In this document: positions 1-64,000 of the stretch, piece by piece
Position numbering within the stretch: position 1 is the stretch's first letter
How the letters are laid out: each line of letters starts with the position of its first letter
Origin: Elusimicrobia bacterium RIFOXYA2_FULL_47_53
GTDB lineage: Bacteria > Elusimicrobiota > Endomicrobiia > Endomicrobiales > XYA2-FULL-47-53
NCBI GenBank assembly: GCA_001800315.1
Contig: MGVE01000008.1
Span: forward strand, 254,977-318,976
Direction: 5' to 3'
Length of the DNA: 64,000 nucleotides
Notes under the pieces: model-generated
Seen by the model: the letters and a program-made list of their open reading frames with translations, nothing else
What the model was told of the DNA's origin: nothing
Database searches by the model: none
Translations under genes and position numbers: made by a program

Positions 1-1410
1 CCGCTCGTCCTTATTATTGCCATGATAGCCTCAATCGTACTGGCTATTTTGATCGGGCGGCTCCTTACCGTAAATATTGTCATCCCCATCGCTATAGTAC
101 TTGGTCTTTTTGTCGGATTTTTAACATTTCAGAATCCGGAGAATGGATTAATTGTAATAATTTTTTCCATGCTTTTATCCCCGGAAATACCTATCGGCAC
201 CTTAGCCGGGCCCAACAATATGGCCAGCCGGGCTATCGGCATAAGAGTAGACGATGTTCTAATCATTGTAGTTTTTCTCGCCTGGCTTGCGCATACAGCG
301 ATAGATAAAAATTGGAAAGGGTTTGTCAGAACGCCATTTAACAACATACTATTGTTTATGACAACCCTTTACATAGTCAGCACGGCAATCGGCATAATCA
401 ACGGAAATGTCAACTTGGCCAGGGGCATATTATTTGGACTGAAATATATTGAGTATCTGATTATTTACTGGCTGGTTGTAAATGTTTCGTCAAAGGCTTC
501 GCTGCCGAAATATCTCTATGCCGGGCTGATAACATTCATTATTGTAATGATACACTCCTATTCGCTTTTCGGGTCAGTCAACAGGGTTTACGCGCCGTTT
601 GATTCCCAGGCGGGAGGGGAGCCGGCAACACTCGGAGGATATTATTTAATAATATACGCGATATTATTCTCTTTGATCCTTCACGCGAAATCAACACCGG
701 TTCGCGTCGCTATTATCAGCCTTATTCTCATCTCAATGCCGACTTTCATGAAAACACTGTCAAGAGCCTCATTCCTTGGGTTTGTTCCAATGGTGCTCAG
801 CATGCTGTTATTGACAAGGAAAAGGAAGATATTGTTCGGGCTGATACTGTTGACGGGCGTCCTGCTCATGCCGATACTTTTCCAGAGTTATTACACCGAA
901 TTGATAGACCGCGTTAAATACACTTTTACCGGCGCCCACATGCAGGGTTATCAGACACTGAAACTCGCGGGAGCAAAAATAGAAGATCAATCCGCGCTTG
1001 AAAGAGTTCTCAGCTGGGAAAGAACCGTAAATGTCTATTTTCTGAAAAATGCGCGCACCATGCTCATAGGCAACGGCATTACAGGCATCAGGTTCACTGA
1101 AGGCCAGTTCTTTCTTCTGCTTGGCGAACTGGGCCTTCTGGGCGTGATAACTTTTTACTGGATGCAAATCAAGATCATGTTATCCAGCTATAAATTATAC
1201 CTTACATCTGATGAACCTATCACACAGAGCCTGGCTTTGGGCATGATAGCTGTTTTTGTGGGGCTTACTTTTCAGTCTCTGACGACAAACACATTTATTA
1301 TTGTCAGAATAATGGAGCCTTTCTGGTTTCTTGTCGCGATCGTAGCTTTCCTCATTGAACAAAACAAAGACGCGCGCGCTCAACAGCAAACTGTCATTAA
1401 AACCGTTTAA
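1..1410 (+). CDS. O-antigen ligase/polymerase family membrane protein (5' end may lie outside the window)
   Basis: This is a polytopic inner-membrane protein of the Wzy/WaaL (O-antigen ligase) superfamily, which polymerises or transfers undecaprenyl-linked glycans on the periplasmic face. The product is almost entirely hydrophobic helices, with one large polar loop around residues 295-345 before the last helices, which is the usual layout of this superfamily. The first ATG is at 22, but the frame is open to base 1 and the bases before the ATG encode part of the same hydrophobic helix, so the true start is probably upstream. It heads a dense + strand run of polysaccharide genes, followed after 23 bases by a methyltransferase gene. 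Ligase and polymerase cannot be told apart from sequence alone. Confidence 0.8.
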   Translation, partial: PLVLIIAMIASIVLAILIGRLLTVNIVIPIAIVLGLFVGFLTFQNPENGLIVIIFSMLLSPEIPIGTLAGPNNMASRAIGIRVDDVLIIVVFLAWLAHTAIDKNWKGFVRTPFNNILLFMTTLYIVSTAIGIINGNVNLARGILFGLKYIEYLIIYWLVVNVSSKASLPKYLYAGLITFIIVMIHSYSLFGSVNRVYAPFDSQAGGEPATLGGYYLIIYAILFSLILHAKSTPVRVAIISLILISMPTFMKTLSRASFLGFVPMVLSMLLLTRKRKILFGLILLTGVLLMPILFQSYYTELIDRVKYTFTGAHMQGYQTLKLAGAKIEDQSALERVLSWERTVNVYFLKNARTMLIGNGITGIRFTEGQFFLLLGELGLLGVITFYWMQIKIMLSSYKLYLTSDEPITQSLALGMIAVFVGLTFQSLTTNTFIIVRIMEPFWFLVAIVAFLIEQNKDARAQQQTVIKTV

Positions 1411-1433
1411 AGGCAAAATATAAGGAGATATCT

Positions 1434-2093
1434 TTGAAGTATTTACGCGACCTGACTGCCGCGGCGCTGAAAAGATTTGACGCCCTGTCGGGCACAAGCT
1501 TAAAACCGGCGGTTGGCGGCATTTACAGATGGCTGTTGAAGTTATCCTCGTTAGTGAGGAGAAGAACCGATCCCGCGATTATCAGAACGCTTTGTTTCCT
1601 GAAAATATACAAACCAAAAGAATTGAAATTGAATCTCGGATGCGGGACCAAACATTTCAAAGGATACCTTAATGTTGATATCTGGATAACACAGGCTACT
1701 GATGTCATTTCAGACATAACCAGGCTGCCCTGGCCCGACGGCTCAGCGCAAATTATTGAAGCTTATCATGTAATAGAACATATTTCTCACACGAGAATCT
1801 CCGCCGTGCTTAAGGAGTGGAACCGGGTATTGGCTAAAAACGGCCAGCTTATACTTGAAATGCCGCATTTTGACAACGCGATAAAAGAATATTTCAACGG
1901 AAACGAAGAGCGCCTTATGAATGTTTTCGGGAGACAGAGGTGCCCCGGCGACACGCATCTTTTCGGTTACAATCCGCAGCGTTTGGTAAGGATTCTTGAA
2001 AACGCCGGATTTACCGGTTTTACCGAGGAACAGCCCACGGGAACTCAAATAACCCAGGAACCCTGCTTCAGGCTCAAGTGCGCGAAAAAATGA
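1434..2093 (+). CDS. Class I SAM-dependent methyltransferase
   Basis: The product is 219 residues. It has a SAM-binding motif I (LNLGCGTKHFKGYLNVD, about residues 66-82) and a Methyltransf_11-type HVIEHIS motif about 30 residues later. The start is TTG at 1434, chosen because AAGGAG lies at 1422-1427 with good spacing. The first 60 residues are basic and poorly conserved, with no clear membrane anchor. It sits between the polymerase-like gene and a second methyltransferase, so a role in methylating a glycan or sugar precursor is inferred from context. The substrate is unknown. Confidence 0.8.
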   Translation: MKYLRDLTAAALKRFDALSGTSLKPAVGGIYRWLLKLSSLVRRRTDPAIIRTLCFLKIYKPKELKLNLGCGTKHFKGYLNVDIWITQATDVISDITRLPWPDGSAQIIEAYHVIEHISHTRISAVLKEWNRVLAKNGQLILEMPHFDNAIKEYFNGNEERLMNVFGRQRCPGDTHLFGYNPQRLVRILENAGFTGFTEEQPTGTQITQEPCFRLKCAKK

Positions 2094-2112
2094 TTACTGA
2101 GAGGCTTAAACT

Positions 2113-2796
2113 ATGTGTAACCAGGCTTGCGTAGACTTTATTAAGAAAAGCTTAAACCAGGGCAATGTCAGGGGGAAATCTGTTATTGAGGTGGGGGCAT
2201 TGAATGTTAACGGCTCGGCAAGAGCTTACATTGAGACCCTGTCACCGGCTAAATATATTGGCGTTGACATAGAGAAAGGCCCGGGAGTGGACGAGGTATG
2301 CGACGCGGAGCAGCTTCTTGAGCGCTTCAACAATGAATCCTTTGATATTTTAATTTCAACGGAAGTCATTGAACATGTTAAGGATTGGAAGCTCGTATTG
2401 CATAATTTTAAAAACATTTTAAAACCTGGCGGCATGATCGTTATAACAACAAGGTCTTTCGGCTATCCTTATCACGGCTATCCTTACGATTATTGGCGGT
2501 TTGAAACTTCGGATTTTGAAAGTATTTTTTCCGACTTTAAGATTCAGAGCGTGGAAAAAGATTTATCTAAGCCCGGGGCCTTTATCGCTGCGGTCAAACC
2601 GGATAATTTCATTGAAACCGCGCTGTCCGGTTATCGCCTCTTTTCAATGATCTGCAACGATAGAGTTGTAGGCATATCCGCCGGGGATATCGTTAAATTT
2701 AAAATCCTGCGCGGCATTACAATATTGGCCTCAAAACTAATCCCGGGGGCGTTAAAACCTGTGATAAAGAAGTATATATTAAGGCGCGGAGCATAA
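2113..2796 (+). CDS. Class I SAM-dependent methyltransferase
   Basis: The product is 227 residues of the Methyltransf_11/23 type. Motif I is VIEVGALNVNG (residues about 24-34), an acidic loop VDIEKG follows, and STEVIEHV marks motif II. An aromatic stretch with PYHGYPYDYWRF about residues 121-132 resembles the substrate region of methyltransferases found in glycan clusters. It begins 19 bases after the preceding methyltransferase gene and is followed by the CDP-alcohol phosphatidyltransferase-like gene. A glycan or lipid-linked-intermediate substrate is inferred from context only. Confidence 0.8.
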   Translation: MCNQACVDFIKKSLNQGNVRGKSVIEVGALNVNGSARAYIETLSPAKYIGVDIEKGPGVDEVCDAEQLLERFNNESFDILISTEVIEHVKDWKLVLHNFKNILKPGGMIVITTRSFGYPYHGYPYDYWRFETSDFESIFSDFKIQSVEKDLSKPGAFIAAVKPDNFIETALSGYRLFSMICNDRVVGISAGDIVKFKILRGITILASKLIPGALKPVIKKYILRRGA

Positions 2797-2821
2797 GGCA
2801 ACTCAGCGGGAGCCATTCTAT

Positions 2822-3616
2822 ATGACGGAGCATTATTCTTTACAGCAAATCAAACAATCCTTCACTCAGAAAATAATTTGGGAAAAGCAGTTCCCCGTCA
2901 GTTATTATTTATTCAGGCCGGTATCGTTCTACGCGGCATACCTGATATTACGGATTACTCATTCCCCGAGCAGAGTTGCTTTTGCCGGCTTGTTTATCGG
3001 GATGACGGGCAATATTTCTTTTCTGTTCATGGACAAACTCGGCATATTTGCCGGCATAGTATTGTTAATGCTCTGCGCCCTCTCGGACGCTGTTGACGGC
3101 AATATCGCAAGAACCACAAAAAATGTAACCTATTACGGAAAATATCTTGACAGTGTCCTGGGCGCGGTGGCAGAGGGGAGCTTCCCGTTTTTCCTCGGCG
3201 CCGGGCTCTACCTTTATAACACCAATTCAATTTATCTTAATCCGTTAGCCCTGCCTGACAGCGAAATAAAGTTCCTCATGCTGCTTTGTGGTTCAGTCAT
3301 CATGGGGGGGATAGTATTTTCAAACAAGATCGCCGAAACCTATGATTATCAGCGCATACAAAAGGAAAAAGACAGCAATGGATTTAAGCATGAGATCAAC
3401 GCGCAGATCGGAACATCTACTTTCAGCGGGAACATATTCTATTTAGTTTTTGTTAATCTGCACGCCTTTAATCTTCAGCTTCTTTTCCTGCTTATTTGCG
3501 CCCTTTTAAACATTGTTGATGTTTTTATGTTTGTGTTCGCTTCTTATTACTTATTCAGGATTATATTCAATTTGACATTTTATACCCATAGGGCGGGCGC
3601 CAGGTTGAACAAATAA
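2822..3616 (+). CDS. CDP-alcohol phosphatidyltransferase family protein with a substituted active-site residue
   Basis: This is a 264-residue integral membrane protein with the CDP-alcohol phosphotransferase signature. D89, D92, G93, A96, R97, G106 and D110 are all in place. The fourth aspartate of the family motif DxxDGxxAR(8)GxxxDxxxD, expected at residue 114, is a glycine. In characterised members that last Asp is the proposed catalytic base, so the protein may be inactive, use another acid (E118 is near), or bind substrate without turnover. Several hydrophobic helices follow. It lies one base upstream of the flippase gene, so a polyol-phosphate or lipid step in the glycan pathway is plausible. 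Confidence 0.75.
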   Translation: MTEHYSLQQIKQSFTQKIIWEKQFPVSYYLFRPVSFYAAYLILRITHSPSRVAFAGLFIGMTGNISFLFMDKLGIFAGIVLLMLCALSDAVDGNIARTTKNVTYYGKYLDSVLGAVAEGSFPFFLGAGLYLYNTNSIYLNPLALPDSEIKFLMLLCGSVIMGGIVFSNKIAETYDYQRIQKEKDSNGFKHEINAQIGTSTFSGNIFYLVFVNLHAFNLQLLFLLICALLNIVDVFMFVFASYYLFRIIFNLTFYTHRAGARLNK

Positions 3617-3617
3617 C

Positions 3618-4961
3618 ATGCGACTTCAAATAATAGACAAAATAAGGAATTATTTTTCTAAACAGAGTTCATTAAAGCAGCAAACCTCAAGAAATGTATT
3701 CTGGGCTTTTTCCGGAACAAGCCTACTTCAACTTTCAAATTTAGCCGCGTCAGTGATAGTCGCGAGATACATAGGGCAGAATTCCTTCGGAGCGCTCGGT
3801 GTCTTAAATACCACTCTTTCAATGTTTGTCGGTTTTGCCGGATTGAGCATGGGGGTGACCGCGACAAAGCATGTCGCTGAGTTTCGCAACAGCGATCCTG
3901 CCAGAGCGGGAAAAATAATCGGGCTTTCTCATGTAGTTTCGCTGATAACCGGCGCCGTAATAGCATCCCTGGTTTTTATATTCGCCCCCGCCATCGCTTC
4001 CAAAGCGCTCAATGCGCCCGCATTAAGCAATCTTTTAAGGCTTGCCTGTGTCATCCTGTTAACCAACGCGTTTAACGGCTCTATTTCGGGAGCCCTGGTC
4101 GGGCTTGAGGCTTTTAAGAAAATCGCCAAGCTGAATTTAGTTTTGTCTCTGGTGAATTTTATATTTGTTTTTATCGGGGTAAATCTCCTCGGATTGACAG
4201 GCGTTATCTTTGCGATGATAGCTTCCGCCTTTTTGTCCTTGAGCGCGAATTACCTTATTCTGAGGAAACTGGCAGCGCAGAACAATATCAAAATTCAGTA
4301 TACGGGCCTCAAAAGCGAACTGCCAATCCTGTGGAATTTTTCCATACCCGCGTTGCTTTCCACATCAATAGCAACGCCTGTCATGTGGTTATCTCTTACA
4401 TTCCTGGTTAACAAACCGGGAGGATACGGTGAAATGGGAATTTTTAACGCGGCATTTCAATGGAGAACTTTTATTCTGTTTATTCCCAATATTATTAATC
4501 AGGCATCTTTACCGATCTTCTCAAACCTGTACGGGAACAAAAACTATGCCGCCCACTCAAAACTGGTGACATATAATCTTCTGGTTATTTGTTTGTTTTC
4601 TTTTCTGGTATGGGGAATAATATCTATTTTTTCAAAACAAATAATGTCCATTTACGGGCCGGGTTTTGCAAACGGTTCAATGACGATGATACTGCTGACC
4701 GCGGCGACAGTTTTTCATGTCTCATCGGGGGTAATCGGGCAATATATGTTCAGTACTTCTAAAATTTGGCATATCTTCACGGTAAATTCCATCTGGGCCG
4801 TAATTCTGATTATTTCATCCTACTATCTCACCTCAAAAGGTTCCGTCGGATTAGCGTTAGCCTACCTGATTTCATACGGCGCGTTGACAGCGTGCGTCGC
4901 CTATTACACATTTATTTTGAAAAGAAACGAATTTTTCGCAAAAGGAGCGCGGCCAGTATGA
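3618..4961 (+). CDS. Polysaccharide (Wzx-like) flippase, MATE/MOP superfamily
   Basis: The product is a 447-residue polytopic protein with roughly 12-14 hydrophobic helices. Its N-terminal helix region (FWAFSGTSLLQLSNLAASV, near residue 28) is typical of Polysacc_synt / O-antigen flippases. It would translocate the undecaprenyl-PP-linked repeat unit across the inner membrane. It starts one base after the upstream stop and ends in an ATGA overlap with the FkbM methyltransferase, so the two are translationally coupled. Presence of a flippase together with a polymerase-like protein and a WecA-type transferase supports a Wzx/Wzy-dependent pathway. Confidence 0.85.
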   Translation: MRLQIIDKIRNYFSKQSSLKQQTSRNVFWAFSGTSLLQLSNLAASVIVARYIGQNSFGALGVLNTTLSMFVGFAGLSMGVTATKHVAEFRNSDPARAGKIIGLSHVVSLITGAVIASLVFIFAPAIASKALNAPALSNLLRLACVILLTNAFNGSISGALVGLEAFKKIAKLNLVLSLVNFIFVFIGVNLLGLTGVIFAMIASAFLSLSANYLILRKLAAQNNIKIQYTGLKSELPILWNFSIPALLSTSIATPVMWLSLTFLVNKPGGYGEMGIFNAAFQWRTFILFIPNIINQASLPIFSNLYGNKNYAAHSKLVTYNLLVICLFSFLVWGIISIFSKQIMSIYGPGFANGSMTMILLTAATVFHVSSGVIGQYMFSTSKIWHIFTVNSIWAVILIISSYYLTSKGSVGLALAYLISYGALTACVAYYTFILKRNEFFAKGARPV

Positions 4962-5638
4962 TTAAAGCGATTGCCAGGTCAATTTTAAGCTCATTAGGTT
5001 ACGAAATCAGGAAGAAATATGAAAGGGGGTTTTATGCTCCCTACCTTGCTAAGCTTTGCAGCCCTAAAACCGTTATTGATGTCGGCATAGGAAACGGCAC
5101 TCATGAACTCTACAAGGCGTTCCCGAGAGCTAAATTTGTTTTAATTGAGCCTCTGACGGAGTTTCAGGACAGCATCAAAAAGATATTGAGCTCCTATAAC
5201 GCCATGGTTTACTATAAGGCGCTCGGGAGGCAAAGCGGGCAGATGGAAATAGAAGTAAATACTGCCGACCCGTTATTATCGTCTTTTAACAAAAGGCCGG
5301 GACAGGCAGCGGCGTCTTATAAGAAACAAATTGAAGTTACGACTTTAAATCAGATTTTTAAAGATAACAGCCAATTTGATGAACCGATACTTCTGAAAAT
5401 TGATACTGAGGGCCACGAACTGGAGGTGCTTGCGGGCGCTTCCGAAGTATTAAACCGGATAGACACCGTAATTCTTGAAGTCTCAATTCGCAAGAGGTTT
5501 GAAAATAGCTATGATTTCGCGGAGATAATAAATTTCATGCACAGCCATGGCTTTAAGGTTTTTGATTTTCTTACTATATGCTACGAGAAAGATGTGCCCG
5601 GAGCAAATCTGACGGATATAGTATTTAAAAGAAAGTAA
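4958..5638 (+). CDS. FkbM family methyltransferase
   Basis: The product is 226 residues. It has a SAM motif (VIDVGIGNGTHELYKAFP) and the FkbM signature LLKIDTEGHELEVLAGA. A longer open frame extends upstream to 4766, but that part overlaps the flippase gene. The start at 4958 is preferred because it gives an ATGA overlap with the flippase stop and has AAAGGAG about 12 bases upstream. FkbM enzymes typically O-methylate sugars or polyketides; here methylation of a glycan residue is inferred from context. Confidence 0.85.
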   Translation: MIKAIARSILSSLGYEIRKKYERGFYAPYLAKLCSPKTVIDVGIGNGTHELYKAFPRAKFVLIEPLTEFQDSIKKILSSYNAMVYYKALGRQSGQMEIEVNTADPLLSSFNKRPGQAAASYKKQIEVTTLNQIFKDNSQFDEPILLKIDTEGHELEVLAGASEVLNRIDTVILEVSIRKRFENSYDFAEIINFMHSHGFKVFDFLTICYEKDVPGANLTDIVFKRK

Positions 5639-5643
5639 TATTT

Positions 5644-6846
5644 GTGCTGTTTTCGCGCGCAAGCCGCTTAACGGTTAAAACGCCGGTTGCGGCAAAGCTT
5701 GAACCGCGTCACGCGGAAACCAACGGGTTTAAAATGCCGGATAAAAAACAATGCAAAATATTTTATTTTCTTCATGACCTGGCGCCCTTCGGGGCCCAGA
5801 GAGCGGTTCTTTACGCCGTTAAGAATATTGATAAGGCGGCCTTTTCTGTTTTTGTATGCAGTTTGTGGCACGAAGAGACGATGAAAGCCGATTTTGAGAA
5901 CGCCGGCGCAAAAGTTGTGCTCCTGCGCGCAAAAAGATTTTTTGACATTTTCGCGTGGCTGCGCCTTGTCACAACGCTTAAACGGCTGCGGCCGGACATA
6001 ATTCATACAACCATACCGGAACTCGGCGTAATTGTAAGATTTTTGAAATTTATCCTTCCCGGAACAAAGATCGTTCACACTTTCCAAAACCCGTTGTCCT
6101 CGGAAACCTCTTTCTGGCGGTCCCTCAACGCTAAAACCATCGGGCTATGCGACTTCGTTACATTCGCGTCTTTAGGGATCGTCACTGAAGTTTTGGATGC
6201 CGCGCCGGTTATAAAAAGTAAATACGCTGTAATTCAGAACTCGGTTACTCTAAACGAGCACTCAGGCCAAAAATCCGATATCAGAAAAGAATTCAAAATA
6301 GACGCTTCAGCCAGGCTTCTGGTATGCAACGGAAGGCTAACCAGGCAAAAAGGCCAGGAATTTTTAATTGACGCCCTGAATATTCTGGCAGACAAAGGCT
6401 TAAACCTGAAATTAATGCTTGTCGGCGATGGGGACCAGCTTGATTACTTCAAACAAAGAACCGTAAATCTCGGATTAACCGATTCTGTTATCTTTGCGGG
6501 AAGAAGGATGGACATACCTTCAATACTGCAGGCAGCCGATATTTACGCCGCCGCTTCAAGATGGGAATCTTTTAATATTGCTCTCGGAGAAGCTATGCTC
6601 GCGGGCCTGCCCTGCGTCGCGTCGGATATTCCCGGTCATAAAGACCTGGCTGAGAATCACAAAACGGCGATACTGGTTAAAGCGGAAAACTCAGCCGATA
6701 CCGCCGCCGCGATAGAATGGATTCTTGAACACGCGGAGGAATCAAAAACTATCGCGGAAACAGCAAAAAAAAGAGTCGCGGAAGAATTTACTCCGGAAAA
6801 AATGGGCAGAAAATATCAGGATCTATATTTGAGCCTGTGCAAATGA
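5644..6846 (+). CDS. Glycosyltransferase family 4 (GT-B)
   Basis: The product is 400 residues if translation starts at GTG 5644; ATG 5734 would give 370 residues and start nearer the first beta strand (KIFYFLHDL). Neither start has a clear ribosome-binding site. The GT4 C-terminal nucleotide-sugar domain is evident from RLTRQKGQEFLIDAL, VGDG and the ESFNIALGEAMLAG motif (the EX7E-type motif), followed by LPCVASDIPG. It is predicted to be a retaining cytoplasmic glycosyltransferase adding a sugar to the lipid-linked repeat unit. Donor and acceptor cannot be read from sequence. Confidence 0.85.
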   Translation: MLFSRASRLTVKTPVAAKLEPRHAETNGFKMPDKKQCKIFYFLHDLAPFGAQRAVLYAVKNIDKAAFSVFVCSLWHEETMKADFENAGAKVVLLRAKRFFDIFAWLRLVTTLKRLRPDIIHTTIPELGVIVRFLKFILPGTKIVHTFQNPLSSETSFWRSLNAKTIGLCDFVTFASLGIVTEVLDAAPVIKSKYAVIQNSVTLNEHSGQKSDIRKEFKIDASARLLVCNGRLTRQKGQEFLIDALNILADKGLNLKLMLVGDGDQLDYFKQRTVNLGLTDSVIFAGRRMDIPSILQAADIYAAASRWESFNIALGEAMLAGLPCVASDIPGHKDLAENHKTAILVKAENSADTAAAIEWILEHAEESKTIAETAKKRVAEEFTPEKMGRKYQDLYLSLCK

Positions 6847-6894
6847 ACAGAAAGCCGCGCCTGCGCGGCAGATAAGTTTTTCAGCAAGGATAAT

Positions 6895-9114
6895 ATGCCA
6901 AAGAAAATATTTTATGTCGTGGCAAACGGCTTTTTCGGCGGAGGGGAAAGGGTATTCCTTCAGCTTGCCGCGAAACTTGACAAGAATGAATTTGAGCCGA
7001 TTTTTATATGCGGCGGCAGCGCCCCCTTGTTGTCCGCGTTAAAAACTCAGGGTTTGAGAACAATAAGCGCCGATTTCGGCAGACAGTTCAACCCCGGCAT
7101 CATTTTTCACCTGCTAAAAATATTGCGGAGGGAATCGCCGGATGTAATTCACGCTCAGGGCGCCAGGGTATGCTTCTACTTAAGAATAGCTTCTTTTCTG
7201 GCCTGGCGGCGCGCTTCAAGGCCGGTTATTATTTCAACGGTTGCCGCTCCGGTTGAAGAATATGATGTCCATCAGTTCAGGAAGATTATTTATACATTTT
7301 TAGATAAACTCACTGAAAAAATTGACGATCATTTTATCGCGGTGACAGAATCCATAAAAAACGGTATTTTGCGGGTGCATAAAATATCTCCCGATAAAAT
7401 TTCGGTCATTCACAACGGCATTGAGCTGGATCACTTTTCGCCGGAGAAAACAGACAGCGAAACATTTAGAAAAGAGTTAAACATTGACTCCTCGGTAAAA
7501 CTCATTGTTTCCATCGGAAGGCTTTCAAATGTCAAAGGCTTTGAATATTTAATTGAGGCCGCGAAACTTATCTTTAAGGAAAACCCCGAGGCTAACCTTA
7601 AGTTCGCGATCGCGGGAGAGGGAGAACTGCGGCAGGAGCTTGAAACAAAAATCAGAGAGAGCCGGCTGCAGGGCAAAGTGATACTCCTGGGCCACAGAAC
7701 CGACACAAATATGATACTCGCGGCATCCGACATATTTGTTTTGCCGTCAATACGCGAAGGTTTCCCCATGTGCCTGCTTGAGGCCATGGCAATGAAAAAG
7801 GCAATAATTTCGTCGGATTTCGCGGGAGTTAACGAAATTTTGGCTGACTATTCGGACGGGCTTGTAATACCGGCAAAAAACATCCCGGCCCTGAAGGATG
7901 CGATCAATAAACTTTTAAATAACACGGCGCTGGCCGCTGAATTATCTGCCGGCGCGCACAGAAAAGTTTCAGAGTCATTCGGCATAAACAAAACAATCGC
8001 GCTGCACATTGACGCCTATAACCGCTGCCTTTTTAAAAAATTTACCCCGATAAAAAAAATTCTTATAATTAATGTCTCTGGGATCGGCGATTTTGTGGAA
8101 TCCGCGCGGGCCATTCAGTCAATTATCAGCAAATTTCCGCATTCAAAGATTGACCTGCTGGTCTCGTCAAAAGTTTTTGATTACGCGAAGGATTTCCCGC
8201 GCGTCAACAAAGTATTTTCATTCCCGGTCGCGCGCGCTAAAGGCTATCCGGAATTCAGCTTCAAAATATATTTTTCGCTGGCAGGGCTATTGTTAAAACT
8301 GAGAGCCGCTAAATATGACCTTGCGGCTAACCTCTTTGAGATAACCACGGTTGGCGGAATGCTGAGGATGTTCCTGCTATTTTTGGTGATTAACCCTAAA
8401 AAAAGTGCCGGAAGAAACACGGACGGCAGAGGATTTTTCTTCAGCAGGCAGGTTGCGGAAAACAGCGGCGAGGCGCGCAACCGGGTATACTATTTTGATA
8501 AAATTTCAGAAGTAATAACGGGAGATAAAGCAATACGGGATTTCAAACTGTTTTACAGCGACGCGGACAAGGATCAGGTTGAAAAACTTCTGCAAAACTG
8601 GGGCATCGGCCCGGCGGATAAGCTGGTCCTGCTTAATCCCGGTTCCGACAGGCCTTCAAGGAGATGGAGTTCGGATAACTTCGCGCTCACAGCTGACCAG
8701 CTCGCGCGCGAGTATTCCACAAAAACTATAATATTAGGCAGTAAGAATGAAAAAGACTTATCCGATTCAATCGCGGGTAAAATGCATGCCCCGGTTTTCT
8801 CATCGGCCGGACTTATCAGTATCGGGCAGTTGGTGTGCCTGATCTCTAAAGCCAGGCTTTTGCTGACAACAGACAGCGCGGCGATGCATATGGCGGGATT
8901 ATTGAATGTGCCTCTGGTTGCCCTTATGGGCCCCGGCTCGCCGGAGCGTAATACTCCCTATGGGACTAATTCAAAAATGGCTATACTCCACAAAGAAGTC
9001 GGATGCAACCCTTGTTTTTACTGGGATTGCCCTAAACAGGACTTTATGAAATGCATGAATATAATAACACCTCAAGAGGTGCTGTCTGAGGTTGAAAAAT
9101 TTAACACCTTATGA
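6895..9114 (+). CDS. Fused glycosyltransferase: GT4 domain + GT9 (heptosyltransferase-like) domain
   Basis: The product is 739 residues in one uninterrupted frame. Residues about 1-375 form a complete GT4 enzyme (GGGERVF near the N-terminus, VSIGRLSNVKGFEYL, AGEGELR, PSIREGFPMCLLEAMAM). Residues about 385-739 form a GT9/heptosyltransferase-like domain (KKILIINVSGIGDFVE, LLNPGSDRPSRRW, TTDSAAMHMAG, VALMGPGSPERN). The end carries a Cys cluster CNPCFYWDCPKQDF. The two catalytic domains are joined by only a few residues. It overlaps the next GT4 gene by an ATGA. It probably makes two consecutive linkages in the same oligosaccharide, perhaps lipid A core or an O-unit. Confidence 0.88.
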   Translation: MPKKIFYVVANGFFGGGERVFLQLAAKLDKNEFEPIFICGGSAPLLSALKTQGLRTISADFGRQFNPGIIFHLLKILRRESPDVIHAQGARVCFYLRIASFLAWRRASRPVIISTVAAPVEEYDVHQFRKIIYTFLDKLTEKIDDHFIAVTESIKNGILRVHKISPDKISVIHNGIELDHFSPEKTDSETFRKELNIDSSVKLIVSIGRLSNVKGFEYLIEAAKLIFKENPEANLKFAIAGEGELRQELETKIRESRLQGKVILLGHRTDTNMILAASDIFVLPSIREGFPMCLLEAMAMKKAIISSDFAGVNEILADYSDGLVIPAKNIPALKDAINKLLNNTALAAELSAGAHRKVSESFGINKTIALHIDAYNRCLFKKFTPIKKILIINVSGIGDFVESARAIQSIISKFPHSKIDLLVSSKVFDYAKDFPRVNKVFSFPVARAKGYPEFSFKIYFSLAGLLLKLRAAKYDLAANLFEITTVGGMLRMFLLFLVINPKKSAGRNTDGRGFFFSRQVAENSGEARNRVYYFDKISEVITGDKAIRDFKLFYSDADKDQVEKLLQNWGIGPADKLVLLNPGSDRPSRRWSSDNFALTADQLAREYSTKTIILGSKNEKDLSDSIAGKMHAPVFSSAGLISIGQLVCLISKARLLLTTDSAAMHMAGLLNVPLVALMGPGSPERNTPYGTNSKMAILHKEVGCNPCFYWDCPKQDFMKCMNIITPQEVLSEVEKFNTL

Positions 9115-10241
9115 AAAAGAAAATATTCCTTATAATAACCAGGCTGGATGCCGGCGGCTCATCCGAAGCGGTGCTGGCGATAAAAAACGGGCTAAGTGAA
9201 AAATACGATATCTCTGTTCTGAGCGGGCCGGGCGACAGGAAGCCAGACATTCTCGTGCCTTCACTGCAAAGAGAAACTAACCCCGTTAAGGACCTGAGAG
9301 CACTGATTGAACTGATAAATATTTTAAAAGAGCACAGGCCGGACATAGTCCAGACAAATACCTCCAAAGCGGGATTTATCGGCCGCTGGGCCGCGAAATT
9401 CGCCGGAATAAATAGAATTATTCATATGCCTCACGGCCATGTTTTCTACGGCTATGAATTCAGCGGTATTAAAACAAAACTTTTTCTGCTTCTGGAAAAG
9501 CTCTCGGCTCCGATAACCGGTATACTTATTGCGCTGACTCAGGGCGAGAAAAATGAGTCTCTGCTGTTGGGGGTGGGCAAACCGGAACAGTGGGAGATAG
9601 TTCATCCCTGCGTTGATAAAACTGAAATGACTCCCAAAAGGACAAGAGAGGAAGTCAGGCGCGAATTAAATATCCCGGACTCGGCCGTAGTAATCGGATG
9701 CGTGGCAAGGCTTGTGCCGGTTAAAGGCGTTATATATCTGGTGGAGGCGGCGGCGCTTTTGGAAAAATTAGCCGCAGAGGAAACGAGGTACCTTGTGGTG
9801 GGCGACGGCCCGCTCGGGCAGGAGATCAAATCAAAAGTATTTTCACTCGGCTTAACAAACCGATTTATTTTTACCGGTATGAGGAATGATGTTCCGGATA
9901 TGATGTCTGCCATGGATATTTATGTCCAGCCTTCGCTCAACGAGGGCATGGGAAAAACGCTTGTGCAGGCGCACGCGGCCGGGCTTCCGATAGTCGCGTC
10001 CAGAGTTCAGGGAATCCCTGATGTGGTAGCGGAAGGGAAAACGGGTTTTCTGGTGCCGCCGGCGGATGCTCTGGGATTGTCTGAAAAGATTTCGGCCCTG
10101 GTATCAAGTCCGGAACTTAGAAAACAAATGGGCGGGGCAGGCAAAGAAAGCGTCTTAAGAAAAGAAAACGGACTGGAGTATTTCGGCAAAGAGAGAATGC
10201 TGTATTTGATAGACAAAATTTATGAAAATATTTCGCGCTGA
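9111..10241 (+). CDS. Glycosyltransferase family 4 (GT-B)
   Basis: The product is 376 residues with both Rossmann halves: an N-terminal domain with LDAGGSSEAVL and HMPHGHVFYGYEFSG, and a C-terminal GT4 domain with CVARLVPVKGVIYLVEAA, VGDGPLG and PSLNEGMGKTLVQAHAAG. The N-terminal DAGGSS and GHVFYGY features resemble WcaL/EpsD-type capsule glycosyltransferases. Its start overlaps the stop of the GT4-GT9 gene, and its own 3' end overlaps the next gene by 20 bases, so it is inside a tight operon. Confidence 0.87.
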   Translation: MKKKIFLIITRLDAGGSSEAVLAIKNGLSEKYDISVLSGPGDRKPDILVPSLQRETNPVKDLRALIELINILKEHRPDIVQTNTSKAGFIGRWAAKFAGINRIIHMPHGHVFYGYEFSGIKTKLFLLLEKLSAPITGILIALTQGEKNESLLLGVGKPEQWEIVHPCVDKTEMTPKRTREEVRRELNIPDSAVVIGCVARLVPVKGVIYLVEAAALLEKLAAEETRYLVVGDGPLGQEIKSKVFSLGLTNRFIFTGMRNDVPDMMSAMDIYVQPSLNEGMGKTLVQAHAAGLPIVASRVQGIPDVVAEGKTGFLVPPADALGLSEKISALVSSPELRKQMGGAGKESVLRKENGLEYFGKERMLYLIDKIYENISR

Positions 10242-11640
10242 AACAATTCTATTCCTGTTAATGCTTATGAGCATGCGCAATGCTCTTTACTCCGAACAAA
10301 CAGAACAATACAAACAGGTTTCCTGCGCCGTGCATGTTCATTCAAATTACAGCGGCGGCAAAAATCAAAACCTCTCGGAGGTTGTAAAGAAGGCTATTGA
10401 AAAAAAGATAGCCGTGCTGGTGCCCACCGATCACGCGATTATGAAGTGGGAATACGGAATATTCCCGCTGCGCAATCTGCTGAAGGCAAGCAAATCAGAG
10501 AATTCCATTTTAAAACTCGGCCCGAAAAACTATCTTGAAGAAATCCGAAAGCTTCAGGAGCAAAATCCCGAAATACTGCTGATTCCGGGAACCGAAACAG
10601 CCGCCTACTATTACTGGAGCGGATCTCCTCTCAAAGGAGATTTGAAGCTTAATGACTGGCACAAACATATGCTTCTCATAGGAATGGATAAAGAAACCGA
10701 CTACAAAAATCTTCCGCTCCTCTCCAACTGGAATGTAGGAAAATTTAACTTCCTCGCGTTTTGGCCGGTTCTATTGATGCTTTTAGCCTACGCGGCCCCC
10801 GACAAACGCGTCAGGATATTTCTTTTTGCTGTTTCAGCGCTTATTCTGTTAAACAACTACCCGTTCAGAATTACCGGCTATGGCCAGTACAGCGGCTCTA
10901 AAGGGGAAAAGCCTTATCAGGCGTTGATTGATTACGCCGGAAGCAAAGGAGCCCTTGTTTTTTGGGCTCACCCGGACGCTCCAAACTGGGCAAAACCCGT
11001 AAAGGTCGGCCCCGCCTCAATAGCGACAAAACAGTACTCTCAAAGCCTGCTTGAGAATACAGGCTATGACGGCTTTGCCGTATTTTCCGAGGGATACAAA
11101 GTAACAGGGGCTATCGGCGGCCCCTGGGACAAGGCACTAATGGAATACTGCGCCGGCGCCAGGGAAAAGCCCGTATGGGCCATCGGCGAACTGGATTACA
11201 ACGGCGAATATCCTAAAAACATGGCCGATATTCAGAACATGCTGTGGGTAAAAACACTTGACAAAAGCTCCGTGTTGAACGCCCTTAAAAACGGAATATT
11301 TTATGTCAGGTGGGCCAAGGAAAGCTGGGGTGTAAATCTCCTGGACTTTAATGTTAAAAGCGGGAAGCGCCAGTGGCTTTATGGAAGGGAATTGCCCTAC
11401 GATGGCAAGCCGCGGATAGTTATTTCTCTTGAGGCAAGCGATGCCGGGCAGCATCCCGCAAAAATAAATATTATCAAGAACGGAAAACTATTAAATACCA
11501 TGCATGTAACTCTCCCGGGGCGTTTTGCCTTTGAGGACTTTTCTGAAATTGAAGACGGAAAAAGCTACTACAGGGTATTTGTTGATGCCGGTTATCCGAA
11601 TTATATAATTACAAATCCTGTTTTTGTGGATAAAAAGTAA
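10222..11640 (+). CDS. Membrane-associated PHP-like metal-dependent phosphoesterase
   Basis: The product is 472 residues with an N-terminal hydrophobic segment (residues about 5-17) that looks like a signal peptide or anchor. A PHP-type metal site is suggested by CAVHVHSNYSGG, PTDHAI, GTETAAYY, a His pair near LNDWHKHMLLIG, FWAHPDAPNW and IGELDYNGEY. A strongly hydrophobic hairpin (residues about 175-212) interrupts the domain between the GTET and AHPD motifs, followed by a beta-rich C-terminal region. The enzyme would therefore act outside the cytoplasm. ATG 10222 overlaps the GT4 gene by 20 bases; ATG 10261 is possible but would lose part of the signal. Substrate unknown. Confidence 0.65.
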   Translation: MKIFRAETILFLLMLMSMRNALYSEQTEQYKQVSCAVHVHSNYSGGKNQNLSEVVKKAIEKKIAVLVPTDHAIMKWEYGIFPLRNLLKASKSENSILKLGPKNYLEEIRKLQEQNPEILLIPGTETAAYYYWSGSPLKGDLKLNDWHKHMLLIGMDKETDYKNLPLLSNWNVGKFNFLAFWPVLLMLLAYAAPDKRVRIFLFAVSALILLNNYPFRITGYGQYSGSKGEKPYQALIDYAGSKGALVFWAHPDAPNWAKPVKVGPASIATKQYSQSLLENTGYDGFAVFSEGYKVTGAIGGPWDKALMEYCAGAREKPVWAIGELDYNGEYPKNMADIQNMLWVKTLDKSSVLNALKNGIFYVRWAKESWGVNLLDFNVKSGKRQWLYGRELPYDGKPRIVISLEASDAGQHPAKINIIKNGKLLNTMHVTLPGRFAFEDFSEIEDGKSYYRVFVDAGYPNYIITNPVFVDKK

Positions 11641-11682
11641 TTTGGCACGAATTCAATTTGTTTTTTTATGGGAGGAAAACAA

Positions 11683-12141
11683 ATGGTTATGAAAAAAACT
11701 GAGTACTTAAAGGTCCGAAAAACAAAAATGCCGGATTTCATCATAAAAACTGCCGGCTGGCTTTTTCCCTATGTAATACCGAGCCAGTTGAGGATGTTTT
11801 TATTGAAGCTGATGGGCGTAAAACTCGGAAAAAAAATCTATATCGGGCGCATGACGCTGATTGACGATAATTTTCCGGAATTGCTGACAATAGAGGACGA
11901 TGTCATAATTTCATACGGATGCATGATTTTCATGCATGACGCCTCAAAGCCGGACGATATGACGGTGGCCCCCGTTACCATAAAGAAGGGCGCTTATCTC
12001 GGGCTTGCGTCGCGGGTACTGCAGGGTGTAACTATCGGCGAGAATGCTGTTGTCGGAGCCTGCGCGCTTGTGACAAAAGATGTCGCTCCCGGGCAAACTG
12101 TTATCGGGATTCCGGCGCGCCCGATTGAAAAAAAGATGTAA
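11683..12141 (+). CDS. Hexapeptide-repeat acyltransferase (WbbJ/LbetaH family)
   Basis: The product is 152 residues from ATG 11683. An in-frame ATG at 11668 exists, but GGGAGG at 11670-11675 lies between the two and fits as ribosome-binding site for 11683. The sequence has left-handed beta-helix hexapeptide repeats (IYIGRMTLIDDNFPELLTIE, VIISYGCMIFMHD, KKGAYLGLASRVLQGVTIGE, AVVGACALVTKDV) and the usual C-terminal IGIPARPI. It is predicted to transfer an acetyl or other acyl group from a CoA donor to a sugar of the glycan. Confidence 0.85.
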   Translation: MVMKKTEYLKVRKTKMPDFIIKTAGWLFPYVIPSQLRMFLLKLMGVKLGKKIYIGRMTLIDDNFPELLTIEDDVIISYGCMIFMHDASKPDDMTVAPVTIKKGAYLGLASRVLQGVTIGENAVVGACALVTKDVAPGQTVIGIPARPIEKKM

Positions 12142-12175
12142 GAATTTTGTTGTATGCGAAAAATATCGTGAGTTT

Positions 12176-12204
12176 TTGTTAATTATCTGCTATAATTTCA
12201 CTGG
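12176..12204 (+). promoter_or_regulatory. Candidate extended -10 promoter upstream of wbqC-like gene
   Basis: TGCTATAAT at 12188-12196 matches an extended -10 (TGnTATAAT) exactly. No -35 is found at the right distance: TTGTTA at 12176 is only 9 bases upstream. Transcription would start near 12203, about 10 bases before the ATG at 12213, so the leader would be very short and without an obvious ribosome-binding site. Confidence 0.45.
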
Positions 12205-12212
12205 TAGCAACT

Positions 12213-12887
12213 ATGATTCTATCCGTACACCAACCACAATACCTGCCCTGGCTCGGCTATTTTGATAAAATAAAAAATAGCGACGCGTTCGTTTTTCTTG
12301 ATAATGTCCAGTACAAAAAACGGGAATTCCAGAACCGCAACAGAATAAGAACCCGCGAAGGAAGCATGTGGCTTACGGTTCCCGTGATCTCAAAAGACCG
12401 CTTCTATCAGAAAATATCGGAAGTTCTAACTAACGGCGATACCGACTGGGCTAAAGAACACCTGAAAAGCATTGAATGCAACTATTCCAAGTCTGAATTT
12501 TTTCACAACTACATCACTGTGCTCAGGGACATCTACTCTAAGCGCTGGGAAAAACTCATAGACATAAACCTTGAATTCATTAATTTATTTCTCAAAACCT
12601 TTGAAATAAAAACACCCGTCTATTTTGAATCCACCCTTTCCGTTGAAACAACTTCCAGCCAGCGCATTATTGACATCTGCAGGAAAATGAAGGCCGACAC
12701 TTATTTATCCGGACAGGGCGCCAGGGAATACATGGACGAGAATCTTTTTAAGGATAATAATATTAAAGTAATTTACCAGGACTTTAAGCATCCGCAATAC
12801 AAACAGCAGTTTGAAGGTTTTGAGTCTCACCTCTCGGTGCTGGACTATCTTTTAAATAACGGGCCGAAACTCTGGCAGCAGCAATAA
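12213..12887 (+). CDS. WbqC-like family protein
   Basis: The product is 224 residues and begins with the WbqC signature ILSVHQPQYLPWLGYFDKI, followed by DAFVFLDNVQYKKREFQNRN, close to the N-terminus as in the family. These proteins occur in O-antigen and capsule clusters; related proteins are linked to glycan precursor or acyl/amino-sugar modification, but the reaction is not well established. It follows the acyltransferase after a 71-base gap and precedes the ExeA-like ATPase. Confidence 0.85.
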   Translation: MILSVHQPQYLPWLGYFDKIKNSDAFVFLDNVQYKKREFQNRNRIRTREGSMWLTVPVISKDRFYQKISEVLTNGDTDWAKEHLKSIECNYSKSEFFHNYITVLRDIYSKRWEKLIDINLEFINLFLKTFEIKTPVYFESTLSVETTSSQRIIDICRKMKADTYLSGQGAREYMDENLFKDNNIKVIYQDFKHPQYKQQFEGFESHLSVLDYLLNNGPKLWQQQ

Positions 12888-12896
12888 AGGCGGACA

Positions 12897-13691
12897 ATGT
12901 ACGAATCCTACTGGAATTTTTCTGAAAAACCGTTTGAGAATACGCCTGACCCGCGTTTTCTGTATAATTCGCCCCAGCATGAAGAGGCGCTTAACAGGCT
13001 TCTTTATGTGGTAAAGGAAGGAAAAGGCGCGGGCCTTTTGACCGGCATATACGGCTGCGGTAAAACCCTGCTTGCCCGGGCCCTTATGAAGGAACTGGAA
13101 AGCTCGGTTTACAAGGTCGCGATAATCTCAAACCCCAGGCTTGACGACATAGAACTGCTCAGGATGATAGCCTATAACCTCGGCGTAAATGATCCTCCGG
13201 TGAGAAAAGCCGACATACTTATCACGCTTGAGCGGGTCCTGCAGAACAATTTGAACGACGGCAAAAAAACCGTGGTTGTAATTGACGAGGCGCATGCCAT
13301 TGAGGACAAAAATATTTTTGAGGAAATCAGGCTGCTTTTGAATTTCCAGCACGAAAATAAATTTCTTCTTACCCTGCTTATTCTGGGCCAGCCGGAACTC
13401 AAAGACAAAGTGGAGGGCAACAAACAGCTCAATCAGAGAATAGCGATGCGCTACTATCTGGAGGCCCTGAATCTCTCCGAGACTGAACATTATATAAAAC
13501 ACCGTTTAAAAGTAAGCGGCGGCAGCCAGGAGCTTTTTGAACCTGACGCTATAGCCCTGATACACGAGCGTTCCGGCGGTATACCGCGCAGAATTAATCA
13601 GATTTGCGATGTTTCGCTTCTAACCGGTTTCGGCAGAGAAGCAAAATCCATCACCAGAGATATTGTAGACGAAACATTAAAGAGCTTATAG
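12897..13691 (+). CDS. ExeA/GspA-like AAA+ ATPase
   Basis: The product is 264 residues. It opens with the family's typical YESYWNFSEKPFENTPDPRF, then has a Walker A GIYGCGKT (residues 50-57), a Walker B VVVIDEAH and a conserved RRINQICD near the C-terminus. The protein ends after the AAA+ core: there is no peptidoglycan-binding or membrane domain, unlike full-length ExeA. In exopolysaccharide loci such stand-alone ATPases accompany chain export or length-control systems. The gene lies between wbqC-like and LmbE-like genes with short gaps. Confidence 0.8.
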   Translation: MYESYWNFSEKPFENTPDPRFLYNSPQHEEALNRLLYVVKEGKGAGLLTGIYGCGKTLLARALMKELESSVYKVAIISNPRLDDIELLRMIAYNLGVNDPPVRKADILITLERVLQNNLNDGKKTVVVIDEAHAIEDKNIFEEIRLLLNFQHENKFLLTLLILGQPELKDKVEGNKQLNQRIAMRYYLEALNLSETEHYIKHRLKVSGGSQELFEPDAIALIHERSGGIPRRINQICDVSLLTGFGREAKSITRDIVDETLKSL

Positions 13692-13723
13692 CTCTATCCC
13701 GCTTTGAAGGGAGAGGAGAACAA

Positions 13724-14350
13724 ATGAAAATCGTAGCCATTGGAGCGCATCCGGACGACCTTGAATACGGCTGCGGGGGAACTCTCTACAAACTTTCAAA
13801 GGCTAAGCATGACATAAACCTTGTCGTTATGACCAGGGGTGAAATGGGCGGCGACCCGGACCTGCGCCAGAAAGAGCAGGAAAAAGTCGCCAAGATGCTC
13901 AACGCGAAACTTTACTGGGGCAGGTTCACGGATACCCAGGTTCCTCTTCAGAAGGAAACCATAAACACCATTGAGTTCTTCATAAAAAAAATAAAACCGG
14001 ATCTTATTTTTGTAATGTTTCCCAACGATACCCATCAGGACCACAGGGTTGTCTCTCAGGCGACCATGACCGCCACAAGGTATGTAAAAAATGTCCTGTT
14101 TTACGAAGTGCCCTCAACCGTGGAATTTACTCCCGCCAGCATTTTCACCGACATTGAGCCGGTTCTGAATAAAAAGATGGAGATTTTAAAGGCTCACAAG
14201 TCTCAGGTTTTCGCGACGAGGGTCGCTGACCTTTCAATTCTTGAAACGGCCAGAGCCACGGCTCTCTTCAGGGGATTTCAAAACCGCACAAAATACGCCG
14301 AGGGCTTTGTTCCTTTAAGGTTCTCGCTGGATAACATAAATGGAATTTAA
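13724..14350 (+). CDS. LmbE/PIG-L family deacetylase (BshB1-like)
   Basis: The product is 208 residues from ATG 13724, which has GGGAGAGGAG just upstream; the open frame extending to 13604 overlaps the ATPase gene and is rejected. The zinc site is visible as AHPDD (residues 8-12) and NDTHQDHR. Such enzymes remove N-acetyl groups from N-acetylglucosamine-type sugars; the size and CGGTLYKL segment resemble BshB1 of bacillithiol synthesis. In this locus it could equally deacetylate a glycan precursor. It overlaps the WecA-like gene by 11 bases. Confidence 0.8.
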   Translation: MKIVAIGAHPDDLEYGCGGTLYKLSKAKHDINLVVMTRGEMGGDPDLRQKEQEKVAKMLNAKLYWGRFTDTQVPLQKETINTIEFFIKKIKPDLIFVMFPNDTHQDHRVVSQATMTATRYVKNVLFYEVPSTVEFTPASIFTDIEPVLNKKMEILKAHKSQVFATRVADLSILETARATALFRGFQNRTKYAEGFVPLRFSLDNINGI

Positions 14351-15473
14351 ATCAAAACCTTTCAGGATTATTTCTTATGTTTTGATGATCCTTGTGCTTG
14401 CTTTCCTTCTGCAGCCGAGCGGCGGCACCTGGACCTGGCTGCATGATGTGCGCTGGTTTTATGTCCTGATCCTGTCTTTTATTCTCGCTTATGTTATTAC
14501 TCCGATAGCGATTAAAGCCGCGTGGCGGCTTAAACTGCTTGATATGCCCAACGAGAGAAAAATTCACTCCGTTCCCATCCCAAGGGTCGGGGGCATAGCC
14601 ATAGTGCTGGCGGTCATTGTTGCCACGGCAAGGAATTTTCAGTTTTCAAGCGAGTTGACCGGCCTGGTAATTGGAAGCTCAATAATTTATCTTATCGGGC
14701 TTATTGACGATATTAAACCGCTTTCCGCTTCTCTGCGCCTGGCCGCCCAGGTTATCGCCTGCGTCATAGTTATTAAAAGCGGCGTTGTCCTTAATACTCT
14801 TCCTCTGGGATTTCCGGGCGGACATATTATTGAGATCATACTTACCGCCTTCTGGCTTATAGGCATAGCCAACGCGATTAATTTTTTAGACGGCGTTGAC
14901 GGCCTCGCGACCGGCATGGTGGCGATCTCCGCGCTTTTGTTCTTTATGATAGCCTGGCCCACAAGACAGAGTTATCTTGCCTATCTGACTATCGCCCTGG
15001 CAGGGGCGAGCCTCGGTTTTCTGCCTTACAATTACAAACCGGCGAGGATATTTCTCGGAGACGCCGGCGCCACCTTTATGGGATTCCTTCTGGCCGGCCT
15101 TGCCGTCATGGGCTCCTGGGCCTATAATAACCCCATGGTCGCCATCTCAACCCCTCTTCTTATCCTGGGTATTCCGATTTTTGATATGATTTACACGACC
15201 ATATCCCGAGTAAAAAACGGCTCCGTCCGCAATGTTAAAGAATGGCTGGAATACGCCGGTAAGGACCATTTTCATCACAGGCTCATGAAGCTTGGTTTTT
15301 CCGAGAAGAAAACCGTTATTTTCATCTGGGGGTTAAACCTCTGCCTCGGTTTGGGATCGCTGGTCATCAGAGACTCCGGCGTCAAAGGTTCAATACTTCT
15401 GCTCGTGCAATCTGTGATTATTTTTCTCATGATAGTCGTGCTCATGCTTTCGGGGCGCGAAATTAAGGTTTAA
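14340..15473 (+). CDS. Undecaprenyl-phosphate sugar-1-phosphate transferase (WecA/TagO/MraY family)
   Basis: The product is a 377-residue polytopic enzyme that starts lipid-linked glycan synthesis by moving HexNAc-1-phosphate from UDP to undecaprenyl phosphate. Family motifs are clear: GLIDDIKPL, NAINFLDGVDGLATG, RIFLGDAGATFMGF and the cytoplasmic HFHHRL. About ten hydrophobic helices are present. It ends the polysaccharide run and overlaps the deacetylase gene, so the initiating enzyme is co-transcribed with the processing genes. Confidence 0.9.
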   Translation: MEFKSKPFRIISYVLMILVLAFLLQPSGGTWTWLHDVRWFYVLILSFILAYVITPIAIKAAWRLKLLDMPNERKIHSVPIPRVGGIAIVLAVIVATARNFQFSSELTGLVIGSSIIYLIGLIDDIKPLSASLRLAAQVIACVIVIKSGVVLNTLPLGFPGGHIIEIILTAFWLIGIANAINFLDGVDGLATGMVAISALLFFMIAWPTRQSYLAYLTIALAGASLGFLPYNYKPARIFLGDAGATFMGFLLAGLAVMGSWAYNNPMVAISTPLLILGIPIFDMIYTTISRVKNGSVRNVKEWLEYAGKDHFHHRLMKLGFSEKKTVIFIWGLNLCLGLGSLVIRDSGVKGSILLLVQSVIIFLMIVVLMLSGREIKV

Positions 15474-15475
15474 AA

Positions 15476-16237
15476 ATGACAAAACGCCGCAAAATACTGC
15501 TGTTTTCAGTTTTGCTTTCCGCGTCGGTTTATCAGGCCGGCTGGGCAAGAATAAACCTGCTGGAACCCTGGTTCCCGGGCCAGGACACGAAAATAGCCGA
15601 AGAAACATCAAGCCAGTTTATTGCTTCCTTTATTTCGGGCGACGAACTATGGGAACTCCCGCTTCAGTATTCTATAGTTCCGGGCCCAAAATACGAGATT
15701 GGGGCGAGGTGGTCCTTAAAATCCGTCGCGGGCAGGGCGGGCATAAGCGATATTCTGCTCGGCGCCAAGTTCAAGCTTATGGATGAAACATCATCCAAGC
15801 CTTCAATAATCGGTGAGACGGCGCTTTCACTCCCGTCGGGAGACTACACAAGGGGCCTCGGGACCGGGGGAATCGGGCTTCTGCTGAACTGGGCTCTTGA
15901 AAAAAAACTTCGCCGCTACACGGGGTATCTTGGCCTTGGCATTCAGCTTAACACGGAGAATCCTGACCGGGTGCAGCAGGGAAATACCTTTTTCTACCAT
16001 TTTGGGGCAAGCTGGCCCTATCGCGAACTTTTCAGGCTGCACGCCGAGTTTAAGGGGTTCATGCACTCGCCTCTGAAAGCGCAGGGTGTAAGCGTGGGAT
16101 CCACAGTTCAGGAATTTTACCTGGCGCCCGGTTTGAATTATAAGCTTGACGCAAGACATACTTTGTCCTGCTCGGTGCTTATTGGCATGACACCCGAATC
16201 GGACAGGCTGGGCCTCATTGCAAGCATTAATTTTTAG
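15476..16237 (+). CDS. Predicted outer-membrane beta-barrel protein
   Basis: The product is 253 residues with an N-terminal signal peptide (KRRK followed by LLFSVLLSASVYQAGWA). The mature part alternates amphipathic strands and ends in ASINF, with the C-terminal Phe typical of outer-membrane barrels. Segments such as LPSGDYTRGLGTGGIG resemble the transporter-type OmpL/MetA-like barrels found with DUF3187-like proteins. It starts two bases after the WecA-like stop. Function is unknown; a pore or assembly role is only a guess. Confidence 0.65.
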   Translation: MTKRRKILLFSVLLSASVYQAGWARINLLEPWFPGQDTKIAEETSSQFIASFISGDELWELPLQYSIVPGPKYEIGARWSLKSVAGRAGISDILLGAKFKLMDETSSKPSIIGETALSLPSGDYTRGLGTGGIGLLLNWALEKKLRRYTGYLGLGIQLNTENPDRVQQGNTFFYHFGASWPYRELFRLHAEFKGFMHSPLKAQGVSVGSTVQEFYLAPGLNYKLDARHTLSCSVLIGMTPESDRLGLIASINF

Positions 16238-16296
16238 ATCCGCCGTCATAATCGCCGCAGCACGCGAGCACAATACTGATTTAAAGGGAGCCCACG

Positions 16297-17598
16297 ATGA
16301 AAACATTCGTGCTTGACACAAATGTTCTGATACACGATCCCGAGTCAATACACTCTTTCGGAAATAATAAGGTAGTCATTCCCATGGCTGTGATTGAGGA
16401 GCTTGACGGCTTTAAGCACCTCAACGACGAAAGAGGCAGAAGCGCCCGCCTGGTATCCAGGATGCTTGATGCCCTTAGAACCAAAGGAAGGCTTTTTGAA
16501 GGCGTCAAGCTTAAAGGCGGCGGCACGCTTGTTATTGAGCTTCAGTACCAGACCGACCTGCCCAACGGATTTATGACCTCGCAGGTTGACCACAGACTGC
16601 TGGGCATCGCGCTCCTGCTGCAGAAAAAGGGCGAGAAGGTATTTTTTATCACAAAAGACATAAACCTCAGGATAAAGGCCGAAGCTATAGGCCTTGAGGC
16701 GCAGGACTACGAAAAATCCAAAGTTAAGGTTGAAGAGCTCTACACCGGCTGGCGCGAAGTGCCGGTCGCGGGCAAAATGATTGACACCTTTTATAAAGAC
16801 CAGAAACTCGTTTTAAAAGACATGCCATTTTTCCCGAACGAGGGCGTCTTGCTTAAAGACGAAGCCAACGCCTCCAAAAGCGCGCTGGCCAAATACAACT
16901 CCCAGAAGAAAGCCCTTATACCGCTGTTTCATTTAAACTCTGTGCCCTGGGGCCTTAAGGCGCACAATACCGAGCAGCGTTTCGCCATTGAACTGCTTTT
17001 GTGCAATGATGTGAGCCTCGTGACGCTTATCGGGGTGCCGGGCGCGGGTAAAACCCTGCTCTCGCTTGCCTGCGGACTTCAGAAAACTGTTGAGGAAAAA
17101 CAGTTCAGGCGCCTTTTCATAGCAAGGCCCATTATCCCCGTAGGCCGGGATATCGGCTATCTGCCCGGCTCTAAAGAAGAAAAACTGACTTCCTGGATGG
17201 GAGCCATACACGACAACCTTGAATATCTCATAGACCATACTCACCCCGACGAAAAAACCGAAGAAAAGATCCAGTATTTCTTTGAAACCGGCAAGATAGA
17301 GATAGAGTCGCTTACCTATATCCGCGGGCGCTCGCTCCCGAGCCAGTACATAATAATAGATGACGCCCAGAACCTGACGCCGCACGAAATCAAAACAATT
17401 ATTTCGCGCGCCGGCGACGGAACAAAGATTATTCTGACGGGAGACCCCTATCAGATTGACAACCCTTACTTAGACGCCTCGTCAAACGGGCTTACATACC
17501 TCGTAGAAAGGTTTAAAGGCCAGGATATTTTCGGCCATCTTACATTTACCAAAAGCGAAAGGAGCAGCCTCGCGGCAATGGCATCAGAACTGCTGTGA
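16297..17598 (+). CDS. PIN domain-PhoH ATPase fusion (PhoH2-like)
   Basis: The product is 433 residues. Residues 1-140 are a PIN RNase domain (FVLDTNVLIHDP with the first acidic residue, an EELD segment, and a later TKDINLR). Residues about 205-433 are a PhoH P-loop ATPase with GVPGAGKTLL (Walker A), IIDDAQNLTP (Walker B) and LTGDPYQID. This fused layout matches the PhoH2/YlaK family, in which RNA-unwinding and cleaving activities have been described. An AAAGGGAG ribosome-binding site lies about 10 bases upstream of the ATG. Confidence 0.9.
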   Translation: MKTFVLDTNVLIHDPESIHSFGNNKVVIPMAVIEELDGFKHLNDERGRSARLVSRMLDALRTKGRLFEGVKLKGGGTLVIELQYQTDLPNGFMTSQVDHRLLGIALLLQKKGEKVFFITKDINLRIKAEAIGLEAQDYEKSKVKVEELYTGWREVPVAGKMIDTFYKDQKLVLKDMPFFPNEGVLLKDEANASKSALAKYNSQKKALIPLFHLNSVPWGLKAHNTEQRFAIELLLCNDVSLVTLIGVPGAGKTLLSLACGLQKTVEEKQFRRLFIARPIIPVGRDIGYLPGSKEEKLTSWMGAIHDNLEYLIDHTHPDEKTEEKIQYFFETGKIEIESLTYIRGRSLPSQYIIIDDAQNLTPHEIKTIISRAGDGTKIILTGDPYQIDNPYLDASSNGLTYLVERFKGQDIFGHLTFTKSERSSLAAMASELL

Positions 17599-17667
17599 CG
17601 CGCGGGCGCGGCTTATAGCGCCTGCGGCCTTAGTTACAGCTTTACTGCCGCATTGCCGGAACAATCT

Positions 17668-18525
17668 ATGCCAAATTCAAAAAAATATGTGGACTTGCAT
17701 GTGCACACGAATTATTCGGACGGTTCATTTTCACCCACAGAGGCGGTGCAGTACGCGAAACACGCGGGCCTTGCGGCAATAAGCATAACGGACCATGATA
17801 TTACTGACGGCATACCCGAAGCCCTCGCGGAAGGGGAGAAGTGCGGGGTGGAGATTATCCCCGGCATTGAGCTTTCCGCCGAAACCAACGGCCCCAATAA
17901 AGCGGAGATACACATCCTGGGCTACTATATAGACATTGAAAACGCGGCCCTGCAGAATGTGCTTAAAAAATTCAGAGACGCGAGGGAAACCCGGGCGCAG
18001 GAAATAACGGGCAAACTTAAGGCCTCCGGTATAGAAGTAAACGCCGAACGCCTTGCCAGAATATCGGGAAACGGAACTATAGGCCGCCTGCACTTCGCCA
18101 GGGCGATGGTGGAAGACGGCATAGTCAGGACTATTTCGGAAGCCTTTCAGCGCTTCCTGGGTTACGATAAACCCGCGTATGTTCCCAAGCTTTCCTTTGA
18201 ACCGAAAGAAGCCCTGGAGCTTATCAATTCAAGCGGCGGAATTCCCGTAATCGCTCATCCCATGTATGTTTACTATAAAAACGAAAATATCATCAATGAA
18301 CTTGTCCCTCTCGGCCTTAAGGGCATAGAGGTCTGGCACAGCAGGCACTCCAATTCCGCGGTAAAAACTTTTTCCGACCTCGCGTTTGAAATGGGCCTTG
18401 TTTCCACCGGCGGTTCGGACTGCCACGGCAGGTTTGAAGACGACCCGGCCGTAATGGGGAAAATAAAAGTGCCTTACAGCGCCGTAGAAGCCCTGAAAAA
18501 ATTAAAACAAAAGATAAACGCCTAG
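17668..18525 (+). CDS. PHP-domain phosphoesterase (YciV/RNase AM-like)
   Basis: The product is 285 residues from ATG 17668 (TTG 17653 is an in-frame alternative). PHP metal ligands are seen in DLHVHTNYSDGS, SITDHD, PGIELSAE, HILGYY, IAHPM and GSDCHG. The order and length fit the YciV family, which acts as 5'-3' exonuclease on short RNA or as 3',5'-nucleotide bisphosphate phosphatase. It is cytoplasmic, with no signal peptide, unlike the PHP-like protein at 10222. It follows the PIN-PhoH gene, hinting at shared RNA turnover. Confidence 0.85.
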   Translation: MPNSKKYVDLHVHTNYSDGSFSPTEAVQYAKHAGLAAISITDHDITDGIPEALAEGEKCGVEIIPGIELSAETNGPNKAEIHILGYYIDIENAALQNVLKKFRDARETRAQEITGKLKASGIEVNAERLARISGNGTIGRLHFARAMVEDGIVRTISEAFQRFLGYDKPAYVPKLSFEPKEALELINSSGGIPVIAHPMYVYYKNENIINELVPLGLKGIEVWHSRHSNSAVKTFSDLAFEMGLVSTGGSDCHGRFEDDPAVMGKIKVPYSAVEALKKLKQKINA

Positions 18526-18580
18526 CCCCCTAATTCCCCGAACTACCCGTTTATCATTAAAAAAAATCTATCAGACTGCC

Positions 18581-18609
18581 TTGTTTTGGGCTCCCGATTT
18601 TTATAGAAT
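18581..18609 (+). promoter_or_regulatory. Candidate sigma-70 promoter for the Lol-like operon
   Basis: TTGTTT (18581-18586), a 17-base spacer and TAGAAT (18604-18609) lie 40 bases before the GTG start of the ATPase gene, after a 120-base gap that follows the PHP gene. The -35 is weak and the -10 matches five of six positions. Confidence 0.4.
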
Positions 18610-18648
18610 TGCTGTGTTAGGTGCCTGACAACTATTGAGGAGAATTCC

Positions 18649-19326
18649 GTGAGTATAATTGAAATTAAAGGATTGAAAAAAGACTACCCGCTTGGCGACA
18701 CGAAAGTGCACGCCCTGCGCGGAGTGGACCTTTCCATCAACGAAGGCGATTTTATGAGCATAATCGGACCTTCCGGCAGCGGCAAAACCACGCTTCTCAA
18801 CATTATAGGATGCATTGACTTCGCCACGGAGGGAAGCGTGATGGTCGGCGGCCACGAAATAACGGCTTTAAATGACCGGCAGATTACGGATATCCGTCTA
18901 AACAAAATCGGTTTCATATTCCAGACCTTTAACCTGATTCCGGTTTTAAACATTATTGAAAATGTGGAGTTTCCTCTGCTGCTTATGAAAAAGCACTCCG
19001 CCTCAGAGGTAAGAAAAAGAGCAGAAAAGCTTATTTCCGAAGTGGGCTTAAGCGAGTTCGCCAGGCACCGCCCCGCCGAGCTTTCCGGAGGCCAAAGGCA
19101 GCGTGTCGCCATAGCGAGGGCTCTTGTCACAAATCCGGATATAGTGCTTGCCGATGAGCCTACCGCGAACCTGGATTCTGTGACTGGCGATCAGATATTG
19201 TCTCTTATGCGGGAAATGAATAAAATTGAGAAAACAACTTTTGTATTTTCAACTCACGACCAGAATGTGTTAAAGTACGCCAACAACATCACCAAAATCA
19301 AAGATGGCCGCTGCGCGACTGAATAA
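18649..19326 (+). CDS. ABC transporter ATP-binding protein (LolD/MacB-like)
   Basis: The product is 225 residues from GTG 18649, with GAGGAG seven bases upstream. It has GPSGSGKTT (Walker A), the Q-loop FIFQTFNLIPVLN, the signature LSGGQRQRVAIARAL, Walker B VLADEPTANLDS and a switch His in FSTHD. The segment around the Q-loop and the length are typical of the LolD/MacB/FtsE branch, which powers mechanotransmission permeases rather than import. The last codons (GRCATE and stop) are the first bases of the 60-bp tandem array that follows, so the 3' end of the gene has been caught up in the repeat. Confidence 0.9.
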   Translation: MSIIEIKGLKKDYPLGDTKVHALRGVDLSINEGDFMSIIGPSGSGKTTLLNIIGCIDFATEGSVMVGGHEITALNDRQITDIRLNKIGFIFQTFNLIPVLNIIENVEFPLLLMKKHSASEVRKRAEKLISEVGLSEFARHRPAELSGGQRQRVAIARALVTNPDIVLADEPTANLDSVTGDQILSLMREMNKIEKTTFVFSTHDQNVLKYANNITKIKDGRCATE

Positions 19327-19568
19327 GGAGCGCGTGATAGCGGCGGACGCGAGTCAGTGAGCGGCCTTCGCTGCGCGACTGAATAAGGAGCGCGAGACAG
19401 CGGCGGACGCGAGTCAGTGAGCGGCCTTCGCTGCGCGACTGAATAACGAGCGCGAGACAGCGGCGGACGCGAGTCAGTGAGCGGCCTTCGCTGCGCGAGG
19501 AATAACGAGCGCGAGACAGCGGCGGACGCGAGTCAGTGAGCGGCCTTCGCTGCGCGACTGAATAAGGA
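19310..19568 (+). repeat. 60-bp tandem repeat array, about 4.3 copies
   Basis: Copies start at 19310, 19370, 19430, 19490 and 19549; the fourth is 59 bases because of a one-base deletion, and the fifth is partial. Copies are nearly identical, differing at AGGAG/ACGAG and GTGATAG/GAGACAG. Copy 1 contains the final codons and stop of the ATPase gene, so the unit appears to have been amplified from the gene's own end. Every copy keeps an in-frame stop. Confidence 0.95.
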
Positions 19569-19581
19569 TATTTAGAATTGT

Positions 19582-19724
19582 GTCAATTGAAAAACCCTAA
19601 AGAATGCCCTGTCATTGCGATCTCCCGCAGGGAGAGAAGCAATCTCGCTTTTTCGTCGGAAACGACGAGATTGCTTCGTCGTTTCACTCCTCGCAAAGAC
19701 GGCCCGAAAGATTTTTCAATTGAC
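19582..19724. mobile_element. MITE-like palindromic element with 13-bp terminal inverted repeats
   Basis: The ends are GTCAATTGAAAAA (19582-19594) and its exact reverse complement (19712-19724). The inside is largely palindromic, with GAAGCAATCTCG and CGAGATTGCTTC arms around a GTCATTGCGA / TCGCAAAGAC core. It is about 143 bases long and carries no protein gene. A half-copy of the same end is seen at 46050-46063, and AGTCAATTGAAAAA/GACTCAAATT pieces occur near 41894. Confidence 0.75.
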
Positions 19725-19816
19725 TCAAATTACAAAACAGGTTTGTCATGCCGGAAATCTGTTGTCCGGCATCCACAACAAAGCCGTTTATGAATGACTT
19801 TTTGAAAAGGTTATAA

Positions 19817-21343
19817 ATGAAACTTATTTTTACAATAGCCTGGAGAAATATATTAAGGCACAGAGGAAAGAGCCTCGTGATAGGGGCTATACTTTTTATC
19901 GGAGCCTTTCTAATGACGCTGGGTAACGGCGTGACCACCGGCATGGATCACGGCATCAAAAAAAATATCGTCAACTCGTTTATGGGCGACATTGTGCTTA
20001 TTTCCGAGAAGCAAAAATCCGATAACATTCTTTTTGATATGATGGGCTCGGCCATTGAGCCTGTAACATCATACCGGATTATCAAAGAGACACTCAAAGA
20101 GCAGGATTTCGTGGACCGCTTTGTCCCGGTGGGGAAAAATCTTGTAATGCTTCTCAAAGAGGACGAGAATCAGCCGGGTTTTACCTATCTTTTAGGGGTT
20201 GATTTCAATGAGTACCAGAAGATGTTTCCTCAAAGGTTTGAAATTATTGAAGGCACCTCGCTTGTCAAAGGCCAAAACGACATATTGATCCCTACCCACG
20301 CGCGCGACGACATTTATATGACGATAAGCACCTGGCTTATCCCCGAGGGCGGGGAGCTGGTAAAGAAAAATCTTTCAAAAGACGCTCTTGACAACATCAA
20401 TAGCATTGAGGTTTCCTCTACCATCGTTCTCATGGGCACGGCTAACAGCGTAAACTCCTCTACCGATATCCGTTTCGGCGTCAAAGGCATATACAAATAC
20501 GCGGCCTTAAACCATTTCTTCGGAAATTTCTGTATTACCGACATAGAGCTTTACAGGGAATGCATGGGTTATTTTTCAACGAAGGAGAACATGGTTGAAG
20601 TGCCAAAGGAAGAAAAGAAACTGCTTTCCCTTGAAAACGAGGATTTAGACAGTCTTTTCGGCGCGGAGGATATCGCGGACAAACCCGGCAAAGCTTCATC
20701 GCGGGAGGATGATGAAACCGCGGCGGTTTCTAAACAACAGGCGATATCAAGCGAATTCGGAACCTATAACCTGGTTTTCATAAAGCTCAAAAGCGGCGTG
20801 CCCTACGATACCGCCATAAAAAAACTTAACGCAGCCCTTCAGGCAAAAGGGGCGGGGGTCAGGGCAGTCACCTGGAACAGGGCATCGGGGCCTGTCGGCA
20901 GCATGGCGATAATAATTAAAAGCGCGCTTTTTGTTTTCGTAACTCTTCTGTTTGTGGTAGCGATAATAATTATCATTAATACGCTTACAATGTCGGCCCT
21001 GGAGAGAACCTCCGAGATAGGCATGATGAGAGCCATTGGAGCCAAAAAATCATTTATCGCGGGCATGTTCTACGGCGAAACGGGCATACTGTCGGCGTTT
21101 TTCGGAGGAGCCGGCATAGTATTCGGCGTAATCGCGGTTAAAATTATCCCTCTGTTTAACATTTCCACCACCAACGATATGCTTCAGATGCTTTACGGAG
21201 GGGATGTATTCCATCCTCTGCTTTTCGCGCCGGACATACTGATAACCGTTTTCCAGCTGGTTTTCGTAACCGTGATAGCCGCGCTCTACCCGGTAAGCGT
21301 GGCGCGGGGCATCACGCCGCTTGACGCTATTTCAAGGGATTAA
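19817..21343 (+). CDS. FtsX/MacB-type ABC permease (LolC/E-like), subunit 1
   Basis: The product is 508 residues. A first hydrophobic helix near residues 15-40 (LVIGAILFIGAFLMTLGNGV), a large periplasmic domain, and three C-terminal helices give the four-helix MacB/LolCE topology. The FtsX motif ERTSEIGMMRAIGA precedes the last helices. An acidic, low-complexity insert (residues about 272-310, with EDLDSLFGAEDIAD and SSREDDETAA) is unusual in the periplasmic domain. It is separated from its ATPase by the tandem array and MITE but lies only one base from the second permease. Confidence 0.88.
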   Translation: MKLIFTIAWRNILRHRGKSLVIGAILFIGAFLMTLGNGVTTGMDHGIKKNIVNSFMGDIVLISEKQKSDNILFDMMGSAIEPVTSYRIIKETLKEQDFVDRFVPVGKNLVMLLKEDENQPGFTYLLGVDFNEYQKMFPQRFEIIEGTSLVKGQNDILIPTHARDDIYMTISTWLIPEGGELVKKNLSKDALDNINSIEVSSTIVLMGTANSVNSSTDIRFGVKGIYKYAALNHFFGNFCITDIELYRECMGYFSTKENMVEVPKEEKKLLSLENEDLDSLFGAEDIADKPGKASSREDDETAAVSKQQAISSEFGTYNLVFIKLKSGVPYDTAIKKLNAALQAKGAGVRAVTWNRASGPVGSMAIIIKSALFVFVTLLFVVAIIIIINTLTMSALERTSEIGMMRAIGAKKSFIAGMFYGETGILSAFFGGAGIVFGVIAVKIIPLFNISTTNDMLQMLYGGDVFHPLLFAPDILITVFQLVFVTVIAALYPVSVARGITPLDAISRD

Positions 21344-21344
21344 C

Positions 21345-23099
21345 ATGAAACTGCTCATAACACTAAGCCTAAGAAACCTTTTCAGGCAGAAACGCAGAAA
21401 TATTCTCCTGGGCATTGCCATAGCCCTCGGGGTTACTATACTTGTGCTGGCTAATTCTTTTTCGCAGGGCATATCCGACATAATGTTCAATAAGATAATG
21501 CGCTGGGTGACGGGCCAGGTCACGGTGCGCTTCAACGAAAAAGGACGAATGAACAGGGAGATTTTCAGGGACAAGGAACGCGTAATGGCACTGATTAAAA
21601 ATACTCCGGGGGTACTTGAAGCGGACGAGGGAGCCGGGATGTTCTGCCGGGCCATAGGCAACGGCAAATCCGATAACATAATAATCGTAGGGGTGAACAC
21701 CTCGCTGGAAATCACCGAGGAAACAAAGAAAGAGCTGGAAGATTCGTTCAGGCTGATAGAAGGCGGATGGAAAGATTTAGAAAATCCGGCCATAAACAAC
21801 CCCGTTATTGTATCCGAGGAAAAAGCCCGTTTTCTGAATGTAAAAAAGGGCGATGTCATAAGGGTAAGGTTCCGCAATATGTTCGGCCAGGACCAGGCCG
21901 CGAGGCTTACGGTCAGCGGCATAATGAAAAATGACAATATATTCATGCAGCCGGTTGTTTTTCTGGAGCTTCGCAACGCCAAGCTCATTTTCGGGTATAA
22001 GCCCTATGAAACCGCGAGCCTGACCCTTAAAGTAAAAGACGCCGTAAAAAATTCAGCGGCCATAGCCGACAGTATTCATGCAAAACTCAAGCCCGGCGTA
22101 GCGGTAATTCACGCCCTCACGGCAAGAGGGGATAAATCTTCAGTAGCTGATGTTTTAGGATACAGGAGCGACGAAGAATCCAAAAAGAAGCTCTCCGCGC
22201 TCCTGAAAATTAAATCCGGTTCCGTTGAAGCCGCGTTGAAAAAAGACGGCGTGGTTATTTTTAACACACTTGCCGGAGCGCTTAAGGTAAAAGCCGGCGA
22301 TGAGATAAAAATAGGCTTTGCGCGTAAGTTTGAGGAAACACCCGCGGAAAAATATTTAAAAGTAAGCGCTGTCGCCGCTGACAACCCGGAACTTAAGGGC
22401 AATGTAATACTTGTCAATGACGAGAAGTTTTACGACATCTATTACGAAAACCTCCCTAAACCGGCCCCGGAAGCCTTTATACCGGACAAGGACGGCTCCT
22501 GGGCGGGGCTTGTATCTCCCGAGTGGATTCTGCTGGAGCGGACCGCAAACACCGAGGAAGCCAAGAAAAAATATATCGCTCTTGGAAAAAAGAAATGGAA
22601 GGGCACTACCATAGATGTATCAACAATGTATGAAACCGCGAGCGACATAATGAAGCTTGAAGGTGTGCTCAAATTAATAACTCTTTCCGCCGTAATGGTG
22701 CTTTTTTTCATTATACTGCTGGGCGTGGTCAATACCCTGCGCATGACTATCCGGGAACGCACCAGAGAAATAGGAACCATCCGGGCCATAGGCATGCAAA
22801 AAAATGATGTCAGGCATATTTTCATTCTTGAGACTTTCTTTCTCACGCTTTTCGCCTCAATAGCCGGAATAGCAGCCGCCTATATTTCCATGTGGCTTCT
22901 ATCACAGATTACTTTTAAAATGTCGGACAACCCCATGGGCATGCTGCTTGTAAACGGCCATCTGTATTTCCTGCCCACATTTACCGGCATCGCTGGTAAT
23001 GTCGCTTTGATTATCCTGATAGCAGTTGTCACGGCGTATTTCCCGTCAAGGCGCGCCGCGAACCTTTCGCCCGCCAAAGCCCTGGGTCATTTTGAATAA
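21345..23099 (+). CDS. FtsX/MacB-type ABC permease (LolC/E-like), subunit 2
   Basis: The product is 584 residues from ATG 21345, one base after the first permease's stop; the frame opening at 21321 would overlap. It has an N-terminal helix (ILLGIAIALGVTILVLANSF), a large periplasmic domain and the FtsX motif ERTREIGTIRAIGMQ before the C-terminal helices. Two different permeases with one ATPase fit a heteromeric LolCDE-like complex that extracts lipoprotein or lipid from the inner membrane. Confidence 0.88.
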   Translation: MKLLITLSLRNLFRQKRRNILLGIAIALGVTILVLANSFSQGISDIMFNKIMRWVTGQVTVRFNEKGRMNREIFRDKERVMALIKNTPGVLEADEGAGMFCRAIGNGKSDNIIIVGVNTSLEITEETKKELEDSFRLIEGGWKDLENPAINNPVIVSEEKARFLNVKKGDVIRVRFRNMFGQDQAARLTVSGIMKNDNIFMQPVVFLELRNAKLIFGYKPYETASLTLKVKDAVKNSAAIADSIHAKLKPGVAVIHALTARGDKSSVADVLGYRSDEESKKKLSALLKIKSGSVEAALKKDGVVIFNTLAGALKVKAGDEIKIGFARKFEETPAEKYLKVSAVAADNPELKGNVILVNDEKFYDIYYENLPKPAPEAFIPDKDGSWAGLVSPEWILLERTANTEEAKKKYIALGKKKWKGTTIDVSTMYETASDIMKLEGVLKLITLSAVMVLFFIILLGVVNTLRMTIRERTREIGTIRAIGMQKNDVRHIFILETFFLTLFASIAGIAAAYISMWLLSQITFKMSDNPMGMLLVNGHLYFLPTFTGIAGNVALIILIAVVTAYFPSRRAANLSPAKALGHFE

Positions 23100-23123
23100 T
23101 AACTTTTTTTAAGGAGAATGTGC

Positions 23124-23888
23124 TTGAACAAACTAATTACTGCAGCGCTGATAAATATATTGTTTGCCTCCGCTCTTTTCGCTGAGAGCAGGATTGCCCC
23201 GATCCTTAACTCCATTGACGAGATATACAAAATTAAAACCGACGCCAGGGCCGATGTCATGCTTACCCAGCAGAAACCCGAGCAGGGCACGAAAGTCATT
23301 AAAATGATATATTACAGGAGGGATTCAGACGACTCTTTCCTTATCGTGATGTCGGAACCCGAAAACGAAAAGGGCAACGGTTATCTCAGGGTGGGCGACA
23401 ATTTCTGGATGTACAGGAAAAACACCAGGACATTTCAGCACATAAACAGGGATGAAAATATAGGCGGTTCGGACGCGCGAAGCGACGATTTTGAGACCAG
23501 AAAACTAAGCGAGCTTTACGGCCCCGCGCTCGGGCCTGACGGCAAAGAAATATTCTCGCAGGAAATGCTCGGGCAGGTGCCGGTAAATAGATTTGAAGTC
23601 AAAGCTTTGGTTAACGATGTGGATTACCCCAAGAAAATATACTGGGCCAGAAGGGACAACAACCTCATTTTAAAGGAAGAATCCTACTCTCTTTCCGGAA
23701 CGCTTATGCAAACCGCGTATTTCCTTAAGTATTCTATTATTGACGGCAGATACCTTGCGGTTAAACACCTGTATATAGATGAATTTGAGAAAGGCAACAA
23801 GACCGTGGTTGATATTTCAAATGTGTCAACGGCCAAACTTGAGAACAGCATATTTACTAAAGCCTACCTGGAGAATCTGAGCAAATGA
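23124..23888 (+). CDS. LolA-like outer-membrane lipoprotein-sorting protein
   Basis: The product is about 254 residues. ATG 23118 lies only one base from AAGGAG (23111-23116), so TTG 23124 with seven-base spacing is preferred. A signal peptide ends at about ASALFAES. The mature part matches the LolA-like family typified by Treponema TP0789: repeated strands with MIYYRRDSDDSFLIVMSEP, GNGYLRVGDNFWMY and EIFSQEMLGQVPV. It would carry the cargo released by the ABC complex across the periplasm. It is placed between the permeases and the outer-membrane barrel and overlaps the barrel gene by four bases. Confidence 0.8.
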   Translation: MNKLITAALINILFASALFAESRIAPILNSIDEIYKIKTDARADVMLTQQKPEQGTKVIKMIYYRRDSDDSFLIVMSEPENEKGNGYLRVGDNFWMYRKNTRTFQHINRDENIGGSDARSDDFETRKLSELYGPALGPDGKEIFSQEMLGQVPVNRFEVKALVNDVDYPKKIYWARRDNNLILKEESYSLSGTLMQTAYFLKYSIIDGRYLAVKHLYIDEFEKGNKTVVDISNVSTAKLENSIFTKAYLENLSK

Positions 23889-25198
23889 AGAAACTTATAG
23901 CCGCGCTGCTGCTGTGCCTGGCCTGTTCTTTTGCGCCCAATACGCTTCCGGCCGAGGAAGGCATTGACGAAAGCGAACTGTTTTCAAGCCCGGAAATGAT
24001 ATCGGCCCCGGCCTCCGCGGTTTACGAAGAAGATAAAAAGACTATCGGTTTTTCGGGCGAGATTACAAGCGCCCTTGCCGGAGTAGTTTCAAGCACCTCA
24101 AACGCCAACTCCCTTTACTCCTACACCGTCGCGAATATATTCCTTGATATCCGCATGAAACAGGGCCTTAAGGCCTTTGCCAACCTGGAAACCACCTACT
24201 TTTCCAATACCAAAAATACGGAAGTGGCGCTCCGCGAACTATTTTTTGATTTTAACTTTAACCGTAAAATATATTTGAGGACCGGAAAACAGGTGCTCCA
24301 ATGGGGGAGATGTTACCTGTGGAACCCTACCGACCTGATTAATATTGAGAAAAAAACCTTTATCAGAAAAATTGGATACCGCGAAGGCGCCTACGGCATG
24401 AAAATGCATATGCCCTTCGGCACAAAATACAATATCTACGGATTTTTGGATACCGGCAATACCTCAGCCGCCGAGGATGCCGGCGGCGCGCTTAAATACG
24501 AATTTTTGCTCGGCAATACCGAGATGGCCTTTTCGGGATGGGGCAAGAATAATTACAACCCTGTTTTCGGTTATGATTTTTCAAGCCGCCTGGCCGGTAT
24601 AGACATAGCCGGAGAACTCAGCGTATCCCGGAAAGACAATGTGAGGAAAATGGTGGAAAACCAGGGCCTGCTGGACATAAAGACGGGCACCGAGGAATGG
24701 TCTAAGAAGGCAAGCGTGGATTTCTCAAAAAGTTTCAGGCTTGGTGAGTTTAACGACAGATTCTCGGTTACAAGCGAATTTTTCTACAATCAGGCGGGTT
24801 ACGAGGGGGATATATTCAGCGACAAGGCTTCCTACGCCTTCGCCTCTCCCGTCCTGACGCTTGACGCGGCGGGTATGCCGGCATTAAAAACAACGGGCAC
24901 GAAAAGCGAGTTTATTACCTTTAACAGTCTCTACGAAATTCACAACTTCTCCAGGTATTACGGTGCTGTCTTTACCACTATTTCCAGGTTTGTTATAACC
25001 GATATGACGCTTAATATCAATTATATAAGAAACCTGTGCGATTCTTCGGGCATTATCTCAAGCGGCGTCACCTACAAAAACTTAAACGATTTCTCCGCCG
25101 GCCTGCTTATCAGCGCCAATACAGGCCCCGGCAACAGCGAATATACCCATACGGACGAGAAATTCGGCCTGCAGCTTACTCTTGGAATTGCCTTTTAG
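23885..25198 (+). CDS. Outer-membrane beta-barrel protein (DUF1302/porin-like)
   Basis: The product is 437 residues with signal peptide KKLIAALLLCLACSFA. The central motif LRTGKQVLQWGRCYLWNPTD is characteristic of DUF1302/DUF5723-type barrels often encoded beside LolA-like proteins and transporters. The protein ends in LTLGIAF, a C-terminal Phe typical of BAM substrates. Overlap with the LolA-like gene and co-orientation with both permeases suggest it is the outer-membrane partner of this export system. Confidence 0.75.
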   Translation: MKKLIAALLLCLACSFAPNTLPAEEGIDESELFSSPEMISAPASAVYEEDKKTIGFSGEITSALAGVVSSTSNANSLYSYTVANIFLDIRMKQGLKAFANLETTYFSNTKNTEVALRELFFDFNFNRKIYLRTGKQVLQWGRCYLWNPTDLINIEKKTFIRKIGYREGAYGMKMHMPFGTKYNIYGFLDTGNTSAAEDAGGALKYEFLLGNTEMAFSGWGKNNYNPVFGYDFSSRLAGIDIAGELSVSRKDNVRKMVENQGLLDIKTGTEEWSKKASVDFSKSFRLGEFNDRFSVTSEFFYNQAGYEGDIFSDKASYAFASPVLTLDAAGMPALKTTGTKSEFITFNSLYEIHNFSRYYGAVFTTISRFVITDMTLNINYIRNLCDSSGIISSGVTYKNLNDFSAGLLISANTGPGNSEYTHTDEKFGLQLTLGIAF

Positions 25199-25203
25199 AA
25201 ACA

Positions 25204-25232
25204 TTGACACCGGGAATTTATTGTTTCACAAT
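25204..25232 (+). promoter_or_regulatory. Candidate sigma-70 promoter upstream of the IPT/TIG gene
   Basis: TTGACA (25204-25209), a 17-base spacer and CACAAT (25227-25232) lie 44 bases before the ATG at 25276. The -35 is perfect; the -10 matches four of six bases. GGGGAG is the ribosome-binding site at 25264. Confidence 0.4.
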
Positions 25233-25275
25233 GTATGCCTCACCACAAATACACATTGAATAATGGGGAGTATCT

Positions 25276-28200
25276 ATGAACTGTTCTTTTTTGACCAAAT
25301 TTTTGAAAAGATCGGCCCTTCTCTCAGTATCTTACCTTTTATTTTCTTCGGCAGTCTACGCTTTTACAGCAGATTCCATTACACCATCCAACGGCTATAA
25401 CAGCGGCCCGGTAAATATAACAAACCTCGCGGGAAGCGGCTTTCTTGAAGGCTCAACGGTCACTTTAACCATGGCCGGGAAAAACAACATAAATGCCACG
25501 GCGGTTGTGGTTGCGCCCACGCAGATAACCTGTACTTTTGATTTGACAGGAGCCGCAACCGGCTTGTGGAATGTGGTAGTTACAAGCGAAATTGCCACCG
25601 CTACAATAACAAACGGTTTTTATGTTGAGTTTACATCTCCTACTGTGACCAATAGCGTACCAAACGCCGGAAATCAAGGCGATTCCTTGTCAATAGTGAT
25701 TAACGGAACTGCTTTCAGGGATGGCTCCGCTGTGGCTTTCTCAGGCACGGGGATATCTGCATCCACCGCTTCTGTAAGCGCCACACAGATAGGCGCTGAC
25801 ATTGTTATATCCAGTATTGCCGCTATAGGCTCAAGAAATATAACCGTAACAAACGAGGACGGTAAAACAGTTACTCTAAACAGCGCTTTCACCGTGGGGT
25901 ACTCTTCGCCCATAGTTGGCGCCATAACGCCGTCTGCGGCCAATCAGGGTGACTCTATTGCTGTCACTATTACAGGATCCAAATTCACTAACGGTTCATC
26001 GGTGTCTTTCTCGGGCACCGGCGTTTCGGCCACGACCACCACTATTAACGCCAATTCTATTACCGCCAATGTCACAGTAACGGCGGGCGCCACTATTGGC
26101 ACAAGGGACCTTACCGTCACCACCGCGGACGGTAAAATAAACACTTTAGGCTCGGCTTTCACTATAGGCTATTCATCGCCGACACTCACAAACGCCGTGC
26201 CAAACTCGGCAAACCAGGGCGAATCGGTATCCATTGTCCTTAACGGCACTAACTTCCGCGACGAAGCCCTTGTTACTTTCTCGGGCACAGGGATAACCGC
26301 ATCCACCACATCGCTAAGCGCCACTCAAATCGGCGTTGACCTTGTCATATCTCCTACAGCCGCGACAGGCGCGCGCAACATAACGGTCACCAACAATGAC
26401 GGCAAATATGTGACCCTTAACTCCGGGTTTACTATTGAAGGAAGCTCTCCGGTTATTACAGAAATTATGCCCGCCAATGCCAACCAGGCGGAGGAAATTG
26501 AAGTCACCATTTCCGGTGCTTTCTTTGTTCCCGGCACTGCCGTATCGTTATCGGGCGACACCGACATCATAGTTACAACCACGGCGGTATCCGATTTCTC
26601 AATTACGGCAACCTTGACTGTTTCATCTGCAGCAGCAATAGGCTTGCGTAACCTGATTGTAACAAATCCTGACGGTAAATATAAATCGCTTGCGGATGCA
26701 TTTACAGTTAATTACGCGTCACCAACTATTTTAAGCGTCCTGCCGCTGTCCGCCAATCAGGGTGACTCCATCGCAGCCACAATTTCCGGATTTCGTTTCA
26801 CAAACGGCTCTGCCGTTTCGTTGTCCGGTACTGGTGTGACGGCTTCAACCACATCCATAACAGACAACACCATTACCGCAAATCTCACAGTCACCGCGGA
26901 TGCCGCAGTTGGCGCAAGAGACCTGACTGTCACTACCTCTGACGGAAAAACACACACGCTTGGCTCGTGCTTTTCCATAGGTTATTCATCGCCGACGCTC
27001 ACCAATGCCGTGCCAAGCTCGGCCACTCAGGGCGATTCTGTGTCCATTGTTCTTAACGGCACTAACTTCCGTTCAGGCGCGGCCGTCTCTTTCTCGGGTA
27101 CTGGGATAAGCGCTTCCACCACCTCGCTGAGCGCCACCCAGCTGGGCGTTGACATCGTCATTTCATCTGTGGCCCCTGCAGGCGCGAGAAACATAACCAT
27201 TACTCACAACGACGGAAAATATGTAACTCTTAATTCAGGGTTTACCGTTGAGAACAGTTCACCGGTGGTCACTGGGATTGCGCCGGCATACGGCAACCAG
27301 GCAGATGTCATCAGCGTAACCGTTTCAGGATCTAACTTTAATGCCGGAGCGTCAGTTTCGCTTTCAGGCACTGACATTACGGCCTCAACAACCGCCATAA
27401 CCTCAAACTCAATAACCGCGACCGTGACTATTTCTTCCATAGCCGCGACGGGCACGCGCAACCTTACTGTAACCAATCCTGGCGGCAAATATGCTTCGCT
27501 TGCAAGCGCTTTTACAATAGGCTTGGCTTCGCCGGTTGTTTCAGGTGTTGCGCCGACTGAGGCAAATCAGGGCGACACTGTCTCAGTTACGATAAGCGGC
27601 TCAAAATTCACTAACGGCTCGTCAGTTGCTTTCTCGGGCACCGGTGTTTCGGCTACAACCACCACCATTAACGCCAACCAGATCGTTGCCGATGTCACGG
27701 TTGCCGCCGGCGCCGCCATTGGCGCAAGAAACCTTACCGTCACCACCTCTGACGGTAAAATCGGCACGCTCGCGGCTGCTTTTACTGTGGCCGACAGCTC
27801 TCCGACAGTTTCTTCCATCAGCCCGTCCTCCGGCAACCAGTCAGACGCTATCAGCGTAACTATTTCGGGTTCAAACCTGACAAACCTGGCTTCCGTATCT
27901 CTGGGAGCGGGAATAACCATAACAACAACCTCGGTAAGCTCAACTCAGCTCAGCGCGAACCTTCTAATCGCGGCGGGCGCTTCATTGGGCCAGAGGAACC
28001 TTACGGTAACGAAAATTGACGGAAAATATAACACGCTTTCCAACTGCTTTACAGTAGGTTACGCCTCGCCGACGTTTACAAATGCTTCGCCTAACTACGC
28101 GAATCAGGGCGATACCCTGACCGTTACGCTTAACGGGACAAATTTCCGCGACGGCGCGGCCGTGACGATAAGCGGAAGCGGCATAACAATAGCCACAACA

Positions 28201-30111
28201 AGCGTCAGCGCCACCCAGATAGGCGCATTGTTTACGATATCCACTACGGCTGCCCAGGGCTCCAGAAGCATCACAATTACTAACAATGACGGTAAATATG
28301 TATCTGCTTCCGGAGCCTTTACTGTCGCCTACGCTTCGCCTACCATAACCGATTCTACGTTTCCTTTAAGTTCTGTTAATCAGGGAGAAACCCTTTCTTT
28401 CACTATTCAGGGAACAGGTTTCAGGACAGGCGCCGCGGTGACAACCGACGGGACGGGAATAACTATTACTCCTACCGCCATTGCCGACACTCAGATAACC
28501 GCATCTATGATCCTTGCTCTTACGGCCACCATGGGCCTCCACAACCTTACCGTCACAAATGACGACGGCAAATCTGCCGTAAAGTCAAACCAGTTTGAAG
28601 TCAAATACGCATCGCCTACCATAACAGCTATTAACCCGGGTAATCTTGTGCCCGGAACGACAACTTCAGTCAGTATTTCAGGTACCGCCTTCAGGTCAGG
28701 ATTTATCCTCTCTGTCTCAGGTTCGGGAGTGGTAATACTGTCCTCGGCGATTACAAACAGCACGCTTATAACCGCGTCCATAACCGTATCAACTTCCGCA
28801 GCGCTTGGCTCAAGAACTCTCACTGTCACTAATGACGACAACAAATCCAACGCCTCAAGCTTTGCGGTCAGCTATCCGGTTCCAACCATTACTACAGTCA
28901 GCCCGAATTCGGCCCTGAAAGGATCAGTTAACAATGTAACAATCACAGGAACCAACTTCCGCGCTGGAGCCCAGCTCTCAGCTATGGCTGGCATTACAGT
29001 ATCGGGATATGCCGTAATAAGTGAAACTCAGATAAAAGCTGTGTTTACGGTGGCCGCTGACGCTGCTTCTGGCGGCAGGGATGTTACAATAACCAATACC
29101 GACGACAATGGCTCTGTCACAAAAACAGCAGGCTTTGCTGTAGGTTTTTCGGCTCCGGACATATCGTCAGTTACCCCGAACACAGTTGAACTTGGCAACA
29201 CAACGACTCTGACAGTAACCGGCACGGAATTCAGAAGCGGAATAACCGCCGCGATATCCGGAAGCGGTGTAACGGTGCTCAGCACGGCCTATGTAAGCGC
29301 TACCGAGATCACGGTGGTAATAAAAGCCACTATGGACGCGGCCGCGGGCTTACGGAATATATCCGTAACAAACGATGACAGCCAGACGGCGACAAAGGAC
29401 GGCGCGTTAACTCTTAAAGCCGCAGCCTCCAATGCCGAGATGGAAGTCTCCATGGACACCGAAATGACAGGCACAATAGTGCCCGTATCCGGTGAAATTA
29501 TTGTTGAGATCCCTAAAAATACATTCAGCGAGGATGTGACTGTCACGATTTCAACTTATACCGTTCCCGCTTCAAAAGTTGATAAAATTAAGATCACAAA
29601 TATCGGAATAGAGATTAAAAACGACAAATCGCTCCAGCCAGATAAAGAGATCACTCTGACGGTATCATACAGGGCGGAGGATGTAGTCGGCTTGGACGAA
29701 AAGAAACTTGTGCTAGCGAGATACGACGAAGCGCATGAAAGATGGATAGTATTGCCGTCAACCGTTGATAAGGTTAATAAGCGCATTGTAGCCACGCTTA
29801 ACCATCTCTCAAAGTTCGCGGTCATCCAGCTTGCTCCTTCGGCTGACCTGGCAAAAGTTTATGTATTCCCGAATCCGTTTAATTCAAACAACACTTCCTT
29901 GACATTTGACGGCCTCACTTTGGATGCCACCATAAAGATATATACCATAGCGGGCGAACTGGTCAGAAGCATTGATGTCACGGATTCAAACGGCAGGGCC
30001 AGTTGGGACGGCAAAAACGACAGCGGCAACAAAGTTTCAAGCGGCATATACATAGCGTACATTGACGGCAAAACGAGCAAGGCTAAAGTGAAAATAGCGG
30101 TTGAAAAATAA
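25276..30111 (+). CDS. Secreted 15-domain IPT/TIG repeat protein with ZU5-like and FlgD-like C-terminal domains
   Basis: The product is 1611 residues. It has a signal peptide (residues 1-29), then 15 IPT/TIG immunoglobulin-like domains of about 85-95 residues. Most begin SPTxTxxxPxxxNQGD and end NxDGKxxTLxxAFTV. Residues about 1390-1515 look like a ZU5-type domain (SGEIIVEIPKNTFSEDVTV). The last 80 residues form a FlgD-like/T9SS-type domain (VFPNPFNSNNTS, IYTIAGELVR, SWDGKNDSGNKVSSGIYI). It is probably an adhesive or structural surface protein. A PorV-like gene follows directly. Confidence 0.85.
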   Translation: MNCSFLTKFLKRSALLSVSYLLFSSAVYAFTADSITPSNGYNSGPVNITNLAGSGFLEGSTVTLTMAGKNNINATAVVVAPTQITCTFDLTGAATGLWNVVVTSEIATATITNGFYVEFTSPTVTNSVPNAGNQGDSLSIVINGTAFRDGSAVAFSGTGISASTASVSATQIGADIVISSIAAIGSRNITVTNEDGKTVTLNSAFTVGYSSPIVGAITPSAANQGDSIAVTITGSKFTNGSSVSFSGTGVSATTTTINANSITANVTVTAGATIGTRDLTVTTADGKINTLGSAFTIGYSSPTLTNAVPNSANQGESVSIVLNGTNFRDEALVTFSGTGITASTTSLSATQIGVDLVISPTAATGARNITVTNNDGKYVTLNSGFTIEGSSPVITEIMPANANQAEEIEVTISGAFFVPGTAVSLSGDTDIIVTTTAVSDFSITATLTVSSAAAIGLRNLIVTNPDGKYKSLADAFTVNYASPTILSVLPLSANQGDSIAATISGFRFTNGSAVSLSGTGVTASTTSITDNTITANLTVTADAAVGARDLTVTTSDGKTHTLGSCFSIGYSSPTLTNAVPSSATQGDSVSIVLNGTNFRSGAAVSFSGTGISASTTSLSATQLGVDIVISSVAPAGARNITITHNDGKYVTLNSGFTVENSSPVVTGIAPAYGNQADVISVTVSGSNFNAGASVSLSGTDITASTTAITSNSITATVTISSIAATGTRNLTVTNPGGKYASLASAFTIGLASPVVSGVAPTEANQGDTVSVTISGSKFTNGSSVAFSGTGVSATTTTINANQIVADVTVAAGAAIGARNLTVTTSDGKIGTLAAAFTVADSSPTVSSISPSSGNQSDAISVTISGSNLTNLASVSLGAGITITTTSVSSTQLSANLLIAAGASLGQRNLTVTKIDGKYNTLSNCFTVGYASPTFTNASPNYANQGDTLTVTLNGTNFRDGAAVTISGSGITIATTSVSATQIGALFTISTTAAQGSRSITITNNDGKYVSASGAFTVAYASPTITDSTFPLSSVNQGETLSFTIQGTGFRTGAAVTTDGTGITITPTAIADTQITASMILALTATMGLHNLTVTNDDGKSAVKSNQFEVKYASPTITAINPGNLVPGTTTSVSISGTAFRSGFILSVSGSGVVILSSAITNSTLITASITVSTSAALGSRTLTVTNDDNKSNASSFAVSYPVPTITTVSPNSALKGSVNNVTITGTNFRAGAQLSAMAGITVSGYAVISETQIKAVFTVAADAASGGRDVTITNTDDNGSVTKTAGFAVGFSAPDISSVTPNTVELGNTTTLTVTGTEFRSGITAAISGSGVTVLSTAYVSATEITVVIKATMDAAAGLRNISVTNDDSQTATKDGALTLKAAASNAEMEVSMDTEMTGTIVPVSGEIIVEIPKNTFSEDVTVTISTYTVPASKVDKIKITNIGIEIKNDKSLQPDKEITLTVSYRAEDVVGLDEKKLVLARYDEAHERWIVLPSTVDKVNKRIVATLNHLSKFAVIQLAPSADLAKVYVFPNPFNSNNTSLTFDGLTLDATIKIYTIAGELVRSIDVTDSNGRASWDGKNDSGNKVSSGIYIAYIDGKTSKAKVKIAVEK
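25375..29430 (+). repeat. Fifteen tandem IPT/TIG-domain coding repeats
   Basis: Units are about 255-285 bases and similar at DNA level. Domain types recur in the order A-B-C for domains 4-6 and 7-9 (TLTNAVP, then VVTGIAP-type, then SGSKFTNG-type), which points to amplification of a three-domain block. Domains 13-15 are the most divergent. Confidence 0.85.
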
Positions 30112-30138
30112 TTTACATCCGTGCTAAGGGGAATTAAA

Positions 30139-31053
30139 ATGAAACAAATGAAATTGGTTTTGACAGCGGCGATTATGCTATCGGCTTTCACGGCACCTGC
30201 GCTGGCGGCGAAAGCCGACATCGGAACCTCCGGGGCGCAGTTCCTCAAACTTGGCGCCGGCGCCAGGACAGCCGGAATGGGAGACGCCGGTTCGGCTGTT
30301 GTTTCAAAAAGCGACTCCATTTACTGGAATGTAGGCGGCCTGGCGGCGCTGAAAAAACCCAATATTGAGGTTATGCATTCCATGTGGTTTGAGGATATAT
30401 CCTACCAGTGGGTTTCATTCGGAATGCCGACAAAAATCGGAGTTTTCGGGCTCGCGGTTCAGTATTTAAGTTACGGCAAAATAGACCAGACCGATGATAC
30501 CGGCCTTGTTACATCAAGCTTCTCTCCGCTTGATATGATGGCTTCCTTGAGCTATGCCAGAAAGCTTTTCGGAGTAGATTCGGGACTAAGCGTAAAGTAT
30601 ATACAATCCAAGATTACCAACACGGCAACGGCGTACGCGGCAGACCTCGGAGTCAGAAAGAGTTTTATGGGAAAAAAACTCTCAACCGGGCTGGCAATTC
30701 AAAATCTCGGAACAAAACTTAAATATATTGTCGCCGAGGAACCATTGCCGATGAATATCAAGGCCGGAGCCGGGTATGATTTCGGTTCGGGACTTCTTGC
30801 GGCCTTAGATATCAACCTGCCTCAGGACAGCGAGATATACTACGCCCTGGGAGTGGAGAAAAAACTTAAAATAAAGGATTTTGAGGCCTTTGGAAGGCTT
30901 GGATACAACACAATAACCAAAGATATAGTGGGAACTAAAGGGATCGGCATCGGACTGGGCCTGAATTATAACGCCTACTCCTTTGATTATGCCTTCACGC
31001 CCTACGGCGAACTTGGCAACACTCACAAAATAAGCATAGGATTTGTTTTTTAA
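30139..31053 (+). CDS. PorV/PorQ family outer-membrane protein
   Basis: The product is 304 residues from ATG 30139, with AAGGGG seven bases upstream; the GTG at 30121 lacks such a site. After a signal peptide (ending near APALAAKA) comes the PorV/PorQ (UPF0164) hallmark GAQFLKLGAGARTAGMGDAG and YWNVGGLAALKKP. The protein ends in ISIGFVF as a beta barrel. In Bacteroidetes PorV is the shuttle that carries T9SS cargo. Its place directly after a protein with a FlgD-like C-terminal domain suggests a similar pairing, though no sortase PorU or motor genes are in the window. Confidence 0.85.
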   Translation: MKQMKLVLTAAIMLSAFTAPALAAKADIGTSGAQFLKLGAGARTAGMGDAGSAVVSKSDSIYWNVGGLAALKKPNIEVMHSMWFEDISYQWVSFGMPTKIGVFGLAVQYLSYGKIDQTDDTGLVTSSFSPLDMMASLSYARKLFGVDSGLSVKYIQSKITNTATAYAADLGVRKSFMGKKLSTGLAIQNLGTKLKYIVAEEPLPMNIKAGAGYDFGSGLLAALDINLPQDSEIYYALGVEKKLKIKDFEAFGRLGYNTITKDIVGTKGIGIGLGLNYNAYSFDYAFTPYGELGNTHKISIGFVF

Positions 31054-31056
31054 TCA

Positions 31057-31085
31057 TTGACAAGCGCTGGTTTATTTGATAGCAT
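31057..31085 (+). promoter_or_regulatory. Candidate sigma-70 promoter for the riboswitch-cobA operon
   Basis: TTGACA (31057-31062), a 17-base spacer and TAGCAT (31080-31085) lie just after the PorV-like stop and about 45 bases before the cobalamin aptamer. Confidence 0.5.
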
Positions 31086-31127
31086 TACACCGTAGTCGTA
31101 GCATGTTTTATTGACAACTAAAGCAAT

Positions 31128-31300
31128 ACGAGGAAGTCCTGTGGAGTCTGCCGAGAGGCAAACACGATTCAGGCACTGCCCCGCAACGGTAATTTGATAG
31201 GCGTCTTGGTCACAGCTGAAATCCGGTAATTAGGAAGTAGTACTTTCGCCGGATTTGATTAATATCACCAAGAGCTTATCATTAGTCCGGCCGACGTTTT
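31128..31300 (+). ncRNA. Cobalamin riboswitch upstream of cobA
   Basis: The sequence ACTGCCCCGCAACGGTAA (31175-31192) matches the cobalamin aptamer core. It is preceded by GAGGAAGTCCTGTGGAGTCTGCC and followed by GGTCAC...GGAAGTAG. A hairpin AAATCCGG/CCGGATTT (31220-31257) and a TCTTGGT/ACCAAGA helix (31204-31272) are present. The B12-box segment is degenerate (about TTAGTCCGGCCGAC, 31282-31295). A terminator lies 95 bases downstream, before cobA, so control is probably transcriptional. Confidence 0.85.
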
Positions 31301-31394
31301 GCTTTCCATAAGTGCGCTAAGCTTGCGCATGTCCTTTCGCGGGAAAGGTTATTCTCTTTGGGCACAAGGAATTTCTGCCCGGAGAAGAAATTGA

Positions 31395-31426
31395 CCTCAT
31401 TTTCTCACGAAATGAGGTTTTTTTTA
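31395..31426 (+). terminator. Intrinsic terminator in the cobA leader
   Basis: The stem CCTCATTT/AAATGAGG (31395-31402 with 31410-31417) has a 7-base loop and is followed by a run of eight T. It lies between the cobalamin aptamer and cobA and is the likely expression platform. Confidence 0.85.
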
Positions 31427-31484
31427 TTTTACTTCTTCTTCTGCTCATGCCTATCCGTGTAGCAGGAGAAAAAAAGGATATACT

Positions 31485-32009
31485 ATGATAATCATAAACA
31501 CCGGTGACGGGAAGGGAAAAACAACCGCGGCCGTAGGACAGGTAATACGTTCTCTGGGCCGGGGATACAAGGTGTGCATAATACAGCTCTTTAAGGGCAA
31601 GGAGTTCTACGGAGAACAGCTTGTTCTCAAGAAACTTAAAAACCTGAAATTTTATTCATTCGCTCCTAAACACCCCGGTTGTTTCAGGGACACCGACCCA
31701 AAGCTCGTAAGAAAGGACTGCCTTAAGGCACTGGATAAGTTCGGAGAAGTGCTCAAAGGCAAACCGCGTTACGATCTTATCGTGCTTGAAGAGTTCAACA
31801 TTGCCTTAAGGGACGGTTATTTAAAAGTTAATGAATTACTTAAAGTATTGGATAAATCGTATTTAAATAACAATAAGATACATGTCATAATAACAGGCAG
31901 GGCCGCACCTAAAGCTTTACTTGAAGCGGCTGATCTTGTTACTGAAATGAAGGAAGTTAAACATCCCTATAATAAAGGAATGGTAGCCACAAAAGGAATT
32001 GAGTTCTAA
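31485..32009 (+). CDS. cobA: Cob(I)yrinic acid a,c-diamide adenosyltransferase (CobA/BtuR)
   Basis: The product is 174 residues with the CobA P-loop GDGKGKTTAAVGQ near the N-terminus, and LIVLEEFNIALRDGYL and VIITGRAAP further on. It adds the 5'-deoxyadenosyl ligand to cob(I)alamin or corrinoid precursors in the cytoplasm, using ATP. It is the first gene of a run of corrinoid salvage genes, under a cobalamin riboswitch and terminator. Its stop overlaps the cobU start by one base (TAATG). Confidence 0.92.
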   Translation: MIIINTGDGKGKTTAAVGQVIRSLGRGYKVCIIQLFKGKEFYGEQLVLKKLKNLKFYSFAPKHPGCFRDTDPKLVRKDCLKALDKFGEVLKGKPRYDLIVLEEFNIALRDGYLKVNELLKVLDKSYLNNNKIHVIITGRAAPKALLEAADLVTEMKEVKHPYNKGMVATKGIEF

Positions 32010-32527
32010 TGGGCAAATTAATATTTATTACGGGCGGGGCCAGGTCCGGCAAAAGCGGCTTTGCCTTAAAATTGGCAGAAAAGCGCGGCAGGAATGCCGC
32101 CTACATAGCAACCGGCGAGCCGAAAGACAGCGAGATGAAGCGAAGAATCTCTGCTCACAGGAAATCCAGGCCGAAAGAATGGATCACCTGCGAGGAACCT
32201 CTTGATCCGGCCTCAAAACTCCTAAAATTGGATAAGAAAACCGGTGTTGCCATAATTGATTGTATTACCCTGCTTGTTTCAAACCTCGTGCTGGCCGGCA
32301 TACCCGAACCAAAAATAATCTATCAGGCAGAAAAAATAGCCGAAAACGCCGGTAAATCAGGCTTTGATGTCATCGTGGTATCAAACGAGCTGGGCTCCGG
32401 TGTAGTCCCTGAAAACAAGCTCGCCAGGGATTTCCGCGACACAGCCGGCCGGGTAAACCAACTGCTCGCGAAAGCAAGCGACAAAGCCTATTTAATGGTT
32501 TCCGGCCTGCCGGTAAAACTTAAGTAA
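32009..32527 (+). CDS. cobU: Adenosylcobinamide kinase / adenosylcobinamide-phosphate guanylyltransferase
   Basis: The product is 172 residues. It opens with the CobU P-loop ITGGARSGKSGFAL, followed by AAYIATGEPKDSEMKRRI and the HRKSRPKEW segment. Later come IDCITLLVSN and the C-terminal VSNELGSGVVP and RVNQLLA stretches. It phosphorylates adenosylcobinamide and then attaches GMP, giving AdoCbi-GDP for CobS. It is the second gene in the operon and overlaps cobA by one base. Confidence 0.93.
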   Translation: MGKLIFITGGARSGKSGFALKLAEKRGRNAAYIATGEPKDSEMKRRISAHRKSRPKEWITCEEPLDPASKLLKLDKKTGVAIIDCITLLVSNLVLAGIPEPKIIYQAEKIAENAGKSGFDVIVVSNELGSGVVPENKLARDFRDTAGRVNQLLAKASDKAYLMVSGLPVKLK

Positions 32528-32608
32528 TCCCGGGTGGCCGGAATAGTTTCACAAAAAATGCATTTTGAGATTGACAATCAATGCCCGACAAAGAAACAGG
32601 GAGCTAAA

Positions 32609-33667
32609 ATGAATCTATTAAAATCCACATTAGAGCTTATTGAAAAACCAAGCCAGCCTGTTATGGATAAGGCGCAGGCAAGGCTTGATAACCTCACAAA
32701 GCCGCTGGGCAGCCTCGGCAGGCTGGAAGAGCTGGCCAAAAAGATATCCGGCATAATGGGCACTGAGCGCCCGCGTATATCCCAAAAAACAATTATCGTT
32801 GCCGCGGCTGACCACGGGGTCGCGAAAGAGGGCGTGAGCGCGTTTCCTCAGGAAGTCACTCCGCAGATGGTGCTTAATTTTCTTTCCGGCGGCGCGGGAA
32901 TCAATGTTTTGGCAAGGCACATCGGCGCAAATGTACTTGTGGTTGATGCCGGGGTGGCCTCCGATATAGCGCCGCATACCGCTCTGCTGAACAAAAAAAT
33001 AGCTTACGGCACTAAAAATATGGCGACAGGCCCGGCTATGTCCATGGATGAAGCCGTAAAAACAGTTGAAGCCGGCATTGAAACCGCCGAAGCGGCAATA
33101 AAGGGCGGGGCTTCAATTATCGGCACCGGCGATATGGGAATTGGCAACACTACGGCCTCAAGCGCCATTACCGCCGTTATAACAGGCCAAAAACCAGAGG
33201 ATGTGACCGGCAGGGGCACCGGCATTGACGATAAATCTCTGGCAAACAAGGTTGAGGTAATAAAAAAAGCCATTAAAGCAAACTCGCCGGACAAGAATAA
33301 TGCCCTTGACATATTAAGCAAAGTCGGCGGCTTTGAGATAGGTTTCTTATGCGGCGTTATTCTCGCCTGCGCGGCAAACAAAAAGCCCGTGGTAATAGAC
33401 GGGTTTATTTCCGGCGCGGCCGCACTTCTGGCCTATGTTTTTAAACCTGAAACCTCTGACTATATGATAGCTTCGCACTGCTCGGTGGAAAAAGGCCACA
33501 TCGTCGCGCTAAAACATATGGGGCTTAAGCCAATTCTGGATCTGGACCTAAGGCTTGGTGAAGGCACGGGCGCGGCGCTGGGCATAAGTATAGCCGAAGC
33601 CGGAGTAAAGATTCTAAATGAAATGGCAACCTTCGCTCAGGCCGGTGTCTCAGAGAAAAACAAATAG
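32609..33667 (+). CDS. cobT: Nicotinate-nucleotide-dimethylbenzimidazole phosphoribosyltransferase
   Basis: The product is 352 residues from ATG 32609, close to the family's usual 350. The open frame from GTG 32534 adds 25 unconserved residues; GGGAG precedes 32609. Motifs: RLDNLTKPLGSLGRLEELA, VAAADHGVAKEGVSAFPQEV, GDMGIGNTTASSAI and a C-terminal LRLGEGTGAAL containing the catalytic Glu region. It activates the lower-ligand base to its alpha-ribotide phosphate. It is third in the corrinoid operon. Confidence 0.93.
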   Translation: MNLLKSTLELIEKPSQPVMDKAQARLDNLTKPLGSLGRLEELAKKISGIMGTERPRISQKTIIVAAADHGVAKEGVSAFPQEVTPQMVLNFLSGGAGINVLARHIGANVLVVDAGVASDIAPHTALLNKKIAYGTKNMATGPAMSMDEAVKTVEAGIETAEAAIKGGASIIGTGDMGIGNTTASSAITAVITGQKPEDVTGRGTGIDDKSLANKVEVIKKAIKANSPDKNNALDILSKVGGFEIGFLCGVILACAANKKPVVIDGFISGAAALLAYVFKPETSDYMIASHCSVEKGHIVALKHMGLKPILDLDLRLGEGTGAALGISIAEAGVKILNEMATFAQAGVSEKNK

Positions 33668-33689
33668 ATTCACCTGAGAAGCAAATAAT

Positions 33690-34427
33690 ATGAACTCATT
33701 AATAATAGCCCTGCAACTGCTTACAAAAATACCTTTTAGAACCGTCGGAGAACCTTCAAAGGCTTCTTTCGGCGGCTCGCTTGTTTTCTTTCCCATAGCC
33801 GGGCTTTTTATCGGCCTTCTGTGCTCGGGAATAAACCTTTTGTCCGGCGCGTATCTGCCTCAAGCCGTGCTAAGCGTTGTCATTGTCCTGTTTATGGCCT
33901 TTATCACCGGCGGGCTTCATTTAGACGGCCTGGCCGATACCATAGACGGAACATCAGCCTCCGGGACAGCCGAAAAAATACTTGCCGTCATGCGCGACAG
34001 CCGCGTAGGCTCCATGGGGGTTGTAGGCCTTTTCGGAACGCTTGCCCTTAAAACAAGCTTGATTTATTACATCCCCGGTGAAACAAAAGGCGTATCGCTG
34101 ATAGTGGCGCTCACGGTTTCAAGATGGGCCATGCTCCTGCCTATGACATTATTTAAATACGCCAGAACCGACGGCAAAGCAAAAATATTTTTTGATAACG
34201 CTTCCATCGGAAGCCTGCTCTCCGCGACTGCCATTACTGCCGCGGTCGCGGCTTTATATTTTGGATTTTCAGCCCTCTACATCCTGGCCGCTCCGGCCGC
34301 GGCCTCGTTGCTGCTGGCGGCTTATATAAACAAAAAAATAAACGGTATCACGGGGGACACTCTCGGCGCCGTGAACGAAACTGCCGAGATAGCCGCATTC
34401 TCGGCAATATATTTTATCGCGGGGTAA
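33690..34427 (+). CDS. cobS: Adenosylcobinamide-GDP ribazoletransferase (cobalamin synthase)
   Basis: The product is a 245-residue polytopic membrane enzyme. Typical CobS segments are LQLLTKIPF near the N-terminus, GGLHLDGLADTIDGT with the metal-binding Asp residues, MRDSRVGSMGVVGL, and GDTLGAVNETAEI near the C-terminus. It joins AdoCbi-GDP with alpha-ribazole phosphate to complete the nucleotide loop. Two bases separate it from the following PgpA/CobZ-like gene. Confidence 0.93.
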   Translation: MNSLIIALQLLTKIPFRTVGEPSKASFGGSLVFFPIAGLFIGLLCSGINLLSGAYLPQAVLSVVIVLFMAFITGGLHLDGLADTIDGTSASGTAEKILAVMRDSRVGSMGVVGLFGTLALKTSLIYYIPGETKGVSLIVALTVSRWAMLLPMTLFKYARTDGKAKIFFDNASIGSLLSATAITAAVAALYFGFSALYILAAPAAASLLLAAYINKKINGITGDTLGAVNETAEIAAFSAIYFIAG

Positions 34428-34429
34428 TA

Positions 34430-34894
34430 ATGAAAAAGAAACTTAAGGCTCCGACAGTTCAGAAGGCGCTCGCGGACATGAAAATTTCATCCGAGGATAT
34501 CGCCAGAACTGCCCTTTCAACATATATTTACGACCCGGGAATCGGCTCCGCGGCCAAGGTCTCCGCGCTATTTAAAAAAGAGTTGGCCGCGGCCTTTCGC
34601 GATATCAATATTTCTTCTCTTGTAATGTCAGCTGTTTATCTTGAACGCGCCGGCAGTATAGGCCTTATACCGGGCATCAGCGCGAAATATTACAGCTCCG
34701 ACCCGGTCAGCCTGATAGCCGACGAGCTTATCGGCCAGTCCATAGCGGTTTATATCGGCGGGAGCAGGGCCATATTTGAGTTCTCAAGGCTTGACCGCTT
34801 AAAACCGGGGATAATATCCAGGCTCCCTCCGTTTATGGATGACTGCGTAGCCGGCCTTATCAGCGGCATAATGGTGAAAATATGCTCAAAATAA
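34430..34894 (+). CDS. PgpA-family phosphatase, probable CobZ-type alpha-ribazole-phosphate phosphatase
   Basis: The product is 154 residues. It has PgpA-fold signatures ADELIGQSIAVY, FEFSRLDRLKPG and a metal-type DDCVAGLISG. The N-terminal part (MKISSEDIARTALSTY) resembles the YutG/CobZ branch. CobZ-type proteins replace CobC in removing the phosphate left after CobS. No CobC-like histidine phosphatase is present in the operon, so this role fits. The alternative is phosphatidylglycerophosphatase A. It overlaps the btuF-like gene by 13 bases. Confidence 0.7.
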   Translation: MKKKLKAPTVQKALADMKISSEDIARTALSTYIYDPGIGSAAKVSALFKKELAAAFRDINISSLVMSAVYLERAGSIGLIPGISAKYYSSDPVSLIADELIGQSIAVYIGGSRAIFEFSRLDRLKPGIISRLPPFMDDCVAGLISGIMVKICSK

Positions 34895-35721
34895 AACTCT
34901 TCGCGGCCTTCTTAATATTTTTTCTGTCTCAAAATACTTTCGCGTCACCAGCAAGGATAGTTTCCCTTGCCCCTTCGGTGACAAAAAGCGTAATGCTCCT
35001 CGGCTCGTCATCAAAACTCGCGGGCATAACCACATTCTGCCCGGATCCGTCGGGCTCAATAGACAAAATAGGCACCGTGCTTGAACCCAATATTGAAAAA
35101 ATAGTGTCGCTTAAACCGGATCTCGTAATAGCGTCCAAAGAGGGCAACCTGCCGGGCCCGGTTGAAAAACTCAGGAAGCTCGGAATAAAAGTATATGTAA
35201 TGGACGCTTACAGAAATTTTGATGATATCTGCCTCTCCTTTATTGAACTGGGAAAGGTCATAGGGCGGGAAGCCGAAGCGGAAAAGATAGTAACAAATTC
35301 AAAGGCCCGCATTGACGCGGTGAAAAAGAAAACGCTGACATTATCCAGGCCGGCGATTTTCTGGGAAATAGGAGCCCAGCCGCTTTATACCGTAAGCGAT
35401 AAAAGCTTTGTAAACGATTTTATAGAATTTGCCGGCGCGAACAACATTTTCGCGGATATGCCTATTGCCTACCCGCAGGTAAGCCGTGAAGAGGTGCTCG
35501 TAAGAAACCCCGACATGATATTTATTGTCATGATGGGAGACATAAATGAAAATGAACGCTCCTCCTGGCAAAAGTACGGAACGCTTAAAGCGGTAAAAAC
35601 CGGAAATATCCACATATTAAACGACCTGGTTTTTCTTGAACCTACCCCTGAAGCTTTCGCCGAGGGCACCGAGAAACTTAATAAAGTTATTTTTGAAAAA
35701 AAAGGAGGGGCCGGGCAATGA
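34882..35721 (+). CDS. btuF: Corrinoid ABC transporter substrate-binding protein (BtuF-like)
   Basis: The product is 279 residues with a signal peptide (KIKLFAAFLIFFLSQNTFA). Class III binding-protein features follow: RIVSLAPSVTKSVMLLGSS, LKPDLVIASKEGN, and a C-terminal LNDLVFLEPTPEAFAEGTEKL. It captures corrinoid in the periplasm and hands it to BtuCD, encoded after one intervening gene. It overlaps its neighbours by 13 and 4 bases. An iron-chelate role cannot be ruled out by sequence alone, but riboswitch and cob context favour B12. Confidence 0.85.
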   Translation: MLKIKLFAAFLIFFLSQNTFASPARIVSLAPSVTKSVMLLGSSSKLAGITTFCPDPSGSIDKIGTVLEPNIEKIVSLKPDLVIASKEGNLPGPVEKLRKLGIKVYVMDAYRNFDDICLSFIELGKVIGREAEAEKIVTNSKARIDAVKKKTLTLSRPAIFWEIGAQPLYTVSDKSFVNDFIEFAGANNIFADMPIAYPQVSREEVLVRNPDMIFIVMMGDINENERSSWQKYGTLKAVKTGNIHILNDLVFLEPTPEAFAEGTEKLNKVIFEKKGGAGQ

Positions 35722-36380
35722 AAGTTATCGCGTCCTGGAGCGGAGGGAAAGACAGCTGTCTTGCTTTATATAAAGCCATTCAATCCGGACACGAGGTTAA
35801 GGCTCTTCTTAATTTCGTATCGGAAGAGTATAAAAGATGCTGTTTTCACGGCATACCGCCTGAGCTTATACAAGCTCAGGCCTCTTCCCTTGGAATACCC
35901 CTGGTTCAGCATGAAATGCCGGTGGACATGGCGGGCTATGAAAAAGAGTTCGTCAACATAGTATCTCGCCTGCGCGATGAGCAGGGCATAGAAGCCGTTG
36001 TTTTCGGAGACATCTACTTGGACGAACACAAGTTATGGGTGGAAAAAGTCTGCAGGAAAGCCGGCGTTGATGCCCTTGAACCTATATGGAATGTGCCGGT
36101 TGATACTGTCATTAATGAATTCATCAGCCTGGGTTTTAAAACAAAAGTGGTAAGCGCGAAAGCCGATATTCTGGGCGAAGACTTTGTCGGTTCGGACATT
36201 GATAAAGCCGCGGTGGCCGAATTAAAAAAGAACAATGTCTGCGTGTGCGGCGAGGGCGGAGAATTCCATACCTTTGTCTACGACGGGCCGCTGTTTAACA
36301 AAAGCATAGAGGTAACAAACTACAAAAAACTTTTAGTGGACGGGTTCTGGAAACACTGGTTCCTGGACATACAGGTATAA
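35718..36380 (+). CDS. Dph6-like ATP pyrophosphatase (diphthine-ammonia ligase family)
   Basis: The product is 220 residues. It has a PP-loop SWSGGKDSCLALYKA, the family motif VVFGDIYLDEHKLWVEKVC and the C-terminal NVCVCGEGGEFHTFVYDGPLF. In eukaryotes and archaea this family amidates diphthine on EF2, a modification bacteria lack. In bacteria the gene is often placed with B12 transport genes, as here between btuF and btuC with a four-base overlap and a one-base gap. A role in corrinoid amidation or remodelling is an inference; substrate not known. Confidence 0.8.
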   Translation: MKVIASWSGGKDSCLALYKAIQSGHEVKALLNFVSEEYKRCCFHGIPPELIQAQASSLGIPLVQHEMPVDMAGYEKEFVNIVSRLRDEQGIEAVVFGDIYLDEHKLWVEKVCRKAGVDALEPIWNVPVDTVINEFISLGFKTKVVSAKADILGEDFVGSDIDKAAVAELKKNNVCVCGEGGEFHTFVYDGPLFNKSIEVTNYKKLLVDGFWKHWFLDIQV

Positions 36381-36381
36381 A

Positions 36382-37377
36382 ATGGCCAAAAAATATTTAT
36401 CCATTACGCTTTCAGCCGTCTTTCTTGCCGCCGCGCTTGTCTGCGCGCTTTACCTCGGAGGAAGCAGTCTGAGTTTCGGCGAAATAGCAAACGCGGTGCT
36501 AAATCCGCGCGCCGGCACAATTCCTTCCGAGATAATCTGGCAGATCAGGATCCCGAGGATTCTGCTGGGCCTGCTCGTGGGCATGGGGCTTGCGTCAAGC
36601 GGCGCTGTGCTGCAGGGAATGCTCAGAAACCAGCTGGCCGACCCATATACTCTGGGCATATCGGGCGGAGCGGCGTTTGGCGTTACGGCCGCCATTGTTT
36701 CAGGTGCGGGAGCCGTAAGCGTTTTTTTTATGCCGCTTGGCGCATTCGCGGGAACCCTTATTTGCATAGGGCTTGTATATATTATCGCCTCAAGAAAAAG
36801 CTTCAGCGCCTCGTATCTGATACTCACCGGCGTCATACTCGGTTTTATTTTTTCGGCGGCGGTTCTGCTGATGTTTGCCGTCGCGGACCCCAAAAGAGTG
36901 CATTCGGCCCTGTTCTGGCTTATGGGCGACCTTTCCTCGCCTGAAACCGGTCTGGTAAAAATGGCCGCCGCGGTAATTCTGCCTGGCATCGCGGTCTTGT
37001 TATACTACGCCAGGGAAATTAATATTTTAACTTTGGGAGAGGAAAAGGCCAAAAATCTCGGCATAGAAACCGGCAGGCTTATAAAAATTCTCTTTATTAC
37101 GGCCTCGCTTATTACAGCCGCCTGCGTCTCAGCCTCCGGCATAATAGGTTTCGTGGGATTAATAGTCCCTCACTGGGCCAGGAAGTTCACCGGCCCGGAC
37201 AACGAGGTTCTTTTGCCCGTATCGGCGATTTTCGGCGGAGGATTCCTCGTTTTATGCGATGCCGTGGCGCGCTCAATCATAGCTCCCATAGAACTTCCGG
37301 TCGGCGTTATAACCGGGCTTATCGGCGGTATTTTTTTCCTGAGTTTTCTCTACAAATCGTCAGAAAAGGTATTTTAG
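36382..37377 (+). CDS. btuC: Corrinoid ABC transporter permease (BtuC/FecCD family)
   Basis: The product is 331 residues with about ten hydrophobic helices. FecCD motifs include RIPRILLGLLVGMGLASSGA, NQLADPYTLGISGGAAFG, and the coupling-helix region GEEKAKNLGIE, plus GFVGLIVPHWARKF and PVSAIFGGGFLVLCD. It forms the membrane channel for BtuF-delivered corrinoid. It starts one base after the Dph6-like stop and is followed one base later by the ATPase. Confidence 0.88.
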   Translation: MAKKYLSITLSAVFLAAALVCALYLGGSSLSFGEIANAVLNPRAGTIPSEIIWQIRIPRILLGLLVGMGLASSGAVLQGMLRNQLADPYTLGISGGAAFGVTAAIVSGAGAVSVFFMPLGAFAGTLICIGLVYIIASRKSFSASYLILTGVILGFIFSAAVLLMFAVADPKRVHSALFWLMGDLSSPETGLVKMAAAVILPGIAVLLYYAREINILTLGEEKAKNLGIETGRLIKILFITASLITAACVSASGIIGFVGLIVPHWARKFTGPDNEVLLPVSAIFGGGFLVLCDAVARSIIAPIELPVGVITGLIGGIFFLSFLYKSSEKVF

Positions 37378-37378
37378 C

Positions 37379-38176
37379 ATGTCGGTTCTTGAACTTAAAG
37401 ATATCAGTTTCGGCTATTCCGATAAAAAGGTAGTTGAAGCTGTTTCGCTCACCCTTGAAGCGGGGGATTTCACCTGCCTCATAGGGCCGAACGGAGCCGG
37501 CAAAACAACTCTTTTTAAGATTATTTCGGGAACACTAAAACCATGGAGCGGGCAAATACTCTACGGAGGCGCGGACACCGCGCTTATTTCAAGTAAAACG
37601 CTGGCAAAGGAAATTGCCGTAATGCCCCAGCTGCTTGAAGCCTACTTTCCATTTTCCGTGGAAGATTTCGTAATGATGGGCAGGTTTCCGCACCGGAACC
37701 GCTGGCAGCCGCCGGCGAAGCTGGATATCGCCTCGGTTGAAACAGCTATTGAACTCTGCGACCTTTCATCTCTAAAGCGGCGGCCGATAAACGAGCTTTC
37801 CGGAGGGGAACGCCAGCGCGCCATGCTCGCCCAGGCTCTCGCGCAGGACCCTAAACTCCTTCTGCTGGACGAACCGACGGCGCACCTTGACATAGGCCAT
37901 CAGTGCGCTATACTTGATTTAATAAGAAAGCTTAACCGTGAAAACGGCCTGACTGTCCTCTCGGTTCTACACGATCTAAACCTTGCCAGCGAATACAGTT
38001 CAAAAATGATTCTCCTGGACAAAGGCGCCGTTCATTCCACCGGCGCTCCCGGAGAAGTTTTGACTTACAAAAATATTGAAGCGATATATAAGACCGTGGT
38101 GGTAGTAAGAGACAACCCGATGACATCCAAACCGCATATTTTCGCGGTTTCGCAGGATAACCTGAAAAAGAAGTAA
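37379..38176 (+). CDS. btuD: Corrinoid ABC transporter ATP-binding protein (BtuD-like)
   Basis: The product is 265 residues with GPNGAGKTTLFK (Walker A), LSGGERQRAMLAQALAQ (signature), LLLDEPTAHLD (Walker B) and a switch His in VLHDLNLA. Together with the neighbouring permease and binding protein it makes a BtuCDF importer. Its stop codon at 38174-38176 is immediately followed by the 5' strand of the next cobalamin riboswitch. Confidence 0.88.
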   Translation: MSVLELKDISFGYSDKKVVEAVSLTLEAGDFTCLIGPNGAGKTTLFKIISGTLKPWSGQILYGGADTALISSKTLAKEIAVMPQLLEAYFPFSVEDFVMMGRFPHRNRWQPPAKLDIASVETAIELCDLSSLKRRPINELSGGERQRAMLAQALAQDPKLLLLDEPTAHLDIGHQCAILDLIRKLNRENGLTVLSVLHDLNLASEYSSKMILLDKGAVHSTGAPGEVLTYKNIEAIYKTVVVVRDNPMTSKPHIFAVSQDNLKKK

Positions 38177-38543
38177 CTGCCGGTAACGGGAAACCGGTTA
38201 AAATCCGGTGCAGCCCCGCTACTGTGACCTGTCCTTGAAGATTTGAGGACTATTTTAATGCCACTGCTTAACGCGGGAAGGTATTAAAAGAAGGCAAAGT
38301 TGGAAACCCTAAAATTGTTTTTGCGCTTGAAAGCGGTTCATAACAAGCCATTGCAGGATGGCGCGTTGTACCCGCTTTTAAAGCGAAAAAAAAAGTTTTG
38401 CCGCGAAACAAGGAAGCCGAGTCCGAGGATACTTAAAAAGTATCTGAGGCAAGGCTGACGAAGTTGCAGCGCAAAAATTATTTTTGCAGCTAAAATGGGG
38501 TACAACAAGCCATCCTAAAGGAAGCCAGGAGACCGGCCGGCAG
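38177..38543 (+). ncRNA. Cobalamin riboswitch of btuB with an internal insertion
   Basis: The core is canonical: ACGGGAAACCGGTTAAAATCCGGTGC, then CAGCCCCGCTACTGTGACC (38210-38228), GCCACTG and CGCGGGAAGG. The B12 box AAGCCAGGAGACCGGCC (38522-38538) lies about 240 bases further downstream than normal. CTGCCGG (38177-38183) and CCGGCAG (38537-38543) are exact complements and close the P1 stem, so both parts belong to one aptamer. The extra bases contain an inverted repeat (38355-38373 with 38498-38516). Hairpin CCAGC/GCTGG (38551-38565) follows. Confidence 0.85.
38355..38516. repeat. Inverted-repeat element inside the btuB riboswitch
   Basis: AGGATGGCGCGTTGTACCC (38355-38373) pairs with GGGTACAACAAGCCATCCT (38498-38516), matching at 17 of 19 positions. 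The interior holds further hairpins, such as GAGGATACTT/AGTATCTGAG near 38430-38455 and GCAAAAATTATTTTTGC near 38471. A direct repeat AACAAGCCAT occurs at 38342-38351 and 38504-38513. Confidence 0.75.
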
Positions 38544-38572
38544 AATAAAACCAGCATTGAGCTGGGATACTC

Positions 38573-38604
38573 GAGGGAGGCATACCGGTATGTCAACAAA
38601 ATAA
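38573..38604 (+). promoter_or_regulatory. Orphan ribosome-binding site and four-codon ORF after the btuB riboswitch
   Basis: GAGGGAGG (38573-38580) is followed at 9 bases by an ATG (38590) that opens a reading frame of only four codons before TAA (38602-38604). The ATG lies in a perfect palindrome CATACCGGTATG (38581-38592). A dispersed repeat begins immediately after, and the btuB start is 150 bases further on. The site may be the remains of the original translation start region or a tiny leader. Confidence 0.5.
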
Positions 38605-38740
38605 CCGTCGTTCCAGAATAACGACACAAAAGCCGTTGTTTACTTATAACTTACAACTTAAAACTTATAACTTGAAAAGTTGTCTGGAATCCGGAACAAT
38701 GGCGTTTCATCAATGTCTTTAGGAAACATAATTAAATCTA
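38605..38740. repeat. Composite dispersed repeat between riboswitch and btuB
   Basis: GTCGTTCCAGAATAACGAC, an AT-rich run of TTATAACTTACAACTTAAAA type, TTGTCTGGAATCCGGAACAATGG and CATCAATGTCTTTA are found in the same order or combination at 40942-41100, 47542-47600, 50285-50360 and 50993-51060. Confidence 0.8.
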
Positions 38741-38756
38741 ACTAATGGAGAGATCT

Positions 38757-40637
38757 ATGTATTCAAAAATAGTAAGCTGGCTTTCAATACTCTTGTTAAC
38801 GGTTTCAATTCCGCTTTTCGCTGATACGGACGGCTCGGTTTTCTTAAGCCTCACGCGAAAAGTCAGCAAACTCAAGGATATGCCCACGAATGTTTCCGTG
38901 ATCCCGTTTGAAAAAATCCAGGAATCAAAAGCAAAGACCGCGGCAGAAGTCCTGCAGAACAGCGCCTCATTAAATGTCGGCAGTTACGGAACCCTCGGAG
39001 CAAACCAGAATATCATAATAAGGGGCGCCGCTCCCGAGGAAGTCCTTGTGCTTATTGACGGAAGGAGAGCCAACGACCCGGCAATGGGGCTCATTGACTT
39101 AAGCACTCTTCCGGCCGAAAATATTGAAAGAGTGGAGATTATCAGGGGAGGCGCGTCGGCTATTTACGGAACCGGGGCTCTGGGCGGCGTGGTAAACATA
39201 ATTACAAGAAAACCCCAGCTGGAAACGCCGAAAACAAATATAGGTTTTTCAATGGGCAGTTTTAATACGCAGAAAACCGGCGTTGACTTTGAAATAAAAC
39301 GGGAAAAAACCTATGGTTTTCTGAGCGCCGCGCGGACTCTCTCCGACGGCTGGAGGCAGAACTCCGGCTTTGACGGCAGCAATTTCTTCGCGAGAATGGG
39401 CTATGACGCGGGCTCAGCCGGACAGATTGACCTCTCAGGCGCCTATTCAAGAAGCGACGCGGGCGTGCCGGGAATGGGCATACCACTGGCTCAATACGAC
39501 GGTTCCGCGGAAAAACTTGCCTCAACGCCTGACGCCAATCAAAAAGTAAACAAGAGTTTCGGCAGGATTGACCACACGGTTAATCTCGGTGAAGATACTT
39601 TTAAAACATCCTTCCACGCTTCGCAGGATATCACTTTCTACAAAGTTCCCGCGTGGCTTCAGGATGACGAATACAAGTCATTCTCCTTCGGAGGCGAAAC
39701 CCAGTACCAGAGCTCGCTGGGCCTGACAACAGGCTTTGAGTGGTATGAAGAGCTTTACAAACAATATGACAATACAATGAGCGCTCTGGAAACCGACAGA
39801 AGCCGCGTTTCAGCCAATATCTTCGCCCAGCAGGAGATTAGAATAGCAAACCTGAGCGTAATACCAAGCGCGAGATACGACAATAACTCGGTATTCGGCA
39901 GCGTTTTCAGCCCGAGCATCGGGCTCGTTTATCAAGCAAATGAACTCCTGAAAATTTCGGCAAATTCCGGGAAGGCCTGGCGGGCTCCCACACTAAACGA
40001 ACTCTACTGGCCCAATGAGACCTCAAGCTTCTGGGGAACAACTTATATAACACAGGGCAACGCCACTCTCAAACCCGAAGAAGGAGTTGCTTCCGACTTC
40101 GGCGTTGAATACGGCAGCAATAAATTCAGCAATAAGGTTACCTTGTTTTATACCGAGAGCAGAGACCTGATTTCGTGGCAGCAGACGACAGACCCGGTCT
40201 CAAACTCTGTCACCACAATGCCTCAGAATATCGGCAGGGCAAAATCACAGGGCCTTGAATACGAACTGGGCCATAAAATAGCCGACGGCCTCTATCAAAC
40301 CATAAACTACACTCATACCTGGGCTATAGACGCGGATTCACTGCAGGTTCTGCCCTACAGGTCACCGAATATCATTAACTACGACCTCTCGTACATAGCG
40401 CCCTGGAATATGAAGCTTAACATCAACGGCAAATATGTATCGGCGACCCCGGTTTCAGGCGTAAATTCCCTGCCTGATTACACCCTTGTGGGATTAAAAG
40501 TATCGCAGAAAATAGCGGAGCTTGAGCTCTGGGTCGGCATTGACAACCTGCTTGATAAAATGTATCAGTCAAGAATAAACTACCCGCTTCCCGGCAGGAG
40601 TTACAACTTCGGCTTAAGCCTGAGGTTTATTGACTGA
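38757..40637 (+). CDS. btuB: TonB-dependent corrinoid receptor (BtuB-like)
   Basis: The product is 626 residues from ATG 38757, for which GGAGAG lies 7-10 bases upstream; ATG 38745 is in frame but overlaps that site. It has a signal peptide (SIPLFADT), then a plug domain (VIPFEKIQESKAKTAAEVLQ, NIIIRGAAPEEVLVLIDGRR, NIERVEIIRGGASAIYGTGA, GGVVNIITRK). A 22-strand barrel follows, ending NFGLSLRFID. It takes up corrinoids across the outer membrane using TonB energy. The cobalamin riboswitch upstream supports B12 as ligand. Confidence 0.92.
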   Translation: MYSKIVSWLSILLLTVSIPLFADTDGSVFLSLTRKVSKLKDMPTNVSVIPFEKIQESKAKTAAEVLQNSASLNVGSYGTLGANQNIIIRGAAPEEVLVLIDGRRANDPAMGLIDLSTLPAENIERVEIIRGGASAIYGTGALGGVVNIITRKPQLETPKTNIGFSMGSFNTQKTGVDFEIKREKTYGFLSAARTLSDGWRQNSGFDGSNFFARMGYDAGSAGQIDLSGAYSRSDAGVPGMGIPLAQYDGSAEKLASTPDANQKVNKSFGRIDHTVNLGEDTFKTSFHASQDITFYKVPAWLQDDEYKSFSFGGETQYQSSLGLTTGFEWYEELYKQYDNTMSALETDRSRVSANIFAQQEIRIANLSVIPSARYDNNSVFGSVFSPSIGLVYQANELLKISANSGKAWRAPTLNELYWPNETSSFWGTTYITQGNATLKPEEGVASDFGVEYGSNKFSNKVTLFYTESRDLISWQQTTDPVSNSVTTMPQNIGRAKSQGLEYELGHKIADGLYQTINYTHTWAIDADSLQVLPYRSPNIINYDLSYIAPWNMKLNINGKYVSATPVSGVNSLPDYTLVGLKVSQKIAELELWVGIDNLLDKMYQSRINYPLPGRSYNFGLSLRFID

Positions 40638-40675
40638 GATGTAATGGTGAGTCGGGTATCCCGACACCTGATTTT

Positions 40676-40838
40676 AACTTTCTTTGGGCGAGCAAAGATA
40701 ATAAAGAAACGCGACCCACGAGCCATTCGCAAAGTATTTTAGGCAGTCTTGCAAACTCCCTGCCCTGTCGGCAGGTCAAACAGGCAAGACTGAAGGACTC
40801 CAAAAATACTTTTGCTCATAACCGGCTCGGAAGGGGGT
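40676..40838. repeat. Long hairpin repeat, copy 1 (about 165 bp)
   Basis: Nearly the same sequence occurs at 47195-47363. The core is a long imperfect hairpin: GCAAAGTATTTTAGGCAGTCTTG pairs with CAAGACTG...CAAAAATACTTTTGC, with a nested CTGCC/GGCAG. No protein gene lies inside. The stretch 40638-41320 contains only this and the repeats listed next. Confidence 0.85.
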
Positions 40839-40859
40839 ATTTAAAATCATAAAAAGTCC

Positions 40860-41035
40860 GTCATTCCTGCAAAAGCAGGAATCCAGAAAAACCTCTGGAT
40901 GCCAGCTGCTGCTGGTATGACGACACAAAAGCGCACACGCCGTCATTCCCGAATTGTTCTGTCGGGAATCCATAACAATGGCATTTTGTTAATGACTCAA
41001 AGAAGTGGATCCCAGACTGAACCCTCTGGTATGAC
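40860..41035. repeat. Two adjacent GTCAT...ATGAC palindromic repeats
   Basis: 40860-40921 has CATTCCTGCAAAAGCAGGAATCC followed by CTCTGGATGCCAGCTGCTGCTGG and ATGAC. 40942-41035 has CATTCCCGAATTGTTCTGTCGGGAATCC, ATAACAATGGCATTTTGTTAATG and TGGATCCCAGACTG, ending ATGAC. The same families recur at 45948, 47542, 49856, 50993 and 51774. Confidence 0.85.
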
Positions 41036-41120
41036 GACACGAAGAAGTTTGCCGTTCACTTATAACTTACAACTTAAAACTTATAACTTAAAATGTTCTG
41101 TCTGGGATCCATAAAGGGCC

Positions 41121-41248
41121 GTCATCCCTGTGAAAACAGGGATCCAGCAAAACCCTGAATACCAGCTTCCCAGACTGTGTCGTAATTGCCAAAAATGACC
41201 GTTTTGTCATTCTGGGACATTGTGACACAGTCTGTCCGCTGGGATGAC
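41121..41248. repeat. Nested palindromic repeat (element inserted in an element)
   Basis: The outer GTCAT (41121) ... ATGAC (41248) element is interrupted after CAGCTTCC by an inner unit bounded by CAGACTGTGTC (41171-41181) and GACACAGTCTG (41224-41234), exact inverted repeats. After it the outer element resumes with TCCGCTGGGATGAC. TCC flanks the inner unit on both sides. Confidence 0.8.
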
Positions 41249-41320
41249 GACACGAAGAAGTCCGTCGTTCACTTACAACTTAAAACTTAAAACTTATAAC
41301 TTAAAATACAAGGAGTCCGT

Positions 41321-41872
41321 ATGAAAACCCCATTTAAATCCGTTCCTTTAAAGCAGTTTTACCGCCTTATCAATCACGGCCCCTGCGTAGTCGTAACCAC
41401 GGCCAGCGGGAAATCAAAAAATGCCGCGCCGATAGCCTGGGCCATGCCCGTAAACGACGAACCGCCTCTTGCCGCGATTTCAGTGGCCGACACCCATTTT
41501 ACCGCGGAACTTATTAAGAAAAGCGGGGAGTTTGCCATAAATGTGGCAAACGAGGCTATCTTAAAGGAAATGCTTTTTTGCGGCAGCGTTTCAGGAAGAA
41601 AGACCGATAAAATAAAAAAATCCGGCCTCTCTGTTATTAAAGGCAAAAAGATAAAAGTTCCGGTCTTGAAAGACTGCGCCGGATATCTTGAATGCAGAGT
41701 TATAGACAGTATTGAATACGGCGGCGTTACGGTTTTTGTGGGGAAAGTTCTTTACGCGGCGGCAAAGCGGGGAGCCTTTGATTCCTGCTGGGTACCGGAA
41801 AAAGCTAAAACCGTGCATCACATAGGCGGAAAGTTTTTTGCCTTTACAGGAAGCCGGTTTCAGTCGGAGTGA
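41321..41872 (+). CDS. Flavin reductase family protein (FMN-binding split barrel)
   Basis: The product is 183 residues with the flavin_reduct domain: CVVVTTASGKSKNAAPIAWA at residues about 22-41, AAISVADTHFTAELI, EFAINVANEAI and GGVTVFVGKVLYAA. It binds FMN and either reduces free flavin with NAD(P)H or acts as an oxidoreductase on other substrates. AAGGAG lies eight bases before the ATG. It is isolated between repeat-rich DNA and a convergent operon, so there is no operon clue to its partner. Confidence 0.85.
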   Translation: MKTPFKSVPLKQFYRLINHGPCVVVTTASGKSKNAAPIAWAMPVNDEPPLAAISVADTHFTAELIKKSGEFAINVANEAILKEMLFCGSVSGRKTDKIKKSGLSVIKGKKIKVPVLKDCAGYLECRVIDSIEYGGVTVFVGKVLYAAAKRGAFDSCWVPEKAKTVHHIGGKFFAFTGSRFQSE

Positions 41873-41904
41873 AATTGCGGCAGAGGTTATTCTACTGACT
41901 CAAA

Positions 41905-43992
41905 TTATATTTTAAAAAGCTTTGTTATTATGTACGAAAGCGTTGTGCCGAGCACGGCGCCGGCCAGGACATCCAGAGGGAAATGCACGCCCACATATAT
42001 TCTGGAAATGCCTATTAAGGCGGCAAACGCGAAAAAGATATACCAGAACTTGCGGACTTTCAAAGAAAGGAAAGTGGCGGTTAAAAATGAAACCTGCGTA
42101 TGGCCGGAAGGAAAAGAATTGTATTTAAGGCCCGGCCCGAGCACCCTGACCAGATCCCCGAAAACAGTAAGCGGCCTTGCCCTGCTGAAAAATTCCTTTA
42201 TAAAATGAGTGAGTGCCCCGCTGAAAAGCATCAAGGCCACCATAAACAAAAACTTTTTCCAGAAGTTTTCGCGGCTGTAAAACCACAGCACCAGGCCGCC
42301 GAATATTCCCAGAAGGATGCCGTCGCCGGTAAAACTCAGAAACCTCATCAGATAATCAATCAAAGGAAGTTTTCTCTCCCTGTTCAGGAAAAAAAATACC
42401 TTTGTGTCGGCTTTATTAAGGTAATCCTTCCAGTAAACCCAGGGGCTTAAAGCGCCGGCAGTATATTCTTTTGGCAATGCTGACAATTTAAAATTCCTTC
42501 CCGTAGTCAGCCAGAAAATTCTTGTTTTTTTGCCTTTGCGGAAACTTTCAACCGCGACAGGCTTATCCCAGGAGCTGAACGGGTATATTTTTTCTGGTTC
42601 GGTGAAAAACCTGTTATCGCAGACGAAGATACCGTCTCTTCCGTCAAGGACAGAGAGGTCCCTCTGCCAGAAATCGTAGGCGTCAATCCTGTCCGACAAG
42701 CAATATATTTTCGGATGGCCCGGCACATAAAACTTCAGCTGGCTGGCGATATAATGGCGGTGCGTGAAAATAAACGGCTTTGGCTCCGGGGAATTCTCCA
42801 CCAGCTCTGCAATTTTTCTGCCGGCGTCGCCCCAGCCGTAGAGTTCGTTGGTGACATCCATTTTTTCCGCTTTAGTTATACCGTCCTCAATTTTTCGCGC
42901 TTCCTGCGCCGGCAGAAACAGCTCGGCAGGCAATACCTTGTAAACCGCCTGAAGCGGCACCAGCAAAGTCAGAAACAGCCCGAAACCCCAGGCGGTGTAA
43001 CTTGAAACCCTGAACCATTTTTTATCCCAGCTCTCCAAGGTCATTTTCGCCACGGCCGGCGTCAGCACAAGGTATCCCATAGCCGGCCAGTGAGGCAGTA
43101 TCTCGTTGAAACTTGCTATGGCGTTAAAAAGAAAAAGCGTGGGGAACGAAAAAGAAAATATTAGAAGGGAATTTTCATCTTTTGCCTTTAAGGCCTTAAT
43201 AGCAAAATAAACCAGCGCGGCCCAGTAAATAATGAACAGAAAAGGAGAGATATATCCGGCCTGGGCGCCGAGGCATTTGCCGAGAAGCGCCGCGGAAAAT
43301 GCCGGAGCCTTGCTCCCGAAACCGTGCTTTAGCTGGAAACCGAACGAGGCCCAGCCGTTTTCCATATTCCACAAAAGGACCGGAAGAAATATTATAAATG
43401 CCGAAACAAGGGCAAGATAAGGCTCTTTTTTCATCAGCCAGTGCCGGTGTTTGGGAGACAGGGCTATAAACAGCAGGGCCGAGGCGGGAAGCAGAATAGC
43501 GTTATACTTAGACAAAAGCCCCGCTCCGAGCAGAACACCCAGAATATACCAGTAGCCGGGCTTTTGAGTCCTTACAAGAAGGATAAAAACATAAATGAAT
43601 ATTACCCACAAAAGCGCGAGAGGGACATCCGGCACCGTCAGCACCGCCCCGAGAAAAGAAAATACCGGAACGACATTTAACAGGATTATGCTCCAGAGCG
43701 CCGTCTTTTCGTCAAACAGCTTTTTCGCGATGAAATAAATAAAAATGCTCATCACAAAAAAGAAAAGGACGGCCGGAAACCTTACGGCAAACTCGTTTAC
43801 TCCGAAAATACCGGTGAAGAATTTTATTATGTAGCCTATGGCGGGGGGGTGGTCAAAATAGGACAGTTCGGGCTGGCGGCTGAAAGCGAAATAATGCCCC
43901 TCGTCGTCGCCAAGGCCTATGCGCCCTATGACAAGCAGCCTTAAAAGCGCGGTGGAAATATTAATAAGCCAGAAAATCACAATATTGCTCAT
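41905..43992 (-). CDS. GT39-type glycosyltransferase fused to a PAP2 phosphatase
   Basis: The product is 695 residues from the ATG at 43992, chosen because it gives an ATGA overlap with the upstream gene; an upstream in-frame ATG at 44013 also exists. Residues about 1-340 form a GT39/ArnT-like multi-helix domain (EGHYFAFSRQPELSYFDHPP with the acidic residues of the first loop). Residues about 530-695 are a PAP2 lipid phosphatase (FFSRARPLTV, YNSFPSGHTQVSF, SRIYVGVHFPLDVLAG). The fusion could couple transfer from polyprenyl-phosphate sugar to recycling of the released lipid phosphate. Confidence 0.85.
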   Translation of the reverse strand: MSNIVIFWLINISTALLRLLVIGRIGLGDDEGHYFAFSRQPELSYFDHPPAIGYIIKFFTGIFGVNEFAVRFPAVLFFFVMSIFIYFIAKKLFDEKTALWSIILLNVVPVFSFLGAVLTVPDVPLALLWVIFIYVFILLVRTQKPGYWYILGVLLGAGLLSKYNAILLPASALLFIALSPKHRHWLMKKEPYLALVSAFIIFLPVLLWNMENGWASFGFQLKHGFGSKAPAFSAALLGKCLGAQAGYISPFLFIIYWAALVYFAIKALKAKDENSLLIFSFSFPTLFLFNAIASFNEILPHWPAMGYLVLTPAVAKMTLESWDKKWFRVSSYTAWGFGLFLTLLVPLQAVYKVLPAELFLPAQEARKIEDGITKAEKMDVTNELYGWGDAGRKIAELVENSPEPKPFIFTHRHYIASQLKFYVPGHPKIYCLSDRIDAYDFWQRDLSVLDGRDGIFVCDNRFFTEPEKIYPFSSWDKPVAVESFRKGKKTRIFWLTTGRNFKLSALPKEYTAGALSPWVYWKDYLNKADTKVFFFLNRERKLPLIDYLMRFLSFTGDGILLGIFGGLVLWFYSRENFWKKFLFMVALMLFSGALTHFIKEFFSRARPLTVFGDLVRVLGPGLKYNSFPSGHTQVSFLTATFLSLKVRKFWYIFFAFAALIGISRIYVGVHFPLDVLAGAVLGTTLSYIITKLFKI

Positions 43993-44693
43993 GCGGCCAG
44001 CTTCAGCTTCCACACCCGAAAAAGGTATTTTATCAGAGTGGCGGGTTTGAGTTTTGACTGCCCCTTTCCTCTCGGCATGAATTCTATGGGAGATTCTTTG
44101 ATTTTAATATTGTATTTTTTCAGGTAAAACAAAACTTCCGTCACAATAAAAGGGTCGCGCGAAGAAAGATTCGGAAGAATTTTTTCCAGCGCGGATTTTG
44201 AAAACATCCTGAACCCCGAGGTCGGATCCTGCACCTTAACTCCCAAAACAGCCGCGAGATATTTTCTCGCGAAACCGCTTATGGCCTGGCGCAGGAAAGT
44301 TCTTGCCTCGTCCTTTCCGCCGGGAACATACCTTGAGCCGATAACAACATCACAGCTTCCGGAATTATTGACAAAATCAGGAATAAAGCGCGGATCATGC
44401 GAAAGGTCGCCGTCCATCTCAACAACCCAGTCAGCTCCCAGTTCAAGAGCTTTTTTGAAACCGTCAATGCCGGCCCAGCCGCGCCCGCGGTTCTCCTTTC
44501 TGAGCAGAAGATGAACCCTGCTGTCTTTAGAGGCTAAACTCTCAACGATTTTACATGTTCCGTCGGGCGAATTATCGTCGGCTATCAGCACCTCAATGTT
44601 TAAGGGCAGGCTCAAAAGGCGCTCAATAAGAGCGGCTATATTGCCGGCTTCGTTGTAAGTCGGTATCATAGCTATAATTTTTTGGGTATTCAT
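43989..44693 (-). CDS. Polyprenol-phosphate mannosyltransferase-like GT2
   Basis: The product is 234 residues of the DPM1 type: IAMIPTYNEAGNIAALIERL, LIADDNSPDGTCKIVE, VVEMDGDLSHDP (DXD region) and VVIGSRYVPGG. There is no C-terminal membrane pair, so it is the soluble or peripheral form. It makes polyprenyl-phosphate hexose, the donor used by GT39 enzymes. The overlapping GT39-PAP2 gene downstream makes this donor-user pairing likely. Confidence 0.9.
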   Translation of the reverse strand: MNTQKIIAMIPTYNEAGNIAALIERLLSLPLNIEVLIADDNSPDGTCKIVESLASKDSRVHLLLRKENRGRGWAGIDGFKKALELGADWVVEMDGDLSHDPRFIPDFVNNSGSCDVVIGSRYVPGGKDEARTFLRQAISGFARKYLAAVLGVKVQDPTSGFRMFSKSALEKILPNLSSRDPFIVTEVLFYLKKYNIKIKESPIEFMPRGKGQSKLKPATLIKYLFRVWKLKLAA

Positions 44694-45829
44694 TTTTTTT
44701 CCGGGCGGGCGGGCAGGCTTTTTTCAATAACATGCCACAGTATGCCGGGCTTTATGGAGTTCATACAGTCGGGTTTTTTATCGCATGTCTGCCTGTAACA
44801 GCACACACAGGGCAGGCCTGAAACAACCTTGGGCCCCAAACCGTACATTTCAATTTCCGGCTCTGAGGTGGGGCCGAAAATGGCCACGGCTTTTTTCTTA
44901 AGGCCGAGCGCCGCGTGAAGCGCCATGGTATCGCCCGTAATTACCATATCGCAGAGGTTAATAAACGCGAAAAAATCCGGTATTGAATTATTAGTGCCGG
45001 CGCTTATAGCCTTGCCGCGGCTCTTTTTTAACATTTTCCTGATTATGGATTCTTCTTCCGGGCCGCCGAGCAGGATAACCTTCGCCCCGCGCGAATGGAG
45101 TTTGTTTATTATCTCCAGGTAGCCTGAGGCCGTCCAGCGTTTCATTTTCCAGCGTTTTCCGGCGCCGGGGTTAATTCCGACAACCAGTTTATTGTTGAGC
45201 CCGTGTTTCACGGCGAATTTACCGGCTCTGACAGCCGAGTCCGCGGCTATCGGTACATAAATGGGATAATCCGGTTTCTTTAAGCCGGTTATCTTTGATA
45301 TCCAATATTGGTATGTACTTTTATTGGCTTTTTTCAGGTCGTCAAAAGCGCTCATGGAAAGCCAGTGCTTCGCGTAATGGTTTGAACTTACGACCTGCCT
45401 GGCGGAATTCAGGGAATATCCCGTTATCTTTTTTGCCGCCGCCATTGAGGCAAGAGCCAGGCTTGCGGGGGAAAGGTCAAGGTTAATAACCTCGTTAAAA
45501 CCCTCTGACAATAATTTTTCAAAAATATGCTTGTCATTAATCCAAATATGTTCTATATAAGGGTTGCCTTTTAGCACCTCCGAAGAGGATGCCGACGAGA
45601 CCCAGGTAATTTTGCAGTTAGGATATTTCTTTTTGAGTCCGGGAAGAAGGAAAGTCGTACGAAGCACATCGCCCATGGCATCAAGCTTTATAATCAGGAT
45701 TTTATACGGCTTAATATTTTTGGGTATAACCGGAGCGTAATGGCCGCAGGAAACGCACTTAATTCCATTCTGTTTATGGAACCTGCAGGGGCGGTCAAGC
45801 GGGAAATTGATACAGTCGGTTTTTATCAT
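44690..45829 (-). CDS. GT9 heptosyltransferase-like protein with cysteine-rich ends
   Basis: The product is 379 residues. The GT9 core is seen in ILIIKLDAMGDVLRTTFLLP, GINPGAGKRWKMKRW, LLGGPEEESI and TGDTMALHAALGL. An N-terminal extension holds Cys at 6, 16, 25 and 28, and the C-terminus has CVCCYRQTCDKKPDC, so a metal or disulfide site may unite the two ends. The gene overlaps the GT2 gene by four bases and is first in this minus-strand operon. Confidence 0.85.
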   Translation of the reverse strand: MIKTDCINFPLDRPCRFHKQNGIKCVSCGHYAPVIPKNIKPYKILIIKLDAMGDVLRTTFLLPGLKKKYPNCKITWVSSASSSEVLKGNPYIEHIWINDKHIFEKLLSEGFNEVINLDLSPASLALASMAAAKKITGYSLNSARQVVSSNHYAKHWLSMSAFDDLKKANKSTYQYWISKITGLKKPDYPIYVPIAADSAVRAGKFAVKHGLNNKLVVGINPGAGKRWKMKRWTASGYLEIINKLHSRGAKVILLGGPEEESIIRKMLKKSRGKAISAGTNNSIPDFFAFINLCDMVITGDTMALHAALGLKKKAVAIFGPTSEPEIEMYGLGPKVVSGLPCVCCYRQTCDKKPDCMNSIKPGILWHVIEKSLPARPEKK

Positions 45830-45855
45830 AAATGATTGCCGGTAAAATTTGTTTC

Positions 45856-45884
45856 ATCCTAACAAATTTTTTCTTTTCCGTCAA
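45856..45884 (-). promoter_or_regulatory. Candidate sigma-70 promoter for the minus-strand glycosyltransferase operon
   Basis: On the minus strand TTGACG (45879-45884), a 17-base spacer and TAGGAT (45856-45861) lie about 27 bases upstream of the GT9 start. -35 matches five of six and -10 four of six. Confidence 0.45.
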
Positions 45885-45947
45885 ATATTGTACAATGCTT
45901 TATGCTCGGATGGGTCCCGGAAGGGGTGTGAGAAACAAAAAAAGTCT

Positions 45948-46306
45948 GTCATTCCTGCAAAAGCAGGAATCCAGAAAAACCTCTGGATACCAGCTTCCGC
46001 TGGTATGACGACTAAAAGAAGTCCGTCGTTCTCTTACAACTTACAACTTGAGTCAATTGAAAAAGTGTTTCAGCCCGTCTTTGCCTGCCCGCCAAAGCTT
46101 TTGTGGAGGGCGAGGAGTGCAACGACGCGTTAGCCCGCCAGAGGTTCAGTGGCGGGGCAATCTCGCAGTTAAATGGTTTTGTAGCTGCGCAGCTTGCTGC
46201 GCGTTCCGTAAAAGCTGTCATTCCTGCAGTTGCAGTGCGGCGAATAAGCCGCACAAGCTTGCAACGGGTGCGAGATGTGAGCACACACAGGAATCCAGAA
46301 AAACCA
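45948..46306. repeat. Cluster of dispersed repeats upstream of the LarE-like gene
   Basis: 45948-46009 is a GTCAT...ATGAC palindrome (ATTCCTGCAAAAGCAGGAAT). 46050-46063 is the GTCAATTGAAAAA element end. 46075-46275 contains CCGCCA/TGGCGG pieces, GCAATCTCGCAGTTAAATGG and the GCTGCGCAGCTTGCTGCGCG hairpin seen also near 47470. The cluster ends with GAATCCAGAAAAACCA, running into the LarE start. No separate gene is seen in 45830-46306. Confidence 0.8.
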
Positions 46307-47110
46307 ATGGATAGAAAAATATCAAAGCTTAGAGATATATTAATCAGGCATAAAAGAGTTCTTATAGCCTTCTCCGGCGGAGTGGACTCGTCCTTTCTGC
46401 TGGCGTTTGCCGTCAAAACACTCGGCAGAAACAATGTCCTTGCGGTAACGGCAGTAAGCGAGACCTATCCAAAACAGGAACTGGTAAACGCCAGAGCCAT
46501 GGCTGCAAAGCTCGGCGCGAGGCATAAAATATTGCGCACCTGCGAGCTTAACAACATAAAATTCAGCTCAAACCCGCCGGAGCGCTGTTTTTACTGCAAA
46601 GACGAGCTGTTTTCAAAACTCTCGTCTTTGGCCGCCGAAAACAAAATGGTTCTCTGCGACGCCACAAATTATTCCGACAACTCCGACTACCGTCCCGGCA
46701 GAAAAGCCGCGCGTAAGTGGGCCGTTGCTTCTCCGATACTTGAGGCGAAAATCACAAAGTCCAAACTGCGCTCTTTCAGCAGGCGGTTAAAACTCGGCAA
46801 CTGGAACAGCCCGGCTCAGGCCTGCCTGGCCTCCAGGATACCTTACGGAACCAAAATAAACCGCGAAGAACTCTCCAGAATAGAACGAGGAGAAGAATAC
46901 CTTAAAAAAATGGGCTTTAATGTCGTACGGATAAGAAGCCACGGGGATTTGGCAAGGCTTGAGGTCGCGGCGGATTCGGTGCGCAAGCTCGCGCAAGAAA
47001 AAATAAGGAAAAAAATCTCGGTTGTCTTAAAAAAACTCGGCTGGAAGTACGCAACCATTGACATGGATGGCTACAAAATGGGAAGCCTGAACCGCCAGAT
47101 AGGGCATTGA
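46307..47110 (+). CDS. larE: LarE-like ATP-dependent sacrificial sulfur transferase
   Basis: The product is 267 residues from ATG 46307. The frame is open from 46103, but those codons are dispersed repeat, and the family N-terminus (KISKLRDILIRHKRVLIAFS) starts just after this ATG. It has the PP-loop FSGGVDSSFLLAF, a conserved ERCFYCKDELF and QACLASRIPYG, which includes the Cys region important in LarE. LarE builds the nickel-pincer cofactor of lactate racemase; larB/larC are not nearby, so another sulfur-transfer role is possible. No ribosome-binding site is seen, because the leader is repeat DNA. Confidence 0.8.
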   Translation: MDRKISKLRDILIRHKRVLIAFSGGVDSSFLLAFAVKTLGRNNVLAVTAVSETYPKQELVNARAMAAKLGARHKILRTCELNNIKFSSNPPERCFYCKDELFSKLSSLAAENKMVLCDATNYSDNSDYRPGRKAARKWAVASPILEAKITKSKLRSFSRRLKLGNWNSPAQACLASRIPYGTKINREELSRIERGEEYLKKMGFNVVRIRSHGDLARLEVAADSVRKLAQEKIRKKISVVLKKLGWKYATIDMDGYKMGSLNRQIGH

Positions 47111-47194
47111 CCTTACTGCGCGTTTCTGTTTTGAAGCAGTCCCGTAAAGGCGTCATTCCGGAACCGTTCTGTCAGGAATCCTAACACCCCTTTC

Positions 47195-47363
47195 TAACTT
47201 TCTTTGGACGCTCAAAGAAAGTTAATAAAGAAACGCGACCCCGCGAGCCATTCGCAAAAGAATTTTAGGCAGTCTTGCAAACTCCCTGCCTTGTCGGCAG
47301 GTCAAACAGGCAAGACTGAAAGCATCCAAAAATACTTTTGCTCATAACCGACTCGGAAGGGGT
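47195..47363. repeat. Long hairpin repeat, copy 2 (about 169 bp)
   Basis: This matches 40676-40838 almost throughout. It carries an extra intact hairpin AACTTTCTTTGG...CAAAGAAAGTT at its left side, and the same GTCTTGC...GCAAGAC core with nested CTGCC/GGCAG. Confidence 0.85.
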
Positions 47364-47390
47364 ATGCGACACAAAAAAAGTCCGTCATTC

Positions 47391-47640
47391 CAGGGTGGTT
47401 CTGCCCGGAATCCAGAAAAGGTTGTCATTGCGAGGAACGAAGCAGTCTCGCAGTTAAATGGTTTTGTAGCTGCGCAGCTTGCTGCGCGTTGCGTAAAATC
47501 TGTCATTCCAGAATGGTTCTGTCTGGAATCCATAAAAGTCTGTCATTCCCGAATTGTTCCGTCGGGAATCCATAACAATGGCATTTCATCAATGTCTCTA
47601 AGAAGTGGATCCCAGACTACTACCTCTGGGATGACAACAC
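47391..47640. repeat. Tandem dispersed palindromic repeats
   Basis: At least three GTCATT-starting units lie end to end, at 47391, 47424 and 47503, followed by the 47542-47635 unit (CATTCCCGAATTGTTCCGTCGGGAATCC ... GGATCCCAGACTACTACCTCTGGGATGAC). The stretch 47111-47760 holds only repeats; no gene is supported. Confidence 0.8.
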
Positions 47641-47760
47641 AACAAAACCTGTCAGCCCCGACTACTGCATGAGGGATGACGGTCAACAACCAACTGCTAA
47701 TATTTGCTCCGTAACAACCAGAGCACTGCCTAAGGATTAGCTCACAACTGTAACTTTTGC

Positions 47761-47789
47761 TTGACAGTCCGGTCATAAAATTATATATA
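47761..47789 (+). promoter_or_regulatory. Candidate sigma-70 promoter for the decarboxylase gene
   Basis: TTGACA (47761-47766), a 17-base spacer and TATATA (47784-47789) lie 45 bases before the preferred ATG at 47834. The -35 is perfect and the -10 matches five of six. Confidence 0.6.
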
Positions 47790-47833
47790 AAGCAGCTAAA
47801 TCAGCGGTGCCGGAAATGCCGCAAAAGGTTAAC

Positions 47834-49288
47834 ATGAGAACCAGAAGCAAAGCACCTTTATTTGAAACACTGCTTGACCACGCTAAACGCAAGGTCATTT
47901 CCTTTCACACGCCCGGGCACAAGAACGGGCGCGGCATAGACAAGCGCCTGCGCTCATTTACCGGAAAAAATTTATACCACATGGATGTAACGGTTTTTCC
48001 GGAGGTTGATTCGCTTCACGACCCAACGGGCCCAATAAAAAAAGCTCAGGAGCTTATGGCGAAAGCCTACGGCGTGAGCCATTCGCTTTTCCTCGTCAAC
48101 GGTTCCACTGTGGGCAACACCGCGATGTTCCTTTCGGCTTGCAAGCCGGGGGACTCGGTAATCGTTTCAAGAAACTCTCACAAATCCATAATGGCGGGCA
48201 TAATCCTTTCCGGCGTCTGGCCCATATGGATACAGCCGAAAATAGACCAGAACCTGGACATTATATTTGATTCTTCGCCTGAGCAGATACTGGAAGCTCT
48301 TGAAAAATATCCGGAGGCCAAGGCCGTTTTCGTCACAAGCCCGACCTACAACGGCGTGGCGACCAACCTTACCAAAATAGCCGAGATTTGCCACGAAAGA
48401 GGCAAAATCCTGCTGGTTGACGAGGCTCACGGGCCGCACCTGAAATTTCACGAAGACCTTCCTATTTCCGCGGTGGACACCGGAGCCGACCTCTGCGTCC
48501 AGTCAACGCATAAGATTCTTTCAGCAATGTCGCAGGGCTCGGTTCTCCATTTCAATTCCAAACTGCTTGACATAAACAGGGTAAAAAAAGTAGTTTCCAT
48601 GCTCCAGACCACAAGCCCTAATTACATAACGCTCGCGAGCCTGGACCTTGCGCGCCTTCAGGCGCTTGAGCACGGGCGCCAGATGCTCGGCAGGGTCCTG
48701 AAAGCCGCCGAATACGCCAGAAAAAATATCAACCACCTGCAAAAGTTCAGCTGTTTCACCCGTCAGGAAATATTAAGGCTCGGCTACGATCTTGACACTT
48801 CAAAACTTACAATAAATGTCACTCGTTCCGGGTTCTCCGGATACCAGATTGAAGACATACTCACAAAAGAATACAACATACAGGTTGACTGCGCCGATCT
48901 TTTCAACCTTATCGCTATAATGGGCATAGGCTCGGAAAAAAGCGATGTCGTCGCGCTTGTCAACGCGCTCTCGGACATTGAGAAGAAGTATACGGGCCAC
49001 CAGCAGAACTGGGCGCTTCAGATACCTTCGCTCGCGACAGAGATGGTGCTTATGCCCAGAGATGTATTTTTGTCCGGCAAAACCAAGAGGGTTCCGATAA
49101 ATAAATCCGTTGGTTTTATTTCCGCTCAAACCTTAACGCCATATCCTCCGGGTATTCCGGTTCTTATCCCGGGCGAGCGCATAACAAAAGAAATTTGCGA
49201 GTACTTGACTGAAATGTCCGCAAAAGATATAAGAATAAGCGGACAGGAGACAGACACGCTTAGAACAATAAAAGTTGTAGCAAGTTAA
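47834..49288 (+). CDS. Orn/Lys/Arg (PLP-dependent) decarboxylase family protein
   Basis: The product is 484 residues from ATG 47834, with AAAAGG about five bases upstream. GTG 47807 and ATG 47816 are in-frame alternatives. Fold type I signatures: HTPGHKNGRG, NGSTVGNTAMF, LLVDEAHGPHLKFH and the PLP lysine in STHKILSAMSQGS. The size fits the short SpeA-like (YaaO/Cad-type) decarboxylases of arginine or lysine found in Firmicutes and Gram-negatives. It probably supplies polyamines; which amino acid is used cannot be read here. Confidence 0.88.
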   Translation: MRTRSKAPLFETLLDHAKRKVISFHTPGHKNGRGIDKRLRSFTGKNLYHMDVTVFPEVDSLHDPTGPIKKAQELMAKAYGVSHSLFLVNGSTVGNTAMFLSACKPGDSVIVSRNSHKSIMAGIILSGVWPIWIQPKIDQNLDIIFDSSPEQILEALEKYPEAKAVFVTSPTYNGVATNLTKIAEICHERGKILLVDEAHGPHLKFHEDLPISAVDTGADLCVQSTHKILSAMSQGSVLHFNSKLLDINRVKKVVSMLQTTSPNYITLASLDLARLQALEHGRQMLGRVLKAAEYARKNINHLQKFSCFTRQEILRLGYDLDTSKLTINVTRSGFSGYQIEDILTKEYNIQVDCADLFNLIAIMGIGSEKSDVVALVNALSDIEKKYTGHQQNWALQIPSLATEMVLMPRDVFLSGKTKRVPINKSVGFISAQTLTPYPPGIPVLIPGERITKEICEYLTEMSAKDIRISGQETDTLRTIKVVAS

Positions 49289-49303
49289 GTGTAAACATAA
49301 GGC

Positions 49304-49338
49304 TGGATCCCAGACTACTACCTCTGGGATGACGACTC
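49304..49338. repeat. Partial dispersed repeat
   Basis: GGATCCCAGACTACTACCTCTGGGATGACGAC is the right half of the family seen in full at 47542-47635 and 50993-51086. Confidence 0.75.
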
Positions 49339-49401
49339 AAATGAAAATCAACGCAAGAGTAAGCCCGGGTTTGCGAGGGCACATCAAAAAGGGAGAATAA
49401 A

Positions 49402-49743
49402 ATGAACAAAAAAGAAATGGAAAAATTCAAAAAAATTCTGCTTGAGAAGCGGGATGACCTCATGAAAGTCGTGAAAACAAAAAAAGAGCAGGACCTTACC
49501 GATGTGGAAATCGGCGACGAAATTGACAGCGCCTCCGCCAACACCGAGAAGGAAATGCTTTTTGAGGTGACCGACAACGAAAAGGTTATGCTTGATTCAA
49601 TAGAATCCGCGCTTAGAAGAATTGAGAAGGGGACTTTCGGGGCCTGCGAGTCCTGCCGCCAGAAAATTTCAGAGGCAAGAATTAAAGCTATTCCCTGGGT
49701 GCGCTACTGTATTGAATGCCAGTCAAAAGCCGAAAAAGCGTAA
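49402..49743 (+). CDS. DksA/TraR family zinc-finger protein
   Basis: The product is 113 residues. The N-terminal two thirds is a charged coiled coil (MEKFKKILLEKRDDLMKVV). The C-terminus has the C4 zinc finger GACESCRQKISEARIKAIPW followed by RYCIECQ. The canonical DksA coiled-coil tip residues (DxxDxA) are represented by GDEIDSASA. It is predicted to bind the RNA polymerase secondary channel or act as a small zinc protein in starvation or sporulation-like control. GGGAG precedes the ATG, and a strong terminator follows. Confidence 0.85.
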   Translation: MNKKEMEKFKKILLEKRDDLMKVVKTKKEQDLTDVEIGDEIDSASANTEKEMLFEVTDNEKVMLDSIESALRRIEKGTFGACESCRQKISEARIKAIPWVRYCIECQSKAEKA

Positions 49744-49765
49744 ATATCAAAAAATCCTGGGATGC

Positions 49766-49810
49766 AATCGTTCCCGCGTTGCTTAAATACAACCCGGGAA
49801 CGATTTTTTT
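49766..49810 (+). terminator. Intrinsic terminator after the DksA-like gene
   Basis: AATCGTTCCCG pairs with CGGGAACGATT, with an inner GTTG/CAAC step around CTTAAATA, followed by a run of seven T ending at 49810. It lies 23 bases beyond the stop codon. Confidence 0.9.
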
Positions 49811-49855
49811 GCCAATAAGCGCCTCGGAAGGGGGATTTAAAATCATAAAAAGCCC

Positions 49856-50287
49856 GTCATTCCTGTGCAAACAGGAATCCAGAAAAACCACTGGATACCA
49901 GCTTCCGCTGGCATGACAACACATATAAAGTCTGTCATTGCGAGCGAAGAGACGCGTCAGTCCGCCGAAGACACAGTGGCGGGAAGCAATCTTGCAGTTA
50001 GTTGGTTTTGTAGCTGCTGAGCTTGCTCAGCGTCCGTAAATCCGTCATTCCAGAAAAACCACTGGATACCAGCTTCCGCTGGTATGACGACACATAAAAA
50101 AGACCGTCATTGCGAGCGAAGCGGCGCGTCAACCCGCCAACGGTTAAGTGGCGGGAGAGTCCGCCGAAGACACAGTGGCGGGAAGCAATCTTGCAGTTAG
50201 TTGGTTTTGTAGCTGCTGAGCTTGCTCAGCGTCCGCAAATCCGTCATTCCAGAAAAACCACTGGATACCCGCTTGCGCTGGCATGAC
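49856..50287. repeat. Array of dispersed palindromic repeats
   Basis: 49856-49917, 50044-50088 and 50243-50287 are GTCATTCC...GGCATGAC or GGTATGAC units (two lack the first hairpin). 49936-50040 and 50107-50235 are longer CATTGCGAGCGAAG units with CAGTGGCGGGAAGCAATCTTGC and the AGCTGCTGAGCTTGCTCAGCG hairpin. The second long unit has an extra CCGCCAACGG insert. No gene is seen in 49811-50381. Confidence 0.85.
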
Positions 50288-50381
50288 AACTAAAAGAAGT
50301 TCGTCGTTCACATATAACTTACAACTTAAAACTTATAACTGAAAAAGTTGTCTGGGATCCAGTAAAAACTCTGGATGATTT

Positions 50382-50894
50382 TTAGAACAATTGTATTTCA
50401 ATTACTCTAAGGACAATCCCGGCGGAGAGAAAAACTGTATACGGAAGTGATGTGGTTTTTTCACTGTCAAAAATCAACGACTCCCTGTATCTGAATGTAA
50501 AAAACAAAACCAGCCTTTTCGCGATATCTTTTACAACATTTAACAATCTACCCTGAAAAAGCATTATTACGACAGCGGCGGCGCCCCCTATAACCGCGCC
50601 GTAAATCCCGCCGTTTATCGCAAGGTCATACCCTTTAAGGCTTCCGACGGCCATCATAAATTTCACATCGCCGGCCCCTATCCCACCCGCCAGGTAAAAC
50701 AAAATCAAAAGCGCGAATCCCGCCAATACGCCAAGAGCCGATTCCTTCAGCCCCAGCAGCCCGAAGTTAATAAAGTTTAGCCCGAGCCCGAGAGCGATGA
50801 CGGGGAATGTTATGGCGTTGTAAACTTTTCTGTATTTGATGTCCGAGAAGACGCAGACGGCAATAAACTCGGCGAGCAAAATATCTATTATCAT
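50382..50894 (-). CDS. A24-family prepilin peptidase (TadV/CpaA type)
   Basis: The product is 170 residues with about six hydrophobic helices. The two catalytic aspartates are in FSDIKYRKVYN (N-terminal) and GAGDVKFMMAV. The N-terminal Cys-rich methylase domain of PilD is absent, as in TadV/CpaA and FlaK types. It cleaves prepilin leader peptides at the inner membrane. No pilus gene is nearby, so its substrate is encoded elsewhere. Confidence 0.85.
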   Translation of the reverse strand: MIIDILLAEFIAVCVFSDIKYRKVYNAITFPVIALGLGLNFINFGLLGLKESALGVLAGFALLILFYLAGGIGAGDVKFMMAVGSLKGYDLAINGGIYGAVIGGAAAVVIMLFQGRLLNVVKDIAKRLVLFFTFRYRESLIFDSEKTTSLPYTVFLSAGIVLRVIEIQLF

Positions 50895-50902
50895 ATTTCA
50901 GT

Positions 50903-50931
50903 AATTTACCACAATCGTTTTACTTTGTCAA
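50903..50931 (-). promoter_or_regulatory. Candidate sigma-70 promoter for the prepilin peptidase gene
   Basis: On the minus strand TTGACA (50926-50931), a 17-base spacer and TAAATT (50903-50908) lie just before the start codon. The -35 is perfect and the -10 matches four of six. Confidence 0.5.
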
Positions 50932-50992
50932 AAATTCCTTAGACTCCCCAAGCACCCAAGAGCCAAGCAGCCAGTTTTGTCCAACAAGGTTT

Positions 50993-51412
50993 GTCATTCC
51001 AGAGTGGTTCTGCCTGGAATCCATAACAATGGCATTTCGTCAATGTCTCTAAGAAGTGGATCCCAGACTACTACCTCTGGGATGACAACAAAAAGAAAGT
51101 CTGTCATTCCCGAGTTCTTCTGTCGGGAATCCATTAAGCCGTCATCCCAGAAATCTTCAGTCTGGGATCAGAAAAACCACTGGATACCAGCTTCCCAGAC
51201 TGTGTCATAACTGCCATTAACGAGGGTTTTGAGCTGTTGTCATGCTGAACGCAGTGAAGCATCTCGACGGTAACAATAACTTCGCGATCCTTCGCTAACG
51301 CTCAGGATGACATTGCCACACAGTCTGTCCACTGGTATGACGACACAAAGAAGCCTGTCGTTCACTTATGACTTACAACTTAAAACTTATAACTGCCGTT
51401 GATGTTCACTTA
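50993..51412. repeat. Cluster of dispersed repeats including a three-level nested repeat
   Basis: 50993-51086 is the GTCATTCC...GGATGAC family. The 51141-51342 outer unit is interrupted by CAGACTGTGT (51196-51205) ... ACACAGTCTG (51318-51327). Inside that lies a TGTCATGCTGAACGC...GCTCAGGATGACA palindrome (51238-51312). AT-rich TTACAACTTAAAAC and TTACCCCTTATCCC tracts follow to 51440. The stretch 50932-51560 holds no gene. Confidence 0.85.
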
Positions 51413-51572
51413 CCGCTTACCCCTTATCCCTTACCACTGTAGTCCCGTGTGCTTTTTGTCACATGCCATTGATTTTTCATATAAAACAAGCAATAGTATC
51501 AGTGTCCGCTAATGTGGGTTGTCAATTCATTTTCATATACTATTTTTCACAATAACCATCCCAATTTTTTAG

Positions 51573-51601
51573 TTGACAAGCCGAATAATTATAATTATAA
51601 T
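51573..51601 (+). promoter_or_regulatory. Perfect consensus sigma-70 promoter of the giant surface-protein gene
   Basis: TTGACA (51573-51578), a 17-base spacer and TATAAT (51596-51601): both hexamers match the consensus exactly with ideal spacing. Transcription should start near 51608, 29 bases before the ATG at 51637. No strong ribosome-binding site is seen between them. Confidence 0.8.
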
Positions 51602-51636
51602 TGAATTGAATTTAGTTGCATTTTTTGAAATCCATT

Positions 51637-54600
51637 ATGAAAAACAAATCCCGTTTATATTATGGCGCCGGCACCAGCGACAGCCCGAAACTGTCCGCGG
51701 TGTTTTTTTATTTAATAAATTTGTTTTTTAAATTACTGGATGGCAGAAGTCGCGGAGCAACTCAAACGATACCGTCATCACAGAAATGTTCAGTCTGGGA
51801 TCCAGAAAAACCACTGGATACCAGCTTCCGCTGGTATGACGACTCAAAGAAGCCTGTCATTGCGAGCCCGCAGGGCAAAGCAATCTCGTCATTAACGAAT
51901 AGATTGCTTCGTCGTCACACTCCTCGCAAAGACTGCAAAACCACCTGTCACCCCTTTATAGCACACATCATAAAACTTATAGCTGACAATTTCCGTTCAC
52001 TTATCCCTTACCCCTTAGCCCTTACCACTGTCTTTATGGCATTTTCTCTTGCGCACGCGGGACCGGCAGTGATAAACACACTGACTGCTTCAACTACCTG
52101 CCAATATCAAATTATGCTTACCTGGACCGCTCCCGACAACGGAGCAGGCGGAGCCTGCAATTCTTATCTTGTTAAATATTCAACAACAGCCGACATAATT
52201 GATGAGGCTTCCTTCACGACGGCATCCACTTACGGCCACAACTGGGCGCCGCGTACACCAGGCCTGGTTGAAAAGCGGTTCCTGACGGGTCTAATACCTG
52301 GAGTCACTCACTATTTCTCAATAAAAGGCGAGTTCAGCTCACAATATGCCGTGCCGTCAACCACGGGAACCAACGGCGGTATAACCGGCCCCTTCAGTCT
52401 ATATATTTCAACTCTGACTGGCTTTGGCAGTGGCACTTCACTTGCCTGGGGCGATTACGACAATGACGGCGACCTGGACCTGGTTGCCTGCGGCATGATC
52501 AATGGCGTGACAACAAAAAACATTATTTACCGGAATGACAACGGTTCTTTGAATAATAATGGCGCTGGAATACCTGATACCAGCGGTACATCTCCGGCCT
52601 GGGGAGACTACGACAATGACGGCGACCTGGATTTAGCTTTAACCGGCCAGTCAAGCGCTATTTACCGTAATGACTCGGGGAGTTTCAGCAATATTAATGC
52701 CGGATTAACTGGCCTGGAAAACGGACCTTGCGCCTGGGGCGATTATGATAACGACGGCGATTTGGATCTGGCCTACGGAGGAAGGGACTCTTTATACACT
52801 TCAAGATCCTATATATACCGCAATGATTCCGGAACTTTCAGCGATATCAATGCGGTCCTTTCAGGCAGCTACTACAATGGAGCTCTTGCCTGGGGCGATT
52901 ATGATAACGACGGCGATCTGGATCTGGCTGTCAGCGGCAGTAACATTTCACGCATTTACCGCAACGACTCAGGATCCTTCAACAATATAGACGCGGGATT
53001 ACCGGCGCTTGAGAGTTCTTCTGTTGTGTGGGGTGACTACGACAACGACGGCGATTTGGATATGGCTGTCAGCGGCAGTGGTATTTCGCGCATTTACCGC
53101 AACGACTCAGGATCCTTCAATAACATAAATGCCGGGTTGACGGGCCTTTATAACAACTCTCTTGACTGGGGCGATTATGATAACGACGGAGACCTGGATC
53201 TGGCAATAGCTGGAATAGACGGCAGTTCTCGCGTACACACCTATCTATACCGCAGCGATTCCGGTATTTTCAGAAATATTTATGCCCTGGCTTACTATAG
53301 CGGTTCTGTTGCATTTGGCGATTACGATAATGATGGAGACTTGGATCTGGCCGTTTCGGGTTACGACATAGCATCCGTTTACAGAACCCATTTTTACAAA
53401 AGTTATTATTCATTATCAAATCCAAATACAGCGCCTTCCGCTCCCTCAAGCGGATTCGGCTCGGACTTTAACTCAACGACAGGCATATTGCAGCTCAGAT
53501 GGGATTATGGGAGCGATACGGAAACAATAGAATCAAAAGGATTGTATTATACAGTAAGAATCGGAACTACGACACCGATGACCGATTCCAATGCTAACAA
53601 AGTTTCGTTTAAACCCGCTACCCCTTTTCTTGGCAATTATCCGCATGGATATGTAGTCGCGGCATCAACTCAAGCAGGAGTGATATACAAACCCCGCTTG
53701 ACTGATACAACTTACTACTGGCAGGTCCGCACTATTGACACCTCGCTGAAAGAATCCGCCTGGTCTACCGAGCAGTCAACCTATGTGCCCGCGGGCCTTT
53801 TTGCGATACAGGATCTCGCGGTCACTCAGGATTACCAGTTAAAACTTTCCTGGGTATCACCAGGCAATGTTTCAAACTATCTGGTGAAATACTCTTCGTA
53901 CGCTAATATAACCTCCGACGAGGAATTTATCAACGCCGCTACCTATTACCAGAGCTGGACACCTGCGGCGGCCGGTTACGGGGAATCAAAAATACTTACC
54001 GGACTTATTCCTTATGTGACATATTACTTCTCAATAAAATGGTCCGCCGATGGCTCAGTATATTCGCCTTTATCTTCAACTGGTTCAAACATGGCCATTG
54101 CCGCTCCGTACAGTATTCACAGCTCAACGCTTACCGCTGTTTATGACGGCTCGCTGGCCTGGGGCGATTATGATAACGACGGCGACCTGGATTTAGCGTT
54201 AACCGGCAGTAACAGCGGCGGCTCGCCAATCTGCTACATTTACCGAAACGATTCGGGTAATTTCAATAATATTAATGCCGGCCTGACAGGCGTCAGCGGC
54301 AGTTCCCTGGCCTGGGGCGATTACGACAATGACGGCGACCTGGACCTGGCGGCGGCTGGTGCCAGTAGCAGCAGAATATACCGCAACGACTCCGGAGTTT
54401 TCAATAACATCAGTGCCGCCCTGACAACCGCCTATAGCGGTGATCTTGCCTGGGGCGATTACGACAACGACGGCGACCTGGACCTGGCCCTAACTGGCTG
54501 GACCGGAAGCGCAAGCATATCTAATATATACCGTAATGACGCGGGAATATTTAACAATATTAGTGCCGGTATAGCTCCGGTTTACGAATCCTCATTTTCC

Positions 54601-57600
54601 TGGGGCGACTACGACAACGACGGCGACCTGGACCTGACTATCTCTGGTTATACATCCACTTATCAAGCTCACATTTACCGAAATGACAACGGGGCTTTTA
54701 ATAACATAAATGCCGGATTAACCGGTCTCATGTATACCACTTCAGCCTGGGGCGATTACGACAACGACGGCGACCTGGACTTGGCTATCTCGGGTAGCGA
54801 TTCCGGAGCCGGTGAAAGGGCATATATCTACCGCAATGACTCGGGCGCTTTCAACAATATTAATGCCGGATTAACGGGTGTTGCCAAGTCATCACTTGCC
54901 TGGGGCGATTACGACAACGACGGCGACCTGGACCTCGCCGTTTCCGGAACAACTGATGTGTACTCTTCTTATGGCCTGTCCCGGGTATACCGCAACGATT
55001 CCGGCTCGTTCAATAATGTCGGCGCGGGGATTGCAAATCTTTACCTGTCTTCTCTGGCCTGGGGCGATTATGATAACGACGGTGACCTGGATCTCGCCAT
55101 ATCCGGAACGACTGACGGAGCGGCTACGGGCGCGCAGATAAAAATATACACATCTTTTACGAACCTCTCCGCGCCCGAAACAACTCCCTTAGAACCATCA
55201 GACGGATTCGGAGCTGATTTTAATGCCACGACAGGAGTTCTTCAACTCCGCTGGGATTACGGCTCCGATACTGATACCCCGCAGAAGGGGCTATATTACA
55301 CTGTTCGTGTTTCCACTATAACACCCATTAGCGACGCAAACTCCAGGATGGTGGCATGGCGCCCGGCAACACCGTTCCTCGGCAATTACGCCCATGGTTA
55401 TATTATCGCCTCATCAACTCAGTGCGGGCTAAACTATCACCCAAAAATAACTAATGCCACTTACTATTGGCAGGTCAGAACTATAGACACTTCGTTTAAC
55501 GAGTCAGCGTGGTCAGTGGAACAGTCAACCTATGTTCCGCCAAGCCCCTCGCAGATATTAAATCTTACCGCAGTTACAGACTATCAGCTCAAGCTAACCT
55601 GGACAGCGCCAAACGACACTCAAAGCTACCTCGTAAAATATTCAACCTCCGCTAATATCACAACTGAACAGGAATTTTTCTCTGCCGCAACATATTACCA
55701 TACATGGACACCGGCTTCACCCGGAGCCGCCGAATCAAAAGTATTGACGGGCCTGATTCCAAATGCGACACACTACTTTTCAATTAGGGGCATTTTCGGC
55801 TCAACCTATGGACCGCTTTCAAATACAGCTGGCAACAGCGCGATAGCGCGGGCTTTTGCAATTTTTGGTTCAACCTCAATATTGACCGCTGTCCAGGACG
55901 GATCTCTTGCATGGGGGGATTACGACAATGACGGAGATATTGATCTGGCTTGCACTGGATGGTCAGTTTCATCAGGTTACATAACATATGTTTTCCGCAA
56001 TGATTCCGGGGCTTTTAATAATATAAATGCCGGGCTGACAGGCGTTTATTTTTCCTCTCTGGCCTGGGGCGACTACGACAACGACGGCGATTTGGATCTG
56101 GCGCTTTCGGGATTTGATTCCGCGCCCAGAAGTTATATATACCGTAATGACGCAGGCGCGTTTGTCAACATCAACGCCGGGCTGACCGGTGTTTATCTTT
56201 CTGCTCTTGCCTGGGGAGATTACGACAACGACGGCGACCTGGACATTGTTGTGACCGGAAGGAACAGTTCAGCCGCATCAACAGCCAACATTTACAGAAA
56301 TGATTCAGGACTATTCAACAATATCAATGCCAGCCTGACAGGTGTTCAGAATAACTCTCTTGCCTGGGGTGACTATGACAACGACGGCGACCTGGATATC
56401 GCAATTCTTGGGGGCAGCCCTACATCATCATACATTTACCGCAATGACTCCGGAGCTTTTAACAACATAAATGCCGGGCTGGCTAACCTCCATTCCGGTT
56501 CGCTGGCCTGGGGTGATTTTGACAACGACGGTGATTTAGATATCGCCATATCCGGAATGGATGCCTCAAGTAATAGAAGATGTTATGTTTACCGCAACAC
56601 TGCCGGCAACTTTGCCAATATTGCCACACTTACCGGCGTTCGTTACTCATCACTCGCCTGGGGCGATTACGATAACGACGGTGATTTAGATCTGGCTCTT
56701 TCCGGCACCACTAACGATGCAAACTCTGGCGCCCTGTGCTATATATACCAAAATAATTCAGGTTCTTTCTCAAATATCAACGCGGGATTATCAGGTTTTT
56801 GGGCGTCATCCCTTTCCTGGGGCGATTACGATAACGACAACGATCTGGATCTGGCCGTTTGTGGAAGATCCAGCGCAGGAAGAGTTTCTGTAATTTACCA
56901 GAACTTCTATTCGGTCGGCCATCCCAACACAGCGCCAACAGTGCCCGCGGGGGGATTTTCGTCAAACCTTGACCTGAACACCATGAAGCTGACGCTTAAC
57001 TGGGACTATGGCACCGACTCGGAAACCACAATCCAGAAAGGCCTCTACTACTCCGTGCGCGCCTCAACCGAAACACCGGTGACCGATTCAAACGCAAATT
57101 TAATATCTTGGCGCCCTTCAACGCCGTTTTTAGGCAACTACCCTCATGGGTATGTCGTAGCGGCCTCAACGCAGAGCGGGGCAGTAATTGTCGGCAAACA
57201 TGAAGGCTCAACTTACTACTGGCAGGTAAGAACCATTGACACTTCGCTTAAAGAATCAGCCTGGTCTTCCGAACAGTTCAAATACATAACCCCAGTAAAA
57301 CCAGGCGCCGTAACCTGCCTTGCCGGCATTTACTGGTCCTCCGAAGACAGCATAGGCTTAAACTGGATAAGCCCGGGCGACGACGGCTTCTCAAACAACA
57401 TTGACGGGGGAAAATTCCATATAAAGTACTCCTCAATGTCAACCGATACCTGGGACGCTATGCCATACAGCATAGCATGGGCCACAAATACAGTCCCAAA
57501 CACGCTTCGCAGCCGCCTAATAACGGGGCTCGCCGACTCCACCTCATACTACTTCCTTGTAAAAACTCAGGACGAGCTTGACGGCAACTGGTCCGAGCTC

Positions 57601-60600
57601 TCCAACGGAGCCACGGCATTTACCCTTGACACCGTGGTGCCGGGCGCCATTACAACCCTCTCTTCAAATTTTGTCAGCAGAGATGTCACTCTCTCATGGG
57701 TCTCACCGGGCGACAACGGATACCTCCACGACATAGAATCCGGCGGCCAGTATGAAATAAGCTACTCCACCGTGCCGAACTTCGCCACGGATACCGTAAC
57801 CATAACTTTTTCAACAGCAATTGCTCCCGGGTTTTTCCAGCAATCGTTCATCACCGGGCTCTACGGCTTCACCACCTACTATTTCAGGATACGCACCGCC
57901 GACGAAGTCCCGTTCTGGTCCGCGCTCTCAAATATCGCCACCGGCTACTGCCCTGGCACGCCGATTATGACTTACCCGGTTTTCACGCAGATAAGCTCGG
58001 TAACTGTTACGGCCAACTGGACCCACACCGGGAACATATTAGCCCAGTATCTCTGCGAAGTATCCACCATGTCAAACTATTCCGTTGCCTATGCGTCAAG
58101 CGGCTGGCTTGCCAGCACTGCCACCTCGGCCCGCTTTGATCCGCTGGGCATAAACACTACCTACTACTTCCGCGTAAAATCCATAGATAACATTGGTTCT
58201 GAGAGTCCTTGGCTGGTCTTAGGCGGCACTTCCACCTACTCTGTTCAGGTCGGCGCTCCGTCCGTAAACGGCTATGACGATGAAATTTTTGAAACCTACA
58301 TACTCGTGTCCATCAGCAGTGTTGGCGTCCAGGGAACAAACCCTCCCTGGACTGAATACGCCATACTAAATATTGAAACCGGCGGCTGGCTTCAGGGCGA
58401 CGGTTCCACAAGCACGGTTGTAGTGTGGAAAACCATATCGGACTGGGAAACTAACTATACTAACAGGCACGCCGGCCTTAACCCTTACACCGCTTACAGT
58501 TACCGTGTCAGAACACGAAACAATAACCTTATTGAAACGAACATAAGCCCCATAGGTTCAGGCATGACGCCGTCGGGGCCGCCGTCAGGAGTTGTTGTGG
58601 CCGAAGACAGCCACGACAAAATGACCATAACCTGGAACCCAGTTGGCCCGGCCACATCCTACAATGTTTACTATGCCACCGCCACTGACGGTGTGTGGAC
58701 GAGTTCCTTTACGGGAATAGTTGACACAACATACTCCGACGACTTTAATGGCGGGGTCAGTACAACTACCGGCGTAGCCCTGACACCACTTTCCACAACA
58801 CAAATCACCATAGACTGGGACACCTGCGCCGTTATAGAAAGCGCCACAAGGTACTATAAAATAACCACCGTGTCTGCCGGCGGCGAGTCCCGCAAAAGCG
58901 CCACGGCGTCAGGCGACAGTTTCATCACGCCCATCATCACCGCCTACAACATTTACCGCGACGGAGCCTTCTTAACAACCGTCTCCAGCGACACGCTCAC
59001 GCACACCGATACAGGCTTATTACCCAACACTTCTTGGGCTTACCAGGTGGCCGGCTACTCAAGCGACTCCGTGGAAGGCCCGCTCTCTATATCTACCATG
59101 GCCTGGACCCGCGCCCAGACCGCTCCCGCGCCCATAATATCCGATGTTCTTACAAGATACGCCAGCTTCACCGTTGACACCGCGGAAAACCCTCAACTGA
59201 CCGAATACGCCTTGGCGCTGTCATCCAACAACTGGGCCGATACCAAATACCTGCAAAATTCCGCCTTCCTTTCATCGTCAATAGTCTGGAAGACCACTGC
59301 TTCATGGCATTCGGTCACCACCGACACCATTAAAGGGCTTAACTCGGGGACAAACTACAAAATTAAAATAAAGGCCCGCAATTACAGCGGCATTGAAGAA
59401 GCTTTCGGGGCTGAAACATCTTTCACTACGCTTCTCGCCTCAGCGCCGGTCGTTTCAAGCGTGTCTACCGGCACTATCACTTTTGAATTCCTTCCTGTGA
59501 ATGACAGAACAGATACCGAATACGCCGTCGCCCTCTCTACCGACAACTGGGCAACTTTTAAATACCTTCAATTAGGCGGCTCAACCTCCGTTAACTCTGA
59601 AATGTGGCAGACTACAACAGCATGGAACACTTCAATGTCAAATTTAATATCAGGCCTTTACCCCAACTATAATTACCTCGTTAAAACCAGAAGCAGAAAC
59701 TCTGTTCTTGAAGCCGACGACCGCTACGGTTACGCCGCTTCCACATACACTCTTGCCAACACGCCCATTGCCGCGGCTTTCTCAAACTTAGCACCAAATG
59801 TTATCAGGGCCAACTGGAACGCGAATCAAAACTCTCCGTTTACAGAGTACTACGCGGAAAATTTAACAAAATACACCGATTCGGGCTGGTCAACCAACCT
59901 TTTCTGGCAGGAACTGGGGCTTGCAGCGAACACAAGCTTCTATTACCAGGTTCGCGCCAGAAACTTTGATACCGTTCAGACTTCAACGGAAACGCTCGGC
60001 TGGAAATATACCTACGCCCATGTCCCGTCAACACCCACTCTTACAGCCGACTATGACATCGCAAACGAACACTTTGTTGATATCGCCATAAACTCCGACG
60101 CCAACCCAGACTACACCGAATACGCTATATACGGCGGTAACGCCGGAGACGGCTACGGCTGGCTCCAGGGCGACGGCACCGTCGCCATACCGGGAACCCC
60201 GGTATGGAAAACCAAAGCCCAGTGGGAAATTGAAGGCATTAACCGCCATAACCACCTTTCGCCCTCCACGGACTACGACTACAGCGTTCGCGCGAGAAAT
60301 GTTGAAGGCATTGAAACCGCCAACGGCACCTCTACGCACATCATAACTCTTCCGCCAAAAGTCACTCTCGCTGCGGTAAATGAAGTTTCCGACGATTTCC
60401 TGCGCCTTTCCTGGGCGCCTCTGTCTAACACGCTCCACTATATAATCTATCAGTCTTCTGCTTCTGACGGCGTGTTCACTCAGGTATCCACAACAACGCT
60501 TACTTTGTACGACCACGACATTGACGGCGGCTCGCCGGCCGGCGTCCCGTCAATAACCTTCTCCAATGTCACTAATACCTCCATACAGATTAACTGGGAT

Positions 60601-63600
60601 ATTGACTTTGAAACTCTATCGCCCAGCGCCACCAGGTACTATCAGGTATCAGCCGTCACCACCGGCGGCGAAGGGCCAAAAAGCGATGTAAAATACAACT
60701 TTGTTTCGCCTATAGTCGCGGGCTACAGGCTCTATAAATTCGGCTCATTGCTCTACACTTCTCCGGGCCTTAACACAACATCCTATATCAATACGCCGCT
60801 TCTGCCCAATACGAGTTCTGTATACGAAGTCTCCGTAATATCATCGGATTCACTGGAAGGCACGAAATCATCGCAATATACCAAATGGTCTCTGGCCAAC
60901 ACACCCAACGCGCCGTCGGTATCAGCCGACTGGGATGCCGTTAACCTTTACCGCTGCTATATTACCGTCAACACCAATTCCAACTCTTCATACACTGAAT
61001 ACGCCGTCACCATTGCGTCAGGCGGCACTTTCGCCGACTGGTGGGTAGGCGCCGACGGGCTTATTTCGCAGACTACATATTGGTCCACCAACCTTATCTG
61101 GCTCAATAAAGGGCTCAGCGGATCCACAAGCTACTATTATAAAGTCACGGCGAAAAATATGGAAGGCGCCGCAACCGTTCTTTCGCCCCAGACACTCGGG
61201 CGCACACCTCCCATACCCGGGCCGGGAAACACGCTGACTATGACTTCCCGCGCGCCAACCTATATCTCCTGGACCTGGGCCGACCCTGGACCCGACGAAA
61301 GCGCCTTTAAAGTTTATTCAACCACCGGAGGCGCCGTATCACCCGTACTTGCCGCTGACACAACTTTCTGGACAGAAACAAATATTTCGTCCAATACGCT
61401 TTACTCTCGTTTTGTCAAAGCCGTAGGCCCGGGCCCGGATTTTGAAGAAAGCTTCCCGTCTAATACCACGGCCTATTACACACTTATGCCTAATCCGTCT
61501 AATGTCACTTTTGTAAGCTTCACAACAACCACAATTATCGTAGCCAACTCTTTCGCGCCCCCTAACATATCTTCCGCCTCCTCAGGCATTTATTTCTACA
61601 ATACCACAAGTTCCACCGTCTCAGGATGGCTGCAGAATAACTCCTGGACCTCATCAAATCTCGGCATAAACAAACAGTACGCCTTCAAACTTAAACTCCG
61701 TAACGGCAACTCCATTGAAACTCCGGAAACCTCGCTCTTTAACAAATATACAGCCGCGGAAACTCCCGGCGCGCCCACCCTCTTTAAACCAACCGACAAT
61801 GGTTTCCAGATTATTTTTAAAGCCGATAACAACCCGGACTACACTACCTACTCCATTAAAGTATCTACCCTCGGCGATACAGACCTCTTCGTCCAGCAGG
61901 GCGGCACCGTCGCGCCCTCCGCCTTCTTCCAGACTAAAGCCTCCTGGGGCGTCGTCACTTCAAGCGGCCTGTCGGCTATGACTACCTATTATGTCTCAAT
62001 TAACGCGCGCAACGGCGATAACGACGAAACTCCTTACTCCACCGTCTCTACCGTCCGTACCTGGGGCTTTGGCCCAACCCTCGCGGGCGGTTATGACCCC
62101 ACCCTTGAATACTATATAACCGTCACTATAAATCAGGGCGACAATACCACAGATACTAAATATGCGGTTTTAAACATTGATAATGGTCTATGGTTGGACG
62201 GCAACGGCCAGACTCTTCCGACCGCTGCATACGAAACCAAATCCTGGTGGGATGGCGTGCCGTTCAGGAATGCCCATGTTTCTTTAAACCCGGCTAAACT
62301 TTACAGCTACCGCGTCTTCGCCCAGGACCCTGTCAGTTCCAATACCGTCGTATCGGCACAGATATCTATTCACACGCCGCCGTCTAATCCGCTGTTTAAC
62401 TCGGTGGCCGAAAAGAATTCCGATTACCTGGAATTGAAATGGTCTCTGCCCTCGGTGGGGGAAACTCTGCCGGAATTCTACAACATATATTCAGCCGCAT
62501 CCTCCAGCGGCACCCTTGTATTTGTTTCAAGCACAACTGAGCTTAGCTTCGCCCACGATATTGACGGCTCCGTACCCGAAAAAGTCGCATCCCTCGCGCC
62601 TGTCGTTCAAAGCTCAACCACCGTTGCCTTATCCTGGGGCGCTGTCACACTGCCTTCTTCAAGCTCAACCAGATATTACCGCGTAAAAGCCGGCAACGAC
62701 GGCGGCGAAGGCCCGCAGTCCACAGAACTTTCAGGCTTTGTCACGCCAACACTTAAAGCATACAAGCTTTACAGGGACAATGTCCTGCTTGTAACACTTT
62801 CAAGCTCTACTTTAAGTTATACCGATTCATCCCTTTTACCCGACACCACCTACACCTACAGGGTCGCGGCTCTATCCACAGACGACCTGGAAGGCTCACA
62901 GTCCGATGCCGCCACTATTCTTTCGTTCCCCAGGGGCATTCCGCTTCCGGACGATGTCGTCGGCCTTAAACTCGTATCCTCCGACGGCGCTACAGCCTCT
63001 TTTAGCTTCTCGCCCGTAACAAAACGCGTTGACGGCAAAGATATAGGTAACCAGCTTAAAGGATACACCGTTTACCGCTCCAATGCCCTCGCGGGGCCCT
63101 GGACTCTAATTAAATTTATACCTTACGGTTCTGCCGCCGAGTTCTCGGACGCTTACGCCGGCGCCCTCTACTATTACCGCGTCAAAGCTCAGGATACCTA
63201 CAACCAGGAATCAGAAGGCCTTATGATAGTTAACTCTAACTCGGCTATCGCTATTATGTCCGAAGACAACAACGCCTCCCTCACCTTTGACGACCAGTCC
63301 AGAAGCTTCCTTTACGGCGATACAAATACCGTAGGCGCCGACATACGCATTGTCCTTGAAAAAATTGAGGATAACTCAAACGCAAATATCTACTGCACTT
63401 ACAGGCTGCGCGCTTACAACACCTCTAAACGCGAAGAGCTTACGGGCGAAATTGTTATTCCAAAAACCAGGCTCGGGCCAAGGCTCGTTCTTATTTACAA
63501 AACCGCCTCTAACGCCGCTAAGCTCGCTTCAAGGGCTCAGTCAACCAAAGAGCTGCCGGCAATGTATTGGAACAATACCATTAAGTGGGTTAAGGTCAAC

Positions 63601-63978
63601 GGCGAGTTAGACCAGACCGAAGGTTCCGTTTCACTGCGCACTAAACTGCTCGGAAGCTATTCCGTGCGCCTCGCCTCACGGGGCGACAAGTTCGCCGTCA
63701 CAGGCGTTGAACCTAAAATATTCTCGCCCGACGAAAGCAACACCATCATTTCAAAGGCAAGAATTTATATTGACAACCCTAACTACAGCGAGATCCGTTC
63801 CACCATCTTTGATATGGACGGCCGTGTCCTTCGCTCTTCACTGCCCCGCGAGCAGGAAACCGTGCTATACTGGGACGGCAGGGATTCCGATGACAGGATT
63901 GTCCCTTCCGGCGTTTACATATACCAGATTGAGGCTGACGGAAGGGCTGTTAACGGCACTATCGTCGTGGCAAGATAA
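51637..63978 (+). CDS. Giant secreted protein: three FN3/seven-FG-GAP modules, FN3 array, FlgD-like C-terminus
   Basis: The product is about 4113 residues from ATG 51637 (TTG 51616 is also in frame). Residues about 45-105 are translated dispersed repeats. A hydrophobic stretch ending FMAFSLAHAG (near codon 52036) looks like the export signal. Three modules follow, each FN3, seven FG-GAP/VCBS motifs (WGDYDNDGDLDLA type) and FN3. Then comes a long FN3 array to about 62950 and a beta-rich domain. A final FlgD-like segment (RSTIFDMDGRVLRS, YWDGRDSDDRIVPSGVYIYQ) resembles that of the IPT protein. It is a probable Ca-binding surface adhesin. The actual start codon is uncertain; ATG 52036 alone would lack a full signal peptide. 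Confidence 0.8.
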   Translation: MKNKSRLYYGAGTSDSPKLSAVFFYLINLFFKLLDGRSRGATQTIPSSQKCSVWDPEKPLDTSFRWYDDSKKPVIASPQGKAISSLTNRLLRRHTPRKDCKTTCHPFIAHIIKLIADNFRSLIPYPLALTTVFMAFSLAHAGPAVINTLTASTTCQYQIMLTWTAPDNGAGGACNSYLVKYSTTADIIDEASFTTASTYGHNWAPRTPGLVEKRFLTGLIPGVTHYFSIKGEFSSQYAVPSTTGTNGGITGPFSLYISTLTGFGSGTSLAWGDYDNDGDLDLVACGMINGVTTKNIIYRNDNGSLNNNGAGIPDTSGTSPAWGDYDNDGDLDLALTGQSSAIYRNDSGSFSNINAGLTGLENGPCAWGDYDNDGDLDLAYGGRDSLYTSRSYIYRNDSGTFSDINAVLSGSYYNGALAWGDYDNDGDLDLAVSGSNISRIYRNDSGSFNNIDAGLPALESSSVVWGDYDNDGDLDMAVSGSGISRIYRNDSGSFNNINAGLTGLYNNSLDWGDYDNDGDLDLAIAGIDGSSRVHTYLYRSDSGIFRNIYALAYYSGSVAFGDYDNDGDLDLAVSGYDIASVYRTHFYKSYYSLSNPNTAPSAPSSGFGSDFNSTTGILQLRWDYGSDTETIESKGLYYTVRIGTTTPMTDSNANKVSFKPATPFLGNYPHGYVVAASTQAGVIYKPRLTDTTYYWQVRTIDTSLKESAWSTEQSTYVPAGLFAIQDLAVTQDYQLKLSWVSPGNVSNYLVKYSSYANITSDEEFINAATYYQSWTPAAAGYGESKILTGLIPYVTYYFSIKWSADGSVYSPLSSTGSNMAIAAPYSIHSSTLTAVYDGSLAWGDYDNDGDLDLALTGSNSGGSPICYIYRNDSGNFNNINAGLTGVSGSSLAWGDYDNDGDLDLAAAGASSSRIYRNDSGVFNNISAALTTAYSGDLAWGDYDNDGDLDLALTGWTGSASISNIYRNDAGIFNNISAGIAPVYESSFSWGDYDNDGDLDLTISGYTSTYQAHIYRNDNGAFNNINAGLTGLMYTTSAWGDYDNDGDLDLAISGSDSGAGERAYIYRNDSGAFNNINAGLTGVAKSSLAWGDYDNDGDLDLAVSGTTDVYSSYGLSRVYRNDSGSFNNVGAGIANLYLSSLAWGDYDNDGDLDLAISGTTDGAATGAQIKIYTSFTNLSAPETTPLEPSDGFGADFNATTGVLQLRWDYGSDTDTPQKGLYYTVRVSTITPISDANSRMVAWRPATPFLGNYAHGYIIASSTQCGLNYHPKITNATYYWQVRTIDTSFNESAWSVEQSTYVPPSPSQILNLTAVTDYQLKLTWTAPNDTQSYLVKYSTSANITTEQEFFSAATYYHTWTPASPGAAESKVLTGLIPNATHYFSIRGIFGSTYGPLSNTAGNSAIARAFAIFGSTSILTAVQDGSLAWGDYDNDGDIDLACTGWSVSSGYITYVFRNDSGAFNNINAGLTGVYFSSLAWGDYDNDGDLDLALSGFDSAPRSYIYRNDAGAFVNINAGLTGVYLSALAWGDYDNDGDLDIVVTGRNSSAASTANIYRNDSGLFNNINASLTGVQNNSLAWGDYDNDGDLDIAILGGSPTSSYIYRNDSGAFNNINAGLANLHSGSLAWGDFDNDGDLDIAISGMDASSNRRCYVYRNTAGNFANIATLTGVRYSSLAWGDYDNDGDLDLALSGTTNDANSGALCYIYQNNSGSFSNINAGLSGFWASSLSWGDYDNDNDLDLAVCGRSSAGRVSVIYQNFYSVGHPNTAPTVPAGGFSSNLDLNTMKLTLNWDYGTDSETTIQKGLYYSVRASTETPVTDSNANLISWRPSTPFLGNYPHGYVVAASTQSGAVIVGKHEGSTYYWQVRTIDTSLKESAWSSEQFKYITPVKPGAVTCLAGIYWSSEDSIGLNWISPGDDGFSNNIDGGKFHIKYSSMSTDTWDAMPYSIAWATNTVPNTLRSRLITGLADSTSYYFLVKTQDELDGNWSELSNGATAFTLDTVVPGAITTLSSNFVSRDVTLSWVSPGDNGYLHDIESGGQYEISYSTVPNFATDTVTITFSTAIAPGFFQQSFITGLYGFTTYYFRIRTADEVPFWSALSNIATGYCPGTPIMTYPVFTQISSVTVTANWTHTGNILAQYLCEVSTMSNYSVAYASSGWLASTATSARFDPLGINTTYYFRVKSIDNIGSESPWLVLGGTSTYSVQVGAPSVNGYDDEIFETYILVSISSVGVQGTNPPWTEYAILNIETGGWLQGDGSTSTVVVWKTISDWETNYTNRHAGLNPYTAYSYRVRTRNNNLIETNISPIGSGMTPSGPPSGVVVAEDSHDKMTITWNPVGPATSYNVYYATATDGVWTSSFTGIVDTTYSDDFNGGVSTTTGVALTPLSTTQITIDWDTCAVIESATRYYKITTVSAGGESRKSATASGDSFITPIITAYNIYRDGAFLTTVSSDTLTHTDTGLLPNTSWAYQVAGYSSDSVEGPLSISTMAWTRAQTAPAPIISDVLTRYASFTVDTAENPQLTEYALALSSNNWADTKYLQNSAFLSSSIVWKTTASWHSVTTDTIKGLNSGTNYKIKIKARNYSGIEEAFGAETSFTTLLASAPVVSSVSTGTITFEFLPVNDRTDTEYAVALSTDNWATFKYLQLGGSTSVNSEMWQTTTAWNTSMSNLISGLYPNYNYLVKTRSRNSVLEADDRYGYAASTYTLANTPIAAAFSNLAPNVIRANWNANQNSPFTEYYAENLTKYTDSGWSTNLFWQELGLAANTSFYYQVRARNFDTVQTSTETLGWKYTYAHVPSTPTLTADYDIANEHFVDIAINSDANPDYTEYAIYGGNAGDGYGWLQGDGTVAIPGTPVWKTKAQWEIEGINRHNHLSPSTDYDYSVRARNVEGIETANGTSTHIITLPPKVTLAAVNEVSDDFLRLSWAPLSNTLHYIIYQSSASDGVFTQVSTTTLTLYDHDIDGGSPAGVPSITFSNVTNTSIQINWDIDFETLSPSATRYYQVSAVTTGGEGPKSDVKYNFVSPIVAGYRLYKFGSLLYTSPGLNTTSYINTPLLPNTSSVYEVSVISSDSLEGTKSSQYTKWSLANTPNAPSVSADWDAVNLYRCYITVNTNSNSSYTEYAVTIASGGTFADWWVGADGLISQTTYWSTNLIWLNKGLSGSTSYYYKVTAKNMEGAATVLSPQTLGRTPPIPGPGNTLTMTSRAPTYISWTWADPGPDESAFKVYSTTGGAVSPVLAADTTFWTETNISSNTLYSRFVKAVGPGPDFEESFPSNTTAYYTLMPNPSNVTFVSFTTTTIIVANSFAPPNISSASSGIYFYNTTSSTVSGWLQNNSWTSSNLGINKQYAFKLKLRNGNSIETPETSLFNKYTAAETPGAPTLFKPTDNGFQIIFKADNNPDYTTYSIKVSTLGDTDLFVQQGGTVAPSAFFQTKASWGVVTSSGLSAMTTYYVSINARNGDNDETPYSTVSTVRTWGFGPTLAGGYDPTLEYYITVTINQGDNTTDTKYAVLNIDNGLWLDGNGQTLPTAAYETKSWWDGVPFRNAHVSLNPAKLYSYRVFAQDPVSSNTVVSAQISIHTPPSNPLFNSVAEKNSDYLELKWSLPSVGETLPEFYNIYSAASSSGTLVFVSSTTELSFAHDIDGSVPEKVASLAPVVQSSTTVALSWGAVTLPSSSSTRYYRVKAGNDGGEGPQSTELSGFVTPTLKAYKLYRDNVLLVTLSSSTLSYTDSSLLPDTTYTYRVAALSTDDLEGSQSDAATILSFPRGIPLPDDVVGLKLVSSDGATASFSFSPVTKRVDGKDIGNQLKGYTVYRSNALAGPWTLIKFIPYGSAAEFSDAYAGALYYYRVKAQDTYNQESEGLMIVNSNSAIAIMSEDNNASLTFDDQSRSFLYGDTNTVGADIRIVLEKIEDNSNANIYCTYRLRAYNTSKREELTGEIVIPKTRLGPRLVLIYKTASNAAKLASRAQSTKELPAMYWNNTIKWVKVNGELDQTEGSVSLRTKLLGSYSVRLASRGDKFAVTGVEPKIFSPDESNTIISKARIYIDNPNYSEIRSTIFDMDGRVLRSSLPREQETVLYWDGRDSDDRIVPSGVYIYQIEADGRAVNGTIVVAR
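51774..51935. repeat. Dispersed repeats inside the 5' reading frame of the giant gene
   Basis: 51774-51840 is a GTCAT...ATGAC unit containing CAGTCTGGGATCCAG and CCACTGGATACCAGCTTCC. 51857-51935 is a CATTGCGAGCC...AGCAATCTCG/AGATTGCTTCG...CTCGCAAAGAC palindrome. 51998-52030 repeats the TTATCCCTTACCCC tract of 51415-51440. All are read through without a stop in the giant frame. Confidence 0.85.
52429..53400 (+). repeat. FG-GAP block 1 (seven copies)
   Basis: Seven units of about 120-165 bases encode a WGDYDNDGDLDL-type motif (D-x-D-x-D-G-x-x-D calcium loop), most followed by IYRNDSG(S/T)FNNINAGLTG. One copy has AFGDYD and one VWGDYD. Confidence 0.9.
54120..55150 (+). repeat. FG-GAP block 2 (seven copies)
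   Basis: Seven units with the same calcium-loop motif; the DNA around TGGGGCGATTACGACAACGA is almost identical from copy to copy. Confidence 0.9.
55880..56910 (+). repeat. FG-GAP block 3 (seven copies)
   Basis: Seven units; one has WGDFDNDGD and the last has YDNDNDLD, in which the G of the calcium loop is Asn. Confidence 0.9.
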
Positions 63979-64000
63979 CTTTGGTTAGTGATTCAGGGAT

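Follow-up and report, generated by a model that had tools for sequence, protein, structure and literature searches.

In the leader of a btuB-type gene, the aptamer core and the B12 box of a cobalamin riboswitch stand far apart, which raises the question of what lies between them and whether the RNA could still act as a switch. The locus belongs to the 64,000-nt stretch of DNA analyzed here (the window), part of contig C8 of a 2.41-Mb genome whose assembly comprises 20 contigs and contains many short repeats. The riboswitch sits among B12 transport genes, with a CobS homologue, a periplasmic binding protein, a FecCD permease and an ABC ATPase upstream and a TonB-dependent receptor downstream, and given this B12 uptake locus we treated the receptor as BtuB. 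We consider, with a probability of roughly 0.75, that this riboswitch was invaded at its length-variable P6 region by a MITE-like element and that the aptamer probably still folds, binds corrinoid, and controls btuB.

Scanning with the Rfam cobalamin model gave a single RF00174 match that spans the insert and scores above the gathering threshold (31.5 bits), with no second match anywhere in the genome. No complete aptamer was found that dispenses with the box at 38520; to reach the B12 box from the P7 stem, cmscan had to allow for over 200 additional bases. The original prediction of a near-canonical core and B12 box, closed across the whole span by a P1 stem of CTGCCGG and CCGGCAG, held at each point: core and box were conserved and near-consensus in the RF00174 alignment, with AGCCAGGAGACC complete, and both P1 strands were located (Table 1). 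Over 48 nt, the aptamer core and the riboswitch of the relative G005 shared 90% identity, and a hairpin similar to the optional one in the P6 accessory arm was seen, by eye, in the relative G002. A GGG also occurs at the candidate L13 position in the relatives G004 and G005. An arrangement of two tandem aptamers was ruled out, as there is a single core and a single B12 box. P1 begins with the base next to the stop codon of the ABC ATPase (38174-38176; window 38174-38177), so that the aptamer occupies the spacer from the very end of the preceding uptake gene.

The spacing is abnormal. From P7 (GGGAAGG) to the B12 box we counted 242 nt, compared to 20 to 52 nt in relatives (26 riboswitches, median 27 nt), in line with the earlier estimate of an unusual gap of about 240 bases. 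The extra sequence, approximately 221 nt, falls between P7 and the box. Deleting 38300-38520 in silico leaves a gap of 21 nt, a size typical of relatives, and AAAG is found on both sides of the insert; as signs of insertion, read from the sequence, these two features are suggestive only. Cobalamin riboswitches are known to differ in their P6 accessory region (PMC9600662), and several relatives carry extra small stems there, with gaps of 41 to 52 nt. Among relatives, neither the 29 riboswitch loci nor the 29 btuB loci contained the element itself, save for one weak match (21 bits) ahead of the G066 btuB gene (L081), where no riboswitch was detected. A scan of GTDB contigs with BtuB found no relatives.

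Table 1. Features of the riboswitch, its insert and the downstream gene (window coordinates)
Feature	Position	Strand	Evidence
Cobalamin riboswitch RF00174, including insert	38164..38555	+	cmscan 47.5 bits, E 8.7e-9
P1 5' strand, CTGCCGG	38177..38183	+	sequence; pairing probability 0.7-1.0 with insert present
Aptamer core, GGGAAACCGG..AAATCCGG..GCAGCCCCGCTACTG	38188..38224	+	near-consensus in RF00174 alignment
Optional hairpin GTCCTTGAAGATTTGAGGAC, P6 accessory arm	38231..38250	+	pairing probability 0.99-1.0
P7-type stem, TTTTAATGCCACTGC..GCGGGAAGGTATTAAAA, intact	38253..38289	+	inverted repeat I6; pairing probability 0.7-1.0
AAAG, possible left 4-nt target duplication (weak)	38296..38299	+	sequence
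Decayed right-half copy of element	38297..38351	+	against 38461-38513: 42/56 columns identical
Complete hairpin mobile-like element, 162 nt	38355..38516	+	terminal inverted repeat 19 bp, 17 matches
Conserved interior of element family	38379..38500	+	model R1 (this copy excluded), 76 bits, E 8.1e-18
AAAG, possible right 4-nt target duplication (weak)	38517..38520	+	sequence
B12 box, AAGCCAGGAGACCGG	38522..38536	+	RF00174 alignment
P1 3' strand, CCGGCAG	38537..38543	+	sequence and partition-function folding
Candidate L13 GAGGGAGG, could kiss C-rich L5 (GCCCC)	38574..38581	+	inferred from sequence by inspection
btuB-type TonB-dependent receptor	38757..40637	+	Pfam Plug, TonB_dep_Rec_b-barrel; start 38757 likely, GGAGAG upstream

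All the repeats announced for the insert, namely a 19-bp inverted repeat with 17 matches, nested hairpins and a 10-bp direct repeat, were present. The inverted repeat forms the ends of a complete element, with AGGATGGCGCGTTGTACCC (38355-38373) matching GGGTACAACAAGCCATCCT (38498-38516) at 17 of 19 bp. The element's right half recurs upstream as a decayed copy, 55 nt long and about 75 to 81% identical to it, whose alignment score of 25 was equaled in none of 1,000 shuffles (mean 9.4, sd 1.9). The 10-bp direct repeat, AACAAGCCAT at 38342 and 38504, is part of this half-copy duplication, which the original prediction had missed. The insert has a folding energy of -76.9 kcal/mol compared to -54.1 kcal/mol for dinucleotide shuffles (z -5.4; 0 of 200 as low). 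In partition-function folding, P1 and P7 kept high pairing probabilities with the insert present and were hardly altered by it, while the closing helix beside the B12 box, of only three pairs (CCU/AGG), had a predicted probability of 0.2 or less, which was low with or without the insert.

Whether the insert has homologues elsewhere depended on the query that was used. Plain BLAST of the insert against its own genome returned itself and chance matches only, which pointed to no homologue, and other Rfam families gave nothing above chance for the insert; there is no Rfam model for this family. The BLAST result was overturned because copies from relatives, used as queries, found diverged homologues. 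A DNA search of the phylum with the riboswitch as query recovered, besides riboswitch cores, stretches resembling 38382-38501 in G005, G339 (two places), and G202, and with the G339 copy as query a dispersed family emerged in the window's own genome, comprising about ten copies of 165 bp (one shorter) of the form GAGTCAATTGAAAAA...TTTTTCAACTGACTC, plus many partial copies. The terminal inverted repeats GAGTCAATTGAAAAA.. and ..TTTTTCAACTGACTC were present in ten of these copies, and six of the nine examined were flanked by exact 5-bp duplications, e.g., AACTT, AAATT, AATTT, and ATATT. Since its copies are dispersed and carry target duplications, the family is mobile. For the terminal motif we counted 157 occurrences in the genome, compared to 24 for a reversed control pattern. 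A covariance model (R1), built from 14 copies elsewhere and none from the window, matched the riboswitch insert at 76 bits, the runner-up in the window scoring 14.6 bits, and, across 340 genomes of the phylum Elusimicrobiota, detected the family in 87. The insert thus belongs to this dispersed family, in keeping with its earlier description as mobile-like.

The copy in the riboswitch is at best 61% identical to any known copy, and about 52% identical to the copies that share its genome; no direct source of it was seen among them. From these identities it appears to be a diverged lone member of its subfamily, either an old insertion or one from a different subfamily. Its flanks show the AAAG on both sides only, with no clear target duplication, and the left border is eroded by the half copy.

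Several further features of the family were seen around its copies. In pairs of terminal repeats up to about 660 bp apart, read by eye, no transposase was found, and no autonomous relative bearing one turned up. Near other copies Rfam finds tRNAs only; in related genomes, tRNA genes lie directly beside some copies (L091:510-632, L242, and possibly others), the G005 copy is flanked by two tRNAs, and a copy in G003 adjoins one. The vicinity of tRNAs is perhaps a preferred target region of the family. Within the window, 19579-19727 and the stretch from 46049 onward share the terminal repeats TGTGTCAATTG and TGAGTCAATTG and have a different interior, of the ..GCGAGGAGTGCAACGACG..CAATCTCG.. type. 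It seems that in this genome terminal repeats and interiors can be swapped as modules.

Across 47 copies, all 20 modeled pairs of the hairpin change on both sides, 96.6% of the cells being paired compared to 70% in shuffles, although these counts are biased towards the structure since the alignment was fitted to it. Sliding the partners abolished the covariation signal, and a MAFFT alignment of 14 copies agreed, with 15 of the 20 pairs covarying. Conversion between the arms of an inverted repeat could also produce covariation. Between the covarying helices, an unpaired GCGA opposite GCAG is conserved (model R1, alignment A3), and the terminal repeats differ between genomes. The conserved unpaired nucleotides argue for selection on the folded form, as RNA or DNA. 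One could go further and regard the family as a phylum-wide mobile module whose mismatch-bearing hairpin is selected as folded RNA or single-stranded DNA, with the copy here adopted as a working peripheral arm of the B12 riboswitch and the same spot taking unrelated palindromes in relatives (G003, perhaps G007); this fuller account we regard as speculative and improbable as a whole.

Related leaders were found upstream of btuB in the sister family (L095:954-1127 in G003 and L096:663-1191 in G007). In both, the 5' half of a cobalamin-type core can be recognized; a long P1-like stem closes it, and a long palindrome follows at the equivalent place. In G003 the palindrome is a dispersed repeat with eleven further places in that genome, and in G007 the hairpin is single copy and encloses an ORF. 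The two leaders gave no Rfam match, and no B12 box was evident in them. As leads, not proof, they hint that this riboswitch spot may repeatedly accept hairpin elements.

An arm of this length might also have arisen in place, by lengthening of the P6 accessory stem and without mobile origin. The natural variability of the P6 region, the small extra stems of several relatives, and the failure of BLAST to find another copy of the insert in the genome would all fit such an origin, which is nevertheless very improbable, as it is contradicted by the match to a model of dispersed elements from which this copy was excluded (E 8e-18) and by the dispersal of the matching family with target duplications. 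It is at least as hard to credit that the assembly joined a repeat into the riboswitch by error. Short repeats are abundant in this 20-contig assembly, but the copy in the riboswitch occurs nowhere else in the genome and has diverged from all others, and on either side the riboswitch runs on as it should, into P1 and the B12 box. We infer that the hairpin reached this site by insertion, not inheritance.

The main rival is that insertion broke the switch, leaving a pseudo-riboswitch and a btuB expressed without corrinoid control. The sequence joining P7 to the box is disrupted, with just the weakly predicted three-pair helix left to close it, and the leader 3' of the riboswitch is filled by further dispersed repeats. 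Against this stand the core, P1, P7, and B12 box, which are near-consensus though divergence between the two copies within the insert has reached about a fifth to a quarter, a difference that suggests selection on the core; the pairing probabilities of P1 and P7, which the insert hardly shifts; and the candidate L13 with its GGG, which is still there. Loss of function is, on balance, rather unlikely, and a tolerated insertion in a still-working riboswitch is probably the best reading of the folding predictions and conservation.

Under tolerated insertion, a palindromic, non-autonomous MITE-like element of the phylum-dispersed family would have entered the btuB cobalamin riboswitch downstream of P7 and ahead of the B12 box, in the P6 accessory region, whose length varies naturally, and what remains of it would be one and a half copies, folded into a long hairpin of its own. 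As such a closed hairpin keeps the ends of the flanking helices near each other, the aptamer can probably still fold. The proposal that the insert may be tolerated as an extended helix is supported by these predictions, since the insert folds by itself in a length-variable region and the predicted pairing of P1 and P7 is kept. The interrupted aptamer would then bind corrinoid and control btuB through L5-L13.

Farther downstream, two more dispersed repeats, which have 43 further matches in the genome, make up 38618-38725 of the btuB leader, so that the expression platform region is repeat-derived too. A promoter scan found nothing exceeding shuffles, and a terminator scan gave six stems compared to 1.1 expected; the candidate on the coding strand, the optional P6 hairpin followed by TATTTTAATG, was not credible as a terminator.

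If true, this would be a natural ligand-binding RNA that survived a transposon insertion because host site and guest are both hairpins, and it would suggest one way in which riboswitches could acquire peripheral domains. A further implication is that searches for riboswitches may overlook aptamers that a repeat interrupts, or give them a wrong score. The analysis further exposes a structured, apparently uncatalogued repeat family of Elusimicrobiota with strong covariation. The open-licence literature searched held no relevant case of a riboswitch hosting a MITE, which, given the limited scope of that search, is weak evidence of novelty.

Compared to RF00174 (clan CL00101), the riboswitch shares the core, P1, P7-type stem, B12 box, btuB context, and a score above the gathering threshold, and differs by the mobile-type hairpin between P7 and the box. 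It is a known riboswitch class in a new form, hosting a member of an apparently undescribed structured MITE-like repeat family. REP/BIME- and Correia-type elements are palindromes of intergenic regions that can come to lie in transcribed leaders, where they fold as part of the RNA. The family described here may resemble them in these respects; its copies differ in carrying 5-bp duplications. Bacterial MITEs, as reviewed in PMC10969869, are non-autonomous elements with terminal inverted repeats, and by that account the present family is alike in being short, non-coding, multicopy, and dispersed, with terminal inverted repeats and 5-bp target duplications, while it differs in its conserved, strongly covarying hairpin interior, found across the phylum, and in terminal repeats that vary between genomes.
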